39,222 bases of DNA from Candidatus Poribacteria bacterium (GTDB lineage: Bacteria > Poribacteria > WGA-4E > WGA-3G): the NCBI GenBank assembly GCA_022825665.1, contig JAJDWI010000074.1:1-39222 (forward strand). Reading direction: 5' to 3'. A model generated the notes under the pieces. That model made no database searches. It had not been told where the DNA came from and worked only from the letters and a program-made list of their open reading frames with translations. Numbering within the stretch: position 1 is the first letter of the stretch; each line of letters begins with the position of its first letter. The position numbers were made by a program, and so were the translations under genes. Of this stretch, positions 1 through 39,222 are shown piece after piece.

Positions 1-444
1 TAAGGTTTTTTGTATACTTTGTGTGAGGAAGTCAATGCTGAACTGCTACGGACTTTGTCCCGCACAATCGGTTATAGTAAAATATGGGTCAAGGAAAATG
101 TCAGGATCCCAAGTTGTCTGTAGTATTCTTTTTATGACAGACAGGATTAGGAATTGGTGAGTATATATTCTATTGTAAAGGAAGAAGGGTTAACTTTTGC
201 AAAGGAACATTGGCATACAAATCTCTTATCCTGAGAATCCTGAAATCCTGAAAATCCTGGTTCAGACAAAATACTTGTCGGAGGTCGCTCCGACCTATAG
301 GACTGTATGTAAGCAGGCAGGCGCGGAAACCTTCGCCCCTACGATGTTACCTGAACCAGGATTTTCAGGATAAGAGGTCGCTTCTACAAAGGAAGGCTTA
401 ATATTAAAAATAATAGGATTTGGAAAACTGAATGGCTCTACCCA
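1..444. other. Gene-free stretch with repeat arms
   Basis: No supportable gene. A frame-2 open stretch runs from the window edge to a stop near 159 but is rich in Cys and has no recognisable motif, so it is not called. From about 145 the DNA matches the interior of the dispersed element that ends in a TCCTGAAAATCCTGGTTCAGACA arm (arm about 223-268). A hairpin with stem GTCGGAG/CTCCGAC lies at 277-294. A second arm in the opposite orientation lies at about 351-374. These are the same families seen in the other long gaps of the window. Confidence 0.6.
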
Positions 445-567
445 TAACGTGAGTTTGATAAATCATATTTTGAATTCGGTGCGGTTAGGAAACCGCACCT
501 ACCGGGTCTATGGTGGCACTATTTTTTAAAAAATGAAGTTCACATACCTATTATCAAACTCACGTTA
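445..567. mobile_element. 123-bp MITE with perfect 17-bp inverted ends
   Basis: The 17 bases at 445-461 (TAACGTGAGTTTGATAA) are the exact reverse complement of 551-567. The element is flanked on both sides by CCCA (441-444 and 568-571), which looks like a 4-bp target duplication. Inside is a GCGGTT/AACCGC hairpin at 481-496 and no open frame. The size, perfect ends and duplication fit a non-autonomous miniature transposable element. No transposase is present in the window. Confidence 0.75.
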
Positions 568-594
568 CCCATAACAATCATAACAATCAATACC

Positions 595-623
595 TTTACT
601 TTATTTCTATAAAATGCTATAAT
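595..623 (+). promoter_or_regulatory. Candidate sigma70-type promoter for aroK
   Basis: TTTACT at 595-600 and a perfect TATAAT at 618-623 are separated by 17 bp, about 50 bp upstream of the aroK ATG. It sits just downstream of the 123-bp MITE. The call rests on sequence match alone. Confidence 0.45.
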
Positions 624-670
624 TGTATTCAGCACTATAAATTATATATGAATAGAAGGATATCGTCGTA

Positions 671-1255
671 ATGGAAATGTTGAAAGAGGTTAAACAGTTG
701 AAAAGATCGTTTAAAAGAAAACCAAATATAGTACTTGTTGGTTTTATGGGAACTGGAAAAACCTCAGTTGGCAAAAGACTTTCTACACAGTTAAGGATGC
801 GTTATATTGATACTGATAATGTAATTGAGAGGGACAGTCAACGACGTATTAGCGACATTTTCGAAGAAGATGGTGAGGACGTTTTTCGGAGACTTGAAAG
901 TGAAGCTGTCGACAGAGTTTCAAAATTATACAATTATGTTATTTCTACCGGTGGTGGCGTAGTCTTGAGAGAGGATAACGTCACAAGACTGAAAGAAAAC
1001 GGTGTTGTTTTCTGTTTATCCGCAACACCAGAAGAAATCTATCAACGAGTTGGTCACCAAACACACCGCCCTTTGCTCCAAACCCCCGATGCTATGGAAA
1101 CGATTCGTACAATGTTAGCAGACCGTGCCCGCTATTATGCACAAGCAGATTATACAGTGGATACAACTGGTAAATCCTTTGGGGAAGTCATGGCGAAGAT
1201 ATCAAACACCTTTTTCAAGGCAACAGTGCCACGAAAATCTACCAAAAAGCGATGA
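671..1255 (+). CDS. aroK: Shikimate kinase
   Basis: A cytoplasmic kinase that phosphorylates shikimate to shikimate-3-phosphate with ATP in the chorismate pathway. At 194 aa it is slightly longer than the usual 170-180 because of a basic N-terminal extension of about 17 residues. The P-loop GFMGTGKT spans residues 24-31. Family shikimate-contact motifs follow: YIDTD (45-49, Asp for the shikimate hydroxyl), FRRLE (72-76) and STGGG (92-96), with an RPLL lid motif near 133. The start at 671 has an AAGGA site about 9 nt upstream (656-660). The stop overlaps the aroB start by 4 nt (ATGA at 1252-1255), so the two are very likely translationally coupled. Confidence 0.95.
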   Translation: MEMLKEVKQLKRSFKRKPNIVLVGFMGTGKTSVGKRLSTQLRMRYIDTDNVIERDSQRRISDIFEEDGEDVFRRLESEAVDRVSKLYNYVISTGGGVVLREDNVTRLKENGVVFCLSATPEEIYQRVGHQTHRPLLQTPDAMETIRTMLADRARYYAQADYTVDTTGKSFGEVMAKISNTFFKATVPRKSTKKR

Positions 1256-2340
1256 TAAAGACTATAAACGTCAATCTTAAAGAAGACAGTTATCCTATCT
1301 TTGTTGGCACAGGGATTATCAATCAGATTGGAGCATACATAAAATCTCATATTCAACCTACAAGTGTGTTGATTATTGCAGACACTGTTGTAAAACATCA
1401 TTTTGCTTCACCAGTTGTAGATAGCTTGAAGAAGAGCGGTTATGATGTTTCAATAGTTGATATTCCCGGAGGGGAAGCAAGTAAATCGTTAGAACGGTTA
1501 TCTCAAATTCTGGATAGTTTGATTGATTTCCAACTTGATAGAGGTTCAACGCTTATTGCACTTGGTGGTGGGGTTATTGGAGATTTAGTCGGATTTGCTG
1601 CAGCAGTTTATATGCGGGGGATTGCTTATGTCCAAATCCCAACTACCCTGCAGGCACAAGTTGACGCAAGTGTCGGTGGTAAAACTGCAATTAATCACCC
1701 AAAAGGTAAAAACCTTATCGGAGCGTTCCACCAACCGAAATTGGTCTTAATTGATGTGGATACACTTAAAACCTTACCGCAGCGGGATATACACGCTGGA
1801 TTGATTGAAGTTATCAAAATGGGGGTTATCCGTGATGAACACCTGTTTGCAATGGTGGAAGATAATCTTGACGATGTATTGAATTTAGAAGCAGAGGCGT
1901 TAATAGAAATGATCGCTTGTGCTTGTGCTAACAAAGCAGATATAGTCGCAAAAGATGAAAAAGAGAGTGGTCTACGGATGGTACTTAACTATGGACATAC
2001 TTTTGGACATGCACTTGAAGCATTGACAAACTATAAAGTCTACCGTCATGGTGAAGCAGTTTCTATTGGATTGAATTGTGCAGCACGGTTAGCTGTAAAC
2101 TTAGGTATGTTTTCTGAAACAGACTTTGAACGACAGAGAATTCTTTTAAATCGTGCTAAGTTGCCACTCACATTTCCGTCAGATTTATCTCCAGAAACCA
2201 TCTATGATGCTATGTCACTTGACAAAAAAACTGTGGGAGGTAAACTACGACTTATATTACCAACTCGGATTGGAGCGGTAGTTAACCGAGACGATGTACC
2301 AGAAATAGAGATCATTGAAGCAATTTCACAGTGTTATTAG
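1252..2340 (+). CDS. aroB: 3-dehydroquinate synthase
   Basis: Converts DAHP to 3-dehydroquinate, step two of the shikimate pathway, using NAD and a divalent metal in the cytoplasm. The 362 aa length is normal for the family. Visible signatures are the NAD-binding glycine cluster GGG at 105-107, the substrate motif DASVGGKTA around 138-146, and the three expected metal ligands: Glu186 in GLIEVIKMG, His249 in NYGHTFGH and His266 in YRHGEA. It overlaps aroK by 4 nt. The next gene starts 33 nt downstream, so aroKB and the membrane-protein genes behind it may be one transcript. Confidence 0.95.
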   Translation: MIKTINVNLKEDSYPIFVGTGIINQIGAYIKSHIQPTSVLIIADTVVKHHFASPVVDSLKKSGYDVSIVDIPGGEASKSLERLSQILDSLIDFQLDRGSTLIALGGGVIGDLVGFAAAVYMRGIAYVQIPTTLQAQVDASVGGKTAINHPKGKNLIGAFHQPKLVLIDVDTLKTLPQRDIHAGLIEVIKMGVIRDEHLFAMVEDNLDDVLNLEAEALIEMIACACANKADIVAKDEKESGLRMVLNYGHTFGHALEALTNYKVYRHGEAVSIGLNCAARLAVNLGMFSETDFERQRILLNRAKLPLTFPSDLSPETIYDAMSLDKKTVGGKLRLILPTRIGAVVNRDDVPEIEIIEAISQCY

Positions 2341-2373
2341 TCTATAATTCTAACTCATTATATGAGGAAATAA

Positions 2374-3528
2374 ATGACATATAATAAAACAATTTTATAT
2401 ATAGTCGCGTGTACTATTTTGTTCTTATATGGCACTTTTGCATTCAGTCAAGAACCTGAGACTTCTCCTCCATCAAACGTCACCGCAGTGGATACCCCAA
2501 ATGACGATGGTTCCAGTATAACTGTTACATGGGATACTGCTGAAGATAGCGGAATCGTGGGATACAAAATCTTACGTAATACTGATGCAGGAGAATTTGA
2601 GGAAATTGGCGAACAGTTAGATGCAGACGTGTCAGAATATAAGGACAAAGAAATTATTAAAGGCAAGGAACACGCCTATATTGTACGTGCCATTACCGAG
2701 ACTGAAGCGTCAGTAGATTCACTACAGACAGGAGCAGTCCGAGCGACAGGTCAGTGGTTTCATAGTGGTAAAATACAACTATTTATTGCGATGATTATTT
2801 TTTGCGGATCAATTCTTGGCAGTATATACCTATCCCGTAATAATCAAGAAGTGTTTGTTCGTCGCATTCCGGGACTTGAAGCAGTAGATGAAGCAATCGG
2901 TAGAGCAACTGAAATGGGACGTTCAATCTTATACGTGTTAGGGTTAGGCGGTGTCAGCGGACCTGCAACTATTGCAAGTATGACAATACTTGGACAGGTT
3001 GCACGTCGTACTGCAGACTATGAAACGACTCTACGCGTCCCGTGTAATGATCCGATTGTCCTGAATGTGGTGCGTGAAATGGTAAAAGCCTCGTATCTTG
3101 ATGAGGGGCGTCCCGATGCATATAGTGAGGAGGACATCTTCTTTCTCACTGACAGTCAATTCGCTTACGCCGCAGGTGTTGATGGCATGATGCTGCGTGA
3201 AAAACCAGCAGCAATCTTCTTGCAAGGCACATTCTATGCAGAATCCCTTATCCTTGCTGAAACCGGTAATTCCATCGGGGCAATCCAGATTGCTGGAACG
3301 GATTCTGAACACCAACTCCCATTTTTAATAACTGCATGTGATTATACTTTGATTGGTGAAGAACTATATGCTGCGAGTGCCTATCTATCTAAAGAACCGA
3401 TGCAACTGGGAAGTCTTAGAGGACAGGATTGGGGAAAAGTACTTATTTTTCTAACAATTGTTTTTGGTGTGTTCCTTGAACTTATCGGTGTCAACTGGAT
3501 CACTACCTTTTTGCAACGGGTTAGTTAG
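2374..3528 (+). CDS. Fn3 and DUF6754-like membrane protein
   Basis: 384 aa. A Sec-type signal peptide (about residues 1-26, cleavage after AFS) is followed by a fibronectin type III fold (about 35-125, with PSNVTA, ITVTWD, GYKILR and AYIVRAI strands), a membrane segment at about 133-153, a soluble domain at about 160-350 and a C-terminal membrane segment at about 355-375. The soluble part has GLGGVSGPATIASM, a conserved FAYAAGVDG, LIGEELYAASAYL and LGSLRGQDW. From memory this matches the uncharacterised DUF6754 family; a profile search would confirm. ATG 2374 has GAGGA about 6 nt upstream. It is first of four closely packed membrane-protein genes. The topology suggests Fn3 outside and the conserved domain inside the cell. 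Function is unknown. Confidence 0.75.
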   Translation: MTYNKTILYIVACTILFLYGTFAFSQEPETSPPSNVTAVDTPNDDGSSITVTWDTAEDSGIVGYKILRNTDAGEFEEIGEQLDADVSEYKDKEIIKGKEHAYIVRAITETEASVDSLQTGAVRATGQWFHSGKIQLFIAMIIFCGSILGSIYLSRNNQEVFVRRIPGLEAVDEAIGRATEMGRSILYVLGLGGVSGPATIASMTILGQVARRTADYETTLRVPCNDPIVLNVVREMVKASYLDEGRPDAYSEEDIFFLTDSQFAYAAGVDGMMLREKPAAIFLQGTFYAESLILAETGNSIGAIQIAGTDSEHQLPFLITACDYTLIGEELYAASAYLSKEPMQLGSLRGQDWGKVLIFLTIVFGVFLELIGVNWITTFLQRVS

Positions 3529-3536
3529 GAGGTATT

Positions 3537-4199
3537 ATGAAAAGACAAATTCCATTGATACTCTGTTTCTTATTTGGAGTCGTAATGCTCTTAACACAGT
3601 TCAGTCCACATTCATTATCTCAAGGCATTTATGAGGAAGTATTGAATTGGGCACGAATTATAACTCCCTTTGCATTAGTGTTCAGTACAATAACATTGCT
3701 GCAAACTCACATAACCCGTATACGTCGCCAAACCGAACACTGGCAATACAGTTTCCTTGTTTTCGGTGGAATTGCTATTATGGTTGTTGTTGGGATCCCT
3801 TTTGGTCCACAAAATCCTGTTTTTGAATGGTTATTCAACAATGTGCAGCTACCGATGGATGCGACTATGTTTTCTCTACTCGCATTCTTCATTGCTTCCG
3901 CAGCATACCGCGCTTTCCGCGCACGAAACCTTGAGGCATCACTACTCCTGATAACCGCTGTAATAGTTATGTTAGGAAATGTCCCTGTAGGAGATTTAAT
4001 CTGGAATAAACTTATTTCCCTAACACCTTGGGCGGATACCTATGCTAACGGTTCCTCATTGATGAAACAGTGGATTTTAGACAATCCAAATCTCTCCGCG
4101 AGACGGGGGATTATCCTTGGAGTGAGTTTAGGTGTTATTTCGCAATCCATTCGCATCATCTTAGGAATTGAACGTTCATACCTTGGCGGAGGAGATTAA
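3537..4199 (+). CDS. Multi-pass membrane protein of unknown function
   Basis: 220 aa with about six predicted membrane helices (near residues 5-22, 40-58, 71-89, 107-125, 133-150 and 190-207). A short basic loop (HITRIRRQTEHW) lies between helices 2 and 3 and a second one (YRAFRARN) follows helix 4. I recognise no family motif. A strong AGGAGGT site overlaps the stop codon of the preceding gene (3528-3534), so the gene is translated with its neighbours. It is likely an integral subunit of the complex encoded by 2374-5682. Confidence 0.75.
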   Translation: MKRQIPLILCFLFGVVMLLTQFSPHSLSQGIYEEVLNWARIITPFALVFSTITLLQTHITRIRRQTEHWQYSFLVFGGIAIMVVVGIPFGPQNPVFEWLFNNVQLPMDATMFSLLAFFIASAAYRAFRARNLEASLLLITAVIVMLGNVPVGDLIWNKLISLTPWADTYANGSSLMKQWILDNPNLSARRGIILGVSLGVISQSIRIILGIERSYLGGGD

Positions 4200-4202
4200 A
4201 GC

Positions 4203-5018
4203 ATGCTAACAAAATTGGTAAATATGGATCGACGAATTGTGTTTATTTTAGTGGCATTAGCAGTTATAATCCCGATGTTGTTTCCTATCAGTCTACCGGT
4301 ATCCATTTCAGAACCCACCCAGAACCTTTATGAATTTATTGATGAACTTCCCGCAGATTCTGCGATTATGCTTGTTTTTGACTACGGTCCTTCCTCTTTA
4401 GCGGAACTCAACCCAATGGCTAAAGCAATACTGAAACAGTGCTTTGATAAAGATGTTAAAGTTGTCGGACTTACGCTTTATGCTGTAGGAACAACTATGG
4501 GAAGTGACTTGATGAAGGAAATTGCAGAAGAAAAAGGGGCAGTCAACGGAGAAGATTATGTTTTTCTCGGATATAGACCAGGAATTGAATTAGTGATTCT
4601 CGGTATGGGAACTAATATTGCGGATATCTATGAAACAGATTTTTATGGAACACCTACTACCGAATTGCCGATGATGGAGAACATTACAAACTACGATCAG
4701 ATTGAATTGGTAGTTGATCTTTCTTCAGGTAATTTAACAGAGGCATGGATTACTTTTGCGAATGTTCAATTCAATCAACAAATTGCTGCAGGGGTTACAG
4801 GTGTTATTATTTCGCAGATGTACCCCTACTTACAAACAGGACAATTAATTGGCTTGATATCTGGCATTGCGGGTGCTGCTGAATACGAACATTTAATTCA
4901 ATCGCATGCAAAGGGGACGTTGTGGATAAATGTAGAATCGTTTGTCCATTTATTGATAATTATTTTAGTTATAATCGGTAACATCGCCTTCTTTGTTCAG
5001 CGTAAGCAAGAGGAGTAA
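4203..5018 (+). CDS. Membrane-anchored protein with central soluble domain
   Basis: 271 aa with one N-terminal membrane segment (about 12-31), a soluble domain (about 40-240) and one C-terminal membrane segment (about 245-265) ending in a charged tail (QRKQEE). The soluble domain alternates hydrophobic strands and helices: AIMLVFDYGPSS, KVVGLTLY, YVFLGYRPG, ELVVDLSSG and GVTGVIISQMYPYL, which suggests a Rossmann-like fold. No catalytic motif is recognised. A GGAGGAG site directly precedes ATG 4203, only 3 nt after the upstream stop. Because both ends are in the membrane, the domain probably faces one compartment as part of the four-protein set. Confidence 0.75.
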   Translation: MLTKLVNMDRRIVFILVALAVIIPMLFPISLPVSISEPTQNLYEFIDELPADSAIMLVFDYGPSSLAELNPMAKAILKQCFDKDVKVVGLTLYAVGTTMGSDLMKEIAEEKGAVNGEDYVFLGYRPGIELVILGMGTNIADIYETDFYGTPTTELPMMENITNYDQIELVVDLSSGNLTEAWITFANVQFNQQIAAGVTGVIISQMYPYLQTGQLIGLISGIAGAAEYEHLIQSHAKGTLWINVESFVHLLIIILVIIGNIAFFVQRKQEE

Positions 5019-5022
5019 ATAA

Positions 5023-5682
5023 ATGGAACTTTTTGGCATCTGGATTGCCGCATTTTTAACACTTTGTATATATAGTTTTCTTTATAAAGACAATCCATTT
5101 TATCGGTTCGCAGAATATCTCTTCGTAGGGATGACAGTCGGGTACGGTATTGTCCTATCATACCATCAAGGTTTCATACCTTTTGCTTGGGAGCCTTTTA
5201 TGGATGTATTCACAGGGGAATCGCTATTTGGTCTAATCAAACTCATTCCGATTGGAATTGGTTTATTATTCTTTTCTGGGTTGTCATCACGTCATACGTG
5301 GTTAATTCGGTTCCCAAGTGCAATCTTAATCGGTGTGGGTTGTGGACTTGCAATTCCAAATGTTTTGCGTGCTAATATATTTGAACAAACCCGCGGGACA
5401 ATAGAACCTTTTGCAGCAATCAATGCAGGAACGTTATCAGGAATGGAGATTTTTAGTGCGATCCTCATGGTTATCGGTGTAATATGTACTCTCACCTACT
5501 TTTTCTTCTCTGTTGAACACCGAGGTCCTGTCAAATGGGTATCAAAGATTGGCATTGCTTTCCTCATGATAGGGTTCGGTTCAGCATTTGGAAATACCGT
5601 GATGGGTCGTGTAGCATTGCTGATTCAGCGCGTTGATTTTCTCATAAATGATTGGCTTGGATCATTCGTCGCGTTATTCTGA
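5023..5682 (+). CDS. Multi-pass membrane protein, last of four-gene module
   Basis: 219 aa with six to seven predicted helices (about 5-20, 29-47, 69-86, 95-113, 140-161, 172-192 and possibly 200-216). The motif YRFAEYLFVGMTVGYG at the second helix and the Gly-rich AFLMIGFGSAFGNTVMGR at the sixth look like conserved packing or channel segments, but I know no named family. It has a GAGGAG ribosome site and begins 4 nt after the preceding stop. It closes the run of membrane genes; an 85-nt gap with a small GGAG/CTCC hairpin (5714-5725) precedes the next gene. Confidence 0.75.
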   Translation: MELFGIWIAAFLTLCIYSFLYKDNPFYRFAEYLFVGMTVGYGIVLSYHQGFIPFAWEPFMDVFTGESLFGLIKLIPIGIGLLFFSGLSSRHTWLIRFPSAILIGVGCGLAIPNVLRANIFEQTRGTIEPFAAINAGTLSGMEIFSAILMVIGVICTLTYFFFSVEHRGPVKWVSKIGIAFLMIGFGSAFGNTVMGRVALLIQRVDFLINDWLGSFVALF

Positions 5683-5767
5683 CAAGGTGTAACCGTCAAT
5701 ATGGATTGCGATTCGGAGATCGCTCCTACAAGACGGGATACTTTTCAACATATAAGGAAATTACAAA

Positions 5768-6610
5768 ATGAAACTCGGATATAGTACTTGGGGTATGCCA
5801 ACTATTCCTGTTGATGCTGCAATATCACACTTAGCATTCCTCGGATTTGATGGCATTGAATTAACTATAATTCAACGTTTTACGACAGAACTGAGTACGC
5901 TTGATACAGCAGAACGTAAACGCATTGCTGGTTTGCTGAAACAACACAACTTAGCATTACCAGCAATTGCAGCGCATTCTAACTTAATGGATGTTGACCC
6001 AGAATCACACAAAAGAAATATGTGGAGACTTAAAGGTGGTGTTGACTTGGCTATTGATCTTGCACAAGGAGACGAACTGCCAGCAGTTAACACGACTACT
6101 GGTGGAAAACCGAATGAGTGGGAAACAAAAAAAGACTTTCTCGTAGAACGGGTGAGTGAGTTGGTTGAATATGCAGCTTCTCGCGGTGTTACCATTGCTA
6201 TGGAACCGCACATCGGCGCAATTATTGATACTCCAGATAAAGTGCTTGAACTGCTTGAAATTGTCAATTCACCATATTTAAAAGTGAATTTTGACATTAG
6301 TCATTTTGAAATAGTTGGATTGCCAACTGAAGATACAGTATCAGCGTTAGCAGATGTCTCGGTTCATACACACGTCAAGGATCAACGCGGTATCGCACCA
6401 GACTTTGAGTTCCTTATCCCTGGTGAAGGTCCTTTTGATTATGTTAATTACTTGAAACTGATGCAGAAACAAGGATATAACGGGTTCATAACAGCAGAAG
6501 TAAGTTTTATGGTACAAGCACGTAAAGACTATGATCCGCTTGCAGCTGCGACTATGACTTATGAAACGTTGTCTAAGGCATTTGTTGAAGCGGGAATTGA
6601 ACGCGATTAA
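5768..6610 (+). CDS. Sugar phosphate isomerase/epimerase (TIM barrel)
   Basis: 280 aa, the usual size of the xylose-isomerase-like TIM barrel (AP endonuclease 2) superfamily, whose members isomerise or epimerise sugars and cyclitols with a divalent metal. Typical strand ends are visible: GFDGIELT near 29-36, MEPHIG near 145 (metal Glu), VNFDISHFEIVG near 173 (Asp, His), VHTHVKDQRG near 199 (His, Lys, Asp) and FITAEVSF near 240 (metal Glu). No signal peptide, so cytoplasmic. AAGGA lies about 8 nt before ATG 5768. It stands 6 nt before the sulfatase pair, so it may process a sugar released from a sulfated substrate. The exact substrate cannot be read from sequence. Confidence 0.85.
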   Translation: MKLGYSTWGMPTIPVDAAISHLAFLGFDGIELTIIQRFTTELSTLDTAERKRIAGLLKQHNLALPAIAAHSNLMDVDPESHKRNMWRLKGGVDLAIDLAQGDELPAVNTTTGGKPNEWETKKDFLVERVSELVEYAASRGVTIAMEPHIGAIIDTPDKVLELLEIVNSPYLKVNFDISHFEIVGLPTEDTVSALADVSVHTHVKDQRGIAPDFEFLIPGEGPFDYVNYLKLMQKQGYNGFITAEVSFMVQARKDYDPLAAATMTYETLSKAFVEAGIERD

Positions 6611-6616
6611 TTACGG

Positions 6617-8005
6617 ATGGAAATTATGAAACCCAATATACTTCTTCTTATGACAGACCAGCAGCGGTGGGATGCAATGGGTTGCAGCGGTGGATGGATG
6701 CAAACACCAAATTTGGATCGGATTGCTGGCGAAGGTATCAGATTCAATAACTGCGTTACGACTTCACCTGTTTGTGTCCCAACACGGCTAAGTTTGGCAA
6801 CTGGTTTGTATCCTCATAATACCGGTGTTTGGAATAATATGGGGCACACGATGTCCGCAGAAACACCGACATGGATGCAAGCAGTTCGCAATGCGGGTTA
6901 TCGTACAAGTTTATTCGGAAAAACACACCTTCATCCACATGGCAACAGCGATTTACGTGAACGTGAAGATTTATTGAATACTTACGGTTTAGACGATGTA
7001 AATGAGATTGGAGGACCTCGGGCGAGTACAAGTGTCAAATCACACATGACTGCGATGTGGGAAGAAAAAGGATTGTGGGACGCTTACCGCGCTGATTATA
7101 AGGAACGATTCAGTACAAAACCTTATATGGTCCGTCCCTCACCACTTGGACTTGAAAACTACGCAGATGTCTATGTAGGACAGCAAGCGAAACAGTATCT
7201 ACAAAACTATGACCGTAAAGAACCGTGGTGCTGCTGGGTGAGTTTTGGTGGACCACATGAACCTTGGGACACACCTGAACCGTATGCCAGTATGTATGAT
7301 CCGAATGATATGCCGCCACCTATACCACGGCAACAGGCTGGAGACCGTCTTCGTGGTAATTTGGACAACATGATGAATCGCATGAACCCACAATTTGAAG
7401 AAGGAGAAGTAGGTCGACTTCGCGCAGACTACGCAGGTAATATCACGCTCATTGATGCACAAATAGGTGAAATCCTTGATGCAATTTCTGAACGTGGTGA
7501 ATTGGAAAATACGGTGATTATACACTGTTCTGATCACGGAGAAATGAATGGAGATTATGGGTTAATATATAAAAGTAACTTTCTCAACGGTGCTGTCCGA
7601 ATTCCCTTCCTTGTACGTACCCCTGACACCTTGAAACATGAGACATCAAATCGTGTCTGTGATAGTCCTGTTGAATGGATTGACATCGGTCCCACGCTTG
7701 TTGAAATGGCAGGTGGAGAAATGAAACATCGTCAATTCGGTAAGTCATTGTGTCCAGTCCTTGAGAACACAGAATCAACCCATCGTGAATTTGCTATTTC
7801 TGAAATATCAGGTGAAATAATGCTGTTGAATAAGGAATGGAAAATAGCGTTAAATTCTGATAGTGAACCGTATCTCTTATTTGATGTGCATAACGATCCT
7901 GATGAGATTAATAATCTCGCAGGATTGCCTGAAATGAAAGAGATAGAGACAAAATTGCGGCTACAAATATTGGAGTTCCTATTTCATACTCAGACCAAAA
8001 AATGA
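6617..8005 (+). CDS. Sulfatase, predicted cytoplasmic
   Basis: Type I sulfatase of the alkaline-phosphatase superfamily that hydrolyses sulfate esters. 462 aa, no signal peptide. The metal motif LLMTDQQRWD lies near the N-terminus. The formylglycine signature CVPTRLSLATG has Cys53 as the residue to be oxidised and Arg57. The second metal cluster CSDHGEMNGD is near residue 300. An alternative ATG at 6626 has a better-placed GGATGG site, so the true protein may begin three residues later. The next gene is a close paralogue that does carry an export signal. An activating enzyme (FGE or anSME) is required and is not in the window. Confidence 0.92.
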   Translation: MEIMKPNILLLMTDQQRWDAMGCSGGWMQTPNLDRIAGEGIRFNNCVTTSPVCVPTRLSLATGLYPHNTGVWNNMGHTMSAETPTWMQAVRNAGYRTSLFGKTHLHPHGNSDLREREDLLNTYGLDDVNEIGGPRASTSVKSHMTAMWEEKGLWDAYRADYKERFSTKPYMVRPSPLGLENYADVYVGQQAKQYLQNYDRKEPWCCWVSFGGPHEPWDTPEPYASMYDPNDMPPPIPRQQAGDRLRGNLDNMMNRMNPQFEEGEVGRLRADYAGNITLIDAQIGEILDAISERGELENTVIIHCSDHGEMNGDYGLIYKSNFLNGAVRIPFLVRTPDTLKHETSNRVCDSPVEWIDIGPTLVEMAGGEMKHRQFGKSLCPVLENTESTHREFAISEISGEIMLLNKEWKIALNSDSEPYLLFDVHNDPDEINNLAGLPEMKEIETKLRLQILEFLFHTQTKK

Positions 8006-8029
8006 TATAAATACGGAACTATAAATCTT

Positions 8030-9553
8030 ATGACACCTAAACCCGATAAGATTAACCGCAGAACATTCATCAAAGAACTCAGTGTAGCAAGTGCAGGTAC
8101 CATATCACTTCTCGGCACCAACACTTTGGCATTGGGTCAAAATGCCAATCCAGTACTTGGTAAAGAACCAAAGAAACCTAACATACTACTTCTGATGACA
8201 GATCAACAACGGTGGGATGCGATGGGATGTAGTGGAGATTGGGTTCAAACACCTAACTTGGATAGGATCGCAAGTGAAGGTGTTCGATTTACGAACTGTG
8301 TTACTACTTCACCGGTATGTGTTCCAGCGCGCCTCAGTTTAGCAACAGGTTTGTACCCACACAACACTGGTGTTTGGAATAACGGAAAACACAAGTTAGC
8401 ACCTGAAACACCTACATGGATGCAGGTAGTACGGGATGCTGGATACCGTACAAGCCTGTTTGGTAAAACACACTTACATACAAATAATGGTGATCTACGC
8501 AAACGAGAACACCTGATGAATGCTTACGGATTAGATGATGTGAACGAAATTGGTGGTCCACGTGCTAATAGAAAGTGCTTATCCTATATGACTGAAATGT
8601 GGGAAGAAAAGGGATTATGGAAAGCTTACCGTGATGACTATCAGGAACGTTTTCAGACGAAAGCACACATGGTTAGACCATCTCCACTTGGTCTCGAAAA
8701 CGATGCAGATGTCTATGTAGGACAGCAAGCAAAACAGTATCTGCAGAACTATAACCGACAAAAACCTTGGTTTTGTTGGGTAAGTTTCGGTGGACCTCAC
8801 GAACCGTGGGATTGCCCTGAACCTTATGCAAGCATGTACAACCCGAATGAGATGCCAAAACCTGTGAACAGACCTGTTAAAGGCAAACGTCCTGTCGGAA
8901 GTTTGGACAATCTTATGAAAAACAAAAAGAAAAGTCCTAAATTTGATGATGGTGATGTCGCAAAAATGCGTGCGGACTATGCTGGTAATGTTACTCTGAT
9001 TGATGATCAGATTGGTGAAATCCTTGATACTATTCAGGAACGTGGAGAACTTGACAATACTGTTATCGTTTTCTGTTCTGACCATGGGGAAATGAACGGG
9101 GATTACGGATTAATATATAAAAGTAATTTCCTCAACGGTGCTGTCCGAATTCCCTTCCTTGTGCGTACCCCTGAAACCTTAAAACTGGATGCATCAGATC
9201 GAATCTGTGATAGTCCCGTTGAATGGATAGATATAGGACCCACGCTTGTTGAACTTGCTGGTAGTGAGATGCAACATCGTCAATTCGGTAAATCGTTGTG
9301 TCCTGTTCTTGACAATACAGGAACAACACACCGTGAATTTGCTATTTCTGAAATATCACGCGAAATAATGCTGCTAAATCAAGAATGGAAAATAGCATTA
9401 AATAGAGAGAAAGAACCGTATCTTCTATTTAATGTACAAGACGATCCTGATGAGGTTAACAATCTCGCGGGGTTACCGAAAATGCAGCAGGTAGAAAAAC
9501 AGTTAACACAGCAAATATCAGAATACTTGTTACAAACACAAACAAAGAACTAA
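8030..9553 (+). CDS. Sulfatase with Tat export signal
   Basis: 507 aa paralogue of the preceding sulfatase, with an added N-terminal twin-arginine signal: NRRTFIK at 9-15, then a weakly hydrophobic stretch to about residue 36. Folded export to the periplasm is expected. The catalytic signature is CVPARLSLATG with Cys97 and Arg101. The N-terminal metal motif LLMTDQQRWD and the late CSDHGEMNGD cluster are conserved. Compared with the paralogue it has a lysine-rich insertion (about 280-300, KNKKKSPKFDDGD). Nucleotide identity to the paralogue is patchy, with near-identical blocks. The gap to the upstream gene is 24 nt. A terminator-like hairpin follows at 9588. Confidence 0.92.
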   Translation: MTPKPDKINRRTFIKELSVASAGTISLLGTNTLALGQNANPVLGKEPKKPNILLLMTDQQRWDAMGCSGDWVQTPNLDRIASEGVRFTNCVTTSPVCVPARLSLATGLYPHNTGVWNNGKHKLAPETPTWMQVVRDAGYRTSLFGKTHLHTNNGDLRKREHLMNAYGLDDVNEIGGPRANRKCLSYMTEMWEEKGLWKAYRDDYQERFQTKAHMVRPSPLGLENDADVYVGQQAKQYLQNYNRQKPWFCWVSFGGPHEPWDCPEPYASMYNPNEMPKPVNRPVKGKRPVGSLDNLMKNKKKSPKFDDGDVAKMRADYAGNVTLIDDQIGEILDTIQERGELDNTVIVFCSDHGEMNGDYGLIYKSNFLNGAVRIPFLVRTPETLKLDASDRICDSPVEWIDIGPTLVELAGSEMQHRQFGKSLCPVLDNTGTTHREFAISEISREIMLLNQEWKIALNREKEPYLLFNVQDDPDEVNNLAGLPKMQQVEKQLTQQISEYLLQTQTKN

Positions 9554-9587
9554 AAACTAATGTCCATTTTTGTGCAGCATTGTATAG

Positions 9588-9612
9588 AAAATGCACAGTA
9601 TGGTGCATTTTT
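9588..9612 (+). terminator. Candidate intrinsic terminator after sulfatase pair
   Basis: The stem AAATGCAC/GTGCATTT with a 6-nt loop (AGTATG) is followed directly by T residues ending at 9612. It lies 35 nt after the stop of the second sulfatase and would end the isomerase-sulfatase transcript. Confidence 0.6.
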
Positions 9613-9695
9613 CTGATTATTCTACTAAAAAACGCATAATTTGTCCTCCTGAAATTGGCACGTATATTGCTCTAATACTCCCATAATACTTGTAA

Positions 9696-9819
9696 TACCA
9701 TTTCTAAATAATAACTTCTCATTAACAAAAAACGCGTTTGTAGTCGCGCAATTCATTGCGCCTCTTATATTTGGCTTTATTAAAGTCTCAAAATGTAGTT
9801 TTATTTGTTAGAATTGGTA
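9696..9819. mobile_element. 124-bp MITE, copy 1, TAA target duplication
   Basis: Imperfect terminal inverted repeats: TACCATTTCTAA at the left, TTAGAATTGGTA at the right (11 of 12 paired). TAA is directly repeated at both edges (9693-9695 and 9820-9822). The interior contains the window-wide core CGCGTTTGTAGTCGCGCAAT followed by a CGCAAT/ATTGCG hairpin. A same-length copy lies at 35068-35191. It sits just upstream of the VWA gene and could influence its expression. Confidence 0.75.
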
Positions 9820-9843
9820 TAAGTTTTCATGGAGGAATCAGCA

Positions 9844-11508
9844 ATGCGTATCAAAAAAATTTCAGGAGCGTTTTTTATTTCCATCGCTCTCCTCACACTT
9901 GGTGTGTTATTCATCGGAAATCCTATCCATATTCAAGAACAATCAACGCACAAAGATATAGTTGGTGTAGATACGTTCTCTGCACCTGAAGCATTGAAAG
10001 TAAAGCAGCGCAAACCTGTAGCCAAACAATCAGCTGCAGCAAGGGGTCAATTATCATATATGAGGGCTGTCTCATCCCAATCTGCTACGCGTCTAAATCC
10101 CCCAAACAGTGCCGCTTATAACGATGTATTCTATAAAAGTCATGGCACTAATCCATTTATTGATACGGAAGATGATAACTTTTCTACATTTGCAATGGAT
10201 GTGGATACTGCTTCCTATACTGTGATGCGGCGTTATCTACGTGATAGGAATTTACCACCTGCAGCAGCAGTGCGCGTAGAAGAATATATCAATGCATTTG
10301 ATTATAACTATACACCACCAACCGACGATGCATTCTCAGTCCATATTGAAGGTGCACCTTCAAAATTTGGTGAAGGTAAAAGGCTTCAACTGCTTCGTAT
10401 CGGCATACAAGGACGTGTTATTCCAGACAATGATCGAAAAGATGCAATACTCACATTCGTAGTTGATGTCTCTGGTTCCATGAACATGGAAAACCGATTA
10501 GGGTTGGTAAAGAGAGCGTTAACTCTACTTGTTGATCAACTGCGTCCTACGGATAAGGTTGGTATAGTTGTGTACGGATCTAATGCCCGAGTCGTTTTGT
10601 CTCACACAGGACTTGAGAATAAAGATTACATTTTAGAATCGATTAATAGTCTTCAAATAGATGGAGCAACGAATGCTGAGGAAGGACTACGAACTGGATA
10701 TATGCTCGCACTAAAAAATTCTAAATCCGATTGTATAAACCGTGTCATTCTATGTTCAGATGGTGTCGCAAATGTTGGTCAGACAGGACCTGAAGCTATC
10801 CTTAAAGAGATCAGCAATTATGTAAAGGAAGGCGTAACACTCACTACTGTTGGGTTTGGAATGGGCAATTACAACGATGTTCTTATGGAACAACTTGCCA
10901 ATAAAGGAAATGGGAGTTATGCTTATGTTGATACCCTCAAGGAAGCAAAACGCATATTTAAGGAAAATCTGACGGGAACATTACAAGTTATCGCCAAAGA
11001 TGCTAAAATTCAGGTTGAGTTTAATCCAGAAACTGTCAGCCGTTTTCGTCTGCTTGGCTATGAAAACCGTTCTCTTGCTCATGAAGATTTCCGTAAAGAT
11101 GATGTAGATGCAGGAGAAGTCGGTTCAGGACATAGCGTAACGGCACTTTATGAGGTTAAACTACACGAAAATGTTGATGGTAAACTTGCGACCGTCTTTA
11201 TCCGACATGAAGACCCCGATACACAACAGGTAACAGAGGTAAACGAAACTATTTATACCACTCAGTTGAAAAAGTCTTATGAAGATACGTCCCCAGAGTA
11301 CCAACTTGTCACTGCTATTGCTGAGTTCGCTGAAATTCTACACGAAAGTTATTGGGCGAAGCAGGGAAGTTTGGCAGCAGTGCAACAGACGATTAAGAAT
11401 GTTCTTCCACATATCAATTCAAAAACGCCTCAGCACAAGGAACGTAATGAAGAACTACTAAAACTTGTGCAAAAGGCACGTAGTTTGAAAGAACAGACAG
11501 AGAGATAG
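9844..11508 (+). CDS. VWA-domain protein, YfbK-like
   Basis: About 554 aa. The reading frame is open from an ATG at 9829, but GGAGGA at 9830-9835 is a good ribosome site for ATG 9844, so the latter is chosen. Order: signal or anchor peptide (about 1-27), low-complexity linker, a YfbK-type N-terminal region (FSTFAMDVDTASYTVMRRYL, about 115-134), a von Willebrand A domain (about 200-375) with the MIDAS motif DVSGS at 208-212, a conserved TNAEEGL Thr and CSDGVANVG, then a C-terminal DUF3520-like region to the end. Family members are surface or periplasmic proteins of poorly defined role. A membrane-anchored coiled-coil gene follows 43 nt later. Confidence 0.88.
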   Translation: MRIKKISGAFFISIALLTLGVLFIGNPIHIQEQSTHKDIVGVDTFSAPEALKVKQRKPVAKQSAAARGQLSYMRAVSSQSATRLNPPNSAAYNDVFYKSHGTNPFIDTEDDNFSTFAMDVDTASYTVMRRYLRDRNLPPAAAVRVEEYINAFDYNYTPPTDDAFSVHIEGAPSKFGEGKRLQLLRIGIQGRVIPDNDRKDAILTFVVDVSGSMNMENRLGLVKRALTLLVDQLRPTDKVGIVVYGSNARVVLSHTGLENKDYILESINSLQIDGATNAEEGLRTGYMLALKNSKSDCINRVILCSDGVANVGQTGPEAILKEISNYVKEGVTLTTVGFGMGNYNDVLMEQLANKGNGSYAYVDTLKEAKRIFKENLTGTLQVIAKDAKIQVEFNPETVSRFRLLGYENRSLAHEDFRKDDVDAGEVGSGHSVTALYEVKLHENVDGKLATVFIRHEDPDTQQVTEVNETIYTTQLKKSYEDTSPEYQLVTAIAEFAEILHESYWAKQGSLAAVQQTIKNVLPHINSKTPQHKERNEELLKLVQKARSLKEQTER

Positions 11509-11551
11509 TCTTTCTACATAACCTCGTGACTCATTATAACTGGAGTATAAA

Positions 11552-12259
11552 TTGCGAAAACTCATTTATACCGGTATTGTAACGGTTTTTATAGCGATAG
11601 TTTTTACCATTTATGTAAAGTACGATACAAAAAAATTCGTTCAAGAGTTATCTCTGGAAACACCACCTGAACAACAAACTAACAGCACTGCTAAAGATGC
11701 CACTGAGGCTTCTGTAGATGAAGTAACCAATGCCGAACAGACCGTTCTTGAAAACACACCAACAGAAATATTGAAAGATGTAGGACAATTTAATGAGCGC
11801 AATGCTGATACAGGAAGTAAAGCAGACAATCTTGATCCAGTGCAAACACCAGTGGGAACAAAGATCTCTCCCGAGTTAAAGAAAGTTTTCTCAAATTATC
11901 ATAATCTCTATAAGAAATCCGAAGAGTTAAGCCTTGTGCTTGGACCACTTATAATGCGATCAGTTGAACTGTCACAAAGGTTGACAGTAATTGGACAGGA
12001 ACTCTCCGCGGCAAAAGATGAAACAACAAGACGTAAAGTGTTAGCGGAATGGGATGCAATAGATAAATGGACTGAAGAGGAAGGACCACGCATCTTAAAG
12101 CTTCAAGACGAAGCCAGTCAATTGGCAAGTGAACGGTTACGCATTATTAATGAATACGGTTTTGAAACCGAAAGAGATTTTTTGAGAGCACATCGTAATG
12201 ATTATGAAACTTGGGTATCTGACGAATCCCTTACTCCGCTCTCAATATTCCGTAGATGA
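11552..12259 (+). CDS. Single-pass coiled-coil protein, unknown function
   Basis: 235 aa starting with TTG (11552-11554), preceded by a TGGAG site. It has an N-terminal membrane anchor (about 5-22), an acidic, Thr/Ala-rich linker (about 35-100) and a helical, probably coiled-coil C-terminal part (about 105-220). No family is recognised. Located 43 nt after the VWA gene with no terminator seen between them, it may be a co-expressed periplasmic partner. The TTG start is supported because the anchor begins immediately and no in-frame ATG lies nearby. Confidence 0.65.
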   Translation: MRKLIYTGIVTVFIAIVFTIYVKYDTKKFVQELSLETPPEQQTNSTAKDATEASVDEVTNAEQTVLENTPTEILKDVGQFNERNADTGSKADNLDPVQTPVGTKISPELKKVFSNYHNLYKKSEELSLVLGPLIMRSVELSQRLTVIGQELSAAKDETTRRKVLAEWDAIDKWTEEEGPRILKLQDEASQLASERLRIINEYGFETERDFLRAHRNDYETWVSDESLTPLSIFRR

Positions 12260-12308
12260 TTTTAGTTGTAGCCAAAGTATTCTGAATATTTGTATCGGTG
12301 TGTAAGTA

Positions 12309-12337
12309 TTGACATTAATCCATATCTATGATACAAC
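12309..12337 (+). promoter_or_regulatory. Possible promoter at beta-helix gene
   Basis: A perfect TTGACA at 12309-12314 is followed after 17 bp by TACAAC (12332-12337, 4 of 6 matches to TATAAT). Initiation would fall at or next to ATG 12344, which has no visible ribosome site, so a leaderless message is possible. This is weak evidence. Confidence 0.3.
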
Positions 12338-12343
12338 TATGTT

Positions 12344-13354
12344 ATGAAAAATAAATCAATTAAACTAATTTTCATTCTACTCATATATTGCCTTTATCTT
12401 GGAAGTCAAGGCTGTGCATTTAACTTCAACACAGGTGGTTCTTCAACAGGTATCCTCGAAAAAACTGGTGAACTCACAGAAAATGAAGTTTGGGATGGAC
12501 GGGTGTATGTTACTGGCACCGTGATCGTCCCAGAAGGTATAACCCTAACAATTCGATCTGGAACAATTGTTGGTTTTGAACCTACAGAGGAACGTATTGC
12601 CATCATAGTGCATGGTGAACTCTATGCCGAAGGCGCACCAGACAGAATGATTGTATTTGGATCTTTAGGTAAACAACAAGAAACAAAAACTCAAGTGCCT
12701 CAACAGAATACATTATCAAGACAAACAGATTCTACAAATATAAACGCTTTACCACCAAGTGCGGGAGATTGGCAAGGAATCACAATCGAAGCACAAAGTC
12801 AAAATAGTCGATTCACATATTGTCGTATCCAACACGCCGCCAAAGGTATTCTATGTGGCATAGATTCTGTACAGATTGAAAGATGTCTCTTCACTGAAAA
12901 CAACATTGGGGTACTTTGTGATAACGCCAATCCGACTATCACTGCAAACGAATTTAACAGAAACGGTAGTGGTCTGCAATTTCGCGGTTCTGCAACACCT
13001 GAGGTAGAATATAATGAATTCTCAGCGAATCGGTACGGACTTGTATGTGAAGACGATTCTCGTCCGCGAATCCAAAATAACAATATCCGATCAAACTATG
13101 AATATGCAATCATCTGTTATTCTACATCTTCACCTGAAATCGTATCTAACAATATTACATTAAACAACGGTTGGGCAGTATACGACGGTGGAAGACTAAG
13201 AGACAATTATATCAGCGGAAATAAACAGGTGGGTCCAAATGTCATTGAGTTGAGTATTGGGACGCAAAGCGACCAATATTATGGTGTTGATGAGGTGTTT
13301 GATCCAAGGAATTCTCCTGTATCAGAAGCAGGTGTACCAAGGGATAACTTTTAA
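12344..13354 (+). CDS. Exported beta-helix protein, probable lipoprotein
   Basis: 336 aa. The signal peptide (about 1-23) ends at GSQGC with Cys24. This is not a strict lipobox but is followed by a Gly/Ser-rich mature start typical of lipoproteins. After a leading segment (WDGRVYVTGTVIVPEG, about 50-65) come repeats of a right-handed parallel beta-helix (about 145-300), visible as recurring motifs such as CLFTENNIGVLCDNANPTI, NEFNRNGSGLQF and NNIRSNYEYAIICY, each about 22-24 residues. Such NosD/PbH1-type proteins are often carbohydrate-binding or carbohydrate-cleaving. No catalytic residues can be assigned here. The UbiA gene starts 4 nt after the stop. Confidence 0.8.
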   Translation: MKNKSIKLIFILLIYCLYLGSQGCAFNFNTGGSSTGILEKTGELTENEVWDGRVYVTGTVIVPEGITLTIRSGTIVGFEPTEERIAIIVHGELYAEGAPDRMIVFGSLGKQQETKTQVPQQNTLSRQTDSTNINALPPSAGDWQGITIEAQSQNSRFTYCRIQHAAKGILCGIDSVQIERCLFTENNIGVLCDNANPTITANEFNRNGSGLQFRGSATPEVEYNEFSANRYGLVCEDDSRPRIQNNNIRSNYEYAIICYSTSSPEIVSNNITLNNGWAVYDGGRLRDNYISGNKQVGPNVIELSIGTQSDQYYGVDEVFDPRNSPVSEAGVPRDNF

Positions 13355-13358
13355 TCAA

Positions 13359-14285
13359 ATGAACCGAGTCAAAGCATACCTTGAACTCATCCGTTACCCC
13401 CTTTTTGGAATTCCGATTGTTGCAACGCTACCTGGTGCACTCATTGCAAGTGAAGGACAATGGACTTGGCGTGTTGCTGCTGCGTTAGTCATAGCAATGT
13501 TCGGTTACTTCGCAGGAATGATAAAAAACGACTATTTCCATCGGGAAACAGATGTCGTTACGAATCCTGATCGTCCCTTGCCATCACTTCGTCTAACACC
13601 TAAACAAGCACTTGTCCCCGCAAGCATTATCTATTCACTATGTGTCATCTGCGGGTTTCTGCTAAATATAAAAGCCGGTTTGTTAGTAATGGCATTGGTC
13701 GCAATTTCTCATCTCTATAATGCATTTTTCAAAGCGCGAGGTATATTAGGAAGCTTAACATTACCATTGGGAATTGGATTGTTGAATGTATTCGGTGCGT
13801 TAGTCGTGACGAGAAGCATCCCAAGATTAGTGTGGTATGCATTTGGAGCGACCACGCTTTACGATTTAGGAACACACATCACAACAACATTTAAAGACAT
13901 TACGCGTGATAAACAACAGGGAATTACAACAACACCTGTACAACTCGGAATAAAACCAGCCTTGATTTTGTCTGCAGCTGCAACTATATCTGCCTTTGTT
14001 GTAGCACTATTACCGTATTGGTTGGAGGTCTCACTTATCAACAAATCTTATGTCTTATGGATAATACTGGGAGTCCTTGCTACTATAATCACTCGAATTC
14101 CACTGTTCCTGCAACCTAATGAGAAAAACGGATATTATGCGTTGAAGGGATCCATGATAGGTTCAATACTCTTTTTTCCATGCCTATTTGGCACACAAGT
14201 GTCCCTCATTGTTTCAATGGCAGTGATTCTCCCTTTGTTATTAGTTACAATGCTGCTACTAAAAACAACAAGACAAGAGGTTTAA
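13359..14285 (+). CDS. UbiA-family prenyltransferase
   Basis: 308 aa integral membrane enzyme of the UbiA superfamily, which transfers a polyprenyl chain to an acceptor ring or sugar using Mg2+. The frame is open from 13257, but those residues overlap the previous gene; ATG 13359 begins NRVKAYLELIRYP, the normal family N-terminus. The two Asp-rich motifs are present: NDYFHRETD (about 51-59) followed by NPDRPLPS, and FKDITRDKQQG (about 178-188). Eight to nine hydrophobic helices are expected. It resembles EboC-like or generic UbiA proteins. The acceptor cannot be assigned, since no quinone or haem genes are adjacent. Confidence 0.85.
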   Translation: MNRVKAYLELIRYPLFGIPIVATLPGALIASEGQWTWRVAAALVIAMFGYFAGMIKNDYFHRETDVVTNPDRPLPSLRLTPKQALVPASIIYSLCVICGFLLNIKAGLLVMALVAISHLYNAFFKARGILGSLTLPLGIGLLNVFGALVVTRSIPRLVWYAFGATTLYDLGTHITTTFKDITRDKQQGITTTPVQLGIKPALILSAAATISAFVVALLPYWLEVSLINKSYVLWIILGVLATIITRIPLFLQPNEKNGYYALKGSMIGSILFFPCLFGTQVSLIVSMAVILPLLLVTMLLLKTTRQEV

Positions 14286-14350
14286 AGAAGAAATTATGGC
14301 ATAACGTTAGTTTGACAAAACAGATTTCTGTACTCGGTGCGGTTAAGATT

Positions 14351-14698
14351 CCACACCATAAGCGTCAATTTAAGGAGGAAACGCGTTCGTAGTCGCGCAA
14401 TTCATTCCGCCTCGGACATTATCGTAGGTCGGAGCAAGCACAGCGACCTCCGACATAAATTATGTCTGAACCAAGATTTTCAGGATTACGGGATTTTCAG
14501 GATGTTTCTTATCAACGGTCTCTCCTAATATAATAATTAAAACAAAATCTTTAATAGCAGATACAGAACAGTAGATACTTGGTAAGGAACGTGATTGTAC
14601 ATACTCTTATCCTGAAAATCTTGTAATCCTGAAAATCCCGGTTCAGACAACAAGCAATTCAGACAGACAAGTCTCACTAAATTTATGCCTATGTGTGG
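14351..14698. repeat. Composite repeat cassette, copy 1
   Basis: This fills most of the gap between the UbiA gene and the third sulfatase. The outer ends form an inverted pair (CCACACCATAAGCGTCAATTTA-like left, TAAATTTATGCCTATGTGTGG right). Modules in order: a TTTAAGGAGGAAACGCG segment, the core GTAGTCGCGCAATTCATTCCGC (hairpin partly broken here), a GTAGGTCGGAG/CTCCGAC hairpin (about 14424-14454), then a nested inverted-repeat element from TGTCTGAACC (14463) to GGTTCAGACA (14649), and a tail with AAGCAATTCAGACAGACAAG. No gene is seen. Confidence 0.7.
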
Positions 14699-14784
14699 TT
14701 AGGAAATCGCACATACCGGGTTATGAAAATAAGATTCTAAGCATAATGAATCTACATTAGCATTCAAAAATGAAAGGACATCAG

Positions 14785-16233
14785 ATGAAAAACATCGTCT
14801 TATTGATTACTGATACATTCCGCTATGACAACCTTGGTGATCGGGCAGAAAAACCTATCCGAACACCAATGCTTGATACATTTGAGGCAGAACGCGCTAC
14901 TGCCATAGACAAATTTTATATGAGTAGTTTTCCCACTATTCCGCATCGCACTGATGTCGCGACCGGAACATTAGGTTGGCCCCACTATGGATGGCAAGCA
15001 ATTGATCTCAGTGGTCCAAACCACATTGCTAAACTCTTAGCGGGACAAGGTTATGCAACGCAATTGATATGCGATTGTCCACATCTGTTTAATGCACGAT
15101 TCCAACAAGGATTTCATGCTGCATTCCAACACAGAGGACAAGAAGGTGATAAACCGCTGCTACATCTCAATGATGAGATACAAACTATCATGCCAGATGA
15201 GAAAACACGTCCAAATCCTTCCTTTAGAGGTAACACCTTACCCAACACTCACCGTTGGACAAATAGATACTACCAATACGAAGCTGAGACATTCTCCGGT
15301 AGAACATCCCAATCTACCATAAGATTCTTAGAGGAAAACTATCGGTCTGGTCCATTCTTCTTATGGGTAGATTTCTTTGATCCACATGAACCTTGGGATC
15401 CACCAGAATATATTGTCAAACGTTACGATCCAGATTATTCTGGACCCCCAATGTTACATCCAAACTACGGACGGTCCTCCATCTATACAGATGCAGAATT
15501 ACATAATCTTTGGGCACATTATGCAGGAGAATCTGAATTAATTGACCGACATATTGGACAGATACTTCAGAAAGTAGAAGATTTGGAACTCTGGGATGAC
15601 ACGCTTGTCGTAGTAATGTCTGACCATGGTATGTCTATTGGAGAACACGAGAGAACTGGGAAATCAAACATTGATTCTGAAGACCCAAGATATTGGCCCA
15701 CATATCCTGAAATAAACCATGAGATGTTCCTTATTGCTGGCGGTGATGTACCACAAGGACAACAGATAGATATGATTGCACAACCCATGGATATTTTACC
15801 ATCATTGTGTGATTTAGCAGGCGTCACTCTTGATCCACCAAAACCATTTCAAGGACGTTCATTTGCTGACGCGCTTCTCAATGGCGATTCTCAACACAGA
15901 GAATATGCAGTAACTGGAACACATATAGGTTCACGCAACGGAACTGTACCGCGTCGGGCAACTACTCCCTTCCTCGTCACAGAACGTTGGGGATATGCAC
16001 CTGTTGGTGCTTATGGAACACCGGAATTGTTCGACTTAACAGTAGATCCAATTGCAACTAACAATCTTGCAGAAGACAACGAAGCACTCGTCACTGAATT
16101 GCATCAACTCTTTATAGCACATCTTTTGGAACACAACGCACCTGAAACCTTCGTGGAACTTTGGCAAGAATCTCCCACTGGAGATGGAAAAGGAAAATGG
16201 GCGATTGATTATCCTGAAGAGGATAATGACTAA
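14785..16233 (+). CDS. Sulfatase-like hydrolase with Thr at active site
   Basis: 482 aa member of the sulfatase/alkaline-phosphatase superfamily, with no signal peptide. An ATG at 14770 is also in frame, but AAAGGA at 14773-14778 sits correctly for ATG 14785, which is chosen. The fold motifs are present: IVLLITDTFRYD at the N-terminus (metal Asp), FFDPHEPWDPPEY in the middle and VVMSDHGMSIGEHE (metal Asp/His). At the formylglycine position the sequence reads SSFPTIPHRTDVATG, so the C/S-x-P-x-R signature has Thr (codon 14935-14937, residue 51). Thr is the nucleophile in NPP and phosphopentomutase relatives, so this may be a phospho- rather than sulfo-hydrolase. Confidence 0.85.
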   Translation: MKNIVLLITDTFRYDNLGDRAEKPIRTPMLDTFEAERATAIDKFYMSSFPTIPHRTDVATGTLGWPHYGWQAIDLSGPNHIAKLLAGQGYATQLICDCPHLFNARFQQGFHAAFQHRGQEGDKPLLHLNDEIQTIMPDEKTRPNPSFRGNTLPNTHRWTNRYYQYEAETFSGRTSQSTIRFLEENYRSGPFFLWVDFFDPHEPWDPPEYIVKRYDPDYSGPPMLHPNYGRSSIYTDAELHNLWAHYAGESELIDRHIGQILQKVEDLELWDDTLVVVMSDHGMSIGEHERTGKSNIDSEDPRYWPTYPEINHEMFLIAGGDVPQGQQIDMIAQPMDILPSLCDLAGVTLDPPKPFQGRSFADALLNGDSQHREYAVTGTHIGSRNGTVPRRATTPFLVTERWGYAPVGAYGTPELFDLTVDPIATNNLAEDNEALVTELHQLFIAHLLEHNAPETFVELWQESPTGDGKGKWAIDYPEEDND

Positions 16234-16767
16234 CCTTATGCTTTTTACATTCGTAGGGGCGAGGTCCCCTCGCCCGTTCTTCGTAGCACAAACTTTCCAG
16301 TTAGTGCCATTCACCTCCAACGCCACAATATCTTATTATCCTTTGAAACGAAATATAAACCCACCAAGTCCCTCTTCTCCTATCCTGAAAATCCTGAAAA
16401 TCCTGGTTCAGACAACAAGCAATTGTAGTCGCGCAATTCATTGCGCCTCGGACACTAACGTAGGGGCGAGGTTTCCTCGCCCGTCTTCACTTCGGACATT
16501 CTCGCAGGTCGGACAAGTATTGTGTCTGAACTAAGATTTACAGAATAAGAGATTTGTATGCTAATGTTCCTATGTAAAAGTTAGCCCTTCATCCTGGACA
16601 ACGGAATATATACTACAAATTCCCAATCCTGAAAACCCTGGTTCAGACAAATGGTATTACTTTACAAACACATTCAAAATTATCCGAAGAAATATCAAAA
16701 TTAACATTCAACATAAATCCAAATTCAGTTGTCTAACATACAAACATAATTGAATAAGGAGAATAAA
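16234..16767. repeat. Gene-free gap with hairpins and repeat element
   Basis: Contents in order: a hairpin GGGCGAGG-TCC-CCTCGCCC at 16257-16275; a TCCTGAAAATCCTGGTTCAGACA arm at about 16383-16414; the core GTAGTCGCGCAATTCATTGCG at 16425-16445; a second hairpin GGGCGAGG-TTT-CCTCGCCC at 16464-16482; and an inverted-repeat element from TGTCTGAAC (16523) to GTTCAGACA (16649), whose interior is in the opposite orientation to that at 22050. From 16650 to the TPR gene nothing else is recognised apart from its ribosome site. Confidence 0.65.
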
Positions 16768-18729
16768 ATGAAATCTAAACATTTTGGGATTATATGTTCT
16801 ATAATTCTTGTATATACTTTCTTCCCGTTTATACCTACATTAGCAGATGAGTCAGAAAATATTCAGCAACTGTATAATACTGCAGATGTTTTATATAGTC
16901 AGGCAAATTATGCCGGTGCGATTGCTAAATATGTAGAAGCACTTGAAGAATCAAAGAAACCTGGTGTAAGAACTGAAATGATAGACAAGGATTTCAATAC
17001 TTTGGTAAACTTCCGAATTGCCGTTTCCTATTCTCGATTAGCAGAACAGACCGGGAACAATGATCATTATAACTCCGCTATCAAACATATCAACATTGTC
17101 GCACCAACCGCCAAAATACCAAAACACCAACAGGCTTTAACCTACCTCTTAGGACATACGCTCTTTCGCACAAAGCAATATGAACTTGCGGAAGAACAAT
17201 TTATGAAGTTAATTGTTGACTTTCCAGATAGTTTACAGGTAGAGCATGCATGGTATGCAATCGGTCAACTGAACTACAAACTGGGTGATTTTGAAAAAAC
17301 GCGATCTGCATTCAGTAATCTTATTGTTAAATATCCTAAATCCAATTTCAAGGACGATGCACAACTTCTCATTGCCCAAACATTTCTTGATGAACACAAC
17401 TATGATGCGGCATACAAAGAATTCGAAAAAATAAATACACCCGCATTTAAGCAATATCCTGATAAGCAAGCAGAAGCGATGTACAAAGCTGCATTCAGTT
17501 TATACAAATTAGCAAAGTATGACGATGCAATCCGCAGATACACAGACTTTATCAAGCAGTACACAAACCACATCACAACTCACAGTTTAATTACTGCAGC
17601 ATACTTCGACCTTGGTAAAATATATACTGAGCAGTCAGACTTTGACAGGGCGCGTATTAACTATAAAAATGCATTAAACAGCACATCTGACAAAGAACTC
17701 CAATCAGAAATCCATACTGAAATTGGACATTCATTCTTTAAACAAACTGACTATGTAAATGCAATCTCTACATATTCTGTGGTAATTGAACTTTATCCAG
17801 ACAGTAACTTTGTTGCAGATGCAAAACTTGGTATTGCCGACAGTCATTTCCGTCTCGAAAACTGGAACAAGGCTACTGCTGCATTTAAAGATGTCATTGA
17901 ATACATTACCAACGATTTCAAGTTCAGTAATACTACAGAACACGTTTATATACCTTATTCTTCTTACCTTGTAGCAGAGGCATATTTCAAACTTGGAACA
18001 CAACAGAAAGAAATAAGTCAGGTTGAGTTAGCAACTGAATCGTTTAAACAAGCGTTAACATGGTACCAGAATACCGTTGCCAACTTTCCAAAAAACAAAA
18101 TAGCCCCGCACGCAATCTTCGGTGAAATATGGTCCCTAAATGAATTAGGACGATATAAAGACTTAGAAAAAACTGCAAATAAATATATTGAGAAGTATCA
18201 AAACAATCCTGAATTTGATCTGTTTGTTGCAGAGGTACAACTCCAACTTGCTGATATCATGCGTATGGAATATAAACAATATGTCCAGGCAGCAAGAGAA
18301 TATGCCAAGATTTCTAATTTTTCTTCACACCCGAAGTTTCATTTCGTAAAGTTAATGGCGAAATATTTTGAAGGGAAATGCTACTTCGAAGCGTCAAAAC
18401 CAGTTGATTATATAGAGGGCGATCCCATCTCAAAATTGAATACAGACTATCTCAAAAAATCAGTTGTCGCATTCCAAGAGGTAAATAAGGTGTTTGCTGA
18501 TGAATCTTTTTTATCTGGTGTAACTGAAGGTCTGTATAATGACTTTCCTGAACGTGTTCCTCAGGTAGAGTCTGCACTTATGAATGAAGCACTTTCACAT
18601 GAGATGCTTGGCAACTTAGATGCAGCACGGAAATGTTATACAAGCATACCAGAAACAAGTAAGTCTTATCAAAAGGCTCGATTTCAATTGAAACGACTTC
18701 AAGAAATTGAAAATGTATCAGATAATTAA
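16768..18729 (+). CDS. Exported TPR-repeat protein
   Basis: 653 aa. The frame is open from a TTG at 16750, but AAGGAG at 16756-16761 places the start at ATG 16768. A signal peptide (about 1-25, ending TLADE) is followed by tetratricopeptide repeats along almost the whole length, for example YNTADVLYSQANYAGAIAKY, AWYAIGQLNYKLGDFEKTR, EIGHSFFKQTDYVNAISTY and ALSHEMLGNLDAARKCY. The spacing of long linkers between repeats resembles BamD/YbgF-type envelope TPR proteins. It probably acts as a periplasmic or outer-membrane scaffold. No catalytic domain is seen. It is likely a single transcription unit. Confidence 0.85.
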   Translation: MKSKHFGIICSIILVYTFFPFIPTLADESENIQQLYNTADVLYSQANYAGAIAKYVEALEESKKPGVRTEMIDKDFNTLVNFRIAVSYSRLAEQTGNNDHYNSAIKHINIVAPTAKIPKHQQALTYLLGHTLFRTKQYELAEEQFMKLIVDFPDSLQVEHAWYAIGQLNYKLGDFEKTRSAFSNLIVKYPKSNFKDDAQLLIAQTFLDEHNYDAAYKEFEKINTPAFKQYPDKQAEAMYKAAFSLYKLAKYDDAIRRYTDFIKQYTNHITTHSLITAAYFDLGKIYTEQSDFDRARINYKNALNSTSDKELQSEIHTEIGHSFFKQTDYVNAISTYSVVIELYPDSNFVADAKLGIADSHFRLENWNKATAAFKDVIEYITNDFKFSNTTEHVYIPYSSYLVAEAYFKLGTQQKEISQVELATESFKQALTWYQNTVANFPKNKIAPHAIFGEIWSLNELGRYKDLEKTANKYIEKYQNNPEFDLFVAEVQLQLADIMRMEYKQYVQAAREYAKISNFSSHPKFHFVKLMAKYFEGKCYFEASKPVDYIEGDPISKLNTDYLKKSVVAFQEVNKVFADESFLSGVTEGLYNDFPERVPQVESALMNEALSHEMLGNLDAARKCYTSIPETSKSYQKARFQLKRLQEIENVSDN

Positions 18730-18829
18730 AGAGATAGGTTTGAGTCGAAGTATACAAAATAATATTGTTGTGATGAATATAGTCGGTTCATTATAAAATC
18801 TATTAAATATGAAAGAGACACAGTAACAC

Positions 18830-20140
18830 ATGCAAACTTCCGGGTCATTGATGAATGAACTCAGTCAAATAGTGGGACAGTCTGCTATCCTTTCAGATGC
18901 CGAGAGTTCAGATTATTCTTATGATGGCAAAGTACCAAAAACAATTGTTTTGCCTGCATCAGTTGGTGAAATTCAAGATATTCTACACTATGCTTCAGAA
19001 AAAGGATTATCTGTAATGCCTGCTGGTGCGGGTACAAAACTCGGTATCGGCAACTTAGCAAGTCCAACAGATATAGTCCTTGCAACAACCCAACTCAGTA
19101 AAGTGGTGGAGTATGAACCTGCAGATTTAACTGTTACTATAGAAGCAGGGATGAAATTGGCAGACCTACAAAAAGAATTAGCACAACATAGACAATTTCT
19201 GCCGTTGATTCCTCCATATTCAGATAAATGCACTATCGGGGGAATAGTAGCAACAAATGTGAGTGGTCCATTACGACTCCGATATGGAACAGCACGAAAT
19301 TTAGCTTTAGGAATGCAAGTGGTTCACGCATCAGGGACCGTTGTAAAAAGTGGTGGAAAAGTCGTTAAAAATGTCGCAGGATATGACTTAAATAAACTTT
19401 ATATCGGGTCGTACGGAACACTTGGTATCATAACTGAGGTAACACTCAAATTAGCACCGTTACCTGTGAAAGAGACAATAATCGCTGCACAGTTTCAGAA
19501 CATTCATGATGCAGTACAAGCTGGATTAAAGGTCGTCAGATCACAGTCCTTACCATCCTACTCGAATCTTTTGGTAGGTAATCCAATAGAACCATTTAAG
19601 GATAACAAACCAATAGTGATTATCGGTTTTGCGGGGGATCCAGAAACAATCTCATGGCAACTAAAGACCACCCGTTCACTATTGGAACAAAATAATACTA
19701 TTGGTGTGCATATTATAGATGAAGAAATGAACCAGAGCATTAAAAATGCAATATGGGAATTTCCTGCAGCTGAAAAAAAATCTAAGGACATCCTTGTCAA
19801 AGTCAATCTAAAACGTACAGATTTAGCAAATTTTGTAGAACAGACTCAAATAGATATATGTGAGATGATGGCACTAATAGGGAATGGTGTTCTTTATCTC
19901 AAAATACATACAGATGCAGATACCGATTATCAGAAACTTGCTAATACGCTTTCACAACTGCGACAACACGCTGAAGTTACTAATGGCAACCTTATCATAG
20001 AGAATGCACCGCCAGACCTGAAACGTCAGATTGATATATGGGGTTCCATCGGGAACACATTAAAGTTGATGAAACAGGTCAAAGTAAAATTTGATAAAAC
20101 TTGCCTACTAAATCCTGGGCGTTTTGTTTCAGGTATCTAA
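18830..20140 (+). CDS. glcE: FAD-binding oxidoreductase, GlcE-like
   Basis: 436 aa of the FAD_binding_4 (PCMH-type) family. The FAD-contact motifs are clear: VMPAGAGTKLGIG (about 62-74), YEPADLTVTIEAG (about 95-107), CTIGGIVATNVSGPLRLRYG (about 137-156), VKNVAGYDLNKLYIGSYGTLGIITEVTLKL (about 183-212), and a C-terminal KTCLLNPGRF. The length and sequence fit GlcE, the accessory FAD subunit of glycolate oxidase, rather than the longer catalytic GlcD. GlcE normally works with GlcD and the Fe-S protein GlcF; neither is in the window, so partner and substrate remain uncertain. Confidence 0.8.
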   Translation: MQTSGSLMNELSQIVGQSAILSDAESSDYSYDGKVPKTIVLPASVGEIQDILHYASEKGLSVMPAGAGTKLGIGNLASPTDIVLATTQLSKVVEYEPADLTVTIEAGMKLADLQKELAQHRQFLPLIPPYSDKCTIGGIVATNVSGPLRLRYGTARNLALGMQVVHASGTVVKSGGKVVKNVAGYDLNKLYIGSYGTLGIITEVTLKLAPLPVKETIIAAQFQNIHDAVQAGLKVVRSQSLPSYSNLLVGNPIEPFKDNKPIVIIGFAGDPETISWQLKTTRSLLEQNNTIGVHIIDEEMNQSIKNAIWEFPAAEKKSKDILVKVNLKRTDLANFVEQTQIDICEMMALIGNGVLYLKIHTDADTDYQKLANTLSQLRQHAEVTNGNLIIENAPPDLKRQIDIWGSIGNTLKLMKQVKVKFDKTCLLNPGRFVSGI

Positions 20141-20251
20141 TCTGGTCTCTCTTAAATTCCTTTCTTGTAACAACTCTTTCAAGTCATTTATTCTAATATA
20201 GTACCAATTGTTCATGAATAGCATGCAACCAAAAATAGGGAAGGGTGAAAC

Positions 20252-21871
20252 ATGGATAAAACAAAAGCAAGAATATTGTGGATAGATGACGAAATTGATG
20301 GATCGATAACAAGTCCATTACTAAAATCTGAGTTGAAACCTTACATACGCTTTTTAGAATACCAAGGATACGATGTTATATTTGTTGATAATCTTGTTAA
20401 GGGTATTACTTTACTTAGAGAAGACGCTTTTCATGCGATATTATTAAGTTGTGATGCTCCTACTGACACAGATGATCAACTGTCATATATCAGAACAGTT
20501 AACACCCACATACCTATTATTCTTCTTACAAATGCCGGTGGACAAGAGATATTGGCACAAGCAAGTCTGTATGGTGTTGACGATGTATTGATTATGCCTA
20601 CAAATCCAAGACAATTGGTATCATCTCTTACATATATATTGGATAAACAGCAGTTACTTGAGACATATACCCTTCAAGCGTATGTCAAGAACTTTAATAA
20701 ACAACCAACATCGGAACATAGCCAACCGCAAAAACTGGTCGATCAGTTTCATGAAAATGATTGGCAGGGATGGATTGATACATATATCCATTATGCTGAG
20801 TGGGACATTAAATTTGATGGACTCTCTAATGTTGATGAACTAAAAACAATCCATGCACGGGAAAAAAAGGATGCCAATGCAGCGTTTGCAGACTATATAG
20901 AAAACACCTATACTTCTTGGATTGATGGAGAAAATTCACCTACCCTATCGGTGGATGTTTTCTACAAATATGTCATTCCTGAAATTCAAGTGGGAAAATC
21001 AGTACTCTTTATAATTATGGATTGTATGCGGTTGGACCACTGGCTAAAGATCGAACCTATGCTTTACAACGACTTCAATATGGTAAAGCACTATTACTAT
21101 TCCATATTACCAACTACTACACATTATGCTCGAAATGCTATTTTCAGTGGACTCTTTCCAAGTGATTTGTCTGAACGATATCCAAGCCTATATGCTGAAC
21201 CTGATGAAGAACAAACAAGCATCAATAGATATGAAAAAGAACTGATGTACTTACAACTTGATCGGCACGGAATAGTTTTGAAGCCGACACCCCACTACTT
21301 CAAAATATTTGATGCACGGGGTGAAAATCAATACTTTCAGTGGTTAACTGAAGCACCACGTATCAGTTTAGCGGCTGTGGTCGTAGATTTCCTTGACATG
21401 TTAACGCACCTACGAAGTGAGGTAGACCTATTTCAGCAACTTGTACCAAATGAAGAGGCATTCAGATTACTGGTACAAACATGGTTTCGTAATTCACGAA
21501 TATATGAGCTAATTCAACTTGCAGCAGAACGCGGTTTAACTATAATATTAACATCCGACCACGGTTCAGTATTATGTAATAATGCAGCAAGAATTTCCAG
21601 TCCACATGAACTCTCAAGTGGTCTCAGAGTGAAAGAGGGTTCGGATATATCCTATGAACCTGAAACAGGTATACTTATAGATAATCCAAAAACATATAAA
21701 TTGCCTTATGAGGCATCAGAGAAGAATTATATATTTGCTAAAAATGATTATTATTTTGTATTCGAAAGACAGTTTAACTCGTATAAAGACATATTTCAGG
21801 GAAGCTTCCAACACGGCGGAGTTTCATTAGAAGAAATGATTCTACCCTGTGTCATTCTTGAACCAAAGTAA
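20252..21871 (+). CDS. PorX-like receiver-PglZ protein, degenerate receiver
   Basis: 539 aa with the PorX architecture: an N-terminal response-regulator receiver (about 6-125), a helical linker and a C-terminal PglZ domain (about 245-539) of the alkaline-phosphatase superfamily. PglZ residues are intact: Asp257 and Asp262 in MDCMRLDHW, a Thr cluster 288-290 before HYARNAIFSGLFPSD (nucleophile candidate), Asp436-His437 in TSDHGS and His521 in FQHGG. The receiver keeps Asp12-Asp13 and switch Thr93, but the phospho-acceptor position holds Ser66 (ILLSCDAP) and the usual Lys of the KP motif is Met115 (LIMPTNP). PorX in Bacteroidota is linked to type IX secretion and hydrolyses oligoadenylates. No secretion genes are nearby. 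Confidence 0.85.
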   Translation: MDKTKARILWIDDEIDGSITSPLLKSELKPYIRFLEYQGYDVIFVDNLVKGITLLREDAFHAILLSCDAPTDTDDQLSYIRTVNTHIPIILLTNAGGQEILAQASLYGVDDVLIMPTNPRQLVSSLTYILDKQQLLETYTLQAYVKNFNKQPTSEHSQPQKLVDQFHENDWQGWIDTYIHYAEWDIKFDGLSNVDELKTIHAREKKDANAAFADYIENTYTSWIDGENSPTLSVDVFYKYVIPEIQVGKSVLFIIMDCMRLDHWLKIEPMLYNDFNMVKHYYYSILPTTTHYARNAIFSGLFPSDLSERYPSLYAEPDEEQTSINRYEKELMYLQLDRHGIVLKPTPHYFKIFDARGENQYFQWLTEAPRISLAAVVVDFLDMLTHLRSEVDLFQQLVPNEEAFRLLVQTWFRNSRIYELIQLAAERGLTIILTSDHGSVLCNNAARISSPHELSSGLRVKEGSDISYEPETGILIDNPKTYKLPYEASEKNYIFAKNDYYFVFERQFNSYKDIFQGSFQHGGVSLEEMILPCVILEPK

Positions 21872-21888
21872 TATGGGCAGGAAACAAC

Positions 21889-22259
21889 AACACCATAAGC
21901 GTCAATTTAAGGAGAGAACGCGTTCGTAGTCGCGCAATTCATTGCGCCTCTTATACCATTTCTAATTGACAATTTGTCAATCGATTCTCGCTTGCAACAC
22001 CCGAAATGAAACGCGTAGGTTGGAGCGAGCAAAGCGACCTCCAACATTATGTCTGAACCAGGATTTTCAGGATTACAAGATTCTCAGGATTGGGAGTTAG
22101 TGAGTATATATTCCGTTGCAAAGGATGAACGTGTACATTTTGCAAAGGAACATTGGCATACAGATCTCTTATCCTGAAAATCCTGAAATCCTGGAAATCC
22201 TGGTTCAGACAACAAGCAATTCAGACGGACAAGAATCACTAAATTGACACTTATGGTTC
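21889..22259. repeat. Composite repeat cassette, copy 2
   Basis: Occupies most of the gap between the PorX-like and dsbD genes. The ends are inverted: CACCATAAGCGTCAATTTA at 21891 and TAAATTGACACTTATGGTT at the right. Order: TTTAAGGAGAGAACGCG, core GTAGTCGCGCAATTCATTGCG (about 21926-21946), a fragment matching the left end of the 124-bp MITE (TTATACCATTTCTAA, about 21952), a GTAGGTTGGAG/CTCCAAC hairpin (about 22016-22045), a nested inverted-repeat element (22050-22210), then the AAGCAATTCAGACGGACAAG tail. Confidence 0.7.
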
Positions 22260-22370
22260 GGTTATGAAATCGAACATATCAAAGTGTCCAAGCAATTACG
22301 AATTTTACTATAAACCAAATAGATTCCATTTGTCAGTCGCTTTACTTTCACGTTCATGGAGAACGTATCT

Positions 22371-24230
22371 ATGTTAAAAAACAACAAACAAAAGTTATTT
22401 CTACTGTTCACTCTATTCACATTACTCTCAACAATATTAACTCTCAATACACATGCCCAGTTCCCCGACATCGGTCTTTCAGATGAACAACCCGCTGAAA
22501 TACTTAGTGCTAAAGGTTATATCTCTCTTGATAAAATCCAACCCGGTACTGACTTCAAAATTGCAATTGTTGCGAGTATAGCAGAAGGTTGGCATGTAAA
22601 TGCAAATCCTACACGCGAACCACTAATCCCTACAGAGATAACACTACCTGATGTCCAGAACATATCTTTTGGTGACGTGGTTTATCCCGTTGGTGATACA
22701 CTGAATTTGGAGTCAATTGGAGGATTAGCATCTGTCTATCACGATACAATTACATTTGGTATCCCAGCAACTGTAAATAAAAATGCAACAATTGAAACAT
22801 CAACATTGGAATTAAAACTCACATACCAGGCATGTAATGATGAACAGTGTCTTTTCCCTGTAACCTTGGATGTGAAGATACCTTTAGAGATAGTTAGTAA
22901 GAATGAAACTGTCCAACAAGCAAATGAGGATATTTTTGCCAGTATCAAATTCGAAAATGAAGATACTAAACAAGGAGGACTTGCAGGGGCATTATCAGGT
23001 GGGAATTTATGGCTTGCCTTTCTTCTCGTTTTTGTTGCAGGAATAGTTACGAGTTTAACACCATGCGTTTACCCACTTATTCCGATAACAGTCTCAGTAT
23101 TCGGGGCAAACGAGTCCACGGGAATTCTCAAATCTTTCATACTTTCTGTTGTGTACGTCTTTGGTATTGTTGTAACCTATTCAATTTTAGGGGTTGCAGT
23201 TGCCTCAACGGGAGCAGTATTCGGACAGATAATGGCAAATCCATGGGTAATAGGCTTCATTAGTTTGATACTATTTGCACTCGGTTTGTCAATGTTCGGT
23301 GTTTTTGAAATTCGACTCCCATCTTCAGTACAAAACAGACTCAACACAGTCGGTGGAACAGGTTTTATTGGTGCATTTGCGATGGGAACTGTTGCTGGAA
23401 TCATCGCTGCACCATGCACTGGTCCGGCATTAGCAGCCGTCTTGGCATACATCGCCACAACAAACAGCACACTACTCGGATTCTGGCTAATGTTCACTTA
23501 TGCAATCGGAATGGGACTATTATTCATCTGCATAGGAACATTTTCAGGTCTGATCTCCTCGCTGCCTCGCTCTGGTGGATGGATGTACATTTTAGAAAAC
23601 GTCTTTGGGCTTGCAATTATGTCAGTGGCACTCTTCTTTCTCAAAGATGTTAATTTCTTTGTCCCAGTGAAGAATGCAATACAGGAATACTTTCCATTTA
23701 TTGTTGTTGTCTGTGGAATATATCTCAGTGATTTAACACAACGTTTCAAAGGAATATCCCTCTTAATGCAGCTTCGTAAAGCATGCGGCATCTTAGTAAC
23801 ACTAATTGGAGTTTTTTTGATAATGGTTGGCGGGTTACAACAACCCGCTGCTGGACCCCATCTGTCTTGGGTTTACGATGACGAACCTGGTGCTTTGCAG
23901 ACTGCAAAACAGGAAGATAAATTAGTGATGCTTGATTTTTACGCATCATGGTGTGCAGCTTGTAATGAACTTGACCACAAGACTTTTTCTGATCAAGCAG
24001 TTATTGATAAGTTAGAAAATTTTATAACCGTCAAACTTGATTTCAGCGTAAAATCTGATGAAATATTGACAGAGAAATATAAAATCCTTGGTTTACCAGT
24101 TGTTATTTTCTTGGATGGAGATGGCAATATATACAAACGGTTAGAAGGTTTCGTTAATGCTGAAGATATGTTGAAAATAATTGACGAGGTAGAGTCTAAA
24201 GCGAAATCTGCTAAAGATGGAACTATGTGA
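22371..24230 (+). CDS. dsbD: Thiol:disulfide interchange protein DsbD
   Basis: Moves electrons from cytoplasmic thioredoxin across the membrane to periplasmic thiol partners. The frame is open from ATG 22356, but GGAG at 22357 serves ATG 22371, giving 619 aa. Order: signal peptide (about 1-30), N-terminal periplasmic domain with the cysteine pair Cys155/Cys160 (ACNDEQCLF), an eight-helix membrane domain with its cysteines in TPCVYPLIP (Cys232) and APCTGPALA (Cys349), and a C-terminal thioredoxin domain with WCAAC (Cys528, Cys531). All six redox cysteines are present. The TPR gene starts 10 nt after the stop, and its GAGGA site overlaps the dsbD stop region. Confidence 0.93.
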   Translation: MLKNNKQKLFLLFTLFTLLSTILTLNTHAQFPDIGLSDEQPAEILSAKGYISLDKIQPGTDFKIAIVASIAEGWHVNANPTREPLIPTEITLPDVQNISFGDVVYPVGDTLNLESIGGLASVYHDTITFGIPATVNKNATIETSTLELKLTYQACNDEQCLFPVTLDVKIPLEIVSKNETVQQANEDIFASIKFENEDTKQGGLAGALSGGNLWLAFLLVFVAGIVTSLTPCVYPLIPITVSVFGANESTGILKSFILSVVYVFGIVVTYSILGVAVASTGAVFGQIMANPWVIGFISLILFALGLSMFGVFEIRLPSSVQNRLNTVGGTGFIGAFAMGTVAGIIAAPCTGPALAAVLAYIATTNSTLLGFWLMFTYAIGMGLLFICIGTFSGLISSLPRSGGWMYILENVFGLAIMSVALFFLKDVNFFVPVKNAIQEYFPFIVVVCGIYLSDLTQRFKGISLLMQLRKACGILVTLIGVFLIMVGGLQQPAAGPHLSWVYDDEPGALQTAKQEDKLVMLDFYASWCAACNELDHKTFSDQAVIDKLENFITVKLDFSVKSDEILTEKYKILGLPVVIFLDGDGNIYKRLEGFVNAEDMLKIIDEVESKAKSAKDGTM

Positions 24231-24240
24231 GGAATAAAAT

Positions 24241-25329
24241 ATGGAAGAAAATAAACAGACTGAAAAAACTGGTCTATTCTCTTATAGTCGTTGGCAACTG
24301 TATACCGAAATTATTGCAGTTATAGGATTTCTTGTGCTTGCAGTAGTCTACACACAACGAGGTGGTGCAGAACTTGATACTCCAAATATCACCCAAGCAG
24401 ACAACTTGATCGTAGAGGCAGATGCATTCTATGATAAACAGGATTTAGCAAGTGCAGGATATCTTTACTGGCAAGCATTACACGCATTAGAAACAGAAAA
24501 AACAAATGAAAACAAATCGGATCGACTACATGTCAATCTTCGTATAGCAGAAATATATTCCCGGAGTAATTGGTTGATAGATGCCAAATCGCGATTACAA
24601 TATGCAGCACAAATTCAACCTGATCATAGAGATGTACTGCTATTAAGTGGTAAGTTCTACCGTGATGAACATTCTCCCGAAAAAGCAACTGAAAAGTTTT
24701 TAGCTGTATTAGATAAGAACCCGAATGACCCTGAAGCAAACTATCTACTCGGAATTATGTATCAAGGGAATAAGCAGTACGAAGAGGCAGCAGAACGTTA
24801 TAAAATAGCAATTGAAAACGATCCTAAACTCAAACTTGTTCCATCTGAAAAAGCACCTTTTGGTATACTGGCACGTCTACAATTGTCACGAACATACAAC
24901 AAATTGTTTCAAAGTTATCTTTTGCTTGATAGAAAACTTACCGATGAGGAATATGAAGAGATTACACGTCTTGAAAATCAAGCAATTATATTATTAGAGG
25001 AAGCAATAAAATTAGAACACAGTACGCCAGAGATAGTAGATGATCTCATCCGATTGTATTATGTTAGAGCCAATGCTCTTAAACGTGAAGCAGCAACTCG
25101 TCCCTATGCTGATGCGTTGGAAGTCTATGAAAGGATTGTTGAACTTGATCCAAACGAAATAACCGCATGGCAGGACATGGGTGACATCTATGACGGATTT
25201 CTTGATGATAACGAAAATGCATTAAAGATGTACAAAAAGGTATATGAATTAGAACCGCACGCAACGACATTAGCAATCATCAAATCACTCGAAGCGGAAA
25301 TTGCAGAAGAAATTAACAATCAAGAATAA
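24241..25329 (+). CDS. Membrane-anchored TPR protein
   Basis: 362 aa with a short cytoplasmic N-terminus, one membrane helix (about 22-40) and then TPR repeats in the presumed periplasmic part: ADAFYDKQDLASAGYLYWQAL, LRIAEIYSRSNWLIDAKSRL, LSGKFYRDEHSPEKATEKFL, YLLGIMYQGNKQYEEAAERY and a last repeat near 300-340 (WQDMGDIYDGFLDDNENALKM). It resembles NrfG/CcmH-like TPR helpers. Directly downstream of dsbD and probably co-transcribed, it may act in periplasmic redox or cytochrome maturation, but no haem-handling motif is seen. It converges with the minus-strand gene ending at 25339. Confidence 0.8.
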   Translation: MEENKQTEKTGLFSYSRWQLYTEIIAVIGFLVLAVVYTQRGGAELDTPNITQADNLIVEADAFYDKQDLASAGYLYWQALHALETEKTNENKSDRLHVNLRIAEIYSRSNWLIDAKSRLQYAAQIQPDHRDVLLLSGKFYRDEHSPEKATEKFLAVLDKNPNDPEANYLLGIMYQGNKQYEEAAERYKIAIENDPKLKLVPSEKAPFGILARLQLSRTYNKLFQSYLLLDRKLTDEEYEEITRLENQAIILLEEAIKLEHSTPEIVDDLIRLYYVRANALKREAATRPYADALEVYERIVELDPNEITAWQDMGDIYDGFLDDNENALKMYKKVYELEPHATTLAIIKSLEAEIAEEINNQE

Positions 25330-25338
25330 CATAAACAG

Positions 25339-25713
25339 TTAGGATTTCTCTGCTTTTCGTTTGAATTTTTCAACAAACGATGTACAGCAGGTATTCTGAT
25401 ACTTTTTGAATATCTTACAACTTCTCTGCATAACTTCAAAAGGTAACTTTCTTGTGCCTACACCTACCTTATTGTCAATCTTCTTCGGTAGATAATATGC
25501 TGCTTTTGCTAAACCTGTAATTCCAATTGCAGTATGAGTTGCAGCACTACCAACAACTATCCCAATTTTCTCTCGATGTTTATATGCTACTTTACCAAGT
25601 TCAATTGCCAATGGCAGATACGGCAATGAACACGACACTACTCTACCAGCTGCCTTTGGTAAATGTGGTATAACAGCAGTCACAGCAGGTCTTAATGCTG
25701 CTAAACTAATCAT
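25339..25713 (-). CDS. Small hypothetical protein
   Basis: 124 aa from the ATG at 25713. The frame extends to 25728, but that first ATG overlaps GGAGGA, which sits 7 nt before the inner ATG and decides the start. The product is basic and moderately hydrophobic (PAVTAVIPHLPKAAGRVV, IGIVVGSAATHTAIGITGLAKAAYYLP) with a Cys-containing, Lys-rich C-terminus (CKIFKKYQNTCC). No family is recognised. A membrane-associated helix around residues 50-75 is possible. Its stop lies 10 nt from that of the converging TPR gene. Confidence 0.5.
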   Translation of the reverse strand: MISLAALRPAVTAVIPHLPKAAGRVVSCSLPYLPLAIELGKVAYKHREKIGIVVGSAATHTAIGITGLAKAAYYLPKKIDNKVGVGTRKLPFEVMQRSCKIFKKYQNTCCTSFVEKFKRKAEKS

Positions 25714-25807
25714 GAGACAATCCTCCATAGTACAAATATGGGTTTATAGTGAAATCCAAAATATATTCACACGTTCTCGTAGGTGCGGTTTCTAACCAAT
25801 GCAGAAT

Positions 25808-26152
25808 GCCATTTAGCGTCACTTTAAGGAGAAACCGCGTTCGTAGTCGCGCAATGCATTCCGCCTCTTATATTATCGCAAGGGCGAGGTCTCCTCGCTC
25901 ACATGCGCACATACAGTCCCGTAGGTCAAAGCAAGCAAAGCGACCTCCAACATGTATTATGTCTGAACAAAGATTTTCAGGATAAGAGACTTGTCTTCCA
26001 ATGTTTCTTTGTCAAAGGTAATCCTTCATCCTTTGCAATAGAATATATACTCACCAACGCCTAATCCTGGAAATCCTGAAATCCTGAAAATCCTGGTTCA
26101 GACAACAAGTAATTCAGACAGACAAGAATCACTAAATTGACACCTATGGTGC
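25808..26152. repeat. Composite repeat cassette, copy 3
   Basis: Lies between the small hypothetical gene and the tRNA pair. The ends are inverted: GCCATTTAGCGTCACTTTA at the left, TAAATTGACACCTATGGTGC at the right. Order: TTTAAGGAGAAACCGCG, core GTAGTCGCGCAATGCATTCCGC, hairpin GGGCGAGG-TCT-CCTCGCTC (25882-25900), a GTAGGTCAAAG/CTCCAAC hairpin (about 25921-25951, weaker), and a nested inverted-repeat element (25960-26104) with its interior opposite to that in copy 2. The tail AAGTAATTCAGACAGACAAG follows. Flanking 25780-25807 holds a further GGTGCGGTTTC fragment. Confidence 0.7.
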
Positions 26153-26224
26153 GGTTAGAAACCGAACCTACCAGGGAGTGTGAACATATTTTGGGATTTT
26201 ACAATAATGTACTGGAAAGAGAGA

Positions 26225-26296
26225 AGCCGATGAGAGGATTTGAACCTCCGACCTACTGATTACGAATCAGTTGCTCTTCCACTGAGCTACACCGGC
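26225..26296 (-). tRNA. tRNA-Thr (anticodon CGT)
   Basis: Read on the minus strand, a full cloverleaf is visible: acceptor GCCGGTG pairing with CATCGGC (one G-T), D-arm AGCTCAGTGGAAGAGC, anticodon stem ACTGA/TCAGT with loop TTCGTAA (anticodon CGT, decodes ACG), and T-arm GGAGG-TTCAAAT-CCTCT. Length is 72 nt. CCA is not encoded. The gene lies 23 nt downstream of tRNA-Phe on the same strand, so both probably come from one precursor. Confidence 0.93.
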
Positions 26297-26319
26297 TTAA
26301 CAGAGAATGCAAAAGAAAA

Positions 26320-26392
26320 TGCCGAGAGGCAGAATCGAACTGCCGACACATAGATTTTCAGTCTACTGCTCTACCGACTGAGCTATCTCGGC
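26320..26392 (-). tRNA. tRNA-Phe (anticodon GAA)
   Basis: Read on the minus strand: acceptor GCCGAGA/TCTCGGC with discriminator A, D-arm AGCTCAGTCGGTAGAGC, anticodon stem GTAGA/TCTAT with loop CTGAAAA (anticodon GAA), and T-arm GGCAG-TTCGATT-CTGCC. Length is 73 nt. CCA is not encoded. It is 54 nt downstream of the TAXI-protein stop and upstream of tRNA-Thr. Confidence 0.95.
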
Positions 26393-26446
26393 TACAGATA
26401 TTAATGATAACATTAATTAAATGGAATGTCAAATTTCATGACAAAT

Positions 26447-27460
26447 TTATTCCTTCCAAATACCGATTTCTTTATAGAAACGGATCGCACCGAGATGAAA
26501 TGGTGTACCCACATCTCTGACAGCATTTGTCTCATTGATAGCTTTCCCTGCTGGATGTGCAGTTACAACTTCAGCACGATGTATATATACAGTCTTCGTA
26601 AAATTATAAACCATGTCTTCGTCAGCACTTTCAGCGGTGATCAGTTGCATTGACCCGACATTTATAGTCTCAAAAGGTTCAGTCAGCACTTTACTATAGG
26701 CATCTGCAGGAATAGTTATGGGAGTAAAAAATGGATAGTCTTCAATTAGTGATTTTCTTGCTGAATCATCAAACGGGATAAAAACAATGTCTTGGTTTGA
26801 ACTTGCACGTGTTACAGCAGGTGTCGGTATTGCACCTCCCATAAAAGCAGCATCTGCTGAACCGTCTGCTAAATAATCTACAGCAGAATTATAGGTTGCA
26901 TTGAGTGGTTTAAAATCATCATACGTCACACCGTGTGCTGCCAAAATTGGACTCAGAAAATATTCAAAACCCGCCCCTGCAGGTCCCACGACAACACGTT
27001 TCCCCTTTAAATCAGCAAGTGAAGTGATGCCAGAGGATTTTGTGGTTACAAACAACCCTACATTAGGAGCAAGAGTCATAACTGAACGAATTGAGTGTAT
27101 AGTATTCCACGCACCTTCTCCACGAAAAGCGAAATATGAAATTGCAGCATTCGCAAGTCCAAATTCTATAGAACTATCCTTACTCACAAGTAGACGGATG
27201 TTTTCCTGTGTGCCTTTAGTGCCTTCAGCGGTCACCTCCCATTTTTCCTCTGTCATATTCTTACTGACAACATTCGCAATTGCAGAACCAACCGGATGAA
27301 AAGCACCACCTATCGGGGCAGTTCCTATACTGATAAATTGACGTTCTTGTGGTTTTTCCTCTTTAGAATCATTCTGTTTTGTTGCATTATCACATCCCAT
27401 CCAGAAAACCAACATAACGATAAGATAGATAACAGGTGTATAGACTTTTACATATTTCAT
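26447..27460 (-). CDS. TAXI-family TRAP transporter solute-binding protein
   Basis: 337 aa. The signal peptide ends at FWMGC with Cys23, followed by a charged linker (DNATKQNDSKEEKPQERQ), as in lipoproteins, although the lipobox is not strict. The mature part begins FISIGTAPIGGAFHPVGSAIANVV, the hallmark N-terminal lobe of TAXI proteins, and later shows LADLKGKRVVVGPAGAG and ADGSADAAFMGGA. Such proteins capture small organic acids or similar ligands for a TRAP permease. No DctM/DctQ or fused 4TM-12TM permease gene is in the window, so it is an orphan here. AGGAG lies about 8 nt before ATG 27460. Confidence 0.88.
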   Translation of the reverse strand: MKYVKVYTPVIYLIVMLVFWMGCDNATKQNDSKEEKPQERQFISIGTAPIGGAFHPVGSAIANVVSKNMTEEKWEVTAEGTKGTQENIRLLVSKDSSIEFGLANAAISYFAFRGEGAWNTIHSIRSVMTLAPNVGLFVTTKSSGITSLADLKGKRVVVGPAGAGFEYFLSPILAAHGVTYDDFKPLNATYNSAVDYLADGSADAAFMGGAIPTPAVTRASSNQDIVFIPFDDSARKSLIEDYPFFTPITIPADAYSKVLTEPFETINVGSMQLITAESADEDMVYNFTKTVYIHRAEVVTAHPAGKAINETNAVRDVGTPFHLGAIRFYKEIGIWKE

Positions 27461-27462
27461 TA

Positions 27463-27902
27463 ATTACTCCTAATTAGTTGTTCCATGAAGTTTATACCAT
27501 TTCTAAATAATAACTTCTCATTAACAAAAAACGCGTTCGTAGTCGCGCAATTATGAAGATTAAAAAATAAATTGGGTAATTCGGACCCAAACCCGGTAGG
27601 TGCGGTTTCCTACCTAACCAATGCAGAATGCCAAACGCGCATTCTGCCATTAGCGTCAATTTAAGGAGAAACGCGTTTGTAGTCGCGCAATTCATTGCGC
27701 CTCGGACATTCGTAGGGGCGAGGTCCCCTCGCCCGCATGCCCACATACAATCCTAAAGCCCCAGAGGGCGAAATGTGTATAAATTCCAACTTGTTTGAAT
27801 TTTAGACATTCTCACAACATACTATTCGAGTAGTTTCAAAACTGTCCAAACTATAGTACTGTTCAATCACATAGTTTTATTCGTAATAAACTGTTTTCTC
27901 CA
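27463..27902. repeat. Gene-free gap with truncated MITE and half cassette
   Basis: 27495-27552 matches the left half of the 124-bp MITE (TACCATTTCTAA through GTAGTCGCGCAATT), with TTA before it, then diverges. At about 27592-27660 come a GGTAGG/CCTACC hairpin segment and GCAGAATGC/GCATTCTGC inverted pair. From about 27635 the left half of the composite cassette follows: TAGCGTCAATTTAAGGAG, core GTAGTCGCGCAATTCATTGCG and hairpin GGGCGAGG-TCC-CCTCGCCC (27716-27734). The cassette then stops without its right half. Nothing is recognised at 27750-27902. Confidence 0.65.
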
Positions 27903-29195
27903 TTAGGCAGATTGTGTGAGTGGTACTTCTGGAGGAAAGTAACAAGTTTTTGACATGTCTGGAAAAATGTGTGTAACATCACGTCTATAAACATCCCCGC
28001 TTAAAATGTCAACGATTCCACCAAGATGTTCAGGATATTCAGATAGAAACCGCGCGAAACTGAATTCTTTTGTATAGAATGCATATACTAATTTACGAAA
28101 TGCTTCCATTCCCTTAACAAACCTATCTCCAAATCTACCCAAACTGGTTTGGGAAAAGTCATTATCTTTGAATGCTTCAACAACCGCATCGGCAGCCATT
28201 TCACCAGATTTGAGTGCTAAAAACAGACCAGTTGAATAGACTGGATCCAAAAAACCGAATGCATCACCAATCAATACCCAATTATCACCAGCGATCCGAC
28301 TCGCACGATACGAAAAATCCTTCGTAGTCTGAATTGGAAAAAGTTGTTTTGCCCCTTCAAGACGTAATTTCAAAGGTTGACATTTTTCCAATTCTTCTTC
28401 AAAGATCTTCTGTGCATTGAGTTTACCATCTTGATCTCTCCGGTTTTGGAGTAGGTAGTCCAATTCCCCAACAACACCTACACTTGTCCTGTTATAAGGG
28501 AGGGGAATTGACCAAAACCAAGAGTCTTTTTTTTCAGTATGCAAAATTAGGGTTGCACCTTCGTCAAGTCCCTCATCACGATGTCCACCTTCATAATGCG
28601 TAAACAACGATGCCTTTTTCAGATTAGGTTCTATGGTATTTAATTTCAACTGTCTTCCGATAAGAGAACTCTGTCCAGTTGAATCTACAATAACAGTACT
28701 GTGTATCGTTTCAATGTTTTGCTTAGATTTCTCATCTCCCATCTTACCATTTTGTACAACAACCCCAACTGCCTTATCACCTTCAAATAGTACTTTTCGG
28801 ACACTAACACCACGTTGTACTTCAACACCTTTCTCTTCAGCGTTGTCCAATAACATCTGATCAAACTCACTACGCAAAACCTGCCAAGTGACTGCACTCT
28901 CATGTGGATTAGTTTCAAAGAAGTAAAACGGATTAGTAGCTTTCCCCGTGCGTGTAAAAAATTGCACGCTGTACTTTTGAGGAAAATGACTCGCTCTTAA
29001 CTTATCAAGCATTCCTAACCGTTTAAAAGTCCAATAAGTTGCTGGGATAAGCGACTCACCGATTTTGAAGGTCGGTTCTGCATCTCGTTCCAAAAGCAAG
29101 ACCCTATACCCCTGTTGAGCAATAAGGGTTGCTGCTGTGCTACCAGCAGGACCTCCTCCAATGACTATGGTGTCGTAATTTTGATTTGTAATCAT
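27903..29195 (-). CDS. FAD oxidoreductase, flavin-dependent halogenase-like
   Basis: 430 aa. The Rossmann motif GGGPAG (13-18), with a Glu-Arg at 36-37 for FAD ribose, is followed by IGESLIP (45-51). Two features point to the flavin-dependent halogenase group rather than plain geranylgeranyl reductases: W-x-W-x-I-P at 226-231 (WFWSIP) and F-x-x-P-x-x-S-x-G at 315-323 (FLDPVYSTG). A Lys at 74 (FPQKYSVQFF) falls in the region of the catalytic Lys. Halogenases use FADH2, O2 and halide; a non-halogenating hydroxylase or reductase remains possible. It lies 130 nt downstream of the PaaK-like gene on the same strand. Confidence 0.75.
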   Translation of the reverse strand: MITNQNYDTIVIGGGPAGSTAATLIAQQGYRVLLLERDAEPTFKIGESLIPATYWTFKRLGMLDKLRASHFPQKYSVQFFTRTGKATNPFYFFETNPHESAVTWQVLRSEFDQMLLDNAEEKGVEVQRGVSVRKVLFEGDKAVGVVVQNGKMGDEKSKQNIETIHSTVIVDSTGQSSLIGRQLKLNTIEPNLKKASLFTHYEGGHRDEGLDEGATLILHTEKKDSWFWSIPLPYNRTSVGVVGELDYLLQNRRDQDGKLNAQKIFEEELEKCQPLKLRLEGAKQLFPIQTTKDFSYRASRIAGDNWVLIGDAFGFLDPVYSTGLFLALKSGEMAADAVVEAFKDNDFSQTSLGRFGDRFVKGMEAFRKLVYAFYTKEFSFARFLSEYPEHLGGIVDILSGDVYRRDVTHIFPDMSKTCYFPPEVPLTQSA

Positions 29196-29325
29196 GTATT
29201 CGTAATACTATGCAGAACGGTCTTTAAAAGTCTTTTCTTTTACTTAATTGTAGGCAATTTATTGAATTCATATACAAGATAATTATATCTATTGATATAT
29301 AAGGTTTCAAGAAAAACACAACTCA

Positions 29326-30576
29326 TTACAAATTACGCTCATCAGTGAAACGTCTTGATTTAAGTTCGAATCTTGGTAAAGATCCAAGTCGTACAACCTT
29401 AACAATAGTGCGTAAACCCAAAGTATCTCTAAGAGCAGAGGTGACAGCAGTAGCAGTATCATTCGGATTAGAGTTTGTCGTTTCAATCTGAATCTCAAGT
29501 TCATCAAGTGTTTCTGTGCGGTATACACGAACAGCGAATTCCTTCACATCTGGAAACTTAAGGATAATATTTTCAATCGTAGCAGGATACACATTCAACC
29601 CACGAATGATAATCGCATCATCAATTCGACCTATGACTCCACCATCAAGGATATGGTGTTTACTTCCACATTCACATTGTGTAGATTTGAGTTTGACATA
29701 ATCTCCTGTGCGATAACGTATCACTGGCATACCGATCCGACCTAAATTAGTTATGACTAATTCTCCTTCGTCCGATAGTTGACCAGTATCTGTGTCAATA
29801 ACTTCACAGATAAACTCATCCTCGTTGAGATGGACTCCAGCTTGTGGTCTACACATTACACCCCATGCACCAACTTCAGTTGCACCTGCATGGTCATAAG
29901 CACGTGCACCCCAACGATCTTCAATACGTTGCTTTGTTGCTGGTAAACTTGCCCCAGGTTCTCCAGCATGGACAGTTACCTTAACTTTAGACTCTTTACT
30001 TAAGTCGATACCGTTCTGTTCAGCGACTTCTGCAAGCCGTAATGCGTATGTAGGGGTACAGACTACAACCGTAACATCATTACTAATAATTGCGCGTATC
30101 CGCTGTTCCGATGTCAATCCACCATTAGCAATAGAGAGTGCACCGAGTTGTTGTGCTCCATGATATGCACTCCAAAATCCGATGAATGGTCCGAAGGAAA
30201 ACGCGATTAATAGTCTATCTGCAGAGGTCACACCTGCACACGCATAAATATCTCTCCAGCACTTACCCCACCAATCCCAAGATTCTCTTGTGTCCAGCCA
30301 ACGTAGTGGGGAACCAGTCGTACCAGATGTCTGATGTATGCAGGTGTATTGATCTAATGGGAAAGTTAGATTTGTCCCGTATGGTGGTTGAGATACTTGA
30401 TCGGCACTGAGTTCGTCTTTTGTTGTAAATGGCAGTTGCTGATAATCTGATAAAGTCCGAATATCGTTTGGTTTTGTTATCCCAACTTCAGAGAGTTTTT
30501 GCTGATAGAATTCGTTTGTCTCTAATATAGGTGCAAGCATTTCACGGAGACGGTTTAATTGAGTATTAGTTACCAT
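29326..30576 (-). CDS. PaaK-like adenylate-forming enzyme
   Basis: 416 aa, similar in size to phenylacetate-CoA ligases, which adenylate an aryl acid and pass it to CoA or a carrier. The ATP-binding P-loop TSGTTGSP is at 83-90. Further motifs are YDHAGATEVGAWG (around 235), YRTGDYVKL (around 295), GRIDDAIIIRGLNVYPATIE (around 315-335) and a C-terminal LPRFELKSRRF with a likely catalytic Lys. A CECG pair near 303 may bind a metal, as in some relatives. It starts 3 nt after the radical SAM stop, so the two are coupled. The substrate is not deducible; no paaA-E or ring-degradation genes are nearby. Confidence 0.82.
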   Translation of the reverse strand: MVTNTQLNRLREMLAPILETNEFYQQKLSEVGITKPNDIRTLSDYQQLPFTTKDELSADQVSQPPYGTNLTFPLDQYTCIHQTSGTTGSPLRWLDTRESWDWWGKCWRDIYACAGVTSADRLLIAFSFGPFIGFWSAYHGAQQLGALSIANGGLTSEQRIRAIISNDVTVVVCTPTYALRLAEVAEQNGIDLSKESKVKVTVHAGEPGASLPATKQRIEDRWGARAYDHAGATEVGAWGVMCRPQAGVHLNEDEFICEVIDTDTGQLSDEGELVITNLGRIGMPVIRYRTGDYVKLKSTQCECGSKHHILDGGVIGRIDDAIIIRGLNVYPATIENIILKFPDVKEFAVRVYRTETLDELEIQIETTNSNPNDTATAVTSALRDTLGLRTIVKVVRLGSLPRFELKSRRFTDERNL

Positions 30577-30579
30577 GAA

Positions 30580-31920
30580 TTACGTATACCGTGTATTCTG
30601 ATATTCTGGCGCATAAAATGCGGGAAGTAGACTATCAACTTGAAGCAATCCACGTTGAGTTAAAACAATCTCATCTGATGCAGCATTTACACGTAACATG
30701 CCATCATTCTGTAGTTTTTCATAAGCATCTGCATATAGCGAAAGGATATCTGCTTCAAACTTTTCTTTGAAATATGACGGTTTGATTACTCCCAGTTTGA
30801 GTTGTAATATCATCTCTCGCGTCAACCGTTCTGCTTCTGTTGGTTTCAATGCACGATAGATTGGTAATTTATCATCTTCAAGATTTCCGAGATAGTCTCC
30901 CCATGACGGTGCGTTTTGAAAGTGTATGCCACTGAGATGTGAAAATGATGCCACACCAGTACCAATCATATCACTCCCTTGCCAAACTGCATCACGATAT
31001 ACAAATTGACACGGTTTATCATTTTTCAGCACTGTGTATGCACTCGATATTTCATAACCAACTTTCTCGAATTGCTCAAAAGCATATTGATGCCATTCTC
31101 GTTTCAGTTTCCAATCCGCAACAGGTAATGAATCTCCACCAAGAATATCTTTGGAATACACGGTATTAAATGGGAGTTCAAGTTGATATACTGTTATACT
31201 GTCTGGATCAAGCTCTATTGTTTTTTCGACTGTCTCTCTCCAACTTTCCCATGTCTCACCTATCATACCTGAGATAAGGTCAATGTTAACTTGATCAAAT
31301 GCCAACTCCTGTATCCAAGGTGCAATGCGATATACCTCTTTTGAAAGGTGTGCTCTGCCGTTTTCAGCAAGTATTTCATCATTCAGGTTCTCTACACCCA
31401 AACTCAATCTGGTTACACCAATTTCTTTTATTGCTATCAATTTTTTTTGTGTTAACGTCCCAGGTTCACATTCAAATGCCACCTCTTCCGCAGCATCCCA
31501 AGACATCACACTTTTTACTCTGTCAACCAATGTCGTTAGGTGCTTAACACTAATATAAGAAGGTGTACCGCCACCGAAATAGACAAACCTTAAAGGTCTA
31601 CCAGCAATTGCTGGTTGTTTGCTGTAAAGTTCTACCTCTTTTGCCAGTGCGTTCAGGTAAGTGTCAATTTCTGTGCTATTCTTATCGGTATAGACGCGAA
31701 AATAGCAGAACTTGCACCGCTTACGACAGAATGGGATGTGTAGATATAGTCCAAGCGTGGCGTCTGGACGTGATTGTTCACCCAGTGCGCGATGCACATC
31801 TGGAACAGCTGCGTCATTCCAAGTTGAATATGGTGGATAGTTGGAAACAAAGACACTCCCAACCGTCGTCTGTTTTGAATCTATTCCTGCTGTTGCAGGT
31901 TCTGGCTTTGTTTTGGACAC
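30580..31920 (-). CDS. HemW/HemN-like radical SAM enzyme
   Basis: 446 aa. The cluster-binding motif CRKRCKFC (Cys65, Cys69, Cys72, spacing CxxxCxxC) sits in LHIPFC...YF, followed by the SAM motif FGGGTPS (about 115), FECEPGTL and LSLGVENLNDEIL (about 175), and a HemN C-terminal-like domain (about 360-440, AERLTREMILQLKLGVI, LTQRGLLQVDSLLPAFYA). It has a 55-residue N-terminal extension absent from ordinary HemW. HemW-like proteins include haem chaperones, HutW-type haem-degrading enzymes and methyltransferases. The tight link to a PaaK-like gene suggests a dedicated modification pathway rather than housekeeping haem work. Confidence 0.82.
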   Translation of the reverse strand: MSKTKPEPATAGIDSKQTTVGSVFVSNYPPYSTWNDAAVPDVHRALGEQSRPDATLGLYLHIPFCRKRCKFCYFRVYTDKNSTEIDTYLNALAKEVELYSKQPAIAGRPLRFVYFGGGTPSYISVKHLTTLVDRVKSVMSWDAAEEVAFECEPGTLTQKKLIAIKEIGVTRLSLGVENLNDEILAENGRAHLSKEVYRIAPWIQELAFDQVNIDLISGMIGETWESWRETVEKTIELDPDSITVYQLELPFNTVYSKDILGGDSLPVADWKLKREWHQYAFEQFEKVGYEISSAYTVLKNDKPCQFVYRDAVWQGSDMIGTGVASFSHLSGIHFQNAPSWGDYLGNLEDDKLPIYRALKPTEAERLTREMILQLKLGVIKPSYFKEKFEADILSLYADAYEKLQNDGMLRVNAASDEIVLTQRGLLQVDSLLPAFYAPEYQNTRYT

Positions 31921-31994
31921 TTTTTGTTTCCTTTTTTATAAAACTTTCAAGTTAGTGGAATCTCGTAGTATTAGACAAAATATAATATCAGAAT

Positions 31995-32390
31995 CTACCA
32001 TCTTGCCAATTGTAAAGCCTCAACTTCATTGAAATGTGCATCCCGTGTAACAAGGATTAATTCACGCTGCATTGCAATTGCAGCAATCCAGATATCGTTA
32101 TCTGGTATTAGATGTCCATTTTGTCTTAATTGATTTTTTATTATACCGTACCATCGTGCCGTTTCCAAATTGCAGGATATGCACGGAATCCGTTCTGTAA
32201 GTCTGTTAATTCTCTGAATATTTTCTATGGGTCTATCAGAATTCCGCGCACCATAATAAAGTTCACCAATCACCGGAGATGCTAAGAAAACTTTCCCCGT
32301 ATTCTGTCTTTCTTTTTCAATGTTCACTTCATTGGCAAACATTGCAATGACAATGTTTGTGTCTAACAAGTATTTACCATTCTGAAGCAT
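31995..32390 (-). CDS. vapC: VapC-type PIN-domain toxin
   Basis: 131 aa from ATG 32390. The frame is open from a TTG at 32414, but the PIN domain begins right after this ATG. The PIN RNase catalytic acids are present: Asp10 (LLDTN), Glu43 (GELYYG), Asp97/Asp99 (PDNDIWIAA) and Asp117 (TRDAHF). Such toxins cleave RNA, often initiator tRNA or rRNA. The gene overlaps the 3' end of the antitoxin by 17 nt, the standard translational coupling of these pairs. Confidence 0.88.
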   Translation of the reverse strand: MLQNGKYLLDTNIVIAMFANEVNIEKERQNTGKVFLASPVIGELYYGARNSDRPIENIQRINRLTERIPCISCNLETARWYGIIKNQLRQNGHLIPDNDIWIAAIAMQRELILVTRDAHFNEVEALQLARW

Positions 32391-32604
32391 AGACTTGTTC
32401 ACACCCCTCTTCAATCGCTTTTTTCATTTGATCAAGTTCTTCTGATGGAATTGAACCTGAGAATTTAAGAAACTCGTGAATAGAAGCCCCTTCTTGCATT
32501 TCATCTGAAAGTTCTAAGGTGAAATCTAAAACTTGTTTCTGAAGAATGGGGGTTAGCATTTCTAAACATTCCACAATTTGTTGTATAGTTGCTGAATTAT
32601 GCAT
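32374..32604 (-). CDS. Antitoxin partner of PIN toxin
   Basis: 76 aa starting at ATG 32604, which has AAGGAG about 10 nt upstream; longer in-frame starts up to 32700 lack such a site and overlap the propeller gene. It is acidic and helical, with an N-terminal IQQIVECLEMLTPILQKQVLDF segment and the C-terminus FSGSIPSEELDQMKKAIEEGCEQV. That ending resembles small antitoxins found before VapC toxins in cyanobacteria and similar bacteria. No clear AbrB or ribbon-helix-helix motif is visible, so its DNA-binding mode is unclear. Confidence 0.75.
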   Translation of the reverse strand: MHNSATIQQIVECLEMLTPILQKQVLDFTLELSDEMQEGASIHEFLKFSGSIPSEELDQMKKAIEEGCEQVYASEW

Positions 32605-32681
32605 AGTCTTGTACTCCTTTGTATATTCTGTTAGATTGTATAGATATAAATTACAATCGTACTTCAAGATTAAGTTGTCTT

Positions 32682-33854
32682 TTATTTTTTCCCAAAGCAA
32701 TAGAGGACTCCATCCTCTGTTCCAATGTATATTTTACCATCTGAAACACTGGGAGATGCTACGATTGATGACCCCGTTGCAAATTCCCACACAGGTTTGC
32801 CAGTGTTTATATCAAGTGCTAAAAATAGCCCGCGTGTTGTTCCAAAAAACACACGGTTTCCAACGACTACTGCCGATGATTCTATTCGAGATTTTGCTGT
32901 ATAAGTCCACAACGGTTCACCTTTATCTGGTGAGAGTGCATGGACCAACTTATCACGTCCACCAATTATGATCCATCCTTTCGTGAGGGCTGCAGACGCA
33001 AAAAATGGAAACTGACGTTCAGGATGTTGATAACGCCAAGAAATATCACCTGTATCTAATGCTACACTCAATATTTCTGAGCCATAAGTTCCACAGAATA
33101 TATGGTTATGTAATATCGCTGGACTCGCACCTACATAAGCACCTAAGTTGACCTGTTTGGATTGTGTGCCATCATCTATATTTATAACACGTAGATAACT
33201 ATCACATCCAGTAACAATAGCAAAGTTGACGGTTTCATCTGAATCATTTATAGTATGAGTCCAAACACCTGGTGTAGCGTGTACGTATCCCTCTGTTTCA
33301 TATTTCCATGCAAGGTCACCACTTTTTATTTTTAGACAGTAGAGAAATCCATCATACGAACCGAATAAAACATACTCACCAGCAAAATTTGCTGAGGAAA
33401 TGATTTCACCTTCTGTTGTATACTGCCATTTCTTTTTTCGTGTTGCAATATCTACAGCATGAAAGGTGCCATCCGCATCCCCAAAATAGATAACACCATC
33501 TTTTACAGATGGAGAAGATTTGATTACGCTTTCTGTCTGATACTTCCAAGTGTTTTTACCTGTGTTCACATCAATCGCATATAAGTTTCCATCAGAAACA
33601 CCGAGATAAACTGTACCATCAACAACTGCTACAGTTGACTCAATCATATCTCCCGCTTGAAATGTCCACAGTAAATCAAGTTTGTCAGGTAATGTGGAAT
33701 CTGAAACACCAGTCAGTTGGGGATTTCCACGGAAACTCTTCCAATCTGCATAGGCAATATATGATACAGAAATCAGGAACTTAATTGATATAATTAATCC
33801 AATACACAAAAAGAGAATATTCTTGATTAACGTTCTATTAGAATATTTGTTCAT
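32682..33854 (-). CDS. Exported PQQ-like beta-propeller protein
   Basis: 390 aa with an N-terminal signal or anchor segment (about 12-36, ending AYADW), then about seven propeller blades of the PQQ/BamB type. Each carries a GxLYAID or similar strand and a W near the end: GNLYAIDVNTGKNTWKYQ, GTFHAVDIATRKKKWQY, GFLYCLKIKSGDLAWKYE, LFLALDINTGKPVWEFATG and a terminal GVLYCFGKK. The start ATG 33854 has GAGG about 6 nt upstream and lies inside the 3' end of the alcohol dehydrogenase gene (17-nt overlap). It may be a BamB-like scaffold or bind a ligand; dehydrogenase catalytic residues are not apparent. Confidence 0.85.
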   Translation of the reverse strand: MNKYSNRTLIKNILFLCIGLIISIKFLISVSYIAYADWKSFRGNPQLTGVSDSTLPDKLDLLWTFQAGDMIESTVAVVDGTVYLGVSDGNLYAIDVNTGKNTWKYQTESVIKSSPSVKDGVIYFGDADGTFHAVDIATRKKKWQYTTEGEIISSANFAGEYVLFGSYDGFLYCLKIKSGDLAWKYETEGYVHATPGVWTHTINDSDETVNFAIVTGCDSYLRVINIDDGTQSKQVNLGAYVGASPAILHNHIFCGTYGSEILSVALDTGDISWRYQHPERQFPFFASAALTKGWIIIGGRDKLVHALSPDKGEPLWTYTAKSRIESSAVVVGNRVFFGTTRGLFLALDINTGKPVWEFATGSSIVASPSVSDGKIYIGTEDGVLYCFGKK

Positions 33855-34962
33855 ATAACCTCATAAAATCATGTATCTGTAAAGAACGCGGGTTGAACTG
33901 AGCAGTCCACTGTGTAGCTGCTTCTTTTGCCAATATCGCAATATCTGTTGACATGATAGAAACCTCTACAGGACATTTCTGTAGTGTTGTAGGCAAATCA
34001 CCTGCCTTCATTAAAACTTCAATTCTATCGGCTAAGTCTCCATCGGGGTATAAGTCATTATAGCAATTTCCAGATACATTTTTATTAAGTCTGATAACAT
34101 GTGGTAGCATGAGTGCAACTGCAATGCCGTGTGTGATACCGTATCTGGAAGTTAAAGGATTTGCACATGCATGTGCTGCACCTAACATCGAGTTTTCTAT
34201 CGCGAGTCCAGCGAGATATGCACCAAACAACATTTTACCACGTGCATCAATGTTTTTCGTATCAAGTGCCATCTTGTAGTTTGTGTTGAGCAATGTCCAA
34301 GCTTGATGGGAAAACATCTGTGACAATGGGTTACGTCTGGTTGAAACATAACTTTCAATTGCATGAGCAATTGCGTCTAATCCTGTAATCGCTGCCACTG
34401 GTCTCGGTAAGGTCTCAGTTAACGTAGGGTCTAAAATTACAGTGCGAAATTGGGCTTTTTTATCTCCACACGCCATTTTGATGTAAGTATCTTCTTGGGC
34501 AATTAATGCATAAGATTGTGCTTCACTCCCTGTCCCGATTGTAGTAGGAATACCTATGGAAGGAAGCATCGGCTTAGTTGCTTTGTTCGTCCCCCAATAG
34601 TCCTCCATTTTTCCACCGTTCGTCAGTAGAAAATTTGCACCTTTAGCACAATCCATTGCACTGCCACCACCAAGACCGATTATTAGGTCTATCGGAGCAT
34701 TAACTTTAGCGTATTGAACAGCAGCATCTACATGTTTTGTCTTTGGATTCGCCTCAACATTTGTAAAGACGTAACACGGAATCTTTTCACTATTTAGAGA
34801 TGTATAAGCACGATTTAAAATACCCGCTTCTTCAATTCCGGGGTCTGATACAATTAGAATACGACTACCACCGAGGGTGATCGTCGCTTCAGAAAGTTTC
34901 TCTATACTATTTTCACCATAGATAACGCGTTGTGCCAAATCAGTATCAAACGCTTCCATCAT
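33838..34962 (-). CDS. Iron-containing alcohol dehydrogenase
   Basis: 374 aa of the group III Fe-dependent dehydrogenase family, which interconverts alcohols and aldehydes with NAD(P) in the cytoplasm. The nucleotide-binding GGGSAMD is at 98-104, PTTIGTGSE at 139-147, and the four metal ligands are in place: Asp196 and His200 (GLDAIAHAIES), His264 (GAAHACANPL) and His278 (GITHGIAVALMLPHV). The start is MM, and either Met may be used; no strong ribosome site is seen. The substrate is unknown. It overlaps the propeller gene by 17 nt, so the two are probably translated together. Confidence 0.9.
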   Translation of the reverse strand: MMEAFDTDLAQRVIYGENSIEKLSEATITLGGSRILIVSDPGIEEAGILNRAYTSLNSEKIPCYVFTNVEANPKTKHVDAAVQYAKVNAPIDLIIGLGGGSAMDCAKGANFLLTNGGKMEDYWGTNKATKPMLPSIGIPTTIGTGSEAQSYALIAQEDTYIKMACGDKKAQFRTVILDPTLTETLPRPVAAITGLDAIAHAIESYVSTRRNPLSQMFSHQAWTLLNTNYKMALDTKNIDARGKMLFGAYLAGLAIENSMLGAAHACANPLTSRYGITHGIAVALMLPHVIRLNKNVSGNCYNDLYPDGDLADRIEVLMKAGDLPTTLQKCPVEVSIMSTDIAILAKEAATQWTAQFNPRSLQIHDFMRLYEQIF

Positions 34963-35067
34963 AATCCATTTCGCTATTAGATAGCACTCATTGAAAGTAT
35001 TTTTAAATAATTATATCAGATACTTATAGCATTTTCAAGGATACTATCTTGCGTGCAGGATTATTTA
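34963..35067. other. Upstream region of alcohol dehydrogenase gene
   Basis: AT-rich DNA between the dehydrogenase start and the second 124-bp MITE. A promoter for the minus-strand pair should lie here, but no convincing -35/-10 pair is called. Confidence 0.3.
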
Positions 35068-35191
35068 TACCATTTCTAAATAACAACTTCACATTAACAA
35101 AAAACGCGTTTGTAGTCGCGCAATTTATTGCGCCTCTTACATTTGGATTTATTAAAGTCTCAAAATGTGGTTTTATTTATTAGAATTGGTA
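35068..35191. mobile_element. 124-bp MITE, copy 2, TTA target duplication
   Basis: Same length and order as 9696-9819, with ends TACCATTTCTAA and TTAGAATTGGTA. TTA is repeated on both sides (35065-35067 and 35192-35194). Interior differences from copy 1 are scattered single bases. Two full-length copies with different TWA duplications show independent insertions. Confidence 0.75.
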
Positions 35192-35204
35192 TTACACTCT
35201 CATA

Positions 35205-35330
35205 GGTCAGAGGTTGCTTTGCTCGCTCCGACCTACGAGAATGTATGTGAAAATACGGGCGAGGAGACCTCGCCCTACGGAATGTCCGAGACGCAATAAA
35301 ACGCGTGACTACAAACGCGCATCTTCTCCT
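35205..35330. repeat. Half composite cassette, reverse orientation
   Basis: Read on the minus strand this repeats the left half of the composite cassette: TAAAGGAGA, a core variant (GCGCGTTTGTAGTCACGCG), a TTATTGCG remnant, hairpin GGGCGAGG-AGA-CCTCGCCC (35257-35275) and a GTCGGAGCGAGCAAAG hairpin segment (to about 35205). It abuts the stop codon of the PEP-binding protein gene (35331-35333). Confidence 0.6.
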
Positions 35331-37475
35331 TTATCTTACCCAAGGTCGTGCTTGTTTGATTGAGATATTACCATCTTTAGTTATCTTAAATTCTATCTCC
35401 ATTGCAAACTCTCCATCTAATGAAGCATCATATAACCGACTGAAGTTATTGTGAATTCTGCTAAGATAACCGCTCATTTCTCGCAAGTAGTTGTTGGTCA
35501 AAATTTGGCTGCCATCGGTCTTGCGATTTGATTTTGAGACGACTCTATAGACATTACTATCTCGCCAATCTAACAAAATCTCCTCTGGAATTGATTGTTC
35601 ATCAGGATTCGTTACAAGGTCTTCTCCGACTTGCGTATTAAGATAGTAATTCCCTATTGTCTGATATACAACATCATCAGTTACTGCCACTCCGTTAGCT
35701 AATTCACCATCAAAATTTGGATGTACAAGAACTCCCATTGCTGTCGTAAGGTGATCAATACGGTAGAAATCGCGTGCCTCAAAAGCACGGTAATTCCAAA
35801 GGCTTGCATAAACCTGTTTTATTGACTTTGACAAATGTCCTTCATCTGAATTGTGTGTAAAGGAATCGTATAAACCTGCACCACTAAATCCGGGTAAATC
35901 CTCGTTGTTAGTACTTGACCTACAACGTAGGGATGTGCCTTCAGAGTAAGACTTCTGTCCATCTGACAGAGCGACCATCATCCATTCAGGCATATCTGCC
36001 TGTTTAATTTCTTTTCTTAATTTCTTCAATTCCTCAATTTTGACATCATAGGAATTCTGAAATTCTTTATTTTTAAGAAGCATTTCAACCTTTTTATATA
36101 AGTTATTATGCTTCATAAATTCGTCATAAAAATAGAACGGTACACCAAAGCCATCAGGAATGGTTCCCTTTGGGAGTTCTAATGTTCTTAAGGTAGCAAC
36201 GTTGGCTGTTTTGACTCCAAAACTCTTGGAATCAGTAAAGTCAATAGAATCAAGTGGCAAAATCTTTTGAATAGACAGGTCTCGTTTAGGCTTTTGTATA
36301 TTCTCTGGACGTAAAGCAGCAAAGTGTGTTTCTACCTCTTTTTGAGATGCTTCTCTAATTTCATATCCATCATGGTCAACTTTGAAATATACATACTTTC
36401 CGAGAAGTTGTGCTATATCTTTGCTTTCCCAAGCATTTGTAATGAAAGCATTTGGCACTTTATCTTGTATGGCACGGAGGTTCACATGTGAAAGTGGTGT
36501 TTGACGAACTCCAGTAATAATTCCTGCAACACGTGACATCTCGTTGGGTAGATTCTTACATATAACTATATCACGAGGGGAAGGACGTTCACCTGATTCT
36601 AACATTCGCAATCTACCATACGATTCTTCCTCATTTAGAGGAAGATAACCAATATTAGCATAAATATCGTCTTCAAAATAAACTGGGAATTCTGCTGTAT
36701 CATACAATGCCTTCTCTCGATTATATATGCCAATCGCACCCCACAATGGACAATATCCTAACCTATTTTTCAATATAGGCATCTTAGATACGAGCAGGTC
36801 GTGCACTCGCTTAATTTCAGTAAATGGGAACGCATCGTTTGGATTAAATTCAAAGGTATACACCCCCTGTTCACCGTTGGGAGAAGTAGCAAGTGGACGG
36901 AAACTTAGCACACCACGCATCTGTCCACCACCTCTACCTAATCCAGCAGCCTGCATGAAACTTCCGTGTGAACGATGTGTCTTTGTATTCATAAAATATA
37001 GTTGCGGGTTCTGTGTATTCGTATTTTCAACCTGAAACTTTACATACTCAATCCCAATTAGTTGTGTATCAATTTTGACATCAGTGCCTTGATATGAAAG
37101 CTTTTCGAATGTTGCTCTGTCAGGTATAGTCGCTGCTCCATCCTTAAATTGCACCTGTTCAGGATTAAGTCTTGGACCGGTAGGTTGTCTGGATCCGCGT
37201 GATCTACCTGTTCTTCCTCTTGTCTGAGGTTGGTTTTGAGATCTATTGCGTAATTCACTTATCTCACCTTCGCTGAATTGCGCTCCCCTTTCCTGCTCCA
37301 TCCTCATAACTCTTATCATGAAATCCTTTTCTGAAGTATTAAGTTCACCGTTCTTATCAAAGTCAAAACGCATTTCATCTTTAGAAAGGGATTCTTGTGT
37401 GCAAGCAATTTGGACAATATTGAGTGTTATAATAAATAAAATAAATGATAAGATTAAGCAATGTATTTTTTTCAT
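35331..37475 (-). CDS. Exported PEP/pyruvate-binding (PPDK-like) protein
   Basis: 714 aa from ATG 37475, chosen because GAGG lies 6 nt upstream and a signal peptide starts at once (about 1-25, ending VQIAC; a lipoprotein is possible but the lipobox is not strict). Next is an EF-hand-like loop DFDKNGELNTSE (about 37-48), an Arg/Gln-rich linker, a domain with NLPNEMSRVAGIITGVRQTPLSHVN that resembles the phospho-His swivel of PEP-utilising enzymes (His in TPLSH), then the PPDK ATP-grasp domain: KSFGVKTANVATL, SLRCRSSTNNEDLPGFSGAGLYDS and the terminal IKQARPW. It lacks the PEP-binding TIM barrel. Export of such an ATP-dependent fold is unusual. The role is unknown. Confidence 0.8.
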   Translation of the reverse strand: MKKIHCLILSFILFIITLNIVQIACTQESLSKDEMRFDFDKNGELNTSEKDFMIRVMRMEQERGAQFSEGEISELRNRSQNQPQTRGRTGRSRGSRQPTGPRLNPEQVQFKDGAATIPDRATFEKLSYQGTDVKIDTQLIGIEYVKFQVENTNTQNPQLYFMNTKTHRSHGSFMQAAGLGRGGGQMRGVLSFRPLATSPNGEQGVYTFEFNPNDAFPFTEIKRVHDLLVSKMPILKNRLGYCPLWGAIGIYNREKALYDTAEFPVYFEDDIYANIGYLPLNEEESYGRLRMLESGERPSPRDIVICKNLPNEMSRVAGIITGVRQTPLSHVNLRAIQDKVPNAFITNAWESKDIAQLLGKYVYFKVDHDGYEIREASQKEVETHFAALRPENIQKPKRDLSIQKILPLDSIDFTDSKSFGVKTANVATLRTLELPKGTIPDGFGVPFYFYDEFMKHNNLYKKVEMLLKNKEFQNSYDVKIEELKKLRKEIKQADMPEWMMVALSDGQKSYSEGTSLRCRSSTNNEDLPGFSGAGLYDSFTHNSDEGHLSKSIKQVYASLWNYRAFEARDFYRIDHLTTAMGVLVHPNFDGELANGVAVTDDVVYQTIGNYYLNTQVGEDLVTNPDEQSIPEEILLDWRDSNVYRVVSKSNRKTDGSQILTNNYLREMSGYLSRIHNNFSRLYDASLDGEFAMEIEFKITKDGNISIKQARPWVR

Positions 37476-37949
37476 AGTATCCTCACCTGTTAATCTGATA
37501 ATTTGCAATATAAGTTGTCACATTATTTTTGATAGGTTAGGCAAATTTGTATTGATTTTGTTCAGAAAATGTTACGTTTTTCGCCTTCATATATCCATAA
37601 TTTAACCATTAGGAAGTTTGAAACTATACATCACATATCAAAGAATTAACGGTTACCTCTTGAAAAGGAACTTTGGAATACCAAACTCCTAATCCTGGAA
37701 ATCCTGTAATCCGGTGAATGCCAAAAAGCATTCATACCGTTGATTTGGAAAATCCTGGTTCAGACAACACGTAGATGCGAAGCCACCACACCCGTATCAC
37801 ACACCTCTTACATTACATCCTGTAGAAGCACTCTCATAATCGCGCCCATCCCGCCACCTCCGAAGCAACCTCTTATCCTGGAAATCCTGTAATCCTGCTA
37901 ATCCTGGTTCAGACAACAAGCGATTCAGACAATCCATCAATCTACCAAT
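37476..37949. repeat. Gene-free gap with repeat arms near phage gene
   Basis: No gene is supported. TCCTGGAAATCCTG/GGTTCAGACA arms occur at 37687-37767 (interrupted by an inserted GAATGCCAAAAAGCATTC hairpin) and at 37872-37915, the latter followed by an AAGCGATTCAGACA tail as in the composite cassettes. DNA resembling the interior of the nested element (TTGAAAAGGAACTTTGGAATACCAA) lies near 37660-37686. The block separates chromosomal genes from the terminase gene. Confidence 0.55.
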
Positions 37950-39222
37950 TTAAAACCGTCTTCCCATGGTGACTGCACCACAGACGACTTTGCCACTGCC
38001 GACAGTCTTACGTTTACGTTGGAGGCTTAGGACGAAATAGGCTGTGCCGTCTATACCGTGATGGTCACGGGTGATTGCTTCGTCGTCTTTGTCTGTGCCG
38101 TCAGTGTTTTCAAGATATTCACAGGTTAAGAACTCATCGGTGACTTCAAGGGGACGATATGCCTCTTTCAACTCTGGGTCTGGTGGATGCACAAGTCTGT
38201 TTCGACAGAAAAAGATTGATGGCTTCCCTGTTTCGTCTACTTTTAGCCTTTGTTTTACTGCATCTATCTGTTTGGCACGAGACTTTTTCGGTTCTTCAAC
38301 GCGGAAACCTGCTTGTTTTAGCTGCTCCACGGCATCTTGATCAGCACTGTCTACCGCAGCATAATCAATACGTTCACCTTCTTCGCGGTGGTCCTTTATC
38401 ATCTTAATGAAATCGGGTTGTGTGAGTTTGGTTTTGTAAATCTCCTTGTATGCATAGACACGACCATCCTTGTCTTTTGCCCACCAGATACAACTTGCGG
38501 GGTTGCGGTATCCCCAGTCAATGCTGAGAAATCGTATCCATTCATCCGGCACGTCAAAGTTGTCAATGATGTGGATGTCGGGTTGGAATTCCTCAAAGAC
38601 TAATCCCTCTCCTGAGACCCATAAGCCTTCATAACCTCGCTTGTAACGCAGTCCTTCAAGGTCTTGGAGTCTATCAACTCTCCGTTTGCCTTCTTCTGTG
38701 ATTTCTCCTGTTAACTGATTGTAAATTTCAGGATTGTCTTTGTATGTCATTTCAAAGAACTGGAGTTTGCCTGCTTTTGTCTGCTGTCGTATCCAGTGGT
38801 TGGGTGTGCTTGGATTGCAGTCTCCGAGTAGGAATGCGATGGGTGCTGTGCCTGCGCGTTCTGAGACTCTTGCTCTGAGATGATCCCATGATTCGAATGG
38901 CACTAATTCTGCTTGATTGACAAAAGCACCGTCGTAGAAGTCTGATAACATGTTCTCGATTTTGTCTAATCCATTGATGTAAATACGGGATCCGTTCCAG
39001 TATTCAAAGAATTCGGGGAGTTCTCCTCCGTATTTTACGATTGGCGTTAGATTCTGAGATTTATAGGTTGAGGGTTTAAAGCCGAGATATTTTTCGTAGG
39101 TTGGTATAACATTCCTATAAACTCTATTGAGATAACGGTGTATGAATGTAAGTCTTGCACCGGGATATTGTCGTGCTAACATGTCCATATAAGCGACGCA
39201 GCTATAGGTTTTGCCTGCATCG
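37950..39222 (-). CDS. Phage terminase large subunit, 5' end outside window
   Basis: The motor that packages DNA into phage heads. Reading continues past the first internal Met (39188) to the window edge, where DAGKTYSCVAY is encoded, the end of a Walker A P-loop. The true start is therefore outside the window; at least 423 codons are present. An ATPase half (about to residue 190 of the visible part) is followed by an RNase H-like nuclease: FLSIDWGYRNPASCIWW (metal Asp), YAAVDSADQDAVEQL and DHHGIDGTAYFVL (late acidic residue), as in PBSX-type terminases. Base composition looks richer in GC than its neighbours. This suggests a prophage or phage remnant beginning here. Confidence 0.85.
   Translation of the reverse strand, partial: DAGKTYSCVAYMDMLARQYPGARLTFIHRYLNRVYRNVIPTYEKYLGFKPSTYKSQNLTPIVKYGGELPEFFEYWNGSRIYINGLDKIENMLSDFYDGAFVNQAELVPFESWDHLRARVSERAGTAPIAFLLGDCNPSTPNHWIRQQTKAGKLQFFEMTYKDNPEIYNQLTGEITEEGKRRVDRLQDLEGLRYKRGYEGLWVSGEGLVFEEFQPDIHIIDNFDVPDEWIRFLSIDWGYRNPASCIWWAKDKDGRVYAYKEIYKTKLTQPDFIKMIKDHREEGERIDYAAVDSADQDAVEQLKQAGFRVEEPKKSRAKQIDAVKQRLKVDETGKPSIFFCRNRLVHPPDPELKEAYRPLEVTDEFLTCEYLENTDGTDKDDEAITRDHHGIDGTAYFVLSLQRKRKTVGSGKVVCGAVTMGRRF

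Follow-up and report, generated by a model that had tools for sequence, protein, structure and literature searches.

Cassettes in the window

The window (the whole stretch of DNA that was analysed, 39,222 nucleotides) is contig C141 of genome G000, a 4.53-Mb, 170-contig MAG that is 95% complete and whose relatives are Candidatus Poribacteria. Three of its gaps carry the same modules in the same order, as the original prediction held, and the terminal inverted repeat (TIR) CATAAGCGTCAATTTA / TAAATTGACGCTTATG refined the bounds to those listed below. Inside the cassettes lie GTAG-tagged hairpins, REP1 (GTAGTCGCGCAATTCATTGCGCC) and REP2 (GTAGGTCGGAGC..GCGACCTCCGACA), joined in cassette 3 only, among the three, by REP3 (GTAGGGGCGAGG..CCTCGCCC). 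They are followed by a TGT element, TGTCTGAACC...GGTTCAGACA, which has 145- and 162-bp forms. The predicted occurrence of this element in both interior orientations was confirmed, positions 22050-22182 and 25972-26104 being 85% complementary.

245-503, no strand assigned: TGT arms and a REP4 hairpin at the window start
14337-14356, + strand: degenerate REP4-type target copy GTGCGGTTAAGATTCCACAC, left flank of cassette 1
14357-14693, + strand: cassette 1 (TIR - REP1 - REP2 - TGT element - inverted TIR), read as a composite MITE
14389-14411, + strand: REP1 in cassette 1, GTAG-tagged hairpin GTAGTCGCGCAATTCATTCCGCC
14424-14455, + strand: REP2 in cassette 1, GTAG-tagged hairpin GTAGGTCGGAGCAAGCACAGCGACCTCCGACA
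14463-14649, + strand: inner TGTCTGAACC...GGTTCAGACA (TGT) element of cassette 1
16523-16649, + strand: TGT element of 127 bp within a TIR-less REP mosaic (16253-16649)
21894-22255, + strand: cassette 2, 362 bp (TIR - REP1 - REP2 - TGT element - inverted TIR)
22050-22211, + strand: inner TGT element of cassette 2, 162-bp form
22256-22275, + strand: right flank of cassette 2, REP4-type target copy GTTCGGTTATGAAATCGAAC; left partner not recognisable
25779-25797, + strand: left REP4 remnant GTAGGTGCGGTTTCTAACC of cassette 3, broken by a AATGCAGAATGCC palindrome (25798-25810)
25810-26148, + strand: cassette 3 (TIR - REP1 - REP3 - REP2 - TGT element - inverted TIR)
25843-25865, + strand: REP1 in cassette 3
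25878-25901, + strand: REP3 in cassette 3, GTAG-type hairpin around GGGCGAGG...CCTCGC
25921-25952, + strand: REP2 in cassette 3
25960-26104, - strand: inner TGT element of cassette 3, 145-bp form, interior inverted relative to 22050-22211
26149-26170, + strand: right REP4 target copy GTGCGGTTAGAAACCGAACCTA of cassette 3
27648-27735, + strand: truncated cassette (TIR - REP1 - REP3)
35112-35279, no strand assigned: cluster of REP1 (+), REP2 (-) and REP3 (-) without TIRs

Half copies had been claimed at 27.6 and 35.2 kb. The first (27620-27735) is a true half copy that retains TIR, REP1 and REP3 and lacks the right end; the second has no TIR element and is a loose REP cluster, not a cassette.

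Genome-wide distribution of the modules

Across the window genome there are about 240 TIR matches, and the TGT-arm pattern gave 299 matches versus 0 with a reversed-pattern control. Within 1.08 Mb of real sequence we counted 30-100 matches each for TIR, REP1-4 and TGT, 16 for PAL5 and 10 for PAL6, while the same 1.08 Mb with its bases shuffled returned none except two for TIR and one for PAL6. The abundance of the modules is far beyond chance.

Cassette structure was assessed in 1.55 Mb read by region, about one third of the genome, which was partly picked for repeat-rich places, so that its counts are not unbiased densities. This sample contains 43 elements of 166-452 bp bounded by two TIRs, and 15 of the 43 carry the exact cargo REP1+ REP3+ REP2+ TGT+ TGT-. 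Every module is nevertheless commoner outside such elements than inside them (TGT arms, 47 inside and 143 outside; REP1, 37 and 87; REP3, 45 and 91; REP2, 22 and 43), and 44 TGT arms are solitary, with the other modules all more than 250 bp away. The original prediction had named modules found mostly alone and in random order as the outcome that would speak against it. Most copies do lie outside cassettes, but within the TIR-bounded elements the order is fixed, with REP1 first in 37 of the 43, and this half-agreement shows why the answer is a nested one. Fixed order inside together with frequent copies outside indicates that the cassette is a real unit whose parts are also independent, and the excess outside identifies it as a composite MITE in which smaller, dispersed hairpins are nested. 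Additionally, the same shell occurs with a second interior of about 265-270 bp that contains AAGCCCCAGCGGGGCGAAAGGTGTAT hairpins, and hybrids of both interiors exist.

Empty sites and target duplications

The comparison of empty and filled sites in relatives, proposed earlier as a check, was run at all three cassettes. The cassette 1 site is empty in G002 and G010, and G014, a 92-95% identical relative, has the same shell with a different interior. At the cassette 2 site G002 is again empty and the interior is replaced in G014, and at the third site the cassette is absent in G002 and G014 keeps the shell without the TGT element. One clean empty site was found, for a canonical 334-bp cassette of the window genome (L003) that has GGTGGTAACCAAACTAACC on both sides; the corresponding sequence on G014:C58 is uninterrupted and holds one target copy, GGTGGTAATCAAACTAATC.

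Direct target duplications were found in 47 elements over all loci, full-length insertion sequences included: 33 were of 20 bp, ten of 19 bp, two of 21 bp and two of 17 bp. Cargo-bearing copies have perfect duplications (L006, 337 bp, 20/20; L166, 341 bp, 20/20; L138, 336 bp, 20/20, in G014), and thus the unit moves whole. Many duplicated targets are the hairpin GTGCGGTTTCCTAACCGCAC. Some duplications are of unique sequence, such as GTGACAAAAACTTTACACAC and GTGAACTTTGACAGACACTC, which pre-existing repeats do not explain. As a control we paired flanks across different elements, which retains the shared REP target, and obtained a 99th percentile score of 14; a score of at least 14 was reached by 15 of the 43 sampled elements, and about half of the 43 lack a recognisable duplication. 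The window's own three cassettes have degenerate or one-sided duplications, the clean ones being at other copies; in cassette 1 the left flank and the right flank at 14693-14712 agree directly at about 14 of 20 positions by eye. In some elements the flanks carry the hairpin loop inverted rather than direct, and we suspect later inversion of the loop.

These observations bear on two other accounts of the cassettes. According to one, GTAG-REP blocks and the TGT element merely piled up in gaps and were spread by homologous recombination, without transposition of any unit. The presence of all modules outside cassettes, the TIR-less mosaics at 16253-16649 and 35112-35279 and the half of sampled elements without a duplication would all suit such a process. 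We consider it extremely unlikely in view of the exact TIR boundaries, the perfect duplications of 19-20 bp at targets that are unique rather than repeated, and the clean empty site.

According to the other, which the original prediction had left as its alternative, the cassettes are structured RNAs or protein-binding sites under selection and the surrounding repeats are incidental. Several stable hairpins in fixed order would fit, as would a weak orientation bias with respect to flanking genes (15 co-directional versus 5 opposite), a bias that could also arise from insertion preference or a terminator effect. Palindromic DNA yields paired changes whether or not RNA is made. This alternative gained no support: the cassettes are units bounded by TIRs, for which target duplications and empty sites were observed, the 92-95% identical relative keeps the TIR shell with unrelated hairpins in place of the interior, and the only Rfam matches at gathering score in the window are two tRNAs. 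We therefore regard it as improbable and read the cassettes as mobile units.

An insertion sequence with matching ends

Ends matching those of the cassettes were found on an insertion sequence (IS) of 1,448-1,472 bp with one ORF of about 440 aa. The spacing of its TIRs (CATAGGTGTCAATTTA / CATAAGCGTCAATTTA) is exactly 1,469 bp in G051 and 1,461 bp in G009. In G051 there are five full copies of equal score; a base-by-base comparison of two of them showed no difference, suggesting recent activity. In G009 the IS ends are asymmetric, TTTAGCGATT and TTTAAGGAAAA, and match the two different cassette ends, TTTAGTGATT and TTTAAGGAGAA, beyond the TIR, supporting the view that the shell of the cassettes derives from an IS of this kind. 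Additionally, two MITE-sized elements and a full IS stand in a row at one G051 locus (L190, G051:C1:651000-655000, positions 389-2673) with a 20-bp REP hairpin between each, as expected of repeated insertion into the same duplicated target.

The window genome holds one IS copy (C101:13964-15411), which has an internal TAA stop and slightly different TIRs (CATAGGTGTCAACTTA) and was inserted into a GTAGGTCGGGTTGAGG-type REP, duplicating 17 bp. An intact transposase was not found in this 170-contig, 95% complete MAG; repeats break assemblies. A 2-kb TIR pair on G000:C10, considered as an autonomous element, was rejected because it consists of two cassettes flanking ordinary genes.

The transposase matches DDE_Tnp_1 (PF01609; E values of 4e-22 and 2e-24) and, above the cut-off of 115 bits, NF033592 transpos_IS4_1 (199-211 bits). 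Its residues D126-D198-E331 (numbered in P0002) have the IS4-type spacing D(60-110)D(100-150)E. The Y(2)R(3)E(6)K motif is incomplete, with R327, E331 and K338 conserved and the tyrosine position variable, and a search for PDB relatives found none. Thus, the partner resembles the IS231, ISH8 and IS4Sa subgroups of the IS4 family in being a single-ORF IS of about 1.45 kb with DDE_Tnp_1, D-D-E spacing in range, R(3)E(6)K and 5'-CAT ends. In published IS4 subgroups, however, duplications are 7-13 bp, about one helical turn, and a complete YREK motif is a hallmark (De Palmenaer et al. 2008, PMC2266710), whereas the partner IS makes duplications of 17-21 bp, about two turns, does not conserve the tyrosine and strongly prefers REP hairpin cores. 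Because of the tyrosine and the duplication length we do not claim membership in IS4 proper; set against the 7-13 bp of the 2008 survey, the partner looks like a new IS4-related subgroup.

The IS1202 group is known for its long duplications, which measure 16-28 bp (PMC10132070), and a TnsB-like transposase of that type might be thought to move the shell. We give this next to no chance, since that family ends in TGT...ACA (PMC10132070) rather than the CAT...ATG seen here, and the transposase of the IS whose ends do match is IS4-like. The best ISNCY_2 matches in relatives are weak, off-target and far below cut-off, and the loci concerned (L181 and L182) carry none of the cassette TIRs, so IS1202 / ISNCY_2 was rejected as partner. 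The cassettes are probably small non-coding transposons of a ~340-bp family with the IS4-like transposase as mover.

REP hairpins as targets

The favoured target is REP4, a GTAG-tagged REP hairpin of the form GTAG-GTGCGGTTTCCTAACCGCAC-CTAC. A RAYT gene of the window genome (C90:61184-61654; PF01797, 60 bits) lies beside such hairpins, and GTAGGTGCGGTTTCCTAACCGCAC-type REP4 hairpins likewise flank the RAYT orthologs of about a dozen relatives. REP4 thus combines the GTAG tag, the hairpin and the adjoining RAYT gene expected of a RAYT-associated GTAG REP, and serves both as a RAYT REP and as the place where the IS4-like element inserts. REP1, REP2 and REP3 have the tag and the hairpin, with no clearly flanked RAYT found for any of them. 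At a separate locus (L060, G000:C159) a Y1_Tnp gene adjoins a seeming TnpB-type gene (IS200/IS605-like), and none of the REPs discussed here was seen beside it.

Duplication length tracks the REP4 loop: with a 4-nt loop it was 20 bp in 17 of 17 cases and with a 3-nt loop 19 bp in four of five (hypergeometric probability ~0.0007 by our own count, in which copies may not be independent). A Chloroflexi cousin of the transposase (36% identity) makes a 21-bp duplication, and in Bacteroidota, where cousins are 24-30% identical, the ends are of CATAGCCGTCA type and the duplications measure 9-11 bp, several of them lying at small palindromes. It is conceivable, if doubtful, that the transposase reads the two hairpin arms (or an extruded cruciform) instead of cutting at a fixed stagger, and that target geometry sets the duplication length. 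Were this so, one IS4-related lineage would span one- and two-turn duplications through half-site spacing. Around IS4-like cousins from other phyla (L259, L268, L274, L283 and L288) the flanks look like inverted hairpin copies, as if the loop had flipped.

ISRm22, an IS4-family member that targets REPs, inserts at the dyad axis of the REP palindrome and duplicates 6 bp (Tobes and Pareja 2006, PMC1525189). The insertion point is the same as for ISRm22 and other REP-targeting ISs; the differences here are a duplication of 17-21 bp whose length follows the loop and a large MITE population that uses the same target. Similarly, REP4 flanking RAYT and the GTAG tags and hairpins of REP1-3 recall the GTAG-tagged REPs of REPtrons (Di Nocera et al. 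2013, PMC3733652), but here REPs are both landing site and cargo of a DDE-transposon MITE, and no RAYT is tied to REP1-3. In the part of the literature that was covered, ISfinder excluded, we came across no IS4-related element reported to make ~20-bp duplications.

Composite MITEs, probably moved by an IS4-like transposase

Taken together, the cassettes are very likely composite MITEs, non-coding derivatives of an IS4-like IS whose transposase acts on their TIRs, with REP hairpins as targets and nested cargo. Direct support comes from the TIRs, the fixed cargo order, the partner IS, the duplication lengths, the REP target, the one clean empty site and the interior turnover in close relatives. 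The original prediction of a mobile element nested inside another is accordingly upheld by the TIRs, the target duplications, an IS with the same ends, the empty sites in sister species and the dispersed inner modules.

Mechanistically, the IS4-like transposase would act in trans on the 16-bp TIRs and join the element to the target at a pair of inverted half-sites (GTK...MAC) separated by about 20 bp. The preferred half-sites would be the two arms of the RAYT-type REP hairpin GTAG-GTGCGGTTTCCTAACCGCAC-CTAC, and repair would leave a copy of the hairpin core on each side. The cargo (REP1-3 and the palindromic TGT element) may have been gained by nested insertion or recombination between elements and would now ride along. 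This explanation needs no host function.

As in other bacterial MITEs, the elements are short, non-coding and TIR-bounded, occur in many copies, show target site duplications (the 47 elements and the one-copy empty site) and have an autonomous partner sharing their ends. They differ in carrying several other repeat families in fixed order and in having at least two interchangeable interiors. Many intergenic repeats of a poorly studied phylum would thereby be explained as one layered system, in which RAYT REP hairpins serve as landing sites of an IS4-like transposon and the MITEs of that transposon carry further REPs. It would also add an IS4-related subgroup with two-turn duplications, about twice the usual length, and two questions become open to experiment: how strand transfers separated by 20 bp are managed by a DDE transposase, and whether the separation is dictated by hairpin geometry.

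The TGT element and other repeats

For standalone TGT elements no target duplication was seen by eye, and no partner was found for the TGT element. At one locus (L145, G009:C1:200001-220000), a GxxExxY-like gene with a PF13366 match lies at 2034-2770 between two TGT elements in direct orientation. The TGT element was therefore considered as the end of a GxxExxY-type element, a candidate rejected as a single G009 case; a PF13366 gene is absent from the window genome and G014, so the association is not general. In the same 13 kb of L145, more TGT elements occur within, or next to, the repeated members of another gene family.

Several further features of the window were noted. ORFs at 6617-9553 and 14770-16233 are sulfatase-like by eye, and the first two sulfatase-like ORFs form a tandem duplication with 76-79% DNA identity in repeats D4-D6. 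At the contig end, an ORF at 37950-39188 resembles by eye a phage terminase large subunit. Lastly, a short repeat (TTATACCATTTCTAA...) occurs at window positions 9693, 21951, 27492 and 35065, and at two other loci (L161 and L165) it supplies the outer arms of a palindrome that encloses a GTAG REP.
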